Positions 1 to 64,000 of a stretch of 64,000 nucleotides of DNA are shown in pieces. The notes under the pieces are model-generated. The model worked only from the letters and a program-made list of their open reading frames with translations. It was not told the DNA's origin and made no database searches. Made by a program: the position numbers and the translations under genes. This DNA is from Xanthostigma xanthostigma (lineage: Eukaryota; Arthropoda; Insecta; Raphidioptera; Raphidiidae): contig OY754465.1 in assembly GCA_963575645.1 (NCBI GenBank), positions 4,836,001 through 4,900,000 on the forward strand, written 5' to 3'. The stretch's first letter is position 1, and every line of letters begins with the position of its first letter.

Positions 1-424
1 CAAGGCCAACCACTAAAAATACAAAATTTTTTTCATATCATTTGTAAAATACTTATTTTGCATTAAAAAAGAAGTTTCACTTTGAAAACTTTCCTCTTTT
101 TAATTTTTGTTGCACTTTTTATGATGAATATGTTTTTTAATAAATTAAATTATTTAAATCTAACTTCAATCATATATTTTGTTATTTTTTAATAAAAAAT
201 TTGACGAAAGTGTATTTTTCAAAAAACAAGAAAAAAAAATAAAAAATTAAAAAAGAAATAAAAATATGTATATGAGAAAAAAATTGAGAAAATAAATTAA
301 AAATAAAAAAACAATTAAAAATATAAAAAAAAATTTAAAATTAAAAAAAAATAAAAATAAAAAATATGATTATATATAAATATCAAGTGGAAATAAAATG
401 GAGTAGAAAAAAAAAATTTCCAAT
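1..424. other. A/T-rich tract without gene
   Basis: Very A-rich on the plus strand, with long runs of A interrupted by T and G. It closely resembles 1614-1708, which also abuts a tRNA-like sequence, so it is probably the T-rich tail of a tRNA-derived repeat read on the minus strand. No coding signal. Confidence 0.6.
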
Positions 425-504
425 GATGCCGGCGGGAATCGAACCGAGACCCTGTTATTAGTGTTATTACTAGTCTAACGTCGTAACCATTAGTCCACGG
501 GCAC
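425..504 (-). repeat. tRNA-like head of a tRNA-derived repeat, copy 1
   Basis: On the minus strand it begins GTGCCCGTGGACTAATGG and holds a perfect box B, GGTTCGATTCC. The 5' GTGCCCG does not pair well with the 3' end, so it is not a functional tRNA. It is followed by the T-rich tract at 1-424. It is preceded by a motif like CTTCTGTACCACAATAACAG, which also precedes the tRNA-like copies near 1711 and 2410. A shared flank, tRNA-like head and T-rich tail suggest a tRNA-derived SINE, or a tRNA-like unit inside a larger element. Confidence 0.6.
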
Positions 505-1560
505 ACTCGCAGGATAAGCTGTTATTGTGGTACAGAAGTATATATGGGTGATACGAAAAATCGGTCCTATGAAAGTCACGTGGTCACAGAACTATAAAAC
601 TTGGAAACTGGTCTCATATACACGGCGTTATATGGGAGCTAGGCAAAATCAATGTATAAGAATACGTTAGAGATAACGTCGGCATTTAGCACAGAAAAGA
701 ATCTCTAACGAGATTCTTCGATAAGTAAAAGCCAACAGTCAACAGATAATAATGAAGAAGGATGTTTATTACTGATATTTGTCAGAGGACATTATTTTTT
801 TCAATAGGCCCGAAATTTGAAAATGCCTGTCTCAGACCAATGCCGGCCGCACGCCTGTCTAAACCTTAAAATGCCTGTCAAATGCGGCAAACGCCTGTCA
901 TATGGTAACCCTAACTGCACTATACTCCTTGCTCGTTTTGTTGAATATTTTGACGTTCACTCAAAAATCCGATTGATGGCGTTAGTGAAAACTTCAAAAC
1001 ACTACGCTTGAAAAGTAGCAGTTAAATGTAGCAAGGGATCTAGCGGCAAATCCAGCCTCGTGTGCAGCGGCCTTTGTAGTCAGATAATAAAAATAAAAAC
1101 ATCAAAATGTTAATATTGACGTTTAGATTGAAAGTTCTTTTAGTAACATACTTTGACGCCTCTTATAAAATATTAATGGGTGAAATAAGTGTTGAACACT
1201 AGATTGCTGTGATGGCATTTTAATTATTTTAGAAATCGCTTTTCCAGTAAAGTGATTGTTTACTTTTATCTTCTTCTTGGTTTTAAGACTTCTTATTTTC
1301 CAGTTTTTTTTTTTTATAAACTGTTTAACAAGCAATTATTTTTTTTATTTGACCGTAATGTATTATAAACACATTGTCCGTGGCGGATTTATCAGCAACT
1401 AGGCTGAAGTCTAGGGCGGCAAATTTTAAAGGGCGGCAGATTTAGTTCATAAATTTTTTATTTCGATTTACAAAATTAAAACAAAAAATATTATACACAC
1501 ACAAAATACGAATTTTGAAAATTGGACACAAATTAAAATATTCAACAAAAATCGAAATAT
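505..1560. other. Non-coding; MITE terminus near 1040
   Basis: No gene seen. At 824-900 the heptamer GCCTGTC recurs four times at about 20-26 bp spacing, as a degenerate minisatellite. At 1036-1075 a stretch including CCTCGTGTGCAGCGGCCTTT matches the terminal inverted repeat of the AGGCCGCTGCACACGAGG MITE family found many times further right. The rest is unassigned. Confidence 0.5.
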
Positions 1561-1710
1561 AGTTGGCAAAACCAAAAGTGCACATCCCGCAAGTTTTCCA
1601 GTGTACATATTATAATGAAAAAAAATTGAGAAAATAGATTTAAAAAAAGAACAATTAAAAAAATAGAAAAAAAAAATAAAAATAAAATGGAATAGAAAAA
1701 AAAATATGAC

Positions 1711-1785
1711 TTGTGTCAGCGGGAATCGAACTCGGCACCTTGCTATTACTGGACTACGCGTTTAACCGCTCGGCCATTCTGATAT
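1711..1785 (-). repeat. tRNA-like sequence, copy 2
   Basis: Minus strand ATGGCCGAGCGGTTAAACGC (Ser/Leu-type D arm) and box B GAGTTCGATTCC. The acceptor ends do not pair, so this is a tRNA-derived repeat head and not a gene. It carries the same upstream motif (CTTCTATACCACAATAACA) as copies 1 and 3. Confidence 0.6.
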
Positions 1786-2409
1786 CCCAGGTCGTGTTGT
1801 TATTGTGGTATAGAAGTGGAGCAGTTATTCTACGTAATACACTACATTACAATAACAGTAGTAGGTATTTTTTTTGTTTTCTTAAGGTTTTTTATTGCAC
1901 ATACCGCTAAACTAGCGGTATGTGCTTTATTATCGCTTTGTGCGTCAGAGCTGACTTTCGTTCATATAAGAAGTTATATCTAAGTTAATTTCACACGAAA
2001 TCCATTCAAATTGAAGCTTTTTGAAAAGAGGAGATTCTAATCTATAAAACAGAACCAATTTTAAATCAATTCGAGTTCATAAATACTATTAAAATTGTAA
2101 TTGAAAATTACAAACAGCAGTTGTCGGTTGGTCTGTACGTATGTACGTACGTCACGACTCTACAGATCGCAATTTTGGTCGGATTGCCTTAGGTTATATT
2201 TTATTCACTTTGTTTACTATCAGACCAGAACCCTATTTAAATTCACTAAAATGTGTTCAGTAGTTTAATTTTTATAAACAGTTTTATTTTTTATTATTTT
2301 TGACAGCTATTAGTTTAAAAACAATATAATAATTGCTGTGTAAATATAATGTAATCCATAAAACAAGTGCTACACTTCTATACCGTGATAACACCACTAC
2401 AGGTATTAG

Positions 2410-2480
2410 GCCGCCGTGGCGTAATGGTTATGCCGTTGGATCCCCAAGGGCAAGGTCCTGGGTTCGATTCCTTACGAAAT
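2410..2480 (+). repeat. tRNA-like sequence, copy 3
   Basis: Plus strand GCCGCCGTGGCGTAATGG with a good D stem (GGC/GCC) and box B GGGTTCGATTCC. The T stem and acceptor are broken. A T-rich tail follows to about 2686. Upstream CTTCTATACCGTGATAACA is shared with copies 1 and 2. Confidence 0.6.
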
Positions 2481-3215
2481 CATTGATATTTTTCTTTTTA
2501 TTTTGTTTTATTTTGTTCCACTTGATATTAATTATATATTATATTATGTATAGTTCTTAATTTTTTTTATTTTTGCAAACTTAAAAAAAAATATTTTTTC
2601 AATTTTTAATTATTTATTTCTTTAAATTTTTAAATCTTTTTAAATTTATTAAAAATATTTTTTAATTGTTATTTTTTTATCATACAGTGGAAAACTTGCG
2701 GGATGTGCACTTTTGGTTTTGCCAACTATTTTAACTATTAGCTGTCAAAAATAATAAAATAAAACTGTTTATAAAAATTAAACTACTGGACACATTTATG
2801 TGAATTTAAATAGGGTTCTGGTCTGATACTAAACAAAGTGAATAAAATATAACCCAAGGCAATCCGACCAAAATTGCGACCTGTAGAGTCGTGACGTACA
2901 TACGTACATACGTACAGACCAACCGACAACTGCTGTTTGTAATTTTCAATTACAATTTTAATAGTATTTATGAACTCGAATTGATTTAAAAATGGTTCTG
3001 TTTTATAGATCAAAATCTCCTCTTTTCAAAAAGCTTCAATTTGAATGGATTTCGTGTGAAATTAACTTTGATATAACTTCTTATATGAACGAAAGTCAGC
3101 TCTCATAATAAAGCACATACCGCTAATTTAGCGGTATGTGCAATAGTCCTATATAGGTACATATGCTAAATACTAAATATTTCAACATCTCTACATGAAC
3201 AAATAATAAATTATT

Positions 3216-3322
3216 GAAACCAAAAAAAAAACCGTTGTGCCCGACTAAATAAAAAGATATTTAATTAAAAAGATTAAATATCTTTTTAATCAGTCGGGCA
3301 CAACGGGTTTTTTTTTGTTTTC
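3216..3322. repeat. 107-bp near-perfect palindrome
   Basis: Left arm (GAAACC, A-run, CCGTTGTGCCCGACTAA, then AAAGATATTTAAT) is mirrored by ATTAAATATCTTTTTAAT, CAGTCGGGCACAACGG, a T-run and TTTTC. The loop is only a few bases. This is probably a small fold-back MITE. No target-site duplication is certain because both ends are homopolymeric. Confidence 0.8.
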
Positions 3323-4474
3323 ATTAATTCATTAAGGTTTTAACTTTAATTTAAATAGTTTTTTTTTTAATTTCCACCGAATAGTTTTGGAGAAATCAAA
3401 TGAAAACCTATCATCCATCTATCGTTTTACTATAAAGCCAATGTTAAATATGCCTACTTTTGAAGTCATTTATTTATTTAAATAATCGGGCAACCCCCCC
3501 TAAAATTTTCAGAATTGGCTTAGATTTAGTCCAACTTCATATAAAAAAAATCAAGCCTTTTATTTAAAATTGCCTTGGTGCTCGTACTACCTTAAGGAAA
3601 ATAATCTAAAAAAAATTTTAATAACATTCTAAATAGTTTTCTATGTAAACAGCTATTTGATTTGTAAGTAGACAAATTTTTAAAAATTAAAAAGTTTGTG
3701 ATCGACCGTGACAGGACTCGAACCTGCAATCTTCGGATTCGAAGTCCGACGCCTTATCCATTAGGCCACACGGTCACGTTCACGATCGTCCTTGTCTCTC
3801 ATTGCATCATATTTTTAAACAGAAAATAGTAATCATTTTTTTGCTCAACGTATTCTAAGAAATAAATTTTAAAAATGTTAAGCTATAGGGGATTTATTAT
3901 TGCCGTTGTATTTATAAATTAAAAATTGGAATAACAATACAGGCTCACATATTAAATCCTTGTAATAAATAAAAAACATATATATTCAGGATAGCATGTA
4001 TGTAATATAAAATACATGTGAAATTTCAGTGCAATAATTATTTTCCACTAATGATAAAACATGACTGTATAGTTTAAATGGACGATGGTTTTCGTAACGC
4101 GTTTTAACTTTGGCCGAAGAGAATGTTGAATGTGGAAGAGAGAAAGTATGTGGGGCTACTTTACGCTAAAATTTCAAAAGAATTACGTACTATTTTTATG
4201 ACTTGTTTATCTATATTGTCTTTAATAATTCTTCTTATTCTTAGAAGAGCACATCAAGAAATCTCAAAATTATTTTAATTACCCTATTTTTTTTTATCAG
4301 ACCATTAGTACGTGTAGATGATGCTAGATAGCGCTGTGAACATCTAAATTAGAATCGGTTATATCTGGACATTTTCTATTGTGTCAATCGAAAGTTTCGG
4401 TTCTGACATTTTTTTTTAAATGATATTGTTGAACAGTGGTTGTCAAACTATGTGTCGCAGTCCCACGTGCTACC
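3323..4474. other. Unassigned sequence around the tRNA
   Basis: Apart from tRNA-Arg at 3703-3775, I see no gene or recognisable repeat. Confidence 0.5.
3703..3775 (-). tRNA. tRNA-Arg (anticodon TCG)
   Basis: Read on the minus strand this is a full 73-nt cloverleaf, the only one in the window that looks functional. The acceptor stem GACCGTG pairs exactly with CACGGTC and is followed by discriminator G. The D arm carries box A-like TGGCCTAATGG. The anticodon stem TCGGA/TCCGA closes the loop CTTCGAA, giving anticodon TCG. The T arm carries box B GGTTCGAGTCC. No intron is visible. The downstream side on the minus strand (towards 3660) is AT-rich, and a TTTT run at 3677-3680 (plus-strand AAAA/TTTT mix) could serve as a pol III terminator. 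It would decode CGA arginine codons. The flanks hold no repeat I recognise, unlike all other tRNA-like stretches here. Confidence 0.95.
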
Positions 4475-4751
4475 TTAGTTCATTTTAGTTTACCGAGATG
4501 AATGTTCAAAGTTCATGATGATCGGAGTTACCGTTCAAAAGTTTTTGTCGGACGGACAAATTTTGAGTTATATTTTGCAACATTTTTCATTGATGCTCCG
4601 CTCCTATTGATCGTAGCGTGATATTATATAGCCTATATAGCCTTCCTCGATAAATGAACTATTCAACAAAAAAAAATTCAATTCAGTAGTTCCTGAGATT
4701 AGCGCGTTCAACCAAACAAACAAACTCTTCAGCTTTATATAACAGTATAGA
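4475..4751 (-). mobile_element. Helitron-like element, tRNA-Lys family, 5' part
   Basis: The minus strand starts A|TCTATACTGTTATATAAAG at 4751 and continues through the family's GAACGCGCTAATCTCAGGAA, the ATAGGCTATAT block and the CTTTTGAACGGTAACTCCG block. The middle (with the tRNA-like unit) and the 3' CTAG end are missing, so it is an internally deleted, 3'-truncated copy of the elements at 25216, 37810 and 52260. Confidence 0.85.
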
Positions 4752-5422
4752 TTTACCTAAATTTGCTGACTTTCGGGCGAGAGTAGAGTAGCTTCGCGCA
4801 TGCAAAAGCTACTAAGCAAGTAGTCAGCCATTTGAGTTTTCGAAATAAACAAATTTTTCGGTAATAAATATCGGTTATCGTTTGGGAACTAAGGAGGGCC
4901 ATCTATCGATCGCGGGGCCCTGGACACGAGTCCAGTTGTAAAGAGGGACCTGGACAAATCCAGTAGGTAATATAATGCTGCAATGGGCTATGCGCAAGGA
5001 GGCGGAGTTACAAATGTTTCGATGCGAGCGTTTGTGGTGAGCACTAGGGGAAACTTCAAGCTCAAATTTTCCGTATGTCAATGAGCAATGTTTATTAAAA
5101 GTGAAAATAGTTATAATTTTATGAAGTTTTTTAATTACAAAGAAAACATGGGAAAACTAAACGATTTGGAAATGCTTGCTGTGTTCCGGGCTGTTGCGCT
5201 GGTGGCGATTTAAGTAAAATAAAGACCATTGGCGCCCTAATTTGACGTTCCGCTGTCAGTGTAAATAAATTAACATAAATTCTCCTTTTTAAATTTTTTT
5301 TGACACATGGCCATTTAAAGTTTTTGACTTATCACCATAGAAACATGTCGCGATTTCCATAAAAAGTGAGTTCAATAATTCTCTATTACCCACTAGCAGC
5401 GCTAGTAGGCTTCGTGCACACA
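4752..5422. other. Unassigned sequence
   Basis: No gene, tRNA or clear repeat seen. Somewhat richer in GC near 4890-5050 than the surroundings. Confidence 0.4.
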
Positions 5423-5430
5423 GCCTATAG

Positions 5431-5967
5431 CAGAGGTCCCTAAACTTTTTTGTCTCGTAGACCACTTGCCATGTTTTTCGGTTTTGGGTAGACCCCCTGC
5501 CTATCTAATATTGATTTTTTGCAAATTCACTAATTTCAAATGTATTTTTGACAACCGGTATAGTGCTACTCACTTTGAACGATTTAAATTTATAACGGTA
5601 GTGAAATGTAGTGTGAAATGTTTAGTTTTATACATTTATTAATTAGATTCAAATTAAACGAATCAAATTAAAACTTACTTTCTGTTACATAAAATAACTA
5701 AGCAAAAAATAAATGCTTTTAGTGTGAGGGATGAACCTGATGCTTTAAGAATAAATTTTCAACGTTTGGCATCAATTTAGTTAGATTTAATCTTAAATCT
5801 CTTCAGTTAACGATGTGCAGTGTGTTTCTTTTTTTGGTGGGAGAATCACTATCGTTGACCCCCATTTTCATTTCATGGACCCCCAATATTTTTTCCCGCT
5901 GACATGGACCCCTTGCAAGTTGTCGTCGACCCCTGGGGGTCGATATAGACCACTTTGGGAATCACTG
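5431..5967. mobile_element. Non-autonomous hAT-like element, 537 bp
   Basis: Perfect 8-bp duplication GCCTATAG at 5423-5430 and 5968-5975. The ends are CAGAGGTCCCTAAACTTTTT and, reversed, CAGTGATTCCCAAAGTGGTC, which share the CAG..G..TCCC form common in hAT termini. Both ends carry blocks of CC/GG-rich repeats (GACCCC). No transposase reading frame, so it needed another element to move. Confidence 0.9.
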
Positions 5968-5975
5968 GCCTATAG

Positions 5976-6387
5976 TGTCGGTACAATTACGTAGAACGTA
6001 TAACTCCGGCGGCAGAGTATCCCCAGTTTAGCGGCCAGTTCATGCGGCTTGGTTTATGGATATTCATAGTGTAGATGGAGGTAACTACACTTGGCTCTCC
6101 AGTTAGTACATTACGAGTACGACGTACATATTATACTATATATATAACGTATAAAGCGGCCCTTATTTATGTTTAGAACTGGTGTTTAGGTCCACCTGCT
6201 ACAATATCGTCCATCATTTCTCGGCTGCCCATGCGGCTATTTAGCTCTGCATGTCCTTTGTACGTTCGTATTATGTAATATACCTACTGTCCTATATATA
6301 TCCATACATAATATACAATATGTACATGTATACAGGAGCCATATCTCTCATTGCTGTTGCCAGAAACACTACCTCCCTCGCCATTTT
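5976..6387. other. Unassigned sequence
   Basis: No reading frame or repeat recognised. Possibly unique sequence, less AT-rich than its surroundings. Confidence 0.4.
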
Positions 6388-6395
6388 GTCTTCCC

Positions 6396-9093
6396 CAGAG
6401 CCGGACTAACGTATGGGCCTAGATGGGCCTCGTACTTTTCTAAATACAAAGTAACCCACATAACTAGCTACAAATTGTACGGTGAAAGAACTTTGTACCG
6501 GATTTCGTTAATAAAAAACGAACATAAAAATACTATTAGCCAGAAAAAATTAAATGAATAGAGCGTTTTATGATAGATAGATAGATATAAATTTATTCAT
6601 TAAATAGCAAAAAATTGGCGTAGAATAAGTCGATCATATATAAAAAATACATAGAAAAATTAAATAATGCTAATATCGTAGTAGTCTTTAGTTGTGTAAG
6701 GACATTTAATTACCAATATGTTTTTGAGTTCATTTCTTAATTTTTTTGCTGACAAATTTTTTAGTCTGCAGGATAAATGATTATAAAGATTAATACTTTG
6801 TATTACACAATTTTTTTGAACTAACTAGCCCAGTGCATTTAGAAATATTTTATAGGTGTGACCCAAAAATTTCAGATACATTTTTTCTTTTGTTGCTCAT
6901 TCGCAAGGGTCTTCGATGGAGACCTTAACCCTGAATTTGCGCATTCTCCAAATTGCCCCGTCCACCGCCATCTTGGATTTTGTTTTTTTTCTTCAATTGC
7001 TCATATCTCGCGTTCTAATAATCGCACTGCAGCAATCAACTGGGGTCGTTGGACTCGTCATGATTTACTCTTTAATTGAATGTCTGTCAAGTAAAACTCT
7101 CCAATGTACTGGAAAAAAGTTATTAGCGTCCAAAGTTTAAGTTCTTTTCCAAAAGTTCTTGCGCCCGGTTTTTTCGCGCGCATCTCTTTTCAGTGCATCT
7201 GACACCCCCACTGACAGTTTACTATTTAAAGTAGACTCAATTTCCAGTATTTTAAAAAAAATTTATCCCGATCGGTTGATCCCTCGCCCACCAATCTACG
7301 CTCAAAGTTGCGCTTTTCATTTTGTGCTATTTTGAAGCCTCTAATACTTGCGCTTCGCGCTGCATTTCTCGCTTTTGTAACTAATATAATGCAAATTAAT
7401 TAAGACCAATGACATATTCGTTAAATCTGTGCTAAGAAAACGTTTTTTACATAAATTTTTACTTAAATTTATAACTCAGATCAATAGTGGTGTGTGTGAG
7501 TCGGACGAACATGTAAATATTTTGAGCCGGAACGAGATTACCCCCCTCCCATTTTCGAGGATGCGGAACATGGTGGTAATATTAAAATTTCTCTTTGGGG
7601 TTGAGCAACCTCCAAAACGGCCAAAAACCACCCCCGAACGGAGTTAAACGCGCATTACGTTATTCCCTTTCCGAAAAAATGTTTTTTACCTATTTTTGAG
7701 AATGGTGAAGCACGGTGGAGTTGTTGAAAATTGCATTCGACTTTCACCAACCCCTTCGCCGGCCAAATCTCAGAATCCTCTGGAACGGGGAGATAACCCA
7801 ATTATGCTGGTGATATGAAAAAAAAATCACCCGTTTTTGGGATCAGAGGTGAAGGGGTTGGTGAGAATCGACGGCAATTTTCAACACCAGCACCATGCTC
7901 AGCATCCTCAAAAACAAGAGTAAAACATTTCTTTCGGAAAGGGAATAACGTAATGCGCGTTTAACCCCGTTTGAGGGTGGTTTTTGTCCGTTTTGGAGGG
8001 TTGCTTAACCCTAAACTGAAATTTTAATATCACCACCGTGTTTCGCAGCCTCGAAAATGGGGGGGAGGTAATCCCGTTTCGGCTCAAAATATTTACATGG
8101 TCATCCGACTCACACACTCTACTATTGATCTGAGTTATAAATTTAAGTAAAAAATTAATGTAAACCGCGTGTTCTTAGCACAGATTTAACAAAAATGTCG
8201 TTGGTCTTAATTAATTTGCATTATATTTGTTACAAAAGCGAGAAATGCAGCGCGAAGTGCGAGTATTAGAGGCTTCAAAATAGCACGAAATGAAAAGCGC
8301 AACTTTGATCGTGGATTGGTGGGCGAGGGATCAACCGATCGGGATAATTTTTTTTTAAAATACTGGAAATTGAGTCTACTTTAAATAGTAAACTGTCAGT
8401 GGGGGTGTCAGATGCACTGAAAAGAGATGCGCACGAAAAAACCGGGCGCAAGAACTTTTGGAAAAGAACTTAAACTTTGGACGCTAATAACTTTCTTCCA
8501 GTACATTGGAGAGTTTTACTTGATAGACATTCAATTAAAGAGTAAATCCTAACGAGTCCAACGATCCTAGAACGATTGCTGTGGGATTATTAGAACGCGA
8601 GATATGAGCAATTGAAGAAAAAAAATAAAATCCAAGATGGCGGTGGCCGGGGCAATTTGGAGAATGCGCAAATTCAGGGTTAAGGTCTCCATCGAAGACC
8701 CTTGCGAATGAGCAACAAAAGAAAAAATGTATCTGAAATTTTTGGGTCAATTCCTAAATGCACTGGGCTAAACGTGAGTTTTGTTCTTGGTGGACGCAAA
8801 AGGAATGCAGACTGACCTCTTGTGTTACAACTATGATAGATTTCATATTTAGAAAAAAAAAAACGTATAGAAAACGATCGATTTTGAAGAAATCATAGAT
8901 GAATTCGTTTAAAAAAATATGAGACGAAAATGTAAGTAACTATTATTGTCAATAAATTAATTGTAAAACAACAAATAAAATCTTTGTCATTTAAAATTTT
9001 TTATTCAAAGAAAATATCCTAAAAAAAATTCCTTGCAAGGGGCCTCACACCCTCAAGTGCCCAAGGGCCTCTATAGTCATTAATCCGGCTCTG
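6396..9093. mobile_element. hAT-like element interrupted by a giant palindrome
   Basis: The ends CAGAGCCGGACTAACG and (reversed) CAGAGCCGGATTAATG form terminal inverted repeats. The flanks GTCTTCCC (6388-6395) and GTCGTCCC (9094-9101) are an 8-bp duplication with one change. The hAT body is 6396-6827 plus 8769-9093; the 1.94-kb palindromic element at 6828-8768 was inserted into it later. A relative with nearly the same ends lies at 26233-27183. No transposase frame remains. Confidence 0.87.
6828..8768. mobile_element. 1.94-kb fold-back element, arms about 920 bp, TA-flanked
   Basis: Left arm 6828-7756 is the reverse complement of right arm 7855-8768 along almost its whole length, with scattered substitutions and small gaps. 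A spacer of about 98 bp separates them. The outer ends are GCCCAGTGCATTTAG and CTAAATGCACTGGGC, flanked by TA on both sides, as for Tc1/mariner-type insertions. Reading frames inside (60-75 codons on both strands) are mirror copies of each other and look like nothing known. If transcribed, the whole element would fold into a long hairpin RNA. Confidence 0.88.
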
Positions 9094-9237
9094 GTCGTCC
9101 CGTAGTTCTTTTGCTCTAAATTAAGCGTACGCAGATATTATGTCACTCCATTGACGGGTAGAGAGTTTGAAAATATTGACAATGAAACAAGAACAAAAGT
9201 TTGTTGTTGTTAAAAACACCGTACGTAATTGTGTATA

Positions 9238-10138
9238 TGTTACGGTGAATGTCCGGAATACTGGCAATGTCGGCATTGACCGGTCAATGTCGACAATGCC
9301 CGGACAATGTCGACAATGCCCGGGCAATGTCGACAATGCCCAAGCCACATCGGGCAATGTCCGAAATCGGACAAGGTTCAAATAAAAAGTTTTTATAAAC
9401 ATGAAACGCTGACATTTGATTGTATCATTATCATGATAAGTTATCATTAACGCTTTATGGAATGTTTATCACTGATATCTACTATTGAAGAATATATTTT
9501 TCAGGTTTCTATTACAATTAGTGATGACTGAAAACACGTATAATTTATTTATTATTTATATGACATGAGCAATAAACAATATATCTCAATGCATTAAATT
9601 ACAGAATTCATATTTATTCCAGCAATAAAAATAAAAATCAAAACTACGGATAATTTATTTTCACACATTTTATTTATTTTAATAAATGAAAATGTGTTTA
9701 TTGCTCCCTTAAGCTGATCTACTCATATAATCTTCTTATTACTCAAATACAAAAACCTTCCATTTATTACAAAATTCGGCTTTATAAGACGTTGGTAACT
9801 TCTAGCGCTGTCATTCTTTTTAGAATTCTCGTAATAGTCGGTCGTTTTTCAGTGAGTTTCAATAGTGTTTCATTAAAGTGCTTACAAAATATTTTGTTCA
9901 AATTTTAGTTATTCAAGACACTATTTGAAAGCTGAATAATATATTCTTCAATAGTAGATATCAGTGATAAACATTCCATAAAGCGTTAATGATAACTTAT
10001 CATGATAAGATACAATCAAATGTCAGCGTTTCATGTTTATAAAACATCTATTTTTTTAACCTTGTCCGATTTCGGACATTGCCCGATGTGGCTTGGGCAT
10101 TGTCGACATTGCCTGTATTTCGGACATTGACCGTTACA
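9238..10138. mobile_element. Fold-back element with GTCGAC minisatellite in its ends
   Basis: The left arm (9238-9509) starts GTTACGGTGAATGTCCGGAA and carries about four imperfect 20-bp units CAATGTCGACAATGCCCGGG. It then runs through AAACGCTGACATTTGATTG and ATCATGATAAGTTATCATTA. The right arm (about 9927-10138) is its reverse complement with fewer minisatellite units. The 400-bp centre is AT-rich without a gene. One arm alone recurs at 32594-32892. Class unknown; no certain target duplication. Confidence 0.8.
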
Positions 10139-10251
10139 TACCTATATACTGTTAATGACAACTAAACTTTTTCTGTTTTTTTTTCGAGTAGGTACCTATA
10201 CCAAATCTGATGAGCATAAATTGACACTTATATATAAGTCAATAATAATAA

Positions 10252-10510
10252 TAATTTTTTAAAGAATAGCTTCTGTTGCTACATTGTTGAAACACCCATT
10301 GTTACATGTCTATATTAGAAAAATTTACTTCTCAAACAATGTCACCATCGGGATACGAACCCCGAATCTTTCAGTCCGCCGCTAGTGGAAAGATTCGGGG
10401 TTCGTATCCCGATGATGACATTGTTTGAGAAGTAAATTTTTCTAATATAGACATGTAACAATGGGTGTTTCAACAATGTAGCAACAGAAGCTATTCTTTA
10501 AAAAGTTATT
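10252..10510. repeat. 259-bp almost perfect palindrome with tRNA-like T arms
   Basis: Arms of about 120 bp (10252-10371 and 10389-10510) match almost base for base, with a loop of about 16 bp around CAGTCCGCCGCTAGTG. The part nearest the loop contains GGGGTTCGTATCCCGATG, which resembles a tRNA T arm (box B-like GGTTCGTATCC). Each strand therefore carries half a tRNA-like sequence facing its mirror copy. Probably a fold-back MITE or an inverted duplication of a tRNA-derived repeat end. Confidence 0.85.
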
Positions 10511-11140
10511 AAATAGTAGTACCCACTATACCGTATTAACATTCACATTTGTTAATAATAATAATAATATTTATTAGTTAAAGACCAAAAGGTATGAGTT
10601 CAGCTAGGAGCTGTTTTACAACTTAACCTACTGGCTACTATTATATAACTATACACACATGAGTACCTACATGATTTATAATTTAAAAATTATTACCGCA
10701 TTGTGTGTGACTATTATATTTCTTAAAATGCATATTTCTCTGTTAGTCACAGATACGAAGTGTTAATAAAATTTTTATGTAAAACACATATAAATTTTAT
10801 TAACACTTTAAGAAATATATCATATAAAATCCAACGTGGCTATAATATTAGCATCGTCATATTGGCTTAATAATATGAGATTTTTTTTTAATAATCATGT
10901 GAAATTATGTAATGTTAGAGACAACCCATTGCTCCATTTTTTTTCTGAAGGGGTTTAATTTTAGAACTTAATAATATTCCGGTGGTACTTTATTATAGAG
11001 ATTGGCAGCAAAATACGAAAAAAACTCCCTTTATATTTCTATGATGTTAACATGGGCGTACCCAGCTTTTAGCCCAGGAGGTGTCAAATTAGAAATTTCT
11101 TAATCCGTGTCCCACGTGCTTGTTTTGTCCTCCTGGATAC
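10511..11140. other. Unassigned AT-rich sequence with a small hairpin
   Basis: No gene. At 10759-10808 a 17-bp stem AGTGTTAATAAAATTT.. is mirrored after a short loop. Confidence 0.5.
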
Positions 11141-11230
11141 GCCAGTGCTTACGGCGTAAAAAAGGACAGAAGTATATGTTTGCACCCTAATGGTTCGATT
11201 GCGATTTTATTCCTATGCTCAGTATAGAAT
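11045..11230 (-). repeat. Unclassified repeat (GGCGTACCCAGCTTTT family), partial
   Basis: Matches 43515-43716 in the same orientation and 22457-22650 inverted, over blocks such as GGCGTACCCAGCTTTTGGC, TTGCCCTCCTAGATACGCC, GTTCGATTGCGATTTTATTC and CTCAGTATAGAATAAAAGTA. A further fragment is at 11875-11926, inverted. The copy at 43332 has exact flanking 8-bp duplications, showing the family is mobile. Confidence 0.7.
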
Positions 11231-12241
11231 AAAAGTACATATATGGGTTTATATATAGAATTCATGAAATAATAACTGGCGCACGCCACTGAAACCAACA
11301 GATACACAAAATATGATCCGTAGCAGGCGAAGTTGTAACACATTGTTCTTATGGATGGATGGCCGATTAGAGCTGTTCCTGTATACAGCCCGTTCCGTTA
11401 TGTGTTATGCCAGGATATAATAACCAAAACTGTTGGCAATAAAACATCGCACGAGAACAATTAAAGGAGCTTAATTGCTTCACATTGCACACTGATTAAT
11501 CGTACAGTTGTATTTCTGAATTATAGAATGATTTACCTACATTGCCGCCGCTTATGTGTGTATCTCTATCTCCCTGCGTCTACCGTTTAACACCAAATGC
11601 TGCTAACTTCAATACACTCATGCCTTTAACGAATTCTCTACGTTATATTTTTACAGCAGTATCGTAATTTTATTACTTGGGCGCCAGTTTTTTGAAAACA
11701 ATTTATTGCCGCGTGTGTTACTGACTGCGTAGCGACTAGCGGACTCGGCTGCTAAAACAAACGATATAGGAATTTAGGGACGTATTAAGAATCTGAAACC
11801 AACCCTGTTTGAGTTGTGTTTCGATAATTATTAAAGAAAAAAGATGTCAGCTCGTGGATACAGTTTTATTGCATTATATCATACTTTTATTCTATACTGA
11901 GTATAGGAATAAAATCGCAATCGAACTAAGGTAAAGGGTTCGGTTATTGACACTGAACCAGTTTATGACACTTTCAATTTCATTTCAAATTAAAAAAGAA
12001 AATTTATGTCGAATAGGTTAATACATTACTTTAAAATTTAAATACATTCACCCTGTACTTAATTAATGGCAATAACTAAAATAAAAATAATAATAACTCA
12101 ATAAAAAAATATTTAAGCCTCAAGTGACTGTGGAAGCCATTTTTTTGTTATACTCTAAACAATTTACGTAAGAGCCTTCGACTATTGGATCTAAGAACTA
12201 ATCATCATGTAAGTATAAAATATAATAAAAAATATATGGAT
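11231..12241. other. Unassigned sequence
   Basis: Apart from the inverted repeat fragment at 11875-11926, I see no gene or repeat here. Confidence 0.4.
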
Positions 12242-13155
12242 ATATACGAATATTTTAAGTAACTTTTTTATCAAAACTCAAAAATAAGAGTGAAACGGCC
12301 ATTCAAAGTTTATTTTTTTTTTAATTTTATTTAATTAAATCAAAAGCCCGGAAATGCATTGCCTATCAACATTTATAGTGACTGTATCAATATTAGACAT
12401 CTTTATTTCTATATAATAGAAAGCTTCGCTACGTATAAAGTGAAATAATAAAACAATTTAATTGGAACATCAATCTATCTATCTATCTATTTTATTAATT
12501 GCTAGCTATTTTAAAATATACATGGGCGTATTTGTGTGTATGTCGAGCACTCCGGCTGCGCCGTCGTGCTCGAAAAAAAATAGCGTAAAGTATTCGTGGA
12601 TAACTGGTCTTTAAAACACTTGCTCTATTTCGAGGGTTCACTCCGGCTGCGCCGTCGTGCTCGAAAAAAAAGCATTTGTTTTAAACGATATTCAGTTTTT
12701 TTACATCCTCGATCTAGATATATGGTTGTTAAGTTCGTTGCGCCATCTATTGAATATTCACTCAATTCTGGAGCTAACAGATAATAATTATGACTGTCAA
12801 GGAATAGACAAATAATTTGCAATAAAATAATATTGCGACTATAAATTGAAATGTAAGCTATCCTATCTTTCAAGTTGGGTCGAATTGCACACGGTGTGCA
12901 AATCAAATTTAAAATCGGTTCAGTAGTTTAGGAGTTCATCGAGGACAAACGCGGACAAACAACGTGACACGTAATTTTTATATATAAAGATTATAATGAC
13001 TTGATTTCCGATCCATGCTATGATTCTTTCGCATGTGTTAACCGGGCTTTTGAATTAATTAAATAAAATTTAAAAAATTAATTAAAATTTGAACGGCTGT
13101 TTCTCTCTTATTTTTGAGTTTTCATAAAAAAGTTACTTAAAATATTCGTTCGTCT
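12242..13155. repeat. Inverted repeat enclosing a Helitron-like piece
   Basis: About 115-bp arms at 12242-12356 and 13037-13155 mirror each other (ACTCAAAAATAAGAG, AAAGCCCGG and neighbouring poly-A/T). Inside, 12690-12991 on the minus strand starts AATCTTTATATATAAAAATT and contains AACTCCTAAACTACTGAACC, typical of the 5' region of the Helitron families here. A 35-bp segment containing CTCCGGCTGCGCCGTCGTGC is duplicated at about 12549 and 12640. Confidence 0.55.
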
Positions 13156-13197
13156 ATTTGATTTCTACACGCTGTTAAAAAAGAAGAATCAACTTAA

Positions 13198-13639
13198 CCA
13201 CTTAATGCTTTTGAACGAACACTGCTCGCGCGCGGCGCGTGTATCGCAACGCGACAACCCGAGCAGTGCTCGCCAGTTTCGACTTGTTAGAGTTTTATGC
13301 GATAAACAAACGAACGGTGCTCGCCAGTTGCTACTTGACGGGCTAGAGACACTACGCATATCGTTTCCTCTGTTTTACCTTATTGAAAAACATTATAAAA
13401 TATTTTGTAAGTATTATATTTACAAAATTAATAAAAAAAAATGCATTTTTTACGAACTTATAGTGATTTATATCTATTTTTATTCATTTTGTTTCTACAT
13501 TTTTATCACTTTTGTGTTTTATTTCGAACTTTTTTTGAGCTACACAGTTTTTAAATCATGTAAACTGTATAAACAAAAAATAAAATAACCTGCAGTTTTT
13601 ATTTCAATTTTTGATAAAAAAAACCCGAGCATTAAGTGG
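13198..13639. mobile_element. TTAA-flanked piggyBac-like MITE, 442 bp
   Basis: Flanked by TTAA at 13194-13197 and 13640-13643, with ends CCACTTAATGCT and AGCATTAAGTGG. A TTAA duplication with a terminus starting CC suggests piggyBac. Inside, GCTCGCCAGTTTCGACTTG and GCTCGCCAGTTGCTACTTG form an internal repeat. The long open frame inside is T-rich and low-complexity and does not look like protein. Confidence 0.75.
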
Positions 13640-13674
13640 TTAATACTAATCATCCTAGCGCACATGTTTTTTTT

Positions 13675-14380
13675 TGACGTGATAACGTCTTATAAATTGA
13701 TGAATCACCAATATTATAAATTGATAAAACACCGGCTGCATGTACGAAAAAGTGTAACGTAACGTTCCTAACGTTCGTAACGCGTAACGCATAACGCATA
13801 ACGCGTAACGTTCCGCCTGACCCTGTGCGTGCTTTTTGCTAATTTCTCGCTCAATTTAAATCAGATCGGTTTGAAACCAGTCTTAAACGAAAGAGGAGAA
13901 CATTTTACATAGATTTCGTATAACAGAATTTGCCTATACAGTTTTTTTATACAAATTTATATAGAAAAATATTTTATACAAATTTATATAGAAAAATAGC
14001 TGTATAAATGCAATGTTGTCTAATGCATGGCGCGACGCGGTCGGTTGTCTTTGTTTGCCGTACATGGAAATTAGAAGCAAACGTATGTCTTGTCTTAACA
14101 TGAAAACGGCTGCATTTCTAATGTTTAATTCAATTTTTTGACATTAGTATTTTGTGAAATGCAACGCCTTCTAAGTTAAGTATTGGAATAACTAATTATT
14201 ATTAGAACATAATACTTTGACAGTTGCAAACGTCACTTTTGATATTTCTTATCATTCCGACACCAAGGATAAGCGGATTGAAACCAAATTTTGGGAAGTT
14301 TAGGTTATGTATTACGGAATACGTTATCACGTAAAACTATCGTCCGTAAACCGACTTTACAGACAACCAATTTTTTTTTG
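13675..14380 (+). repeat. Recurrent repeat (GACGTGATAACGTCTTA family), copy 1
   Basis: Shares its left end (TTTTTTTGACGTGATAACG .. CCTGACCCTGTGCGTGCTT) and right end (TTTAGGTTATGTATTACGG .. TACAGACAACCAATTTTTT) with copies at 39088 and 62047, but the centre differs. Part of that centre (about 14010-14235) recurs inverted at 55960-56180. Within the left block a run of TAACGC-like units (13757-13809) is expanded compared with the other copies. Class unknown. Confidence 0.7.
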
Positions 14381-14824
14381 TATAAAATCTTAAAAATTTT
14401 AAGCTATCGCAATCTGTTTCTATTTAAGTGGCCAGTTCGTCGGTTAATTCTATGCGTGTTAAGCTTGACCGAATTGTTCAAATAGTTCGGACAATTAATG
14501 CTTTGATAAACGTGTCGTAATTAATACAATGTTTGTTAGTCTTAACGCGTTGCAAAATTATGATATTAAATAAAAGCAAACATAAAAATAATTGAGTTTT
14601 CATAGTGTGTACGCACGTAGGGTATATTATAATGAACACATATACAGTAACCATACCTATTCACATGCTAATGTACAGGGCAATCACAATAGATTGAATA
14701 TTTTCACCGCGCTTCGCTATGATTCTTAAGATCACCATTGGCCGGATACAGAGTATAGAGTGGGGACAAGTGAATCGATCGCAGCGCCAACTGTAGACTA
14801 AATGAGCAATAAATCATGTGACGG
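14381..14824. other. Unassigned sequence
   Basis: No gene or recognised repeat. Confidence 0.4.
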
Positions 14825-14832
14825 TTATAGAG

Positions 14833-15103
14833 CAGGCCTGGGCAAATGGCGGCCCGCAGTAGAATTTTGTCCGGCCCGCGAAGCATTTTATAAAATGATT
14901 ATTAAGAGCGAAAATAGTTTGCCAATATAATTTGGCGCAAAAAAATTTTAGAAAAATAGTAAATAGCAAGGGCCACAACAGACGAAAAAAGAACTTTTTG
15001 TTGCGGAAATGAAAGGCCCTTTTTTTGCTCCTCAAATTTTTGACCCACGGTCAAATTTTCATCAGCAATGTGGCCCGACGATCAAAAGATTTGCCCGCCC
15101 CTT
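14833..15103. mobile_element. Non-autonomous hAT-like element, 271 bp
   Basis: Perfect 8-bp duplication TTATAGAG at 14825-14832 and 15104-15111. The left end CAGGCCTGGGCAAATGGCGG and the right end, reversed AAGGGGCGGGCAAATC, share GGGC-AAAT. Internal CGGCCCGC motifs near both ends. No coding capacity. Confidence 0.88.
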
Positions 15104-15169
15104 TTATAGAGTATGATTACACGTGACCGTCAGATGTCGTTTTGTCGCGCTCCCTGTCATATCGTTTAT

Positions 15170-16700
15170 TAGAAGTTATTTGCGTTTATAGTTTTCAGAA
15201 AATCATATTAAACCTTTGAATGGCCGTAGTTTCCAAACTAAAAGAGATATAGACGTTTGCTTACGCTTATTGAATTCAGCGTATTTTTTTCTGTAAGTAT
15301 TCTCAATTTCAAGAGAGTATCTTAAAGAATTTGATTTTTACAATTTTTCAAGGCATACCCCTTAAAAAATGCGATTTTTGACGAAAACCGAAATATTTCG
15401 CAAAATCATCATGCTTGTAGAAAAAACCACGCTGAATCCAATGAGCACAAACAAACGTCTGTATGTCTTTTGGTTTAGAAGTTATTTGCGTTTATAGTTT
15501 TCAGAAAATCATATTAAACCTTCGAATGGCCGTAGTTTCCAAACTATAAAATATAGTTTAAAAAAAACTAAAAAACACGCTTTATATCGAACTAAAAAGT
15601 AAAAAATAATTTTTTTAAAATAAGCTTAAAAAGCGTTGGGCGCTTTGTTCCACATTTTCGTACATCGAGCGCCCAACGCTTTTTAAGCTTATTTTAAAAA
15701 AATTATTTTTTACTTTTTAGTTCGATATAAAGCGTGTTTTTTAGTTTTTTTTAAACTATATTTTATTTTTCACTTTTTAGTTTGAGGATCTATAAAAGAA
15801 TTTATTAATCCTGGGGGTCCTAATAAGGATAATGGGAAACTGTTATCAAATTATTGCATTGTCATCGGTCCTTGATACGTATGCAAAGTTTCAAATTAAT
15901 CAGACTTCGGGAAATTGGTGAAAATAAAGCGTTTACTACAGAGGATCTATAAAAGAATTTATTAATCCTGGGGGTCCTAATAAGGATAATGGGAAACTGT
16001 TATCAAATTATTGCATTGTCATCGGTCCTTGATACGTATGCAAAGTTTCAAATTAATCAGACTTCGGGAAATTGGTGAAAATTATGCTCAAAGATTCCGT
16101 TACATGCATACATACATACATAATACATACATACATACATACATAGTTAGTTACAACCCAAACTAATATAAAGCGTTTAAAAAGAGATATACAGATGTTT
16201 GCTTACGCTCATTGAATGCAGCGTATATTTTTTGTAAGAATCCTTAATTTCAAAAGTATATTAAAGAATTCGATTTTTGCAATTTTTTCAAGGCATACCC
16301 CTTCAAAAAAATGCGATTTTTGACGAAACCGAAATCTTTCGGAACTTTGGCAAAATCATCATGCTGATAGAAAAAAACACGCTGAATCCAATGAGCACAA
16401 ACAAACGTCTGTAAGTCTTTTGGTTTAGAAGTTATTTACGTTTATAGTTTTCAGAAAATCATATTAAACCTTCGAATGGCCGTAGTTTCCGAACTAAAAG
16501 AGCTACAGATGTTTGCTTACGCTTATTGAATTTAGCGTATTTTTTTCTGAAAGCATTCTCAATTTCATTTGTATATTAAAGAATTCGATTTTTGCAATTT
16601 TTTTCAAGGCTTACCCCTTTAAAAAAATGAAATATTTGACGAAAACCGAAATCTTTCGGAACTTTGGCTTATAGAAAAAAACTCGCTGAATCCAACGAGC
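15170..16700. repeat. About 320-bp repeat units, interrupted
   Basis: A unit running from CTAAAAGAGATATAGACG through TTTGCTTACGCTTATTGAAT, TTCAAGGCATACCCC, GACGAAAACCGAAAT, GCTGAATCCAATGAGCAC and GAATGGCCGTAGTTTCC is present at about 15238-15545 and 16170-16497, then partly at 16495-16690. Between the first two lie a fold-back (15545-15765) and a direct duplication of about 143 bp (15784-15926 and 15941-16083, nearly identical), followed by a CATACATA microsatellite (16104-16144). Confidence 0.8.
15545..15765. repeat. Fold-back with a conserved 47-bp hairpin core
   Basis: Long arms (TTTAAAAAAAACTAAAAAAC, CGCTTTATATCGAACTAAAA, AATAAGCTTAAAAA) mirror each other around 15633-15679. That core reads GCGTTGGGCGCTTTGTTCC..CGAGCGCCCAACGC. 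The same core, reversed and with GGGG for TGGG, sits at the centre of a different palindrome at 43103-43149. Confidence 0.85.
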
Positions 16701-16889
16701 ACCAGTTTTGTCGTAAAATGTCGTGTGTCGTCCAAAAAAAGTTTAGAACTAAAAAAAAAGTATTTAACCATCCCCCCTCTCCCTTTACTGGTAACGCCAC
16801 TGACTTAGTAGCCCACGAGCTAGTACTAAAAAAAATAATTAACTAAATTTGACCCATTTCTCAAAAAAGTTCGCCATCACTGGTATAGA

Positions 16890-17071
16890 ATGTATTGTGT
16901 ACAAAAAAAATTGGTTTTTCATTATTTGTTGTTATAGCGGCAATAGAAATACACACTCTGTACCTACTACGGTTCATGAGATACAGCCCGCCGACAGACA
17001 GACGGACGGACGGACAGCGGAGGCTTACTGTTGGACACCCTTCGGGTACGGAACTTTAACAAAAGGCTCTC
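16890..17071 (+). repeat. Retroelement-like 3' end with GACGGACGG run
   Basis: CAGACAGACGGACGGACGGA, then CTTCGGGTACGGAAC. The pattern resembles the common insect repeat end ..GGACGGACAGCGGAG..GGGTACGGAACCCTAA. Cut off by the hAT insertion at 17072. A reverse-oriented trace, TAGGGTTCCGTACC, is at 17780-17793. Confidence 0.45.
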
Positions 17072-17079
17072 TACACAGA

Positions 17080-17380
17080 AGAGCTGTAACAAACCGTATG
17101 TCATCGTTACTGAGTAACGGGTACATCGTCTGACTCGAAGTAACGAATCGTTACTTACAAATTCATTTCGTTACTCGCATCTTTCGCATCCATGTCAGTT
17201 CGACTCGTTTGATGCGGTTATACGTTATACGAACGAAGTCATACCGTATCACGTAGGTATGCGACGCGCCTCGTTGGGAAAAGTAACGAGTAACGTAACG
17301 ATACGAAAGTAACAGGTACTGGTTCTTTAAGTAACGAATACATACGGGTACACAATTTCTCGTTACTTTTACAGCTCTAT
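17080..17380. mobile_element. Non-autonomous hAT-like element, 301 bp
   Basis: Perfect 8-bp duplication TACACAGA at 17072-17079 and 17381-17388. The ends AGAGCTGTAAC and GTTACTTTTACAGCTCTAT are inverted. The body is built of many GTAACGAA/TTCGTTAC motifs in both orientations. A truncated relative lies at 33746-33900 with the same left end. Confidence 0.88.
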
Positions 17381-17388
17381 TACACAGA

Positions 17389-17904
17389 GTTCTTTAGCGA
17401 TGGTCTTGTACGTTACAGAGACAGTATATAAATGTGCGGGATATGAACATATGTAGGTACACAAATATAGTATGCAATAATATCATTGCGTCAATTGGTG
17501 CGGTGGGACTGCAATGATTGGGGCGAGTGCCCCCACTGACAGGCCACGATAATGACGACTAATGACACACTGTGGCCGCGCTCTGTAATCGAAATAGGCC
17601 CCGGATTTGGCATTTGATCCACCAGCCTCATATATAAAGCAGCCGTGTTACTATAACTGCTGATCACTGATCAGGTATGCATATGTCCTGGCGCTGTTGA
17701 AGTGCTTTCGCTATTAATGTGTGATTTATATTTTATAATTATTATGTTTAATTGTTGATAATAACATCGTCGTTGTTGTTAGGGTTCCGTACCTTCAAAG
17801 TAAAAAACGAAACCCTTACAGGATCACTCGACAACATTCGCGATAATATATTATAGCATGTGTTCACACAGAAGGTTCATTCTAAATATTACGTCTTATG
17901 CCGA
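17389..17904. other. Unassigned sequence
   Basis: Apart from the short TAGGGTTCCGTACC trace at 17780, no gene or repeat recognised. Confidence 0.4.
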
Positions 17905-18415
17905 CACTTCACATGGCTATTTGTATTTGTGTATTTGTCATATTTGGCAAACAATTACCATGTGTGGGGGGTCTATTTGTCAAAGTGTTGGCCTTATTTG
18001 CCTATTTGACAAATAAGACCAATACCAAATACGCGTTGCCGTGCGCTTGTCGGTTTTTCGAAGCACATCAAAGGAGTCAAATAGACAAATAAACCGTCCA
18101 CACAATGGCTATATTCAGACGCGCACGCGCCGCGAACCTGTACGGACGTGCAGTATTTTTGTGTCTGTGCTGTGAGCGAGAACTGGAACAATTACTATTG
18201 AAAATGAATTGGGACAATGAAACAGTGCTAAAATTTCTGGAATTTTGAACCTTGCGTTCTGCTGCCAAATGTTTGTGTGTTTGCTATTTGACTGCAGCCA
18301 TAACATGTGGATGGTCGTATTTGCCTCTATTTGCATGGTTGTCTTGAACGTCATATATTTTGCCAAATACAACAAACACCCAATAGCGAACACAAATAGC
18401 CATGTGAAGTGCCAC
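17905..18415 (+). mobile_element. TIR element, possibly Harbinger-like MITE
   Basis: Inverted ends of about 20 bp: CACTTCACATGGCTATTTGT at the left and its complement at 18392-18411. The sequence between is not a palindrome, although TATTTG/CAAATA words recur throughout. TTA occurs near both outer ends, compatible with a 3-bp Harbinger duplication but not proven. The possible MADF start at 18204 supports a PIF/Harbinger origin. Confidence 0.6.
18204..18248 (+). pseudogene. Possible start of a MADF-domain transposon protein
   Basis: The frame reads MNWDNETVLKFLEF then stop. This resembles the opening of insect MADF-domain proteins, which in PIF/Harbinger elements are the second gene beside the transposase and usually start with an acidic W-N-E..L.FL motif. 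Only 14 codons survive before a stop and the element's right inverted repeat, so this is at most a deletion remnant. The similarity is from memory and too short to be sure. The frame is open upstream to an ATG at 18105. Confidence 0.3.
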
Positions 18416-18892
18416 CTTTACATCCAAACTTTACCTCTTTATTAGTATATTATTAGTCTAGAAGAAATAGAAATATCTATCAGTTTATTACCTACACAAA
18501 ATTATTTAAAAAATAATATAGGTATACGTAAAGAGAGAAAGAATACAGTTTTACGTGTAAAGCGGCCCATAGACGCTCAATATTATTGTGCAATGTGAGT
18601 TGCACATTATTTTGACGGCGGCCGCTAGACGGTCAATATTATTGTACAATATTTTGGTTTGTGCAAAAAACTGAACTGTATGGAGGCGATATTGAAGGTT
18701 GTGCAATATCTTGCTCAATTGCGAACACAGACGGTACAGCCACATTGTGCAAACAGTCCCCACCAGAACGTCAGTCATCATGTTGTCACGATTACTATAG
18801 TCTTTGGACTTCACACCCCACAGCTTTCTGTCCTGATTAAGATGCCAAGCAATTGCATTGGCTCATTTTTAACACTCTTCTATTAAGGACGT
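18416..18892. other. Unassigned; short repeats of CAATATTATTGT
   Basis: Two blocks containing AGACG-TCAATATTATTGT-CAAT lie at about 18570 and 18630, with a reversed relative near 18700. Possibly a degraded MITE. No gene. Confidence 0.4.
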
Positions 18893-19753
18893 AGTCCTAT
18901 GTTCAGGCTCGTTTTCAACCCTTATTTCAGAATTTTTTTAATATCAAAATAATGTACGATGTTTTCAATTTTGTTACATGTTTTTACTGACATCGTAAAC
19001 TAAGACAAAACATTTTTTTTTGCTTAATTTTACGCCATTTTATAATTGTTTTTGTATCCTAAAGTAGACAACTTTAAGTGGAGGTAGGTGGGTAGCGCGG
19101 GTGATAACGTCACTTGGAGTCAACTGAATTATAAAAATTAAATTGGTTATTGTTTCGTAGGCTTGTGGCTTTATCCCGTACTAGAAATAAACATTTTTAT
19201 TGATAAATAACAAAATGGCGGGTTTTAGAAAAAACACAACGAGAAAATCGTGATTTTTTCGTTGAAAATCGGTTAAAAAAATAGAAATAATTTTTATAAT
19301 TAAGTAATTCTAGTACCGGACGGAGCTATTGTTGTGTAGAATACCCTGTGCAAAACTGAAAGCAATCGGTTGTATACAATTGTTTCAATCACCCGCGCCA
19401 CTTAGAAAAACGTAGTTTTGAGAAAAACGCGTTTAAAGTTTTAATTTAAGATTTCTTACAAAAAAATAAAAATGAATATTTACACTAATCAGCTATGCCT
19501 GGTGTATAGTAAACCTTCCGTTTCTTCAAAGGCATCGTTTTCTGTTAATTTGTTTGCTCTACTCTGCGAGAGTATAAGGGTAACATAACACCGTAAGATC
19601 GTTGCTGCTCTCGACTATATGCTATAGCTTTGTAAATATTTAATATTTCGGTCTAAAATTTTTGCAGTATTTTCTCAATATATTATACTTACTAAAAATG
19701 TAAAAAAAATAAATTCGTTTTTTCAAAACCCGAACACCAGACTACGTCCTTAA
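18893..19753. mobile_element. TIR element with TTAA ends, 861 bp
   Basis: The ends TTAAGGACGTAGTC and GACTACGTCCTTAA are inverted, and similarity continues inward (GTTCAGGCTCGTTTTCAACC against GTTCGGGTTTTGAAA). Inner blocks GCGGGTGATAACG and ATCACCCGCGCCAC are also inverted. TTAA could be the target duplication (piggyBac-like) or part of the inverted repeat. No transposase frame. Confidence 0.65.
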
Positions 19754-20109
19754 AGGATTTAAAGGATAATAATGGATTAATTCTTAAAAATTATGTGCTA
19801 AGCTATGTGGGCATTTCACTAAAGTGTTGCGATTTACTAGCACCGCGATTTAGCCCGGTGCCTACGGTTACGTCATAAACAGTAAAGTCATCATCATAGC
19901 AAGTCTGTGTGTTATGCGATTACGTAACTACAATGTAGTGGTCATAATACATAATATAACCCGTTGTTGTTATTATTATTGCTGTGGTTTTGTTCATCCC
20001 ACATCAGTTCTACAGTACGCGCAGGACCGAGTCTAGGGAGTAACGTGTTAAAGAAAACTATCAAAAAAAGAAGACTGGAGAATAGAGTAGCGGCAATTTT
20101 ACATTTAAA
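19754..20109. other. Unassigned sequence
   Basis: No gene or recognised repeat. Confidence 0.4.
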
Positions 20110-21386
20110 CTAGCGGCTTGGCCCGGTTTTACGCGGCTGCAAAAGGTATTTCGTTTGCGGCCCGGCATCTGAACTAATAGCTTCGAGCAAATTCTACCAG
20201 ATTTGCTTCTTAACTAATAGTTTTGAGCAAATTCTACCAGATTTGTTTCTAAACTAATAGCTTTGAGCATATTTGCCAGATTTGCTTCTGAACTAATAAT
20301 TTTGAGCAAAATCTACCAGATTTGCTTCTGAACCAATAGCTTTAAGCAAATTCTAGCAGATTTGCTTCTGAACTAATAGTTTTGAGCATATTCAACCAGA
20401 TTTTCTTCTGAACTAATAGCTTTGAGCAAATTCTATCAGATATGCTTCTGAGCTAATAGCTTTGAGCAAATTCTACCAGATTTGTTTCTAAACTAATAGC
20501 TTTGAGCATATTTGCCAGATTTGCTTCTGAACTAATAATTTTGAGCAAAATCTACCAGATTTGCTTCTGAACCAATAGCTTTAAGCAAATTCTAGCAGAT
20601 TTGCTTCTGAACTAATAGTTTTGAGCATATTCAACCAGATTTTCTTCTGAACTAATAGCTTTGAGCAAATTCTATCAGATATGCTTCTGAGCTAATAGCT
20701 TTGAGCAAATTCTACCAGATTTGTTTCTAAACTAATAGCTTTGAGCATATTTGCCAGATTTGCTTCTGAACTAATAATTTTGAGCAAAATCTACCAGATT
20801 TGCTTCTGAACCAATAGCTTTAAGCAAATTCTAGCAGATTTGCTTCTGAACTAATAGTTTTGAGCATATTCAACCAGATTTTCTTCTGAACTAATAGCTT
20901 TGAGCAAATTCTATCAGATATGCTTCTGAGCTAATAGCTTTGAGCAAATTCTACCAGATTTGTTTCTAAACTAATAGCTTTGAGCATATTTGCCAGATTT
21001 GCTTCTGAACTAATAATTTTGAGCAAAATCTACCAGATTTGCTTCTGAACTAATAGCTTTGAACAAAATCTACCAGATTTGCTTCTGAACTAATAGCTTT
21101 GAGCAATTTCTATCAGAGATTGCTACTCGGTAATAAAACAGTTTTTTGTTTGCTTCTGAACTAATAGCTTCAAACAAATTCTAACAGATGTCGTTGCATG
21201 TTACTAAAACAGTTTTTTTCACAAAACGCCATAAATTTGTACAACATATTTAATAAAAATAATTTATCTTATAGTCTAAGTTGGACCGAGCAAAACATAT
21301 TTACAAAATTTCATTAAAATCGGTGCAGTGATTTTGGGGATTAAGCGCAGACAAAATTTATGATACGAGAATTTTATACATAAAGA
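20110..21386 (-). mobile_element. Helitron-like element carrying a minisatellite
   Basis: On the minus strand it starts A|TCTTTATGTATAAAATTCTC at 21386 and ends ACCGGGCCAAGCCGCTAG|T at 20110, with A and T flanks as expected for Helitrons. The end resembles the other family here (..AAACCGGGCGGGACCGCTAG). Its inner 80% is the tandem array at 20157-21200. There is no Rep/helicase frame, so it is non-autonomous. The start region (ACTGCACCGATTTTAATGAA) resembles the Helitron start near 58080. Confidence 0.8.
20157..21200 (-). repeat. 40-bp minisatellite with 239-bp higher-order repeat
   Basis: About 26 copies of a 39-40-bp monomer (plus-strand CTTCTGAACTAATAGCTTTG then AGCAAATTCTACCAGATTTG). Six distinguishable monomers form a higher-order unit of exactly 239 bp: the marker ATTTGTTTCTAAACTAATAG starts at 20241, 20480, 20719 and 20958. 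Successive higher-order copies look identical by eye, whereas monomers within a unit differ. The right end decays into single diverged monomers up to 21200. Monomers are contiguous with no unique spacers, so it is not a CRISPR array. Confidence 0.95.
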
Positions 21387-22456
21387 TTTTTAAAAATGGT
21401 GCCAAGGCTATAAAAATAGTGAAATTTTGGTGCGGATCCCTAGGTCCGGTCATACGACTGATGCTAATAGTGTATATATAAGCTTTTGGACTTTTAGAAT
21501 TTTGATACCAATATTTAAAGCATTTACTGACTTTCAATTGAATGAATTTCGTTTATGCAGATCTTCATTTTTTTCCATTAATCGGCTTGAAAATATTAAA
21601 CTTTTTGATAGGATAATTATTGTAAAATGGCTCGTTTTATTGAGATGACTAGTTTACAGTAATTATTATGCATCGATACTGTCCTGCACATGGAATTATG
21701 CTTGTCAGACAATTATATATAAACAATAATCTAAATTCTAATTCGTGCAAAGGGTATCCAGTTAGTAGTTCAAGTGGAAATTAATTTATTAATCATACAT
21801 TAGGCTTGAAAAGAGTATTTTGTGTACATTAACACAATCCCAAAGGAAATATAGCATTTTCCATGTAACTGTAATGTTTTTGAAGTAAAACTCTTTTTGG
21901 CACGATAGAGTAAAATTGATTCATGCGATTGAAAATCTAACAAACGTATCGCAATGTACGTATAGCATATATTATAAAAATCGGCTGTAGAACATTATCT
22001 AAAAAGGGCGGCGAGGAAGAACGGTTGCATCGTAACCTAAAGGCCTAAGATACGATCCCGGTCGTGCGTCGGTGCTAATATTTTTTTGTATTTTTTTTAG
22101 AATTTTACCAGTTGTCTTTCTGTAGTGTGTAGTGTAAAATACACAGTATCTGTTATTAAGATAAATAGTTTGTAAACAGATACTCATCAGCGTATATTTT
22201 TTTACGAGCATCACCCTTTATTATCACTTTCGTCTTTTACCTAAAACTTTGATTTTCTCTCTAATGAGTTTAAATTTGACTCAAATTTTTACGCACTTGA
22301 TGTACTATTATCATATTGTTGTTGCCCCACAACAGTCTGTGTATCATTGTTAGAATGACGAGCCGATTGTTGTTGGACAACAATCTGAGTGTCATTGTTC
22401 GAATTGTTGTCTTACGAAATCCTTTGTCGTCGCAACGGGGAGCGTGTAGCAATATA
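21387..22456. other. Unassigned sequence
   Basis: No gene, tRNA or repeat I can assign. AACAATCTG/TTGTTG motifs near 22320-22410 form an imperfect internal inverted pattern. Confidence 0.4.
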
Positions 22457-22850
22457 CTTTCATTCTATACTGAGCATAGGAATAAAACCGCAATCGAACC
22501 ATTAGGGTGCAAACATATACGTCTGTCTATTTTTAAGTCGTAAGCACTGGCGTATTCAGAAGGGCAAAACAAGCACGGGGGACCCGGCTTAAGAAATTTC
22601 TTATTTGTCCCCTCCTAGGCCAAAAGCTGGGTACACCCATGTTAACTTCATAGAAAAAGACAAAGTTTTTGAAACAGAGATACTTTATTCAGATTGGATG
22701 CAAGTACATCAACAAATCCTTGCATCGGAGAAATCAGGGAATTACATCGAAAAAAGAGACACAGATATATTTTCGATACGCTTTGTTGCCTTCACTCACC
22801 GCACATTGAGTAGATAGGCAATGATTCATTAAATATTATGATTGACTACA
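22457..22850 (+). repeat. Unclassified mobile repeat (GGCGTACCCAGC family), inverted copy
   Basis: Nearly the reverse complement of 43332-43716 over its full length, from ATACTTTCATTCTATACTGA to TGAGTAGATAGGCAATGATT. An open frame at 22605-22817 is not preserved in the other copy, so I do not call it coding. Confidence 0.75.
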
Positions 22851-23190
22851 GTGTATATGCATTGAAATTTTAAATTTAAATGCTTTTAAGTTTGGTTGAC
22901 GATTTATTTCAATAACAGAAAGCATTGTTCTAGCTTGAAGCTTATACTTTATCTTAAGAGCAGTGTTCTAGTCTATATACATATTGTACGGTATATCACG
23001 AGTAATATATATGAGGAAGTGTGCTTCCAGAATTCAGACAATTTGCAGTGAATGATTGTCGAATTATACACACTCGGTGAGGAAGAGCTAGCAGCGACTG
23101 CAGCTCCCGCTTGAGTGAATCACAGCTCAATGGCATTGACGTTAAAACTGCTAGACTCATTTTTATTAAATTGTTTTTCTTCATATACCT
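22851..23190. other. Unassigned sequence
   Basis: No gene or repeat recognised. Confidence 0.4.
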
Positions 23191-23877
23191 AGATCGAGAG
23201 TGCACACTTTCGGCATCAACTGTAAAGCAGAAAGTCTAACATTTACGCATTGGTGGGATTACACGCACCGATGCGGGAAGTACGTACGTTCGGGTGGCAG
23301 TAAAGAAAAAAAAATAACCTATCGACAGTTGTTTAGATTTCGTGTCCATAGCAACCCTATTACATTTTAGCTAATAGTCGCGAACTCGCGAACAGCTGTC
23401 ATTCGTATTTGTACGTATAACCTCAAAGCTGCTTGCTTCGAATTTATCTGTGTTTTTATGTAATTATTAATTCATGTATTTAATAAGCGTATTTACCACC
23501 GAGGTATGAAGAAAAATAGTATACACCACACTGGCCGAAAGTTTGATAATTTTGCACTGCAGGGCGTCACGATACCCTCGGCTTCACCTCGGGCATCATA
23601 ATTAATTAATTAGTTATTAATTACATAAAAACACAGATAAATTCCAAGCAGGCAGTTATACATAAAACACGAATGGCAGCTGGTCGCGACTATTAGCTAA
23701 AATGTAACAGGGCTGCTATAGAAACGACATCTAAACAACAGATGAAAGGTTGTTTTTTCTTTACTGTCGCCCGAACTTACGTACTTCCCGCACCAGTGCG
23801 TGCAATTCCACCAATGCGTAAATGTTAGACTTTCTGCCTTACAACTGATGCCGAAAGTATGTACTTTCGATCGAGGG
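23191..23877. mobile_element. Fold-back element, arms about 290 bp
   Basis: The left arm (23191-23485: ACTTTCGGCATCAACTGTAA .. GAATTTATCTGTGTTTTTAT) is reverse-complementary to the right arm (about 23590-23877). The 105-bp centre contains ACCGAGGTATGAAG and its partial complement CTTCACCTCGG. The outer end motif ACTTTCGATCGAG occurs once more at 23958-23970, so the family leaves solo ends. Class unknown. Confidence 0.8.
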
Positions 23878-24440
23878 ATGAATAAAAAATTTAAGAATCA
23901 AATGAAAATGTTATAGACTTTTTGCCTTACATTATTGATACCGAAAGTATATGTACTTTCGATCGAGATAAGAAGAAAATAATATTTACTTTAATATTTG
24001 AGCTGTAAGCTAAATCTATTTTCCATTCTATAAACGTTCTCAAAGTCAGTTTATAATTTTAGTGATCTGCGAATATCATTATCAAACGGTATGATTTTGC
24101 ATCAATGTTACTGGAAGCTTTCTTAAATGCACATCCACGTTGAGCCAGTTACAATATCCATATATCTCGTTAATAGTGATAGTCAATGAATTTGGTTTCG
24201 GGCCGTTCATCACGAACACCGACGCTACACTGTCAACGCACACGGCGACGACCGACGAAGACTCCGTCCCGGTCCACCCATCCACGCAGACGGACGGACG
24301 GACCCAACAGACAGAAGGACCAACAGTTCGACGGTGCGCTATACTTATAAATATACAGTATGTATGCACTATGCATAGACTCTGATAATTTCGCTTGTCT
24401 GCTTTAGATATTTACTCTGGCCTAAATTAATTTAAGCACT
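23878..24440. other. Unassigned sequence
   Basis: Solo fold-back end at 23940-23970 and a GACGGACGGACGGA run at about 24289-24302. No gene. Confidence 0.4.
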
Positions 24441-24728
24441 AACCATTTAAAATGTCTGACACCTCGAATATGTCGACATATTCGAGGCGTCAGACATTTT
24501 AAATGGTTCATGTTATTTGTCAGAGAACATTATTTTAGCGTTTTGGTTGAAGTTTTTAAGCTATCCAATTAAAAAAACAAACAGTATCTATAAATTTTTT
24601 ACATGTCGTCAAAACGACATCTTTCGGAAAATTTAGAAGGAAAACGCCCCAAAATCAAAAAAAGTCATAGAGGAAATAGGTGTCCGACTAGGCCTAATGA
24701 AGCCATATACAAAGTTTGGGGAGAGTAA
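24441..24728 (+). repeat. Palindrome-headed repeat with short reading frame, copy 1
   Basis: Opens with a 70-bp palindrome (AACCATTTAAAATGTCTGAC..CCTCGAATATGTCGACATAT, mirrored to 24510). It then continues TTCATGTTATTTGTCAGAG and AGCGTTTTGGTTGAAGTTTT into an ATG at 24603. The body is the inverted partner of 27754-28165. A deletion near 24729 ends the frame shared with that copy. Confidence 0.75.
24603..24728 (+). pseudogene. 41-aa remnant of an unrecognised repeat-borne protein
   Basis: Begins MSSKRHLSENLEGKRPKIKK and ends VWGE before a stop. The minus-strand copy at 27754-28026 matches residue for residue, and there the frame continues for 90 codons. It is basic at the start (Lys/Arg-rich, nuclear-signal-like). 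I do not recognise the family; a DNA-binding N-terminus of a transposase is one guess. Confidence 0.45.
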
Positions 24729-24769
24729 AATTATTGCCGACGGGCACTCTGACTATTCCACCTGATTAT

Positions 24770-24926
24770 AATTTGCTTGATGAATTGACAGTAAATTTTA
24801 TTCTAACGAATACATTTGTTCCAAGATTAGTAACTGCTATCTTGAATAGTGTTCGGTGAATATGGGCATAAAAAAGTATATACGCCCAGTTGCAAATTAA
24901 TCTTATAAATCTATATCTATCTATAT
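24770..24926 (+). mobile_element. 3' end of the TTCACCGAAC Harbinger-like MITE
   Basis: Contains AATTTTATTCTAACGAATAC and the terminus AGTGTTCGGTGAATATGGGC. Matches the right ends of the copies at 46645-48087 and 49161-49736. It is directly followed by the same short sequence and Helitron 5' end as the copy at 48087-48144. Confidence 0.75.
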
Positions 24927-25165
24927 TCTATACTAATAATATAAAGCTGAGGAGTTTGTTTATAACATATTTTATATATAATATGGTACGGTTGTCCGGT
25001 GTCTGTATATATAGTAATGGATTACTAAATCCACATACTGTGAGAGTTGTTTTTTAATGATTTATGCAGACGTTAGCTCAATTAATTCAAATTAATAAAT
25101 AAATAAATAAATCGTAACTAAGTCTGTAATTGAACTGTTTTAAAGATTCTTAGAGCGAATTTTCA
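24927..25165 (+). mobile_element. Helitron-like 5' fragment (GGTACGGTTGTCC type), copy 1
   Basis: Starts TCTATACTAATAATATAAAG then AGGAGTTTGTTTATAACAT and GTACGGTTGTCCGGTGTCTG. Matches 48144-48372 closely. No 3' end seen; it is cut near the next Helitron. Confidence 0.7.
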
Positions 25166-25215
25166 GTTTTCATCACTTTTTTCTGTTTATATTTTTTGTA
25201 CCTATCTTCTATCTA

Positions 25216-25851
25216 TCTATACTATAATATATAAAGCTGAAGAGTTTGTTTGTTTGTTTGATCGCGCTAATATCAGGAACTACTGGTTCGAATTGAAAAA
25301 TTGTTTTTTGTTGGATAGTCCATTTATCGAGGAAGGCTATAGGCTATATAATATCACGCTACGACCAATAGGAGCGGAGCATCAATGAAAAATGTCACTC
25401 AAAATTATCAGGATCGTGGGTTCGAGCTCCACGTTGGGCGAATATATTTTTATTTTTTTTTATTTCCCACATTGCTTTCTTCTAAGGCTTACATTTAAAT
25501 TTATTTTGATTTTATTTACGACTAATTAAAATTAAATAAATCTAATTAATAGCTCATTCGAAAACTGTTATAACTATAGGTACCTATATAAAAATAATTA
25601 TCCTACAGTGTTTTCAATTAAATATTTGTTATATTTTATTAATTACACTAATTATTGATTTAAAAGGAATTTATTACTTAAAAAATGTATAAATACTGCT
25701 TTTTATCGACAAAAACTTTTGAACGGTAACTCCGATCATCATGAAATTTGGACACAACATTCATCTCGGTAAACTAAGGTGATCGTGCGTACTCATATCC
25801 CTCCCCCCATTCGTTCTTTTGCACCCGGATGAAACCGGGCGGTACCGCTAG
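25216..25851 (+). mobile_element. Helitron-like element, tRNA-Lys family, 636 bp
   Basis: Starts A|TCTATACTATAATATATAAAG and ends in hairpin CCCGGATGAAACCGGG plus CGGTACCGCTAG|T. The A|T target and CTAG end are Helitron hallmarks. It has an internal deletion leaving only the 3' part of the tRNA-Lys-like unit (25406-25440, GTGGGTTCGAGCTCCACGTT). Non-autonomous. Confidence 0.9.
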
Positions 25852-26224
25852 TATTTTATACAATGCAGATTGCAGAGAATAGTTCTGAGCCAAGCCTTGC
25901 TGTCTTCTTGTGTATGGATGTGTGTGTGTGTGTGTGTGCAGAGCCTGATAATTTGTTTTTACAGAAGACGGTAATGTTTTCTTTTAATGGCTGCTGCTTT
26001 TGAAACAGTCAAGTGCTTCCGCAATATACATTGAATCTTCTTTTATACTCGCTGCGCATGTAAAAAGAATGTCTTATTTTCTCTCAACCCCCGACATGCG
26101 AAATGAAAAGAACGAGCGCACATTTTATTGCCGCGTGTTAAATTTAAATATAATACCGTTGATTGTATACAGGTGAGCTTTGAAATTGTTGAACCAATAA
26201 ACGGTCAACGCTCTCTATGCGTAT
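25852..26224. other. Unassigned sequence with a TG microsatellite
   Basis: TG dinucleotide run at about 25917-25939. No gene. Confidence 0.5.
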
Positions 26225-26232
26225 ATTCTATC

Positions 26233-27183
26233 CAGGGCCGGATTAACCCTGCCCCTAGGCAATGCAATCAGGTCTTTTCAAGTTGGTGATGAGTTGTGAG
26301 TAACTTCCAGATGATCGGCTCCAGATCGGGTTACCAGATTGGCGGAACTTGGCTGGATTGTCCAGCAGTTTTACACTTTGTCCAGTGTCCCGGTTTTAGG
26401 CAAAATGTCCACCTAAAAATAAAAAACATGCACCGCCAGAGCTAATAATTCGATTAAACTTTTAATAAAGCTGTACTAATTTTAAATCTTTTCTAAATAC
26501 AGAGAAAGGTTCTAAAATGATAAAGGCGGCTAAGGGAAATACTAAATATATGTGGCAAAAAAGTGACTTGATAGGTACCGTTGACTGTTAGATTAAGCTA
26601 CCTCTGTTTTTGTACCAATTTCAGCTGTTCAGCTCAATAGTTCATATTTTCGTTTTTCTTATAACAATAATACCTAAGTAAGTAAATATTACTTAATTAT
26701 ATGTCGTGTTTTTGTTGATTAATGCAGATTTTTATTTTGTACAGCCTAAAATCCTTTTGTCCAGAAATTTTGATTTCCCAATCTGGCAACCCTATAGCTC
26801 CAGGCATTCTGTTACTCCAATGTCTTATGTGATATTGTAACAACATGATTACTTTGACTAGATGCTGCAGCATCGCCTTACCTGACTCGTTAGCTTTAAC
26901 TGAAATGGTCTTAATTAATAGGTTATAGATAATTGATAATTGATGGGTCAGGAAAGAGAAATGAGACGTGACGTAGTTATTTTTAATTTTATCTCGTTAA
27001 ATGCAATAAATTACAATAAACAACGAAAGAAACTAATATTGTTGTTGAGAAATTTCATACAAATTTTCAAATAAAATTTTCGATCAATCAAAGGTTTTTT
27101 TTTATTGGTGCGTGCAAGGGCACCTAGTCGATGCGGGGCCCCTAAGCAGTTGCCTACTCTGCCTAATGATTAATCCGGCACTG
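26233..27183. mobile_element. Non-autonomous hAT-like element, 951 bp, itself interrupted
   Basis: Perfect 8-bp duplication ATTCTATC at 26225-26232 and 27184-27191. The ends CAGGGCCGGATTAACCCTG and (reversed) CAGTGCCGGATTAATCATT match each other and the ends of 6396-9093. Terminal blocks contain GCCCCTAGGCAA and the mirrored TTGCCTACTCTGCCTAA. A second hAT occupies 26325-26795. Confidence 0.93.
26325..26795. mobile_element. hAT-like element nested in the hAT at 26233, 471 bp
   Basis: Flanked by GGCTCCAG (26317-26324) and AGCTCCAG (26796-26803), 7 of 8 identical. The ends ATCGGGTTACCAGATTGG and (reversed) ATAGGGTTGCCAGATTGG are inverted. TTGTCCAG motifs near both ends. No transposase frame. 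Confidence 0.85.
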
Positions 27184-27204
27184 ATTCTATCCGCTATCTA
27201 TATA

Positions 27205-27430
27205 CAGGGTGTTTATTTAGTGCCGATACTTAAGGGCGTGAATCCTTGGATGATTTTAAGAAGAAAATAACAACATATATCCTAGACCTCTTAATTTTTG
27301 AAGTACCTACAGAGTGTTAAAGTTTTAATAAAAATATAACTTTTTCTTTAGGACATATGTTGATATTATTTTTTCTTCTTAAGGACGCACAGCCTTAAGT
27401 ATCGGCACTCAATTAATATACATCCTCCTG
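27205..27430. mobile_element. TA-flanked mariner-type MITE, 226 bp
   Basis: CAGGGTGTTTATTTAGTGCC at the left is mirrored at the right (GGCACTCAATTAATATACAT..CCTCCTG), with TTAAGTATCGG/CCGATACTTAA just inside. TA on both sides. Central blocks AAGAAGAAAATAACAACATA and its mirror extend the inverted repeat to most of the element. Confidence 0.85.
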
Positions 27431-27432
27431 TA

Positions 27433-27753
27433 TATACCTATAAAAATCTCGTGTCACAATTTTTTTCTCTTAAATTTTTTAATTATCTTTGATCTTTAAA
27501 CTGCTTTATAAAAATTATTTAATACAAACAACCAATATAATAAATACTGTAAATTTCGTAAAATGGGAGACACAAAATACGAACTTTCTATATATGTATT
27601 ATAAAGTTCGGTCGAAGTCATAAAATAGTGAAACCAACGAATATGAAAGAAATTTTCGGACGCGTAGTCATGAAACGTGAGATATATTGACTTCATATAA
27701 CTGATAAAAAAACATCAACTGACCAACGTTCCTCGAACCAACATAATAAATTT
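27433..27753. other. Unassigned; Helitron-like start at 27433
   Basis: TATAAAAATCTCGTGTCAC at 27440-27458 resembles a Helitron 5' region. Nothing else recognised. Confidence 0.4.
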
Positions 27754-28026
27754 TCAGTGATCGGCTATGATGTCTCGGTTTAGTTTCTGAAAAGTTGCAT
27801 TGCATTTTTCTGTGTTCGAGTTCATTATGCCAGGTTCACATTCCTCCGCACTACTCACTAATTCGTAGTCAGTGCCCGTCGGCAAAAATTTTATTGACAC
27901 ATACTCTCCCCAAACTTTGTATATGGCTTCATTAGACCTAGTCTAACACCTATTTCCTCTATGACTTTTCTTGATTTTGGGGCGTTTTCCCTCTAAATTT
28001 TCCGAAAGATGTCGTTTTGACGACAT
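27754..28026 (-). pseudogene. 90-codon frame of unrecognised repeat-borne protein, one stop
   Basis: From ATG at 28026 the frame runs to TGA at 27754-27756 with a single TAG at codon 28, where the copy at 24603 has proline. It then continues TRSNEAIYKVWGEYVSIKFL and a Cys/Glu-rich C-terminal part ending IIADH. Two copies sharing codons over 41 residues suggest an ancestral coding sequence. No known domain recognised. Confidence 0.45.
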
Positions 28027-28165
28027 GTAAAAATTTATAAATACTGTTTGTTTTGTGTTTTTAATTGGATAGTTTAAAAACTTCAACCAAAACGCTAAAA
28101 TAATGTTCTCTGACAAAAATAACATGAACCATTTAAAATGTCTGACACTTCGAATATGTTCGACA
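27754..28165 (-). repeat. Palindrome-headed repeat with short reading frame, copy 2
   Basis: Reverse complement of 24441-24728, but ends in half of the palindrome (..AATGTCTGACACTTCG). It carries a longer version of the reading frame. Confidence 0.75.
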
Positions 28166-28490
28166 TAATTTTCATTTCAGTATTTTTATTTCTAAAAAAT
28201 ATTAAAAACTCAAACGTACAGGTGGGTACGAGAGAAACAATTTTTAAACATTTCTCTTGATATAACTATGTCATATCTTATATAACCGTTTGCAATAACC
28301 TTTTTGTCAAAATGTAGAATTCTACTCAATTTATTTCAAAAAATGATTATTAAGATTCTGTCTGCGATCGTTTTAAAACGTACTTTTTTTTTGCTGAAAG
28401 TAAACTTATTCTGTACAATTTTTAATAACACAACAAAAAAATTATTATTATTATTATAATTATAATTATAATTAATTATTATTATTATTA

Positions 28491-28924
28491 TAAAGGCCGC
28501 TTCACACGATGCTGGAAACACTGCTTGGTCTTCTGATGGCCGGCAGGCAGGGTACGAGGCTGGAAATACATCACTGCGGGCTCACCTGCTCAGATTTTAA
28601 AATTAGAACTGGGGCTAGGTCTTCTGCTTGCTCCGAGCAAGAACCAATCAGGAAACAGTATATCGTCACGTGGGAGACATGAACAAACGCCCACAAACCA
28701 ACATGGCGTCATTCTGCTCCGAGTCAGATAACAGACAAGTTTTGCTCTGTGTTTATATTTGAACTGTCACTGCGCGCGCCCCATATCTATCCATAAAACA
28801 AGCTTGAAAAGACGTCTCGTGTGAAGCGAGCACATAAGAGCAATTGAGAAAACCACCGCTAGAAAACTAGTAGTCGAAATCTAGTAAGGAATCTAGCGGC
28901 AAATCCAGCCTCGTGTGGGGCTTT
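28491..28924. mobile_element. AGGCCGCTGCACACGAGG-family MITE, complete copy
   Basis: Begins TAAAGGCCGCTTCACACGAT and ends CCAGCCTCGTGTGGGGCTTT as inverted repeats. Inner GGTACGAGGCTGGAAAT and TGAACTGTCACTGCGCGC blocks recur in the copies at 40868, 43193, 51915 and 53309. It carries palindromic words CACGTG and a CCAATCAGGAAAC block, and related copies have TGACGTCA. TTA/TTATTA flanks may reflect a short duplication but lie in an ATT microsatellite. Confidence 0.8.
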
Positions 28925-29360
28925 ATTATAACATATGTCTATATTTTTCGCTTCAAATATCAGAATATACTGTGATGTGTGCTTTACTTAATTCTAAGCC
29001 AAATGTTAGCTGAGATTCACAAAATATGATTTTTACAGACGAGTGCCAAGTTTGTGAAGGGAGGACATTTAGAATAACGCCCCTCCATATTTCTTGTACG
29101 TACGTATATAGTGCATTAAATTGAAATCTGAAAAGAGGCCATCAAAAAAAACTTTTGTATAATTTTTAAATGTATTGATTATTATTAAGTTATGCAGAAT
29201 AATATAATCACTCCAAATCTTCTTGGTTTCCGGGCTTGTATGCCGTGGTCCAGTGGTATTTCTATCTGACGTTTCGTCTACAACTGCGGTAGACATTATC
29301 AAAGGCGATGTGGTAGCGGGCGAAGTGTCCTTCTAGACTGCTCACAGGTAAGCGTGTCGA
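28925..29360. other. Unassigned; GACGTTTCG repeat trace
   Basis: At 29266-29300 CTGACGTTTCGTCTACAAC..ATTATCAAAGG resembles a common insect repeat motif. No gene. Confidence 0.35.
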
Positions 29361-29469
29361 CAAGTGCGCTACTTCCGTCTTTTATGTTCAGCGTGCTCGT
29401 GTTCTACTACCTACGACCGAGTAGAAAACACGAGCACGCTGACCATAAAAGACGGAAGTACCGCACTTG
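29361..29469. repeat. 109-bp hairpin, about 48-bp arms
   Basis: CAAGTGCGCTACTTCCGTCT, TTTATG and CAGCGTGCTCGTGTT are mirrored after a loop of about 12 bases (TACTACCTACGACCGAGTA region), with two or three mismatches. Could be a small fold-back MITE. A miRNA precursor is less likely given the arm length. Confidence 0.75.
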
Positions 29470-29898
29470 TGAACTATTTGTCATCAGCTCTTTATCTATC
29501 TTCACTAACTTATATCTCCCTCTCAACTTCCGTTCGCCTCCCCCGATCACACTTCCGTAAATCTCTCGTCACGCATTCACCAGCTTACTCCCCAAGTCAA
29601 GCGTGCCTAAAGAAGTTTTACTTCAAAAATTCCTATCGAGTAGTTATAATTTTATGGCCACTGTGCCAATTTTTAGTTCATGAACGATACAATTCGTACC
29701 AAAGTCTGTACATAATATGTATGTAGGTATAAGTTTGATATGTATGGATGAATGCCTGCGAGCAGAGGCCCCATCAGTACCGACGTCCTGTGGTCAGGAT
29801 GCAGGAAGTAACTTATCGTTGCCACAAATATGCAGTCTGAATGAACTGCTCAATCCCGCACCCCTTCAAGGGGTTGCACATTATAAAAATACTAATAA
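29470..29898. other. Unassigned sequence
   Basis: Open frames here are not supported as genes: no domain, and overlapping frames of similar length. Confidence 0.4.
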
Positions 29899-31196
29899 CT
29901 AGTGTGACCTGTGCGAATTATTCGCACTAAATAAGTATAATAATTATCACTTTACAAAATTATTTTTTAAATATGATTGCAGGTATTCAATTCGTTTCTA
30001 ATTTTGCACACTGCTTATAACGTTCTTCTTTTTGTTGTATTACAATATGAAGCTCAGATGACAGATCGAAGAAATATTTTACTAAAATTGTCATATAGAG
30101 GCGCAAGTAGCAAAAGCGTTGAGCTAAGCCGTCAGATGGCATCATGCGGCATTGCTGTGACGTTGTTCAGCGTTGCTGTATTTTAATTAATTTACAAAAA
30201 CAAAAGCAATAGTAAATTTTTTAGTTGTCGATGTCAGTAGAGCAAGCAATTATCTGTAAAATGATATATAATTTATGTGGAGAAATTGTGAGGTTTTTTT
30301 TTTAAAAGGAAGGCAAACCAGGGCTGCCAGATTTCTCTCCTCAGAAATCCGTCGGTAAGGCGAAAAGTGGTGGGGGAAGTGGTCTGAAAAATCCGTTTCC
30401 ATCCGTTCGCCCGGTTCACCCATTAATGCAATGCGTGTGAAAGAGATAGAGAGTAAAGTGAAGTATGCGGTACCATAAACGACACATCGACGTGTTTCCA
30501 CCTTCATTATGGCTTCATTATTAACATTATTAAATGAATTTCGTATAAGACGTTGAATTTACTTTTACTTACAAACAGACTTTAAATTGAATAGAAATGA
30601 TTCATTTTTTCACATCCAATGAATCGATTAATTCGTAGATTTTTCACATTTTTATGAAATAAAAATATTATATTGACTGTTAGAATGTTGCGAATGTTGC
30701 GATAGTAACAAACGCGGCAGTACAATCAGTTAAATCCTCAATGTGTTCCGTAAATCCGTGTAACTCGAAACACTTGACTCCAGTTGTGTGAAAAAAACGC
30801 ATCAGACAAAGATAGCGAGTCGATATTCATCGATATAGGTGTGTGTTTCGCGAACACATTGTTTCATACACTCTCTTATCTTTTTCTACCCACATAGAGA
30901 GAGGAGCAGGAGAGAGGTAGTGAAAGAAACGTGCTCAGATATGCTCGAATGTGCTAAAAATACCCGAATGTCCCCAAATTATCGATTATCGAGTGAAGTT
31001 TGAATTTATATGTAGTAAAAAAGGTAAAAAATTCGGAAAAGTTAGAAAATCCGTTAAATCCGTTCAGATCATGAAATCCGTTCCATTATCCGTTCAAATT
31101 TATTTCTACTCGAAAAATCCGTTTGGAACGGAAAAATCCGTTCATCTGGCAGCCCTGAGGCAAACATTCTTAACCTTAGCGTATTAATATATATGA
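29899..31196 (-). mobile_element. Helitron family 2, copy 1, split by a hAT
   Basis: Minus strand starts A|TCATATATATTAATACGC at 31196. It ends with a 7-bp-stem hairpin GTGCGAATAATTCGCAC, then AGGTCACACTAG|T at 29899, a textbook Helitron 3' end. Copies at 34971-35439 (uninterrupted, 469 bp) and 58403-59798 share both ends. A hAT with TSD (30311-31165) sits inside. Non-autonomous; no Rep/helicase. Confidence 0.88.
30319..31157. mobile_element. hAT-like element nested in a Helitron, 839 bp
   Basis: Perfect duplication AGGCAAAC at 30311-30318 and 31158-31165. The ends CAGGGCTGCCAGATTTCTC and (reversed) CAGGGCTGCCAGATGAACGG are inverted. ATCCGT/ACGGAT words recur near both ends. No transposase frame. 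Confidence 0.93.
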
Positions 31197-31259
31197 TCAT
31201 TTTACATGGCAGGATTGTCTTAAAAAATATTGATAGGTATTATCAAAAGTATTCGATGT

Positions 31260-31560
31260 TAAGGCCCGCTAGATTCCTTGCTAGATTTGGCTGCTAGGTT
31301 TCAAGCGTGCTGGATTTCGTGATGACTTTTATGTGTTCGTTTCACACGATGCGTGTATTGAAGCTTGGTTTGGTACGCGCACGGTGACAGTTCAAATGTT
31401 AACAAAAGTGAACGTTTATTGTCTTTGAACAGAACACACACTATAACGCCATGTTTGTTTGTGGGCGTTTGTCCATATCGCCAACGTGGCAAGATACTGT
31501 TTCCTGATTGGTTCTTGCTCAGAGCAAGCAGATAAGCGGGGGATCATGTACATTAATATT
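31260..31560. mobile_element. Degraded AGGCCGCTGCACACGAGG-family MITE
   Basis: Diverged versions of GATTCCTTGCTAGATTTGGC, GTTCGTTTCACACGATGCG, TGACAGTTCAAATG, GTTTGTGGGCGTTTGTCC and TTTCCTGATTGGTTCTTGCT in family order. The termini are lost. Confidence 0.7.
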
Positions 31561-32593
31561 TATGATTTGCTGCTAGAGACAAATTTTCAGTGAACAAAAT
31601 TGTTGATATGCCATTTTTTCAAAATACATTCCTACCCACAAGTGGGGAATGGTACCTGTTAGTTTAGGTCAAAAATCACTTTGCAAAAATGATACAATAT
31701 ATTTTCGTTTTGAGGCCCCCCGTATCCAAAAAACTTATTTATGGAAAAACTGTGTTTGTTAATCTGTTAGCCTGTGAACATGATACGGGTCAAGCGGATG
31801 AGCGGATTGAAACCAAATTTTGGAAGGCTGTTTGGCATGCAAATATGAAGAGTTCTATTGTTTTGGGGGAAAATCGGCGCATGCGCAGAAGAGATATATG
31901 CCATAACGGTGTTTTTTTTATATAATAATGGTATACTTTTCATAACGGCTTATTATTCTATTTGTTATTCCAAGAATGTTTCGTGAAAACATTTTTTTTC
32001 TAAACTTTATAGTTCCGGAAATATTTTGAAAATAAAAAAAATCAGCTGTTCTTTTGTTTTGTAGATCTGTCAGAAATAAACTAGTTGAGCATGCTTTGAT
32101 TAATTTTTACATGACGTGGAAAGATAACCATGGCAATGAATAGCAAATATAATATTGAATACTAGTCATTACCCGCGTCACTCACGCAATATAAGAAATT
32201 TTATTTTTTTTATTATACTAAATCAAATGTCAACATTTGGAAGTTGGAATGGTCCCGTCGCCCAATTGGCTGGAATTTTTTTCTTAGAATTGACAACCCT
32301 GGTTTATCGACAGTGCTTCAAGTATCGCATTTATAACTGTATAGAATATTGGTCACTACTCACATATTTCAGATACAAAAATATTATATGGACATCATGA
32401 ATCCAGATGAGGGCTTGTGAAATATGTGACTTTGGAATAAGTTTGTATGTCATCCATTTGAACGTTTGTTACTAAACTTACACAAATAAATCAATCGACA
32501 GCTGCTTTATGTTTGATGTCGTATAGAAAACCAAATCATTTTGAAAGAAAATGTATTTTCTTTACAAATCATATTTTAATTTTAATATCTATG
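31561..32593. other. Unassigned sequence
   Basis: AAGCGGATTGAAACCAAATT at about 31801 also occurs at 14273. Otherwise no gene or repeat recognised. Confidence 0.4.
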
Positions 32594-32892
32594 TGTTACG
32601 GTCAATGTCCGGAATACGGGCAATGTCGACAATGCCCGGGCAATGTCGACAATACCCCGGCCAATGTCGACATTGACCGGTCAATGTCGACAATGCCCAA
32701 GTCACATCGGGCAATGTCCGAAATCGGACAAGGTTCAAAAAATAGATTTTTTTATAAACATGAAACGCTGACATTTGATTGTATCTTTATCATGATAAAT
32801 TATCATTAACTCTTTATGGAATTTTTATCACTGATATCAACTATTGAAGAATATATTTTTCAGCTTTCAAATAGTGTCTTGAATAACTCAAA
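32594..32892 (+). repeat. Single arm of the GTCGAC-minisatellite element
   Basis: Starts GTTACGGTCAATGTCCGGAA, carries about five 20-bp CAATGTCGACAATGCCCGGG-type units, then the same inner sequence as 9370-9505. It breaks off at 32892 directly into Helitron sequence. Confidence 0.85.
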
Positions 32893-33292
32893 TTTTAATT
32901 TTTTTTATTTTCTACATTACTTTCTTCTAAATTCATTTTAATCTTATTTACGACTAATTAAAATTAAATAAATCTAATTAATAGCTCATTTGAAAACTGT
33001 TATATATATGGTAGGTACCTATATAAAAATAATTTTTCTACAGTGTTTTGAATTAAATATTAAATTGTAATATTTTATTAATTACAGTAATTATTAATTT
33101 TAAAGAAATTTATTACTTAAAAAAAGTGTAAATACTGTTTTTTATCGACAAAAACTTTTGAACGGTAACTCCGATCATCATGAAATTTGGACACAACATT
33201 CATTTCAGTAAACTAAGATGGATGTGCCTACTCATGCCCCTCCCTTCCCCTTCGTTCTTTTGCAGCCGGGTGAAACCGGGCGGGACCGCTAG
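32893..33292 (+). mobile_element. Helitron-like element, tRNA-Lys family, 3' part
   Basis: Family sequence from TTTTATTTTCTACATTACTT through CTTTTGAACGGTAACTCCGA to hairpin CCGGGTGAAACCGGG and CGGGACCGCTAG|T. The 5' half and tRNA-like unit are absent, replaced by the minisatellite arm to the left. Confidence 0.88.
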
Positions 33293-33958
33293 TTCTTTAA
33301 TAAATCACACTGTCATTTATTCACAATAATTTTTGTTGTAGATAACTGATTAATTTTGACTGAGTACAGCGGGACCTTGAACTGTGCATTAGTTTAAAAC
33401 ATGTTAAACGCGGAAAAGGCTGTCTTGAAATCACCTACGAGAATCTATTTTTTTTTATTTTTGAGTAAATCAGTTACGATGAATTTCAGAAGTAGAAAAA
33501 CGTGTAAATAAATCAGTAAACATAAAATTGAAGAGCGTGCTTCGCAAACGGAATGCTAGCAATATATTTCACTTTGAATTGGTGTCATAACTATAAAAAT
33601 ATATGAAATCACATTCGGTACAAACAGAGAACGAACCTTAGACAGGCGGATACCTGTGTCAGTGGCGTAGATTTTGGGCGTTGCGTCGAATTTAGATACA
33701 AGGCCGCTGCACACAAGGTTGGATTTGCCGCTAGATTCCTGACTGGTAGAGCTGTAACAAACCGTATGTATTCGTTACCGAGTAACGGGTACATCGTCTG
33801 ACTCGAAGTAACGAATCGTTACTTACAAATTCATTTCGTTACTCGCATTTGTCGTATCTATGTCAGTTCGTTTGATACGGTTATACGAACGAATACAAAC
33901 ATATGATTAAACATTCATGTTATATTATTGCATTTAATGCAATATGCATCATATTATA
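33293..33958. other. Unassigned, with MITE and hAT fragments
   Basis: 33705-33745 carries an AGGCCGCTGCACACAAGG MITE end, and 33746-33900 a truncated relative of the hAT at 17080 (same left end TAGAGCTGTAACAAACCG). No gene. Confidence 0.6.
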
Positions 33959-34826
33959 CAGGTTAGTCAGACCACCCGTATCGGTCGTTTTTTTCGAAAA
34001 CGGTTTGTCGTAGAGAGTTGTGTCAAAAATCTGTATTATAAAAGCCCTAATGCAGAATCGAATGGTGATATTCCCCCCCCCCCCCCCCGGAAAGGTCGGC
34101 TTCTCTGTTAGTTTGCTCCGGAATGTCCAGAACTCCGGAATTTAAATGGCACGATAGGTCGAAAGTGGAATTGTTTAAAAGATCTTTAAAAAATAAAGTT
34201 TTTTAGGACATTATTTTTTGTTACTGCCACCCCTGTTAAGTAATATTCGTTTGAAATTATTAAATTAATATGCCAGAATAATAAAATTAATTTTAAAAGT
34301 CGACATTTAAAATCTAGTTACCTAATTAAACATTGTCACAATAAGTTTTCAATAATTGCAATTGTTTTTTTTTTTGTCGGAAAATACTTCCAGGTACTCA
34401 TAACATATCTAGAAGAGCTCCGCAGTGTTTAGAAGTAAATTGAAGACAGTTTGAACATTTGTGACATTGTTTAATTAGGTAACTAGATTTTAAATGTCGA
34501 TTTTGTTATTCTGACATGTTAATTTAATAATTTCAAACGAATATTACTTAACAGGGGTGGCAGTAACAAAAAAAAATGTCCTAAAAAACTTGCTTATTTT
34601 TTAAAGATCTTTTCAACAATACCACCTTCGACCTATCGTGCCATTTAACATTCCGGAGTTCTGGACATTCCGGAGCAAACTAACAGGGAAGCCGACCTTT
34701 CTGGGGGGAAAAAAATCACCATTCGATTCTTCATTAGGGCTTTTATAATACAGATTTTTGACACAACTCTCTATGACTAACCGTTTTCGAAAAAAACGAC
34801 CGATACGGGTGGTCTGACTCATCCCG
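33959..34826. mobile_element. TA-flanked fold-back element, 868 bp
   Basis: Left arm 33959-34337 is mirrored by 34460-34826. The outer ends are CAGGTTAGTCAGACCACCCG and (reversed) CGGGATGAGTCAGACCACCC, with TA outside both. The arms include GGCACGATAGGTCGAA and TCCGGAATGTCCAGAACTCC and their complements. The left arm contains a run of about 17 C where the right has GGGGGG. No coding sequence. Confidence 0.85.
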
Positions 34827-34970
34827 TATAACATGCCCTCATGCGGACGCGTGAATTGGAACCAGGAACGGTTCGCCTAGCGACTGAGTGAACGAGCATC
34901 ATCGTAACTGGTAATTTTGAATTAAAATATTGTTTTTTATCAAATGTTTTATAACAATTTATTTAATAAC

Positions 34971-35439
34971 CAGCGCGACCTGTGCGAATTATTCGCACTA
35001 TATAAGTATAATAATTATCACTTTACAAAATTATTTTTTAAATATGATTGCAGGTATTCAATTCGTTTCTAATTTTTGCACACTGCTTATAACGTTCTTC
35101 TTTTTGTTGTAAAAGAAATATTTTACTGAAATTGTCATACAGAGGCGCAAGTAGCAAAAGCGTAGTTCAGCGTTGCCCGTCAGATGGCAGTATGCAATAT
35201 TTACAATATGAAGGTCAGATGACAGATCGAAGTGTTAACGTTACGCCGTCAGATGGCAGACGTTGTTCAGAGTTTAATTAATTTACAAAAACAATAGCAA
35301 TAATAAATTTTTTAGTTGTCGATGTCAGTAGAGCAAGCAATTATCTGTAAAATGATATATAATTTACGTGGAGAAATTGTGTGGTTTTTTCTAAAAAGGG
35401 AGGCAAACATCTTAAACTTTAGCGTATTAATATATATGA
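34971..35439 (-). mobile_element. Helitron family 2, copy 2, uninterrupted
   Basis: Same hairpin GTGCGAATAATTCGCAC and same start TCATATATATTAATACGC as 29899-31196. The terminal CTAG has decayed to GCTG. This is the empty-site reference showing where the hAT (copy 1) and pogo element (copy 3) inserted. Confidence 0.85.
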
Positions 35440-35944
35440 TTAAGAAACGCAGAAACACTATAAACGATACTCTAAAGTCTAAGAATGCATTTTGAAGTTT
35501 TGGTATTATCTTTTTCAATACTGACAGTCCGGATTATAATAAAATAATTAACTGACCACTTCACTTCTGTATATGAAATTTTTTATCATACGCCACTGGT
35601 ATACTTAATTTCTGTAACAAAATGTACTAACTCGGAAAAACAATTGGTCAGATATTCTCAAACTGTTGTTTTAGAGCTGTTACACACGTAAATGAACTTG
35701 TCTAAATATTTTATTTATAATTTTGTTTACCCTTTGTTATATAACATTAATTTTTATTATATTATTCGATCTGAATACTGAAGTACAGCTGGGATAAAAT
35801 GTCACACCACTATTGTTGTCAGATATAAGTATTTAGATTTCTGCGGATCAAAAAATAATTTTTCATTTCGTCTTTTTAGAAAACAGCAAAACTATTTAAC
35901 TTAAAATTCAAATTTTTGTTTAACGTCTGAATAGAATTCTTCAA
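35440..35944. other. Unassigned sequence
   Basis: No gene or repeat recognised. Confidence 0.4.
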
Positions 35945-36208
35945 ACAAATAAAATTATCGACCAATTTTTTTCAGACAATATATTGACAAAAATAAAAAA
36001 TTATAATTCACTAAACAATATATGACGTTTCGATCTGGATTTAGATTTTCTTCATAAATATCTAAAAATTAGTAAAATTTACTTATTTTATAATAGAACG
36101 CAGAAGTTAATTAACGCAAAATTATGAAAAATTATTGTTTTATTGATTTATAATATTTTATTTTTGTCAATATATTGTCTGAAAAAAATTGGTCGACAAT
36201 TTTATTTA
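35945..36208. mobile_element. MITE with about 50-bp inverted ends
   Basis: TCGACCAATTTTTTTCAGAC and AATATATTGACAAAAATA at the left are mirrored at 36150-36208. The centre is unique and AT-rich. AAATAAAATT/AATTTTATTT extends the repeat outward. No clear duplication. Confidence 0.75.
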
Positions 36209-36290
36209 TCATTTAACTTATACTCAAAGGTAAAATATAAAATTATTTGTTTAAATAAATATTTTAATAGTAATTTATAACCGTATATAC

Positions 36291-36794
36291 TAGTGATGTG
36301 CCGGATATCCGTATCCGTTAGTTTTTGGCGGATCTTTTACGGATCTTTTACTTTATTAATTTTCAATTCATAGATGAAATTTTATATAGTATATAGGTGA
36401 TTAAGTAATAATGGAAACCTGTTAAATTCCATTGATTATTTTTTATTTTTTTAAATCGTATTTGGCACCTTTATATTGCAAACATTTATCGTAATGAGTA
36501 CCATACTAATAGTACATAACTCAAAGGTACTAAATCAACTATCTTTATAATGAGATATTGCACATCGATCTTTGGAAAGAGACAATCCGTTATGAGAATT
36601 AACTCTTAAAGAAATCAATAACTCTTTCCCATAACTGCAGATAGTCTCTTTCCAAAGGTCGATGTGCAATATTTACCGCCGCGTACTCTAAGAAAGTTAA
36701 GATCCGTATCCGTATCCGCGGGTCTTGAAACCAAAAATCCGTATTCAAATCCGTATCCGCGGATATACATTTTTAACGATCCGGCACATCACAA
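36291..36794. mobile_element. hAT-like element (TAGTGATGTGCCGGAT family), copy 1
   Basis: Perfect 8-bp duplication GTATATAC at 36283-36290 and 36795-36802. The ends TAGTGATGTGCCGGATATCC and CCGGCACATCACAA are inverted, with ATCCGTATCCG repeats inside both. A central palindrome (GCACATCGATCTTTGG .. CCAAAGGTCGATGTGC) is conserved in all three copies. Confidence 0.93.
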
Positions 36795-36802
36795 GTATAT
36801 AC

Positions 36803-37809
36803 GTACTCGACAAATCATTTAGTATATTTTATAATTGGGTATCTGACAGAATTTTTAATGTCTATAAAACACAAACTAAAACTTTTGTATAAAATACATG
36901 AAATTTGGCATGGGAAACTAGTATAAAGGGTCATTTTAAAAACCTGGAGCATCTCAAAAATTTGTCAACGATTTCTCAAAATAAAAATCTACATAAATTT
37001 AAAAAAAATAAAGAATAGTTACTTTTTACCACAACAGTTTTATTAGCGGATGTACATTTCGTAAGCAATGCTCTCATCTTCAGCAAACACTTGTAGAAAG
37101 AAATAGAGGGTGAGTTTTATATTAAAGAATTTACTTGAGTCAAACCTACCATTTATACCACTCGAACGCTATAATAATAATTAAGGAAGCGCGAGTAAAT
37201 TTTCTCCCCGGGCAAAGCCGGACCGGGCTGCTTAAAAAAAATATCTTTTTATGACATTTCAGTGTCAGAAAAAAGGACCATAACCGCCTTACCTAGTATA
37301 ATAATTAACTATTGCAATTTTTGAAACTTGCCTACGTCTGTATACAAATATTATACACGCAAAAATACCAAATGAAAAAGTTTCATTTTCAACGAAACGT
37401 TTAAATTTCTGACAATCAGCAGCGTTTATATTTAAAAAACGACGCATACCTGTAGCTAGAGTATTGTAAATTCATACAGGGTATGTCAGAATTAAAAACA
37501 AAATTTCTAACCGTACAAAACTGTATAGCACTAGTAAAATTTTATTATTGAATTTAACAGATATTATGAGAAACATAAAGTGGTTAGCAAACTAATTGAA
37601 TAATTTTTATCGTCGTCCCGAATATAATTCAACACTATTTGATGAAATTTATACAGATTATGGAGAAGTATCAATTATTTACCATTATTATTATCCACCT
37701 TATTTTTTTGAATACCTGGCAGAACTCACGTTGAACACTTCTGTTAGGTAAATCACACAGGTCTCCAGGTTTCCAGAATGTTTGATCACGCGGCAGAACA
37801 GGTATGTTA
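36803..37809. other. Unassigned sequence
   Basis: About 1 kb without gene, TIR or tRNA signal. The GC-richer bit at 37205-37230 (CCCGGGCAAAGCCGGACCGG) may be a Helitron-type 3' hairpin remnant. Confidence 0.35.
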
Positions 37810-38427
37810 TCTATACTAATATATAAAGCTGAAGAGTTTGTTTGTTTGTTTGAACGCGATAATCTCAGGAACTACTGGTTCAAAATGAAAAAAAAAAATT
37901 TTGTTGGATAGCCCATTTATCGAGGAAGGCTATAGGCTATATAAAATTAGGCTACGACCATTAGGAGCGGAGCATTAATGAAAAATGTTGCAAAATGTAT
38001 CTCAAAAATAAGCTTCTATTCAGGTGAAATGCACTAACTAAATATACTCATATTAGCGTTGTCAGAATACAACGCCGGCTAGCTCAATCGGTAGAGCACA
38101 CGACTGTCAATATCAGGGTCGTGGGTTCGAGCCCTACGTTGGGCGAATACATTTTTAATTTTTTTTTTATTTTCTAAATTGCTTTCTTCTAAGGTTTACA
38201 TTTAAATTTATTTTAATTTTATTTAATTAATTAAAAAAAAATTATTAGTTAAAAAAAGTATAAATACTAGGCTTTTTATCGACAAAAACTTTTGAACGGT
38301 TACTCTGATCATCATGAAATTTGGACACAACATTCATCTCGGTAAACTAAGATGAATGTGTGTACTCATGTTCCTCTCTTCCCCATTCGTTCTTTTACAC
38401 CCGGGTGAAACCGGACGAGACCGCTAG
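37810..38427 (+). mobile_element. Helitron-like element, tRNA-Lys family, intact ends, 618 bp
   Basis: A|TCTATACTAATATATAAAG at 37810 and hairpin CCCGGGTGAAACCGG plus ACGAGACCGCTAG|T at 38427. It contains the conserved CTACTGGTTC, ATAGGCTATAT and AACTTTTGAACGG blocks and a whole tRNA-Lys-like unit at 38073-38145. No protein coded; it relied on an autonomous Helitron. Confidence 0.93.
38073..38145 (+). repeat. tRNA-Lys-like sequence inside a Helitron
   Basis: 73 nt from the GCCGGCTAGCTCAATCGGTA D arm to box B GGGTTCGAGCC and 3' ACGTTGGGCG. It matches the usual animal tRNA-Lys(CTT) pattern except for the anticodon loop, which reads CTGTCAA (anticodon GTC). The acceptor pairing is slightly damaged. 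Best read as a captured tRNA gene carried by the Helitron. Confidence 0.8.
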
Positions 38428-38428
38428 T

Positions 38429-39087
38429 AAATTATAAGACACAGTGGAGATGGTGTGGAGACAGTTAGACAGTGTGTGTTACTGACAGCCAACAGACACA
38501 GGCACATAAATCATTGAGCTCACAAATAAATATCCAGAGCGCATGTAGAAACAAATTTTGTATATAGTGTTTTTTTGTACATTGATAGTTAGTAGTGACT
38601 GTATTATTTTATTACTTAGAATTTAATTGTTTTGTTAGTTACATTATTTCTATTTCATTTTCCATTATATAAAAGAAGTACTTTTATTTGTTTTGTTATT
38701 ATTTTTATTGTTGAAAATAAATATTTACCATCACATCTAAGGGCAGTTTTGTTAAACTAAGATCCGCTTTGTAGTGTTGCTCTTAGTTCTGTCTAGGCTT
38801 AATATGATATGTAACCAGCGTGTGTAACCTTGGAGAGGAATCGCGACGATTCGCTTCCTCGCGAACTGCTATAGAACATGCAGAAAACCAAGTCATTTGG
38901 TTGTAGAGATTTCTCACGAGACTCGTAAACTAGCATGTGTACTACCACGTCGCCGAATTAATAAACAGACAAACAAACACACACACACATACAAACACTT
39001 GTAATATTGCGTTCTTAATAAACAAACACTCATAATGATGTGTTCTGTATTACCGTCTAGGTTTGGGTCTAAACGTATTTTAAGAGA
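38429..39087. other. Unassigned; possible retroelement end
   Basis: TGTGTGTTACTGACAGCC .. AATAAATATTTACCATCACA at 38474-38735 resembles an LTR with a polyadenylation signal, but I found no second copy. No gene. Confidence 0.3.
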
Positions 39088-39670
39088 TTTTTTGACGTGA
39101 TAACGTCTTATAAATTGATGAATCACCAATCTTATAAATTGATAAAACACCGGCTGCATGCACGAAAAAGTGTAACGTTCCTAACGTTCCGCCTGACCCT
39201 GTGCGTGCTTTTCTCGAAAACGGCCCTAACGATTTGGATGAAGTTTACTGAAAAGGGATTTTGGGGGGCAAAAAATCGTTTTAGCTAGGTCTCATCTCTC
39301 GAAAAAATCGTTTTCATACAAATTTTATTATTATAAAAATCAATTTTTTGACGTGTGAAAATACTTAAATATTGTAAGTAGGTTTTGGAATTTTATATAA
39401 ACAATGAAACAATTGTTTTCAAAATATTATGACAGTTAATCTTTGAGACTTAAAATAAATACGAAAGAAAGAAAGTTAAAAAAAACAATTATATTATAGG
39501 TGGTGAGTAATTTTAATAAATAAAATTAACATAAATTTGAAGCGAAAGATGCAATATCATAGATTCGGAATATTATAATATTATATAAATTTAGGTTATG
39601 TATTACGGAATACGTTATCATGTAAAACTATCGTCCGTAAACTGACATTACAGACAACCAATTTTTTATG
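39088..39670 (+). repeat. GACGTGATAACGTCTTA-family repeat, copy 2
   Basis: Nearly identical to 62047-62600 over its whole length (TGACGTGATAACGTCTTA .. CTCGAAAACGGCCCTAACGA .. ATGTATTACGGAATACG .. CAGACAACCAATTTTTT). The copy at 13675 shares only the ends. Probably a non-autonomous transposon. No TIR evident. Confidence 0.8.
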
Positions 39671-39761
39671 TCAAAAATTGCTTAGTTGATAAATGAATCT
39701 ACTCTGTGTCCTGTAATTTTAAATAATAAAAACATAAATGTGAAAAAAGGGGCCAAGTTCT

Positions 39762-39983
39762 CGTTAAAACTGCGTTTTGTTGCCTTAAAAAAATAACTGA
39801 AATGTAGAAAATATGCCTTGCCTACACGTTTAAAAATTTACACGACAAAAGCAAGTTTTCAAGGGTCTCAATAATGATAATTTCTTTAATGAAAACTTGC
39901 CAAGTTTGACGTGTAGGCAAGGAAATTGGCATATTTTCTACATTTAATTTATTTTTTTAAGATAACAGAACGCAGTTATAAAT
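39762..39983. mobile_element. Palindromic MITE, arms about 85 bp
   Basis: AACTGCGTTTTGTTGCCTTA, AATGTAGAAAATATGCC and TTGCCTACACGT are mirrored to the right (ACGTGTAGGCAAGG .. GGCATATTTTCTACATTTA .. ACAGAACGCAGTT). The loop region holds a weaker mirror, AAAGCAAGTTTTC/GAAAACTTGCC. Flanks unclear. Confidence 0.8.
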
Positions 39984-40646
39984 GGTTCGTGTAATTAATA
40001 TAGCAGAGTGCTTATTGCAAGACCTTGCACTCCGTGCGCTATGATAAATGATAAATTTGCTTGCGTAATGATTTCTAAAGGCAAATTATGTCTCCCTCTC
40101 CCTTTATCTCCGAAAGTTCTGGATCTAAAAAGTCAGGCATATAAAGAGGATAATAAATATAAATAAGTAATTTTTGACGGTGTATTTTGTCGAATTGGCT
40201 GTGGTATTTTCTACATTTTAAAAGTCCGCAAGATCACGGTTTGAAAATTAAGTTGAAAATGAATGCAAAGAAGATTTTCTGAATACATTTTTATATTCTA
40301 CATGGCAACAGTTATTCATATCAAGGGAAATCCGTGCATGTAATAGATGCATATAGCCGTGTATTCATCTCTTTACATAATGCATACTATTATACTATGT
40401 ACAGAGTGTCCCAACACAGATCATAATTATCATTAATAGTAATAGAAAGAAAAAAAAAACAGTAACAGTAGCTCTACAATCTTTTTTAGTATTTATTATG
40501 ACATTAAGATTATAGATTCTCTTCGTATTATAAAATGGATATGATGCAAGTTTCATGTAAATTGGTCCAGTAGTTCCTTAGATAATAATGATTAATATCA
40601 TATTCGTTTCCTGCTCGTTCCTCTTTTATCGTAACGTAGCAATATA
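39984..40646. other. Unassigned sequence
   Basis: No gene or repeat recognised. Confidence 0.4.
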
Positions 40647-40654
40647 ATATAGCC

Positions 40655-40859
40655 CAGCGCTGGGCAACCTACGACTTCTGAAGAACGACCAGCACTAACT
40701 TCTTTGTGTACCAAGGGTCTCTATTATTCATTACGCAGAGGTAAATTTACGACCCCAAGTGAGATAAGTCATGTACCTACTCCCCTCATTCTTATACTCG
40801 CCTATGGGAGCTACCTGGAGAGCTTCTAAGTGCTCAAAAAGCCAATGTTGACAGCGCTG
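40655..40859. mobile_element. hAT-like MITE, 205 bp
   Basis: CAGCGCTGGGCAACC and (reversed) CAGCGCTGTCAACAT ends. Flanks ATATAGCC (40647-40654) and ATAAAGCC (40860-40867), 7 of 8 identical. No coding. Confidence 0.75.
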
Positions 40860-40867
40860 ATAAAGCC

Positions 40868-41590
40868 TATGGATTTGCCGCTAAATTCCTTTGTAGATTT
40901 GACTACTAGTTTTCTAGCGCTAGTTTTCTTGAGTGCTCGCTTCACACGAGACGTGTTTTCAAGCCTGTTTTGTGAATAGATCTGGTGTGCGCGCAATGAC
41001 AGTTCAAATATAAACGTGTCTGTTATTTGAGCAGAATGACGCCATGTTGGTTTGTGGGCGTTTGTTCATGTCGCCCATGTGACAAGATACTGTTTCCTGA
41101 CTGGTTCTTGCAAGCAGAGGACCTAGCAAGAAAAATAGCCCCTGTTCTAATTTTTAAGTCTACCTTGTGAGCTAGCGGGCGAGCCCGCAGTGACGTCATT
41201 TCCAGCTTCGTATAATACGCGCCACGGATCTAAAAGATTCGGAGGTTAGTCACAAACAGCGTCGCAAAGGCACATTTTAGAGCCGTTGATACACCCATCA
41301 CCTCCCAGTAACTTGCACGGAACGTGCGCTCGTCGGTGATTGGCTGTGATCGTTCGTTGCCTTTGTCACTTGTCGCTTTAAAGTACAGTCGAGTACGCTA
41401 TTGTCAAGTTGTTATTGCTATTTTAGTTTTGCTGAGTTGCGAGTTTGTAGTTTTTCAACAGACTGTACAAGCGCAAGCCCGCATTCGCATCTAATTTCCG
41501 AGCCTTTTTGATTCTGGGCGCGTATTATACCCAGCCTGCCGGCCAGCAGAAGTCCAAGCAGTGTAGCCTCGTGTGCAGCGGCCTTTACTC
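40868..41590. mobile_element. AGGCCGCTGCACACGAGG-family MITE holding another MITE
   Basis: Family blocks GATTTGCCGCTAAATTCC, GCTCGCTTCACACGAGACG, TGACAGTTCAAATATAAACG, GACGCCATGTTGG and TGACGTCATTTCCAGC, then the right terminus CCTCGTGTGCAGCGGCCTTT. Interrupted at 41211-41529 by a TA-flanked MITE; the copy at 43193-43943 shows the empty site. Confidence 0.85.
41213..41527. mobile_element. 315-bp MITE (TAATACGCGCCACGGATC family), nested
   Basis: Inverted ends TAATACGCGCCACGGATC and (reversed) TAATACGCGCCCAGAATC, flanked by TA on both sides. The related MITE at 43862-43900 reads TTCGTACCC where this one is split, proving a TA duplication. Another full copy at 63234-63548 is also exactly 315 bp. 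A partial copy is at 46055-46203. Confidence 0.92.
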
Positions 41591-42186
41591 GAAAAAAAAA
41601 CACATAACATTATTAAGATTTAACAAGTTTTTAAAGGCTGTGTAAATAATAACTTTTGTAGCGACTGGGTTATTTAAAATATTTAGTAATCTTTAAAGTC
41701 CTTCTTTTACACTTAATTCGGTTTAGTTTTTCGCCACAAGCTAAGGAGATTAAAGTTGAGCTTTTATATAAAAGTGCAGGTAGGCTATTACGACTACAGG
41801 CAGTGCCCAAGTACAAGTTCTATAAAACACACACACATACGCGCTTATAGAAATTGTTGTTATTAGTACTTCACGTAGCAGGGTGACTTAACAAACAGAA
41901 AGACCGAAGGAGGAACGGAATATGCACGCCGCCGCCACGTTATCCACCTGATGTATAACTTTGAGTTAACTCGCAGAAGCGTTTATAATCACGTTAATGC
42001 CCTAATGTTATACAATCATACATAGGGACTGTGCATGACGTCACTTCTAATTGCCGATGTCTGCAAACGCCTTAAGGCCGCTCCACACGAGGCTACAAAC
42101 GCTACTAGATTCCTTGCTAGATTTGCCTACTTGTTTTTACACGCTTTATATTAGTTTCACTTAAATGTATGTATGTATGTATGTAT
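41591..42186. other. Unassigned, ending in a MITE fragment and GTAT microsatellite
   Basis: 42073-42135 carries an AAGGCCGCTCCACACGAGG MITE end. A GTAT microsatellite precedes the hAT at 42187. No gene. Confidence 0.5.
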
Positions 42187-42667
42187 CAGCGTTGCCAGAC
42201 GTCCCGATTTTGGCGGGATGTCCCTTTAAATCAAAATTAAATGTCCCGCGCGGGGCAGGCTCAGTCCCGCTTTTCTTATAAATAATTATTCTCTTATTGT
42301 AAGTTGCAATTTGTAACACTACTCCACAGACTATGTTTGAAACGCCATATTTTTCTAATGAATAAAACTTTTTTGATTTTGATTTCTGTTTTTTTTTTTT
42401 ATTCTGAAGTCGAATAAGACTCAACTATTTAACGATAGGGTAAATCTGATTTAAAATATTATATTATTATTAAAATACATTTTCTATGGTTATTTTTGCT
42501 ATCTATTGTCACGTAAACGTAATTTTAATTCAAATAAAAAGATAAATATTTGAAAACTTCTGATTATATACGTTTTTTTACTATGTCCCGCTTTCGACGA
42601 AAGAATCCCGCTGTTTTCACTCAGAGTTACAAAATCTCGACTTGGCAAAAAAAAACTGGCAACGCTG
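42187..42667. mobile_element. hAT-like element (CAGCGTTGCCAG family), 481 bp, empty copy
   Basis: CAGCGTTGCCAGACGTCCCG and (reversed) CAGCGTTGCCAGTTTTTTTT ends, flanked by GTATGTAT on both sides (42179-42186 and 42668-42675, within a microsatellite). GCGGGAC/GTCCCGC blocks near both ends. Reverse-oriented sister copy at 44900 carries a LINE insertion that is absent here. Confidence 0.87.
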
Positions 42668-42769
42668 GTATGTATGTATGTCTGTAAATATGTATGTTTG
42701 TTTGTAACCTCGTTTGGACTACAGCAGTGGTTTATTATTGTTAGTATGTTATGCCACTACTGTAAGAAC

Positions 42770-42858
42770 AATCGTTGACCGAGCGGTCTAAGGCGCTAGT
42801 CTTCGCTGACGTCAACTCTCGGATTCACCGGTCGTGGGTTCTAATCCCGTCCACGCCG
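42770..42858 (+). repeat. tRNA-Leu/Ser-like sequence
   Basis: GACCGAGCGGTCTAAGGCGC (Leu-type D arm), an extended variable region and box B-like GGGTTCTAATCCC. The acceptor ends do not pair, so it is a tRNA pseudogene or SINE head. A T-rich stretch follows. Confidence 0.6.
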
Positions 42859-42897
42859 AAATAAAAAATTTGTTTTTTTCGGCAAATTTTTGACAAT

Positions 42898-43192
42898 AAA
42901 TCGAACTAAAAAGTGGAAAATAAATATAGTTTAAAAAAAACTAAAAAACACGCTTTATATCAAACTAAAAAGTGAAAAATAAATATAGTTTAAAAAAAAC
43001 TAAAAAACACACTTTATATCGAACTAAAAAGTAAAAAATATTTTTTTTAAAATAAGCTTAAAACAATAATGAATAATAAATACTAGTATTATTGTGAAAA
43101 AAGCGTGGGGCGCTCGATGTACGAAAATGTGGAACAAAGCGCCCCACGCTTTTTTCACAATAATACTAGTATTTTTTATTCATTATTGTTTT
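42898..43192. repeat. Fold-back sharing the 47-bp core of 15545-15765
   Basis: Two direct AAAAAACTAAAAAACAC-type blocks precede a palindrome (43063-43189) whose stem contains AATACTAGTATTATTGTGAA. Its centre (43103-43149) is GCGTGGGGCGCTCGATGTAC..GCGCCCCACGC. Flank and core recur at 15545-15765, but with a different stem. Confidence 0.8.
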
Positions 43193-43943
43193 TTCTAGCG
43201 CTGGTTTTCCTGATATCTGTTATGTCCTCGCTTAACACGAGACATATTTTCAAGCTAGTTTTGTGAATAAATCTGGTGCGCGCACAGTGACAGTTCAAAT
43301 ATAAACACAGAGCAAAACGTGTCTGTTGTCTTTAATAATGTACTATATGAATCATTATCTATCTACTCAATGTGCGGCGAGTGAAGGCAACAAACCGTAT
43401 CGAAAATATATCTGCGATGTAATTCCCTGATTTCTCATATGATACGATTGGTTGATGTACTTACATTCAATCTGAATAAAGTATCTCTGTTTCAAAAACT
43501 TTGTCTTTTTCTATAACGTTAATATGGGCGTACCCAGCTTTTGGCTCAGGAGAGGGCAAATTAGAAATTTCTTAAGTCGGGTCCCCCGTGCTTGATTTGC
43601 CCTCCTAGATACGCCAGTGCTTACGTCGTAAAAAAAGACAGAAGTATATGTTTGCACCCTAACGGTTCGATTGCGATTTTATTCCTATATGCTCAGTATA
43701 GAATAAAAGTATATGCTGTTGTCTGACTCTGGCTTGGTTTGTGGACGTTTGTTCAAGTCGCCCACGTGACAAGATACTGCTTCCTGATTGGTTCTTGCTG
43801 ATACCTAGTAAGGAAAATAGACCCCGTTCTAATTTTAACACCTGCAGGCTAGCCCGCAGTGACGTCATTTCCAGCTTCGTACCCAGCCTACCGGCCAGCA
43901 GAACTCCAAGCAGTGTTTCTAGCCTCGTGTGCAACGGCCTTAA
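43193..43943. mobile_element. AGGCCGCTGCACACGAGG-family MITE, split by another repeat
   Basis: Left part CTAGCGCTGGTTTTCCTG .. GTGACAGTTCAAATATAAAC to 43331; right part from 43725 through GTGGACGTTTGTTCAAGTCG, GCAGTGACGTCATTTCC to CCTCGTGTGCAACGGCC. The 385-bp insert at 43332-43716 has an 8-bp duplication. Confidence 0.82.
43332..43716 (-). mobile_element. Unclassified 385-bp element with 8-bp duplication
   Basis: Flanked by TGTTGTCT at 43324-43331 and 43717-43724. Sister copies are at 22457-22850 (inverted) and in part at 11045-11230 and 11875. No inverted repeats at the ends, no coding, no tRNA-like box pair seen, so a retroposon or unusual DNA element are both possible. Confidence 0.75.
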
Positions 43944-44363
43944 GAGTATTCGTCCCTGCAAACACCCCCTGCACCCTTCATCTCAAATCTTTTCCCCTCG
44001 CCTAAAAACGGTTTGCGCTCCCCCGACGCTATTTTTAAAGCTAGAGGGTTCTGGTAAACGCCAAATGAAAGACAAAGAATCAGACTACAGATCCTTTAGG
44101 CGAATTTTTTGAAAAAAAATTCCTGAAAAAACTTACAACCTTTTGAAAAAAATAATAAGTTACGTAATATTTTACACGTAGGCGAAACTTTTTTTCAAAA
44201 AATTCGCCTGAAGGATCTGTAGTCTGATTCTTTGTCTTTCATTTGGCGTTTACCAGAACCCTTTAGCTTTAAAAATAGCGTCGGGAGAGCGCGAACCGTT
44301 TTTAGGCGAGGGGAAAAGATTTGAGATGAAGGGCGCAGGGGGTGTTTGCAGGGACGAATACTC
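43944..44363. mobile_element. TTAA-flanked inverted-repeat MITE, 420 bp
   Basis: Arms of about 165 bp: GAGTATTCGTCCCTGCAAAC .. TCAGACTACAGATCCTT is mirrored at 44198-44363. TTAA lies just outside both ends (43940-43943, 44364-44367). The centre is 90 bp, A/T-rich. Long open frames inside arise from the mirrored GC-rich arms. Confidence 0.85.
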
Positions 44364-44367
44364 TTAA

Positions 44368-44891
44368 GTCAATAGAAATTCATAAAATTCTAGAGTTTTT
44401 CTTGAGCGTACACACGGCGTGTAGCACGGTCCCTATAGAATGTTAACAAAGAAATGACAAGAGCACGAAGCTTCAACACACATAGACGCACGGGGTGTAT
44501 GTACACATGTATGTACAAACACCGCGACGTTTGGCGTCTACGTTTGTCGGTATACATGGCGGTGCTGGAGACAGAATACCCAAATCCAGGTTTATAATCC
44601 TCGACGCTTACCTAAGTCACACCGAATACCAAAAGGTTCTCTTCAGTTCTGTTCACTTCATTTTAAACATACCTTGAATCATTCTATGCGAATACTATTG
44701 CATAATAGTGCCTTCCAAAATAAAATAGTAGTTATTCAAAACAATCAGGAGTAGTGTGGATCATAAGTCACTTCTCGCTCCCTTCAAGTTAACAAAGGAC
44801 CCCCAACAAATCTTATGAGATTTGGTTGTCGGTTAAATTGATCGAAAATGGTTTTGTTTTATAGTTTAAAGGTCAATAAGAAAAAGTGTCC
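44368..44891. other. Unassigned sequence
   Basis: No gene or repeat recognised. Confidence 0.4.
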
Positions 44892-44899
44892 ATTGGCGT

Positions 44900-45688
44900 C
44901 AGCGTTGCCAGTTTTTTTTTTTTGCCAAGTCGGGATTTTGGAACTCTTTGAGTGAAAACAGCGGGATTCTTTCGTCGAAAGCGGGACATAGTAAAAAACG
45001 TATATAATCAGAAGTTTTCAAATACCTATTTATCTTTTTATTTGAATTAAAATTACGTTTACGTGACAATAGATAGCAAAAATAGCCATAGAAAATGTAT
45101 TTTAATAAAAATATACTATTTTAAATCAGATTTATCCTATCGTTAAATAGTTGAGTCTTACAATATAATAACAAAAATCTGCAACAAATTACCATACAAA
45201 CTATTCAATTTAGATCCACTTAAACTAAAAAAACATGTTAAAAACATTTTAATTGAAGAAACTTTGTACAATTTAAATGACTATTTTAAGATAGATTTTT
45301 ATAAATATCAATTGTAACTTTAATATGACGCATTCTACACTGTATTTACAGTATTCCAGAATAAAGCTACATTATTATTATTATTATTCGTCTTCAGAAT
45401 AAAAAAAAAAAACAAATCAAAATCAAAAAAGTTTTATTCATTAGAAAAATATGGCGTTTCAAACAATAGTCTGTGGAGTGAGTGTTACAAATTGCAACTT
45501 ACAATAAGAGAATAATTATTTATAAGAATTAAGACTTATTCATGATATTTCTGTGAAGATTTAACTTCTTTTAAAGTTATCCCCGAGTTATCCCCGAAAA
45601 GCGGGACTGAGCCTGTCCCGCGCGGGACATTTAATTTTGATTTAAATATCGGGACGTGCCGCCAAAATCGGGACGTCTGGCAACGCAG
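44900..45688 (-). mobile_element. hAT-like element (CAGCGTTGCCAG family) with LINE insertion
   Basis: Reverse-oriented relative of 42187-42667. Flanks ATTGGCGT (44892-44899) and ATTAGCGT (45689-45696), 7 of 8. The LINE 3' end at about 45161-45390 splits a sequence that is continuous in the sister copy at about 42412-42420. Confidence 0.87.
45161..45390 (+). pseudogene. Non-LTR retrotransposon 3' end (51-aa C-terminus)
   Basis: A frame from 45162 to TAA at 45315-45317 reads KICNKLPYKLFNLDPLKLKK and ends LNDYFKIDFYKYQL. The pattern (NKLP, then a KLKKHVKNIL-like helix, then Y) matches the C-terminal tail of jockey/CR1-type reverse transcriptases. A short 3' UTR with TGACGCATTCTACACTG and AATAAA follows, then an (ATT)n tail. 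5'-truncated, as LINE copies usually are. Confidence 0.75.
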
Positions 45689-45696
45689 ATTAGCGT

Positions 45697-46054
45697 ATAC
45701 CCTAAACAGAAATTCGCCATGGGAACTGATTCTAGTGCTCTCTGGTGGCAGAAAATAAAATCTGTATATGCTTTAAACACATTACTTATATATTTCATCT
45801 GACAGTTAGTTAATTGTAATAAGTGAACTAAAGAAAAATAATTTATTCTTGTCTGAGATCTGTCCATGTAATGGTTTCTAATGCATATTTATATCATTGC
45901 TACAAATAAATTTAAAAAGGGATACAAATTTAGGATTTAGTTAGGTTAAAAATGACAGTTAACAAATTTTCATTATTGTGGAATATGGAAAAAAAGAAAA
46001 AAGAACTAATCGATGAAGAAAAATCAAAGTTCCAAAAAAGTACTTAATAACTCA
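45697..46054. other. Unassigned sequence
   Basis: No gene or repeat recognised. Confidence 0.4.
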
Positions 46055-46203
46055 GTAAAATACTACGCTATTGTCAAGTTGTTATTTGTTATTTTAGTTT
46101 TGTTGAGTTGTGAGTTTGTAGTTTTTCAAAACAGACTGTACAAGCGCAAGTCCGCATTCGCATCTAACTTCCGAGCCTTTTAGATTCGTGGCGCGCATTG
46201 TAT
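46055..46203. mobile_element. Right half of the 315-bp TAATACGCG MITE
   Basis: ACTACGCTATTGTCAAGTTG through CAGACTGTACAAGCGCAAG to GGCGCGCATTGTAT. The left half is missing. Confidence 0.85.
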
Positions 46204-46613
46204 CTGATATTATAATTTCAGACGCTAATTCTTTCACAGCGTAGAACGCCTTATAACGTGTGGATGTACGTAAATGTGGTGCAATGCAGGTGCTAGAATG
46301 TTTGGTTTGTTTGTTTGTTCAGTCGGATAATTAGCATTTATGAAACGATTTAGACAGTAATCATATACGCATATTAGAACAACTGAAATACTGGATTGGT
46401 TTTAAACAACAATAGCGGGTATTATAAAATCCTGTATAGAAAATAACAATCTATATTTAACGCAAGGTGTAGTCTCTTTCATTGTAAACCAAATGAGATC
46501 TTCCGTTTAACAGTGCACACAAAATACCAATAATGAAATTATTATGGGCCTCCAATGCATTCGATATGGACAAAAATAATATTGTGCGTCCATTATCATA
46601 CAAAACAACTAAT
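46204..46613. other. Unassigned sequence
   Basis: No gene or repeat recognised. Confidence 0.4.
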
Positions 46614-47227
46614 TCTTTTTGGAAAACGATTCTCAAAGTTTCTTCTAATGGCTATATTCACCGAACGTAAGTAGTTATTTATTCGGCTCACTTGTTCTTT
46701 AGGTAGCTATTCTTCCGAATAAATAGCGATAATTGAATTCACCAACCATAATTATGTTTACAGCAGATATAAATATATTCTGTCTTACTTCCAGGGATTT
46801 ATTCGCCTGATGAAATACTAATGGCCGCCACATAGATCATAATATCTAACCTATAAACGTGGAGTACTTTATTCTTATATTGAATCCAATATTCGGTATG
46901 GTATCATTTTCTGGGGTTCTTCTTTTTGGAAAACGATTCTCAAAGTTTCTTCTAATGGCTATATTCACCGAACGTAAGTAGTTATTTATTCGGCTCACTT
47001 GTTCTTTAGGTAGCTATTCTTCCGAATAAATAGCGATAATTGAATTCACCAACCATAATTATGTTTACAGCAGATATAAATATATTCTGTCTTACTTCCA
47101 GGGATTTATTCGCCTGATGAAATACTAATGGCCGCCACATAGATCATAATATCTAACCTATAAACGTGGAGTACTTTATTCTTATATTGAATCCAATATT
47201 CGGTATGGTATCATTTTCTGGGGTTCT
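46614..47227 (+). repeat. Exact tandem duplication, 307-bp unit
   Basis: Units 46614-46920 and 46921-47227 appear identical by eye. Each holds the left end of the Harbinger-like MITE and the first part of the LINE fragment, so the duplication came after both insertions. It may be very recent, or an assembly artefact. Confidence 0.9.
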
Positions 47228-48087
47228 TCTTCACATACAAAATATTTATTTCGCATACAGAAAAGGCTCGTAAGGGTTATTAATAATGTAAGTCCTCGTC
47301 AGTCATGCAAACCATTATTTAAAACATGCAAAATTTTAACAATTTACGACCTTTATGTTTACGAATCAGTTCTTTTCGTGAAAAAGCATCCACATATTTT
47401 TTTGCCTAATGTCAGTAGTCATGAGCACAACACTCGTAATAAGGATAACTATGTACTTTCTCTTACTCGCAACAATAAAAATGTTTGCAACCATTTGGTA
47501 AAAATGTACAATCACTTACCCGATTCTTTTAAAAAACTTTCTTTAAATGCTTTTAAAATTAAGGTTAAAAGCCATCTATTAAATGTAAATAACTACTCAC
47601 TTTTAGACTTTTTTATGCTTAAATTTTAAAAATATTTATTAATAATGATGTGACATGTTTTTTATCTTTGTAGTATGACGCATTCCATACCTATTTGGGT
47701 ATCAACGGAAATAAAGTACTATTATTATTATTATTATTATCTACAGTCTGCTCCTGTGAATTTATTTATGTGTTGTTTATTAACCTTTTGTGAAGTGAAC
47801 AGTTAAAGTTAGTGGAAGTTTTGTGTGCAATTGGGTTAGGATAAAACATCATTATTTTGTGAAACTTTTTTTCTGACGTTTACACTAGCGCCATCGGTTG
47901 GATTTTTGGGGGAACGTCAAAATATTCAACAAAAAGAGCAAGGAGTATAGTGCAGTGTATATTTATTCTTTAACTAAATCTTCTCTACCTGATTATTTGC
48001 TTGATGAATTAAAAATAAATTTCATTCTAACGAATAAATTTGTTCCAAGATTAGTAACTTCTATCTTTAATAGTGTTCGGTGAATAT
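46645..48087 (+). mobile_element. Harbinger-like MITE (TATTCACCGAAC ends) with LINE and duplication
   Basis: The ends TGGCTATATTCACCGAAC and (reversed) TGCCCATATTCACCGAAC are flanked by TAA, matching the 3-bp PIF/Harbinger duplication. Inner blocks TATTTATTCGGCTCACTTG, CTGTCTTACTTCCAGGG and GACGTTTACACTAGCGCCAT are shared with the 49161-49736 copy, which lacks the LINE. Confidence 0.8.
47171..47629 (+). pseudogene. Non-LTR retrotransposon reverse transcriptase C-terminus (152 aa)
   Basis: An open frame from about 47171 to TAA at 47627-47629. Residues include SNIRYGIIFWGSSSHTKYLF, then RIQKRLVRVINNV, SCKPLFKTCKILTIYDLYVY, HNTRNKDNY and YNHLPDSFKKLSLNAFKIKV. The order YGI.FWG, IQKR..R.I, LF..L.IL....Y, HNTR and YN.LP..FK is the signature C-terminal region of jockey/CR1-like LINEs. 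The catalytic RT core is lost by 5' truncation. A 3' UTR with AATAAA and an (ATT)n tail ends at about 47740. Nested in a MITE; its start is copied in the upstream duplication unit. Confidence 0.88.
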
Positions 48088-48143
48088 GGGCATAAAAAAA
48101 TATATACCCCCTGTTGCAAATTAATCTTATAAATCTATATCTA

Positions 48144-48372
48144 TCTATACTAATATATAAAGCTGAGGAGTTTGTTTATAACATATTTTACATATAATGT
48201 GGTACGGTTGTCCGGTGTCTGTATATATAGTAATGGATTACTAAATCCACATACTGTGAGAGTTGTTTTTTTAATGATTTATACAAACGTTAGCTCAATT
48301 AACTCAAATTAATAAAATCGTAAATAAGTCTGTAATTGAACAGTTTTAAAGATAATTTTAGAGCGAATTTTC
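48144..48372 (+). mobile_element. Helitron-like 5' fragment (GGTACGGTTGTCC type), copy 2
   Basis: Same sequence as 24927-25165, starting A|TCTATACTAATATATAAAG. The spacer that joins it to the Harbinger-like MITE end (TGCAAATTAATCTTATAAAT) is also the same at both loci. Confidence 0.75.
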
Positions 48373-48929
48373 ATTAGATATCAATTATTGTATTTGATTT
48401 ATTTATTTCGTAGTAATTTCACGTCCATAGTACAAAGTTGGTTTCTTGTGTCACTTTGTATATAAGTTATCTAATAAGTAAAAATTTGTAGCGACTATTC
48501 TTTAAGAATAATGTGGCCATAATTATAATATAAATGTGTCTGGACTTGACTGTATGTAATTAAAACTTGCCTGCAAACATTCCTTGCTCGGGGGAGATAT
48601 TTAGTGCTGGCGGCTTCTGGGAAGTGAATAGGAAGGAAATGTAATATTTACAGCAAAGCAGGATGGAGTGTTGACGTGTAAGATGCAATTTCTGCGCTCT
48701 AAACGGTCATCTGAATGGGAACATATGAGTGCACAGTGTACACGGGCTTGTTCTATATGTTTGCTCGCACAAATGTATATTAACTCACTGAAATACATGA
48801 GTTCTAATCAAAAGTCTCCCCTATTTAATGACAATTCACAGCGTTAGTCGTGCTCAGAAAAAAAATACTTGTATTTACGTCGCCTTCTTTGGTTACTAAT
48901 TGTTATGCAATGCCCCCATTACTAGACAA
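48373..48929. other. Unassigned sequence
   Basis: No gene or repeat recognised. Confidence 0.4.
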
Positions 48930-49106
48930 TTCGGACTCCAAAGGAATGGTGAGACCTCTAGTGAGAAATGCGCCGAACTGTCCTAAGGAGGGTTTTTGAC
49001 AGGTAAACATTGATTTTGAAACGCAATGCTTACCTGTCAAAAAACCCCCTTAGGACAGTTCGGCGCATTTCTTACCAGAGGTCTCACCATTCCTTTGGGT
49101 TCCGAA
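48930..49106. mobile_element. 177-bp palindromic MITE, arms about 75 bp
   Basis: TCGGACTCCAAAGGAATGG, GTGAGACCTCTAGTGAGAAA, GCGCCGAACTGTCCTAAGG and TTTTTGACAGGTAA are mirrored to the right with few mismatches. Loop of about 20 bp. Confidence 0.85.
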
Positions 49107-49160
49107 TCACAAAAGTAAATATTAATTAGAATAGTATTTTTTACAATAAATGTGATTGAT

Positions 49161-49736
49161 GGCCATATTCACCGAAGGTAAATAGTTATTTATTCGGTTC
49201 ATTTGTTCTTCTGGTAACTATTCCTCCGAATAAATACCGATAATTCATTTCACCAACCATAATTATGTTTACTATCGGTATAAGTCTATTCTGTCTTACT
49301 TCCAGGGTATAAATATTTATTCGGCTGATAAAATAATAATTTGCACATCGATCATAATACCTATTATTATAAACATGGAATATTATATCTACAATTGCTC
49401 TTGTGAATTTATATATGTGTTGTTTATTAACCTTTTGTGAAGTGTATAGTTGTAAAACAGTAACGTTATTGTGCCATTGGGTTAGGATAAAACATTATTA
49501 TTTTGTGAAACTTTTTTTTGACGTTTACACTAACGCCATCGGTTGAATGTTTGGGTGAAATATTCAACTAAAAGAGCAAGGAGTATAGTGCAGTGTATAT
49601 TTAATCTTAAACTAAATTTTCTACCTGATATTTTTCTTGGTGAATTGAAAGTAAATTTTATTCTAACGAACAGCTTTGTTCTAAGATTAGTAACTTCTTT
49701 ATTTAATAGTTTTCGGTGTTTATGTGCATAACTGAA
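49161..49736 (+). mobile_element. Harbinger-like MITE (TATTCACCGAAC ends), no LINE
   Basis: From TGGCCATATTCACCGAAGG to TTTTCGGTGTTTATGTGCA, with TGA/TAA flanks. Shares inner blocks with 46645-48087, and reads continuously (ATGGAATATTATATCTACAA) where that copy holds the LINE. Confidence 0.8.
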
Positions 49737-50123
49737 ATAACAAACGGTAATTTTAAAATCCGAAAATACAAACTGACAATGCTTTGAGAGGAACTACATT
49801 TTCATGCATCGAAGAATTAATTTTTTACACAAAAACTTTGTAGTTGAGCGGTTCTTCTGAGCAATAAAATATTGTATGCTCGCGTGTCTCAAAATAGTAA
49901 TAGGTACAAAAAATTCTCGCCAGTTCATCTACTTGACATTATGTTGCATGTAATGGCATTTACAACATAGTTTATCCCGCGATATAATGTATATTATTAA
50001 TGTAAATAATGCCAAGTGAACAATTTAATTCTGTTAACGTTATTTACCACAATGCCAGTAATTTGAACCTAACATTGCTCATGGTGAAATGACTCCAGCG
50101 CAAGGGTTCATAACATAGTGTGC
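49737..50123. other. Unassigned sequence
   Basis: No gene or repeat recognised. Confidence 0.4.
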
Positions 50124-50131
50124 GTAGTGAC

Positions 50132-50666
50132 TAGTGATGTGCCGGATATCCGTATCCGTATCCGCGGATATCCGAGGAAGAAGAAAGATCCGTATCCGTG
50201 TCCGTTAGTTTTTGGCGGATCTTTTACCTTATTAATTTTCAATTCCTAGATGAAATTTTATATATATATAGGTGATTAGGTAATAATGAAAAACAGTTAA
50301 ATTCCATTCAGATTATTTTTTATTTTTTAAAATCGTATTTGGCACCTTTATATTGCAGACATTTATCGTAGTGAGTACCATACCAATAGTACATAACTCA
50401 AAGGTACTAAAAACTATCTTTATAATGAGATATTGCACATCGATCTTTGGAAAGAGACAATCTGTTATGAGAGTTAACTCTTAAAGAGGTCAATAACTTT
50501 TTCCCATAACAGATAGTCTCTTTCCAAACGTCGATGTGCAATATTTACTGCCGCGTACTCTAAGAAAGTTAAGATTCGTATCCGTATCCGCGGAACTTGA
50601 AACCAAATATCCGTATTCAAATCCGTATCCGCGGATATACATTTTTAACGATCCGGCACATCACTA
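50132..50666. mobile_element. hAT-like element (TAGTGATGTGCCGGAT family), copy 2
   Basis: Flanks GTAGTGAC (50124-50131) and GTAGTGGC (50667-50674), 7 of 8. Ends TAGTGATGTGCCGGAT/ATCCGGCACATCACTA, and the same central palindrome as copy 1. Confidence 0.92.
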
Positions 50667-50989
50667 GTAGTGGCACTAAGTTGAGAAACAACTGCAAGAA
50701 TTTATTTGACGCATGTCTTACAATTTTGACCTGTCACACATTATAGTTAGTGAGACGGTGACAGAAATGGTCAAAGAGCACTAGGTGGGAGAAATGCTCT
50801 CTTTCGTGTAGTCTGAGTCCCCCTCTACAAATCCGCTTAGTAGAGTAGGGGTCTAGCGCGTTGTTATACGACGCTGGGGCCAGTTTTTCCATCTTAAGGT
50901 ATTTTTTCCTTTTAATAAAATTTTCTCTATTCAGAGAAATTTTTAGGGTATATATATTATTTTTTAGGATAATTTTTAGAGTAAAACAT

Positions 50990-51269
50990 TTTTACATGAT
51001 ATACATAATAATTTTTCCTACAGTGTTTTCAATTAAATATTTATTATATTTTATTAATTAGAGTAAGTATTGATTTAAAAGAAATATATTACTTAAAAAA
51101 AGTATAAATACTGCTTTTTATCGACAAAAACTTTTGAACGGTAACTCCGATCATCATGAAATTTGGACACAACATTCATCTCGGTAAACTAAGATGAATG
51201 TGCGCACTCATGTCTCTCCCTGCCCCATTTGTTCTTTTACACCCGGGTGAAACTGGACGGAATCGCTAG
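50990..51269 (+). mobile_element. Helitron-like element, tRNA-Lys family, 3' part
   Basis: Family sequence from about 51010 (TTTTTCCTACAGTGTTTTCA) through AACTTTTGAACGGTAACTCC to hairpin CCCGGGTGAAACTGG and AATCGCTAG|T. The 5' part is lost. Confidence 0.85.
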
Positions 51270-51914
51270 TTATTTATAACAAACATTCAGTTTTAAAAAT
51301 TTAAGGGAAAATATTTTGAAAACTATGTTTTAGGATTAGAGGAAAATCAATTCTCAAAGTATCAAACTGGCTGGGGCAATGGGCATAAGTTGTGAAATGA
51401 TAGGTACATCATCAAACGTCCAAAGAATGGGATGTTCTTGGTCACGTCTTAATAATGTCTTCATATTATTTAATGATTGCAATAGTATAGAAATCTGCTT
51501 ATCTATATGCATATGTGTGTTGTAATAGTTTGCAATTGTAATAATAATGTATTCCGTTTGATTTCCTATTAACATGTCCAATATTCGTAAAGGGTTTATG
51601 CTCGCTGCATGGGACTTAGCGAGGACTTACAACATCTCTACATCTACATCTACAATACGAAGGCCTTAGCATAACCTACCACCTACCTATCTACATATAA
51701 GCACTAAGGTAAATATACACATAGCTCTGTCTGTATAGCTCCGTGTATAGCATACGTATAGAGTCATATTATAAGAGCTATATTATGAAATCTGCTATAA
51801 CTAATCACGAGATGTTGTTCAACGAAATTCTGACAGGCAAAATGCGAACTTATTTTATATACTGAATGAAACTTTACAATTGTTTGAAAGCTGAACAATC
51901 GAAAGTTCTCATTT
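51270..51914. other. Unassigned sequence
   Basis: No gene or repeat recognised. Confidence 0.4.
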
Positions 51915-52212
51915 TAGGGCCTCTGAACACGAGGCTGGAAACACTGCTTGGTGTTCTGCTGGCCGCCAGACTGGGTACGAGGCTGGAAATGACGTCAGTA
52001 CAAACTAGATATAATACTCCACGTTTATAGGTTAGGAATTATGATCTATGTGGCGGCCATTATTATTTTATCAGGCGAATAAATATTTATACCTTGCGAG
52101 TAAGGCTGAATAGATTTATATCTGCAGTAAACATAATTACGGTTGGTGATTTATTTATTCGAAGGAATAGTTATCTGAAGAACAAATGAACCGAATAAAT
52201 AACTATACTTTC
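51915..52212. mobile_element. MITE end joined to a Harbinger-like MITE fragment
   Basis: 51915-52008 is the AGGCCGCT-family terminus (GGCCTCTGAACACGAGGCTG .. GAGGCTGGAAATGACGTCA). 52012-52212 is the left part of the TATTCACCGAAC MITE on the minus strand (CCACGTTTATAGGTTAGGAA .. CCGAATAAATAACTA), without its terminus. Confidence 0.7.
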
Positions 52213-52259
52213 ACGAATTATTCACTGCTACCATTTTCAGTGAACGCATTGCAATAGAA

Positions 52260-52971
52260 TCTATGCTAACATATAAAGCTGAAGAATTTGTTTGTTTGTT
52301 TGGTTGAACGCGCTAATCTCAGGAACTACTGGTTCGAATTGAAAAAAATTTTTTCGTTGGATAGCCCATTTATCGAGGAAGGCTATAGGCTATATAATAT
52401 CACGCTATGACCAGTAGAAGCAGAGCATCAATGAAAAATTTACCTCAAAATTAGTGTCTAAATCAATATTTCAATATTAACGTCGTACATTCACAAACCC
52501 GGCTAGCTCAGTCGGTAGAGTATGCGCTTGTTAATATCAGGGTCGTGGGTTCGAGCCCCACGTTGGGCGAATATATTTTCAATTTTTTTTTAAATTTTCT
52601 ACATTACTTTCTTACGTTTAAATTTATTTTAATTTTATTTACGACTAATTAAAATTAAATAAAGCTAAATAGCTCATTTGAAAACTGTTACAACTATAGG
52701 TACCTATATAAAAATAATTTTCCTACAGTGTTTTCAATTAAATATTTATTATATTTTATTAATTCCATACAGTAGTTATTGTATTAAAAGAAATTTATTA
52801 CTTAAAAAATGTATAAATACTGCTTTTTATCGACAAAAACTTTTGAACTGTAACTCCGATCATCTTGAAATTTGGACACAACATTCATCTCGGTAAACTA
52901 ACATGAATGTACGTCCTCATGTCCCTCCATTCGTTCTTTTGCACCCGGGTGAAACCGGGCGTGACTGCTAG
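52260..52971 (+). mobile_element. Helitron-like element, tRNA-Lys family, complete, 712 bp
   Basis: A|TCTATGCTAACATATAAAG at 52260 and hairpin CCCGGGTGAAACCGGG plus CGTGACTGCTAG|T at 52971. It carries a whole tRNA-Lys-like unit at 52497-52569 at the same internal place as the copy at 37810. Confidence 0.93.
52497..52569 (+). repeat. tRNA-Lys-like sequence inside a Helitron
   Basis: CCCGGCTAGCTCAGTCGGTA, then anticodon loop TTGTTAA (anticodon GTT instead of CTT), box B GGGTTCGAGCC and 3' CACGTTGGGCG. 73 nt, close to a real tRNA-Lys but with changed anticodon and weakened stem. Not counted as a gene. Confidence 0.8.
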
Positions 52972-53308
52972 TGTCATATAATTACATAATATTTTTGGAA
53001 CATCTCTTATAATGTGTTAAATGAAGGAATGAGAGGTGGGTTGACCGCGTTCACAGAGAAGCTGTTTTAATCTTTACGAGTAATTCACAAGTCAGAACAT
53101 AATCGTGAAAAGGCTTAATGCGTGGCCAATGGTCTCTCTCTGTCTTTGTGCTGTTCAAAGCTTGTCGGAGACGGAAATCCCCTGATCTCACACCTGACGC
53201 GGAACACCTCAATGTTATACACACTTCTACTTTGCACGTTCTAAAACCCGTTCACCTTTACATATTTCTGACGAATTTGATGCGAGGCTGTATTGTGAAG
53301 GACTTCTT
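52972..53308. other. Unassigned sequence
   Basis: No gene or repeat recognised. Confidence 0.4.
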
Positions 53309-54006
53309 AAGGTCGCTCCACACAAGGCTGGTTTTACCTCCATAGATTCCTTGCTAGATTTGGCTGCTAAAGGCCGCTGCACACGAGGCTAGAAACGCTA
53401 CTAGATTCCTTGCTATTCCTTCCCATTAGTTTTCTAGCGCTGGTTTTCTTGATTGCCGTTAAGTGCTCGCTTCACACGAGACTACTTTTCAAGATTATTT
53501 TGTGGATAGATCTGGTTACTTCTAGATTCCTTTCTATAGATTTGGCCGCTAAAGGCCGCTGCACACGAGGCTAGAAATGCTACTAGATTCCTTGCTATTC
53601 CTTCCTATGAGTTTTCTAGCGCTGGTTTTCTTGATTGCCGTTAAGTGCTCGCTTCACACGAGACTACTTTTCAAGCTTGTTTTGTGGATATATCTGGTTA
53701 CCTCTAGATTTCTTGCTATAGATTTGGCCGCTAAAGGCCGCTGCACACGAGGCTAGAAACACTGCTAGATTTGACTATTAGTTTTCTAGCGCTGGTTTTC
53801 TTGATTGCCGTTAAATGCAACACGAGACTACTTTTCAAGCTTGTTTTGTGGAGAGATATGGTGCGCGCGCAGTAACAGTTCCAATATAAACTGTTGTCTG
53901 ACTCTGAGCAGAATGACGCCATAATTATGTTGGTTGTGCGCGTTTGTTCAAGCGCCCGCGTGACAATATACTGTTTCCCGATTGGTTCTTGCAGACACCC
54001 GGGTGC
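53309..54006. mobile_element. AGGCCGCT-family MITE with 182-bp tandem triplication
   Basis: AGGCCGCTGCACACGAGG starts at 53371, 53553 and 53735, a 182-bp period; each unit runs through TTTTCTAGCGCTGGTTTTCT and GCTCGCTTCACACGAGACTA. A diverged first end is at 53311. After the third unit the family continues (GCAGTAACAGTTCCAATATA .. GATTGGTTCTTGCAG). A pyrimidine-rich CT microsatellite follows at 54030-54080. Confidence 0.85.
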
Positions 54007-54173
54007 AAAACCGTAAGATTTATTAATAAACAGTCTCTCTCCCCCTCTCTCTTTATTTTTCTTCTCCCTCTCTCCGTCTCTGGAAATAATCATGTTCACT
54101 TCCTCAGCAGTTTCCGATAGTAAATTTAGAGTTGAATAAAAAACTGTTTAAACTTTTTTTGTATAATCTAGCA

Positions 54174-54357
54174 CAGGCATGTCAAACTCTATGATATTGC
54201 GATATTGCGGGCCACATTATATATTTTGTACTAAGTTGGTGGCCACATGTTTTTAATGTTTAATATTAATAACATACGATTGTTAGAATAATTATATTAT
54301 TAGAATCAAATGTTTTTAACGTCTCGGCGGGCCGCAATCTATGTATTGACATCACTG
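54174..54357. mobile_element. hAT-like MITE, 184 bp
   Basis: Perfect 8-bp duplication ATCTAGCA at 54166-54173 and 54358-54365. The ends CAGGCATGTCAAACTCTATG and (reversed) CAGTGATGTCAATACATAG are inverted. GCGGGCC motifs near both ends. No coding. Confidence 0.93.
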
Positions 54358-54365
54358 ATCTAGCA

Positions 54366-54790
54366 GGAAATGAGAATAATTGTTCACTGTGACCACAATC
54401 GGGGAACACACTGTATAATGAGGTCTTTGCAAGTAGTTTGTATTCGAACCGGTTAATTATCTAATTCTATTAGAAGTATAAATAATAGAGGGCAACACAT
54501 AGATAATAATTCATTACTAATGTCATACTGCATAATTGATCATTATTTTAGTTGAAACTTGAATTATCGCGTTTGTCTAGAATCAGACAGTATTGAAAAG
54601 CGTGGTGTATTGATGGAGTGTGAACAGATAAACATTATAAACAGTGACTATTTTTTGCAATAAATATTTAGTTTGTGTTATATTATGTTTAATAACTTTT
54701 TGAGTGCTATGTACATTTGTTATCGTTTAAACGTGTCCCATTTCCACCGAGCTTGTGATTTTTGAAGCTATACGATAAAGGCATTTAATA
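54366..54790. other. Unassigned sequence
   Basis: No gene or repeat recognised. Confidence 0.4.
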
Positions 54791-54792
54791 TA

Positions 54793-55280
54793 CAGATTGT
54801 ATCAAATCAAAACGGTCCATAGGACATTCTGTGTGTAAGACAGAGACGATATATAAAGATCTAAAGCAGTAAGTAAGAATGAGATAAATGATCGCTAATA
54901 TAGTTACTGTAGTTACGTAAATAAATAATTACGTACACTGTAAATCTTTTTACCAATTTATCAATAATTAAAACAACTACAAATAAAATTATGTTGGCGG
55001 TTGAATTACCGCCATAAAACCATTTAATTATTTGGATTTTTTCCCGAACAGTATAAATAGCCATTTTATCAATAATTTCACTAGTGAATACTGACATTTG
55101 ATAAAATTGTGATTTTTACTGTAGAAAACAAAGACGATACTATCAGATTGTATAACCACAGTAACTAGCTATTAGCGATCATTTATCTCATTCTTACTTA
55201 CTGCTTTAGTGCTTTATATAATATCGTCTCTGTCTTACACACAGAATGTTCTATGGACCGTTTTGATTTGATACAATCTG
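54793..55280 (-). mobile_element. Tc1/mariner deletion derivative, copy 1, 488 bp
   Basis: Inverted ends of about 105-115 bp starting CAGATTGTATCAAATCAAAA, with TA on both sides. They include CATTCTGTGTGTAAGACAGA and TACTTACTGCTTTA (mirrored). Between them the first 35 or so codons of a transposase survive on the minus strand. Sister copy at 57366-58060. Confidence 0.88.
54861..55097 (-). pseudogene. Transposase N-terminus (mariner type), truncated
   Basis: From ATG at 55097 the frame reads MSVFTSEIIDKM..YTVREKIQIIKWFYGGNSTA. The YT..EK..IIKWFYGGNS motif is the opening of the N-terminal helix-turn-helix found in many insect mariner-family transposases (DUF4817 type), used to bind inverted repeats. 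After about residue 36 the sequence turns into the noncoding right flank (ILFVVVLIID..), so the catalytic DDE domain is absent. Confidence 0.7.
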
Positions 55281-55282
55281 TA

Positions 55283-55959
55283 TATATTTATATCTTCGTA
55301 TTTTCTTATTATGGAAAATATTAATTTACGATTTATTATCAGATTTTGGTATTTTTTGAAAATAATTTGACCAACTCTTCAGTCGAAATATTAATTGGCT
55401 ATTTAATTATCACACTCGAAAACTCGCGAACATTCGACTTAAATATTAGTTTAGGTTATTTTAGCGTAACAATTCAGAATGTGGGTATAATCATATTAAT
55501 TCACTAAAAATATCTTCTGATACAAAAAGCTCATTTAAAACGCTTAGTTAACTGGTCTACATAAATATTACAGATTATAAATTATTATTTGATACCATCT
55601 AAAACTGTTTTACTAAAAAGAAACCAATATTTCTGAGGAATATTTTTGTGAGAGACAATAAGTTGCATACAAAATTGTCGTTTGATTTGAAACATTCGCA
55701 GTTATGTAATTTGTGTCGGAGAATCAAAATAGGAGCAGCTAGATGTGTCACATCTGAGCAGAAAGTTTATGATCCTCCAGAGATCCATAGCTTCCTGTTG
55801 CAAAGCTACAGTTAGCTTATATAGCTGCTGGACAATCTAACAGACTCGTTCCTTCCGTTTCGATCCCTGAACAACGAGTATTATGAGAACGCTCAGAACT
55901 TTACAATCTACTACTCGTTTCTATAATAAACTTAATCATTCGTGGTGTTGGAATGCTAA
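55283..55959. other. Unassigned sequence
   Basis: No gene or repeat recognised. Confidence 0.4.
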
Positions 55960-56196
55960 GAAATGTCAAAAATAACGTTTGCAATTGTCAAAGTATTATG
56001 TTCTAATAATTAGCTATTCAAATCGTTAACTTAGAAGACGTTGCATTTCACAAAATACTAATGTCAAAAAATTGAATAACTATATTAGAAATGCAGCCGT
56101 TTTCATTTTAAGACTAGACATACGCAATCTTTTAATTTCCATGTAACATGGTATAGTGCAGGGCATAGTGGCGCATTCGTTTGCAAAATTCGTTTG
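55960..56196 (-). repeat. Inverted relative of 14010-14235
   Basis: Minus strand contains AAAACGGCTGCATTTCTAAT, CAATTTTTTGACATTAGTAT and TTTGACAATTGCAAACG in the same order as 14100-14235. Class unknown. Confidence 0.65.
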
Positions 56197-56463
56197 GTAG
56201 AGTCGTGACGTACGTACATACGTACAGACCAACCGACAACTGCTGTTTGTGATGTTCAATTACAATTTTAATAGTATTTATGAACTCGAATTGATTTAAA
56301 AATGGTTCTGTTTTATAGATTAGAATCTCCTCTTTTCAAAAAACTTCAATTTGAATGGATTTCGTGTGAAATTAACTTAGATATAACTTCTTATATGAAC
56401 GAAAGTCAGCTCTGACGCACAAAGCGATAATAAAGCACATACCGCTAGTTTAGCGGTATGTGC
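56197..56463 (+). repeat. Single arm plus hairpin of the 1926-3141 repeat family
   Basis: GAGTCGTGACGTACGTACAT .. CTTCAATTTGAATGGATTTC .. GACGCACAAAGCGATAATAA, ending in the same perfect hairpin GCACATACCGCTA..TAGCGGTATGTGC (56435-56463 region). Confidence 0.85.
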
Positions 56464-57353
56464 AAAAAAATTAGTTATTAAACGTATAAATAAACTATAA
56501 ATTAAAATATTATTATAATTTCATAGTGACGGGATCGCAAGACTTTTTGCTTAACTTTTTGGTTTTTTCGTGGGTCGCGACATAAAAATGGTTGAGAAAC
56601 TATGTTGTAGAACTATTGTTAAGGGAACGTGCCGTAGACAGCGGAGATGGTAGCTTGTTATAGAAGGGTATTATATCGGCTATTGACCATGCGACGTATT
56701 TCACCTTAACCTACGATATTGGACGAGCTACTCTCCCAAATAACTTTGCAACGTTGGCCCCCACCGGGATTGTCCGGTCGGACGAGATATAGAACCAAAC
56801 TACTATATTGTTCTACATATTGTAGGCTTGCTGCGCGATCGGACACCGCTTAAGCTTGACCATAAACTATACGAAATATCGATAAGTATATATAATATGT
56901 ACATGTATGCAGTATGTGTAGTCCCTACAGTCTGTAGTAGTGTCCCACCGTCAACCCCATAACAATAAGTACTCTAGAGTCTGGAGTAAGAGTTCAGCTT
57001 TTACGTATCGAAAGAGCTCATAAATTTATTAATACTATGCTCCATGAACTTGTTGATAAAAAAGAGAACATGATGCTAAAATACTTTATCGTTTTACACG
57101 CTGAAATACACGATAGACGCAGCGATATCCTGTAATTGGACAAAGTATATAAGTAATATTATAACAAATAACTTCAAGACTGTTAACTTTTCGCTTTTTT
57201 TTTTGGTAATGATTGTTTTATGTAGCAGTTATTTATTAATAGTACCTACTAGGTATATAAAACATTAATATAGTTTTTTATGGAATTTTCTAGTATTTTT
57301 ATTTTGCACGGACGTCTGTTTGTTTGTAAAGAGTGACTGGATCGATGATAATA
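56464..57353. other. Unassigned sequence
   Basis: About 0.9 kb, including a GC-richer part (56620-56850), with no gene or repeat recognised. A candidate for unique host sequence. Confidence 0.4.
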
Positions 57354-57365
57354 ATCTTTATACAT

Positions 57366-58060
57366 AGAGATTGTATCAAATCAAAACGGTCCATAGAACA
57401 TTCTGTGTGTAAGACAGAGACGATATATAAAGCAGTAAGTAAGAATGAGATAAATGATCGCTAATAGTTACTGTGGTTACGTAAATAAATAATTACGTAC
57501 ACTCTAAATCTTTTTACCAATTTATCAATTAAAACAACTAAACTGTAATATTAATTCGTATTAGATTTATATCTGGTACCAAGATTAAACAATACTTTTA
57601 ATAATTAATTTATTAAATGTTCAAGAAGACCTTCACGTTCTGCCAAACAATATCCTAATCGATTATAAATATTTTCCCTCACATTGGCTAACATCTCATG
57701 GTCAACGGACTGACATGCATTGGAAATCTGTATTTTCAATTCGTTCAAATTATTAGCTCTATTTTCTTGAAAGCCATAAATTTTGGATTTTACAAATCCC
57801 CATAATTTAATTATTTGGATTTTTTCCCGAAAAGTATATATTATAGTCATTTTATCAATAATTTCACTAGTGAATACTGACATTTGATAAAATTGTGATT
57901 TTTACTGTAGAAAACAAAGATGATACTATCAGATTGTATAACCACAGTAACTACAAGATCATTTATCTCATTCTTACTTACTGCTTTAGTGCTTTATATA
58001 ATATCGTCTCTGTCTTACACACAGAATGTTCTATGAACGGTTTTGATTTGATACAATCTG
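57366..58060 (-). mobile_element. Tc1/mariner deletion derivative, copy 2, in a Helitron end
   Basis: Same long inverted ends as 54793-55280, TA at the right end (58061-58062). The flanks AATCTTTATA (57352-57361) and TATAAAAATCTCGTGTCCGC (58064 on) together make a typical Helitron 5' end, so the element appears to have jumped into a Helitron at TA. It carries a fused N- and C-terminal transposase frame. Confidence 0.85.
57605..57883 (-). pseudogene. Internally deleted mariner-type transposase, 92 aa, in-frame fusion
   Basis: Residues 1-26 (MSVFTSEIIDKMTIIYTFRE and KIQIIK) equal the N-terminus seen at 55097. From LWGFVKSKIYGFQENRANNL on it is the C-terminal end: ELK..I..AC..V..EMLANVRENIYNRLGYC..REG..EHL matches the usual C-terminus of insect mariner-like transposases (WGY.K..VY..., then R...C....G.HFEHL). 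The central 250-300 residues with the DDE/D catalytic triad are missing, yet the two ends join in frame without a stop. It could in theory be a small DNA-binding repressor-like peptide; it cannot transpose by itself. Confidence 0.75.
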
Positions 58061-58062
58061 TA

Positions 58063-58402
58063 TATAAAAATCTCGTGTCCGCGATAATCTCTTACACCAC
58101 TGCACCAATTTTAATGAAATTTTGTACATTTGTCTTGCTTGGTCCAATATGGGCTTTGACATATTCACTCCTGACCTCTGGTGGCTAAAATAAAAAATAA
58201 AATGTGACTGCATTTAGTAAATCTATCATTTGTGAGTATTACTCCATTTGTACTTTTAAATTCTTATAAAATCTTTGAAAATAACTGAAGTTAAAAAATC
58301 AATGAAATTTGCTCTGCATATTTTAAAAAGATGATTTTATGTTATCAAGTTATTAACTGTAACGTTACTATTATATCCTCATAGTTATAATATAATAGTT
58401 TA
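58063..58402. other. Helitron 5' region, then unassigned
   Basis: AAAAATCTCGTGTCCGCGAT..ACTGCACCAATTTTAATGAA is a Helitron start-like block (compare the minus strand at 21386). No 3' end identified. No gene. Confidence 0.5.
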
Positions 58403-58900
58403 CTAGTGTGACCTGTGCGAATTATTCGCACTAAATAAGTATAATAATTATCACTTTACAAAATTATTTTTTAAATATGATTGCAGGTATTCAATTCCTT
58501 TCTAATTTTGCACACTGCTTATAACGTTCTTCTTTTTGTTGTATTACATTATGAAGCTCAGATGACAGATCGAAGAAATATTTTACTAAAATTGTCATAT
58601 ATTATGGCGCAAGTAGCAAAAGCGTTGAGCTAAGCCAGATGGCATCATGCAGCATTGCTGTGACGTTGTTCAGCGTTGCTCGCTGTTTCAAAATTAAAGC
58701 CGTCAGATGGCAGTATGCAGTATTGTGTCTGTTGCATTACAATATGAAGGTCAGATGACAGATCGAAGTGTTGACATTGTTTCAAAATTAAAGTCGCCAG
58801 ATGGCAGACGTTGTTGAGCGTTGCTGTATTTTAATTAATTTACTAAAAAAAAAGAAATAATACATTTTTTAGTTGTCGATGTCAGTAGAGCAAGCAAGTA

Positions 58901-59696
58901 CAGTGAAATCTCTCTTAAGCGGACACCTTCGGGACTATTAAAATATGTCCGCCTAAGAGAGGTGTCCGCGTATGGGAAAAAATAAAAAACACATATTATT
59001 ATGTATGTAGATACATACATACTACATAATATGTACATACATATTTTTTATTTACATAATAGGGTAGAATTTTATTGTTTTCTCATATACATTAATATGC
59101 ATACCTACGTATGAAATCAAAAAATCAAACATAAAAAGTATAACTTAGTTGGCTTGAAAAAATCAATTATGGTAGTTTGACGCGTATTAGTTTTAAGCAC
59201 GTTGTCTTGAAAATGTAATTCCAAGTCAGATAACATCTGCATTGCTGTTGAATCTCCTTTAGTTTTGGCAAATTCTGTAATTGTTTTCACATACCAATGG
59301 CCTGCTGATAACATATAGCATTAGATTGATCAGTTATGGTTATTTCTTCATCGGATTCGTCAGATTCAACTAACGTCAGGTTGTCGCCTTTTTTTACAAT
59401 TTTGTTAAAAGAGGTGTCATCATCATCTTCCACTAATAAGTTATTATCGATGGTAATGAATTCGCCTAAATAATTTTTTTATAGTGCAACGTGTTGCAAC
59501 ATTTTTAATTTTGTGTCCGTTTAAGAGAGAATTTTACAAGTTTTGTGCTTAAATATTGCGTCCGCATCCGCCCAAGAGAGAGTCCGCTTAAGAGAGATTA
59601 TGTCTTATGGAATTCTCTTGTACTTCATTCCGGACTATCACATAGTGTCCGCCTAATAGAGCTGTCCGCTCATTAGAGGTGTCCTAGGTTACAATG
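58901..59696 (-). mobile_element. pogo/Tigger-like element remnant, 796 bp
   Basis: Left end TA|CAGTGAAATCTCTCTTAAGC followed by several GTCCGCTTAAGAGAG-type repeats. The right end reads, reversed, CATTGTAACCTAGGACACC. CAGTG(A)AA plus CTTAAGCGGAC repeats are typical of pogo/Tigger termini. Host Helitron copies without the insert show the site near AGCAAGCAATTATCTG. A transposase C-terminus lies inside. Confidence 0.8.
59117..59463 (-). pseudogene. pogo/Tigger transposase C-terminus, frameshifted
   Basis: Minus strand: an acidic stretch (LVEDDDDTSFNKIV .. VESDESDEEITI) in one frame, then after a frameshift near 59290 VKTITEFAKTKGDSTAMQML, SDLELHF and TRQTTIIDFFKP. The order acidic linker, FA...GD, LE..., R(Q)T.I.DFF matches the end of pogo/Tigger transposases. 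The DNA-binding and DDD domains are missing. Non-functional. Confidence 0.8.
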
Positions 59697-59798
59697 TCTC
59701 TGTAAAATGATATATAATTTATGTGGAGAAATTGTGAGGTTTTTTCTAAAAAGGGAGGCAAACATCTTTAACCTTAGCGTATTAATAGATATATATGA

Positions 59799-60989
59799 TG
59801 ATTGTTTATAATTAAATTTTTTATCTACAGATACTGCTAAAAAACAGCATTTGAAAGAAAATGTTATGCCTTCAGTCAATTTGCCTGGGAAAAAAAAACT
59901 CAGCTACTGATGAGAAATTTTGAGGTATAATACAATTAGAAAACAAATTTTGCACCTTTCAGCCCCCCTCTTCTCCGCGTAACTCAAAAACTGTAGACTT
60001 TTGTGCATTTGGGACACTAAGAGGGGCCTAAAAGCGTATGCAAAAATTCAGCGAGGTAAAGAGTAATAGTATGCTTCCAGCTCAAACTCCCTACCGCCTG
60101 GAGTCCTGAACCGCACAAAAAGCTACGTACATGCAATAGACATGCGCACACAATAGTATTGTAGTTCTTCTGTGACCGCAAACAAAACAGAATATTATTA
60201 TCTCTGAGGGGTGAAAATAAAAATATTTCAATATGTTGGATTTTAATCCCTGAAAGTAGTCATCTATTACGCGGCTCTTAAGCCCCCGGCGACCCCGGCC
60301 ATTTAGAGATGATACTACTGGCACTGTGCGCTCAACGGCGAGTTTGCCTCAATACATAGTCGGCTCGTCCAACAGGAGTTATATAAAAACCTCACTATTT
60401 TTTAAAGTAAATCTTACAACAAAATATATTGTTACAAAATTACTGTACTAGCCCGTGGTGGAAATTATTTATTTACAATAACAAACGCTTAACAAAACAG
60501 TTAAACACACAAACGAAAGCCTACTTCTCGAACGTAACAGTAATAATAACGTTAACAGAAACAAAATAACGGCAGTTCTAAATAATAAAATAAAAGACTA
60601 AGTAACAGAAGATTATGAAGTCATTAATTATTTACATAACAATACCGAGAAAAAAGACAGCATTGGTAAGTTTATTTATTTTATTTTCAATTTTTTAACT
60701 TTAACAACAATAACTTTAACAATAACAACTTTAACAACAATAACTTAAAAACTTTTTATATATAAATCTTCTAGATTTTCCGAAGATGGCATAAAGATTG
60801 CCGAAACGTCAGACAATAAAATGCAATAAAAAACCCTTAAGTATTTGCAAATTTCATTGATCCTATGCCACCAGGTTTCATCCTTTAATCTTCTAATAAT
60901 ATACATTATTGACCCTAGGTAGACACCTGGGTGGTCACTGGCACGATACACTCTAAAAGTGAAAAAAAAACAGTTTTAAAAGTATAAAA
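59799..60989. other. Unassigned sequence
   Basis: About 1.2 kb without a supported gene. ACTTTAACAACAATAACTTT is repeated in short tandem at 60690-60750. TTCCGAAGATGGCATAAAG at 60778 resembles a repeat seen in other insects. Otherwise unassigned. Confidence 0.4.
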
Positions 60990-60997
60990 GAAGTTAT

Positions 60998-61691
60998 TAG
61001 TGTTGTGCCGGATCGTTAAAATTGTATATCCGCGGATACGGATCTGAATACGGATATTTGGTCTCAAGTTCCGCGAATACGGATACGGATCTTAACTTTC
61101 TTAGAGTACGCGGCGGTAAATATTGCACATCGACCTTTGGAAAGAGACTATCTGTTCCGGGAAAAAGTTATTGACCTCTTTAAGAGTTAACTTTCATAAC
61201 AGATTGTCTCTTTCCAAAGATCGATGTGCAATATCTCATTATAAAGATAGTTGATTTAGTACCTTTGAGTTATGTACTATTAGTATGGTACTCACTACGA
61301 TAAATGTTTGCAATGTAAAGGTGCCAAATACGATTTAAAAAAATAAAAAATAATCTGAATGGAATTTAACAGTTTTTCATTATTACCTAATCACCTAGGT
61401 ATATATATAAAATTTCATCTAGAAATTGAAAATTAATAAGGTAAAAGCTATGTACTATTAGTATGGTACTCACTACGATAAATGTTTGCAATATAAAGGT
61501 GCCAAATAAAAAATAATCTGAATGGAATTTAACAGTTTTTCATTATTACCTGATCACCTAGGTATATATATAAAATTTCATCTAGAAAGAAAATTAATAA
61601 GGTAAAAGATCCGCCAAAAACTAACAGATACGGATATGGATCTTTCTTCTCCCTCGGATATCCGCGGATACGGATATCCGGCACATCACTA
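60998..61691. mobile_element. hAT-like element (TAGTGATGTGCCGGAT family), copy 3
   Basis: Flanks GAAGTTAT (60990-60997) and GAAGCTAT (61692-61699), 7 of 8. Orientation opposite to copies 1 and 2. An internal duplication of about 165 bp (ATGTACTATTAGTATGGTAC .. GGTAAAAG, 61272-61446 and 61449-61608) makes it longer (694 bp). Confidence 0.9.
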
Positions 61692-61699
61692 GAAGCTAT

Positions 61700-62046
61700 A
61701 TCCAGTGCATGTCTGTTCACTAAACATTTGATAATGGTCTTTTGGCAACACGAGTCGCTCCTGAATTGGTGGATCTTTTCTCACTGTTCTCGAGTGATTC
61801 ATGTGGCTATTGTTTGCCGCTTACGAATTTAAAACGACACCGTTGCCTCACAATAAACCTGGCACACAGACAGCCACACAGACATAATATTCACAAAGCT
61901 CGCTCTTTCTTCACTGAATTATAACGTTCCACTTTTATTTTATTATTCAAGACAAAAACGTATACCTTACTGTCTATTAGCTGACGTTGGTAATTACTTC
62001 AAAATGCGAACACATAGAAATAAGCCGTTTCGATTCGGTTCCAAAC
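61700..62046. other. Unassigned sequence
   Basis: No gene or repeat recognised. Confidence 0.4.
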
Positions 62047-62600
62047 GATTATTTTTTTGACGTGATAACGTCTTAACACCGGCTGCATGCACGAAAAAGT
62101 GTAACGTTCCTAACGTTCCGCCTGACCCTGTGCGTGCTTTTCTCGAAAACGGCCCTAACGATTTGGATGAAATTTACTGAAAAGGGATTTTGGGGGGCAA
62201 AAAATCGTTTTAGCTAGGTCTCATCTCTCGAAAAAATCGTTTTCATACAAATTTTATCATTATAAAAATCAATTTTTTGACGTATGAAAATACTTAAATA
62301 TTGTAAGTAGGTTTTGGAATTTTATATAAACAGTGAAACAATTGTTTTCAAAATATTATGACAATTAATCTTTGAGACTTAAAATAAATACGAAAGAAAG
62401 AAAGTTAAAAAAAACAATTATTATATTATAGGTGGTAAGTAATTTTGATAAATAAAATTAACCTAAATTTGAAGCAAAAGATGCAATATCATAGATTCGA
62501 ATTATTATAATTATTATATAAATTTAGGTTATGTATTACGGAATACGTTATCACGTAAAACTATCGTCCGTAAACCGACCTTACAGACAACCAATTTTTT
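62047..62600 (+). repeat. GACGTGATAACGTCTTA-family repeat, copy 3
   Basis: Matches 39088-39670 nearly throughout; lacks a short block after GATAACGTCTTA. Ends CAGACAACCAATTTTTT, immediately followed by the LINE fragment. Confidence 0.8.
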
Positions 62601-62606
62601 TCTTAT

Positions 62607-62895
62607 CTAATCTATGAATTATCTGTGTATGTTTATAAGAAATCCCCAAATAGTCTAGGTATAACTGTCTTTAATAAACTTCCCCAAAACATTAAAAAGT
62701 CCGATAAACTCTCTAAGTTTAAGAAATACTTAAAAGAATTCCTACTTACAACCGCATTTTATAAACTGGATGACTTTTTAAGTTATGAATGATGGAGTTC
62801 TTGATGGACCTACTAAAAATGACGATTGTACCCATTCTTTGGCACCACAAATAAATAATAATTATTATTATTATTAATAATAATAATTATTATTA
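62607..62895 (+). pseudogene. Non-LTR retrotransposon 3' end (61-aa C-terminus)
   Basis: The frame 62607-62792 reads LIYELSVYVYKKSPNSLGIT, VFNKLPQNIKKSDKLSKFKK, YLKEFLLTTAFYKLDDFLSY, E, stop. The G.T.FNKLP..IK...L..FKK.LK..LL...FY...DFL arrangement is typical of jockey/CR1-like LINE C-termini. It differs from the tails at 45162 and 47171, so a third family or subfamily. The 3' UTR ends in an (ATT)n-type tail (62850-62895). Confidence 0.8.
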
Positions 62896-63231
62896 TGTAT
62901 TTGCCATAAAGCACTTACACTATTGGCGTCGGTCGGATGGCGGGGCCTAGGGGTCCGACCAAAATTTCTCGACGTTTCATAGTCTCCTAAACACTACAAT
63001 AAATTTATACCATTTGTGCATTTTTATGAACCCATAACTCTAGGTTGACAAGCCCCGAATCACATTGCTCTACCAGCCCCGGATCACTTTTTAATTTTTA
63101 ACCTTCAGAAATAAAAAAAAATGATACGTAATTAAAAAATTAATCAAACTCTTACTTTAAACTACTTGTAAGTGGATAAATAAATATATATAGATGTTAC
63201 TACAAAAAATATTAAAAGGAAAATGTTTACT
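62896..63231. other. Unassigned sequence
   Basis: No gene or repeat recognised. Confidence 0.4.
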
Positions 63232-63233
63232 TA

Positions 63234-63548
63234 TAATACGCGCTACGAATCTAAAAGGCTCGAAAGTTAGATACGAATGCGATCTTGCGCTTGTACTGTT
63301 GAAAAACTACAAACTCGCAACTCAACAAAACTAAAATAACAATAACAACTTGACAATAGCGTACTCGACTGTAAAGCTGGAAAGCGACCAAGTGACAAAG
63401 GCAACAAGCGATCACGGGCAATCACCGACGAGCGCACGTTCCGTGCAGGTAGGTGGGAGGTGGTGGGAGTCACAACGGCTCTAAAATGTGCCTTTGCGAC
63501 GCTGTTTGTGACTAACTTCCGAACCTTTTAGATCCGTGGCGCGTATTA
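63234..63548. mobile_element. 315-bp TAATACGCG MITE, complete copy
   Basis: TAATACGCGCTACGAATC and (reversed) TAATACGCGCCACGGATC ends, TA on both sides. Opposite orientation to 41213-41527 and exactly the same length. The open frame inside on the minus strand is not conserved in the sister copy as protein. Confidence 0.9.
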
Positions 63549-64000
63549 TACATATTGTATTGTTTTTCAATAAAATGCTCCTCCCAAACAACGGGCGTAC
63601 GCGATGCCGCGTTTACGATGACTGAGCGGGTAGGTAAAACGGTTTTACACGCCTAGTCGAATGACGCAATACTTTCGAATTAGTCGCGTTTTCGACAGTT
63701 AGATAACCTGCCCCCATAGTGAACCTGCCCCGGTCTCCCCTACATTTGTAAACATACTAAATAGGAAGAAATAACACTAAAAATAAAAGTTTAAACTCTT
63801 GCTGCATATTGTGCATTTTCTATTAAATTTATTTGATGTATGCGTCACAGTTTAGTAAAATTAATTCAAGTAGAGTTACAGTCAATGTTTGCGGACAAAC
63901 ATAACTCCAGCAAATAAATCTAACAACAAACGGCGGAAAGGGGCTCAGCGCCTAGGTTCGAGTACTACCAAGTCATAGTGCGGGCCCCGTGCAGATTGTA
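63549..64000. other. Unassigned sequence
   Basis: No supported gene. GGCTCAGCGCCTAGGTTCGAG at the far right is faintly tRNA-like but too short to call. Confidence 0.4.

Follow-up and report, generated by a model that had tools for sequence, protein, structure and literature searches.

Positions 20110 to 21386 of the window (the whole 64,000-nucleotide stretch of Xanthostigma xanthostigma DNA that was analysed), equivalent to C2:4856110-4857386, hold a non-autonomous Helitron of 1277 bp that reads on the minus strand, as judged from its termini, its flanks and comparison with family copies elsewhere in the genome. In that orientation it begins with TC at 21386-21385 (an A, then TCTTTATGTATAAAA) and closes with CTAG at 20110-20113 (GCCGCTAG, then a T), the flanking A and T being the complements of t21387 and a20109, respectively. 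A preliminary description of this DNA had recognised a small Helitron with CTAG and TC ends and A and T flanks; termini, flanks and family copies all agree with that identification, the positions stand as given, and the strand can now be added. The TC and CTRR termini recur in family copies, and no inverted repeats of 12 bases or more link the two ends, so that at this length the element lacks terminal inverted repeats, as a Helitron should. All parts lie on the minus strand, and the 5' end region (205 bp, 21182-21386) is common to family copies in the genome. Two units of about 71 bp (21078-21218; 80% matches by TRF) each end in about 40 bp that the monomer split identifies as monomer-like. 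The array itself (20165-21080, from the monomer split and the 40-bp TRF row) comprises 23 monomers of 39-40 bp and includes a tract, recognised by lag comparison, of a six-monomer, 239-bp higher-order repeat (HOR) present in about 3.5 units. At the 3' end (20110-20164), comparison with family copies reveals a spacer, a damaged remnant of the family hairpin and the CTAG terminus. The element has a single end of each kind, 5' and 3', with the repeated block lying wholly between them.

The marker sequence described earlier does recur at 20241, 20480, 20719 and 20958, exactly 239 bp apart, and the six monomers then counted per period resolve into five of 40 bp and one of 39 bp. TRF reports the array with a period of 239 (3.9 copies, 98% matches, score 1792) over an underlying period of 40 bp (23.9 copies). 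The six monomers of the unit are 80-90% alike (mean 85.8%) and successive 239-bp units show 0 differences; at lag 239 exact matching continues for up to 590 bases, which gives a perfect tract of 829 bp (20222-21050) without a mismatch. In 300 random orderings of the monomers, the best-lag identity of the real array (0.94 at k=6; 0.82 at lag 1) was reached twice. The array has the mark of an HOR, a multi-monomer unit far more alike than the monomers that compose it. It falls short of a long satellite of hundreds of monomers or more, with 23 monomers here and 182 monomer lengths (7.3 kb) in the largest relative found. In alpha satellite and other centromeric HORs, diverged monomers are likewise repeated as a near-identical multi-monomer block; the present array resembles these in structure but consists of about 3.5 units inside a transposon.

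The flanks of family copies fit canonical Helitron insertion. Among clean termini, drawn from 69 loci of which the remainder had no terminus passing the rule of the script, TC is preceded by A in 20 of 25 cases and CTAG is followed by T in 23 of 24, against a background of about 0.33 for either base. This is the pattern of insertion between A and T without target duplication, the absence of a duplication being read from the flanks only; a comparison of the joined flanks with the fetched loci gave no junction match to an empty site. Helitron features are TC, CTRR and a hairpin, according to the accessible text of PMC6544945, and the family hairpin has the form CCCGG-GTGAAA-CCGGG. In canonical Helitrons the hairpin is short and sits about 10 nt ahead of the 3' terminus. 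With RNA parameters it folds in four of six copies (L060, L016, L033 and L035), the exceptions being L066 and the window copy; with DNA parameters the damaged hairpin of the window copy gives a weak fold (-7.3 kcal/mol, z 0.82). Helentrons and HINEs are defined, in the part of PMC7492417 available, by an oligo-T insertion site, subterminal inverted repeats and a 3' palindrome. That identity was rejected given the TC and CTAG termini and the A and T flanks found across the family, and subterminal inverted repeats of 12 bases or more are absent from the window copy. Elsewhere in the window lie a further Helitron 3' end, related in kind, at 33262-33292 (plus strand; GCAGCCGGGTGAAACCGGGCGGGACCGCTAG, then TT) and, at 58057-58147 (plus strand), a 5'-end fragment of the family to which the 1277-bp element belongs, which begins TCTGTATATAAAAATCTCGTGTC. 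The window also contains other tandem repeats detected by TRF: two separate short arrays (9265-9341 and 32617-32698) that share a 20-bp unit containing CAATGTCGACAATGCC, two repeats with 100% matches (307 bp x 2.0 at 46613-47231 and 157 bp x 1.9 at 15784-16082), and one with 88% matches (182 bp x 3.0 at 53334-53862).

With 40 of 4789 candidates scored for the whole element, the genome yielded 53 matches, which makes copy numbers minimum values; for the 5' end, 40 of 1262 candidates were scored and 40 matches obtained. A set of 40 arrays was assembled from the window copy and 39 regions covering the whole-element matches other than its own, with only the main region of each locus used for array segmentation. 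Family copies share a layout of a 5' part of about 195 bp, one or two units of about 71 bp, a tract of 40-bp monomers, a spacer that measures 41 bp in many copies, and a 3' end with hairpin and CTAG. Copies with similar ends form a ladder of lengths, 340 (L064), 396, 406, 415 (L060), 459 (L042), 695 (L016), 798 (L020) and 1277 bp (the window copy). The shortest copies measured (340-460 bp) have a few monomers, others have from about 5 to 27, one has 45 and one has 182, so the variation in monomer number between copies with the same ends, proposed in the preliminary description as a check, is indeed observed. The 5' model was matched from its first 12 positions at 18 of the 40 array loci, and at 30 the match to the 3' model extends at least as far as position 60 of its 75. 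Both ends were scored as full at 13 loci, where a full 3' end is any reaching model position 60 and so takes in decayed ends such as that of L010; 26 more have at least one end, whole or in part, and only L017 has none. The partial 5' class includes matches confined to the last 40 or so model positions (L012, L013, L014, L025 and L031), which may represent the internal 71-bp unit and not a true end, and all five of these loci also have a 3' match. Arrays lacking these ends throughout the genome, which would have counted against the preliminary description, were not seen as far as tested: some portion of a family end is matched in 39 of the 40, although the set is biased towards ends, having been picked by similarity to the complete element.

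Non-autonomous Helitrons are moved by the Rep/helicase protein of an autonomous relative. Matches to the Helitron-like N-terminal domain PF14214 number 89 in the genome, and 32 of these lie within open frames of 1547-1575 codons. No autonomous partner with the ends of the family was found among the three PF14214 loci inspected. Open Rep frames of 1560 codons occur in two places (L078-L084; C4 near 22.52 Mb and C6 near 30.87 Mb). L078 and L079 are identical across 3540 bp around Rep, a span in which nothing matches the element significantly (best E 0.25), and their 3' continuation, followed for 5.5 kb, contains no family-like 3' end. The two places are also identical over 2525 bp further downstream, and a 135-bp tandem repeat is found in the downstream part.

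Some family copies have much longer arrays. The largest (L010, G000:C8:8553801-8563800) extends for 7277 bp, or about 182 monomer lengths, and its monomers are 0.93-0.95 alike at lags 40, 80 and 120; its 3' end is decayed and lacks CTAG, no 5' end is matched, and it is a candidate step from a Helitron minisatellite to a free satellite. The next (L009, G000:C3:48986400-48991400) has 45 monomer lengths, its own 5' end and a truncated 3' end. Higher-order periods were assessed by shuffling in the 32 arrays with eight or more monomers under two criteria, the first being that fewer than 5% of shuffles reach the observed value. Uncorrected for the 32 tests, seven arrays passed the first (the window copy, L010 with 20 shuffles only, L017, L025, L027, L033 and L040) and four passed both, namely the window copy and L025 with six-monomer periods and L017 and L040 with three-monomer periods. 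A clear higher-order period by both criteria was lacking in the other 28, and those of L012 (a dimer) and L009 are not significant. At the DNA level, identity rises from 0.69 at lag 40 to 0.94 at 123 bp in L017, from 0.70 to 0.89 at 236 bp in L027, and from 0.69 to 0.80 at 229 bp in L025.

The 239-bp HOR of the window copy is private to its site. In the 623-Mb genome, a 30-mer that spans HOR-specific variants occurs without mismatch only three times, at 239-bp steps and always within the window element, while with up to three mismatches it is found at 1343 places (666 forward, 677 reverse; 0 for the reversed control). The proposal that the HOR itself transposes was rejected because exact matches to this 30-mer are confined to the window copy. 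The suggestion in the preliminary description that a Helitron may seed satellite arrays holds in part: the element has spread a short tract, sometimes found long among family copies (up to 7.3 kb on C8), but no higher-order array has been seen to transpose. The 5' part of the window copy differs by 13.3% from the consensus of 41 copies (mean 7.6%), making it the second most diverged of the 41. With a 5' part this diverged and units without a single difference, the HOR appears to have arisen, or to have been last homogenised, well after the insertion. On the evidence of these sequences, then, the HOR is younger than the insertion or recently homogenised; its most likely origin is unequal exchange or slippage at the site itself, and gene conversion in an older array could also yield identical units, in which case its apparent youth may reflect recent homogenisation.

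The reading favoured here, to which a probability of roughly 0.85 is assigned, is that of a non-autonomous canonical Helitron (TC to CTAG, between A and T) with a minisatellite born from its own sequence, in which the 239-bp HOR formed after insertion and is private to the site. The subterminal unit of about 71 bp would have been duplicated, with its last 40 bp turned into the monomer, and the family would have spread carrying a short monomer tract. After insertion on C2, slippage or unequal exchange may have lengthened this tract to 23 monomers, and duplication of a six-monomer block at least twice would have produced the HOR at this one site.

Aberrant rolling-circle replication during transposition, in which the terminator is lost and partial copies are concatenated and then inserted, could alternatively have built the array. 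Such a mechanism has been proposed for tandem truncated Helitrons in plants, as described in the available part of PMC12628747, and tandem pieces of Helitron do occur in this genome: beside the array of L009, at about 4350-4870 in the oriented sequence, is a tandem of about 157 bp made up of fragments of the Helitron 3' end that run in the opposite direction (four matches to the family 3' end at intervals of 157-158 bp). The window copy, with its single pair of ends around a purely internal block, its undiverged HOR units in a diverged element, and a unit whose 30-mer has no exact match outside it, does not fit this account, which is improbable.

Still less probable is that the Helitron captured an existing host satellite that then travelled along with it. 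Capture of tandem repeats by Helitrons has been described (PMC12628747, in its accessible text), and the 1343 places matching the 30-mer with up to three mismatches show that monomer-like 30-mers are common, with C1 to C6 among the matches listed. Against this, the monomer accompanies the 5' end. The 40 matches to the 5' end supplied 30 loci, and with that of the window copy left out, 29 remain that were chosen by this end alone. In 27 of the 29, monomer sequence is found on the same strand within 250 bp downstream (score of at least 40; best single stretch 32 to 153 bp), compared with 0 of 29 for shuffled controls; L054 and L076 have no monomer tract within that distance and on that strand. 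It is thus not the case that the ends are never found around other arrays, an outcome that the preliminary description had taken as counting against it. Only L017 of the 40 arrays, a sample leaning towards ends, is without a recognisable end, and the element's own 71-bp unit closes with a sequence similar to the monomer. Since the 71-bp units end in monomer-like sequence, and since the shortest copy inspected in sequence (L064, 340 bp) already contains such sequence, the minisatellite was probably derived from the element itself and not captured. That the perfect 239-bp repetition is an assembly error is very unlikely, for although perfect repeats are places where assemblers can fail, C2 is chromosome-sized (69 Mb), the array should be short for long reads, and other copies display other, imperfect higher-order periods.

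The element can be placed among systems already described. Satellite-like arrays inside Helitrons and Helentrons are well known from oyster and Drosophila, and the present element is a clear example of this known kind. According to the accessible text of a 2025 review (PMC12628747), such elements often hold central satellite-like arrays whose expansion is named as a source of satellites, and the part of PMC9659126 available names Helitrons as one means by which satellite-like arrays spread. The Pacific oyster Cg_HINE (PMC7492417, available in part) is similar in that non-autonomous rolling-circle ends enclose an array of varying monomer number and are dispersed in the genome; in a tandem-repeat survey, arrays of 2-3 monomers were commonest and the longest had 29.3. 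However, Cg_HINE elements are Helentrons with an oligo-T site and monomers mostly of 140-180 bp, in contrast to the TC and CTAG termini, A and T flanks and 40-bp monomers seen here, and the term 'higher order' occurs 0 times in the available text of that paper. The 154-bp repeats of Drosophila virilis Helitron-2, grouped here with the DINE-1 family, also form a tandem repeat inside a Helitron-type element with many genomic clusters, but there the full-length element is 9.1 kb with four copies of the monomer, and no private higher-order unit is seen in the accessible portion of that source (PMC3833285). Plant tandem truncated Helitrons (Xiong et al. 2016, cited in the part of PMC12628747 available) are likewise Helitron-derived tandem arrays; their unit is a truncated element, whereas here the repeated unit lies inside one element that retains a single pair of ends. 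No title listed by the literature searches describes a higher-order repeat inside a Helitron, titles being weak evidence of absence.

Mature higher-order arrays are huge and old, which makes their beginnings hard to study. A Helitron family that carries one ancestral short tract to many sites amounts to a set of replicate experiments, with the divergence of the ends as a clock, and the window copy, with undiverged HOR units in a diverged insertion, is one clear case and a small natural example of how layered satellites begin. Whether the dispersed family offers many independent starts for satellite birth from a shared handful of monomers, with many copies staying short and some long copies independently gaining private three- or six-monomer HORs that can be dated against the age of the insertion, is at present evenly balanced. 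If that reading is true, the first steps from minisatellite to higher-order satellite could be replayed, and dated, insertion by insertion.
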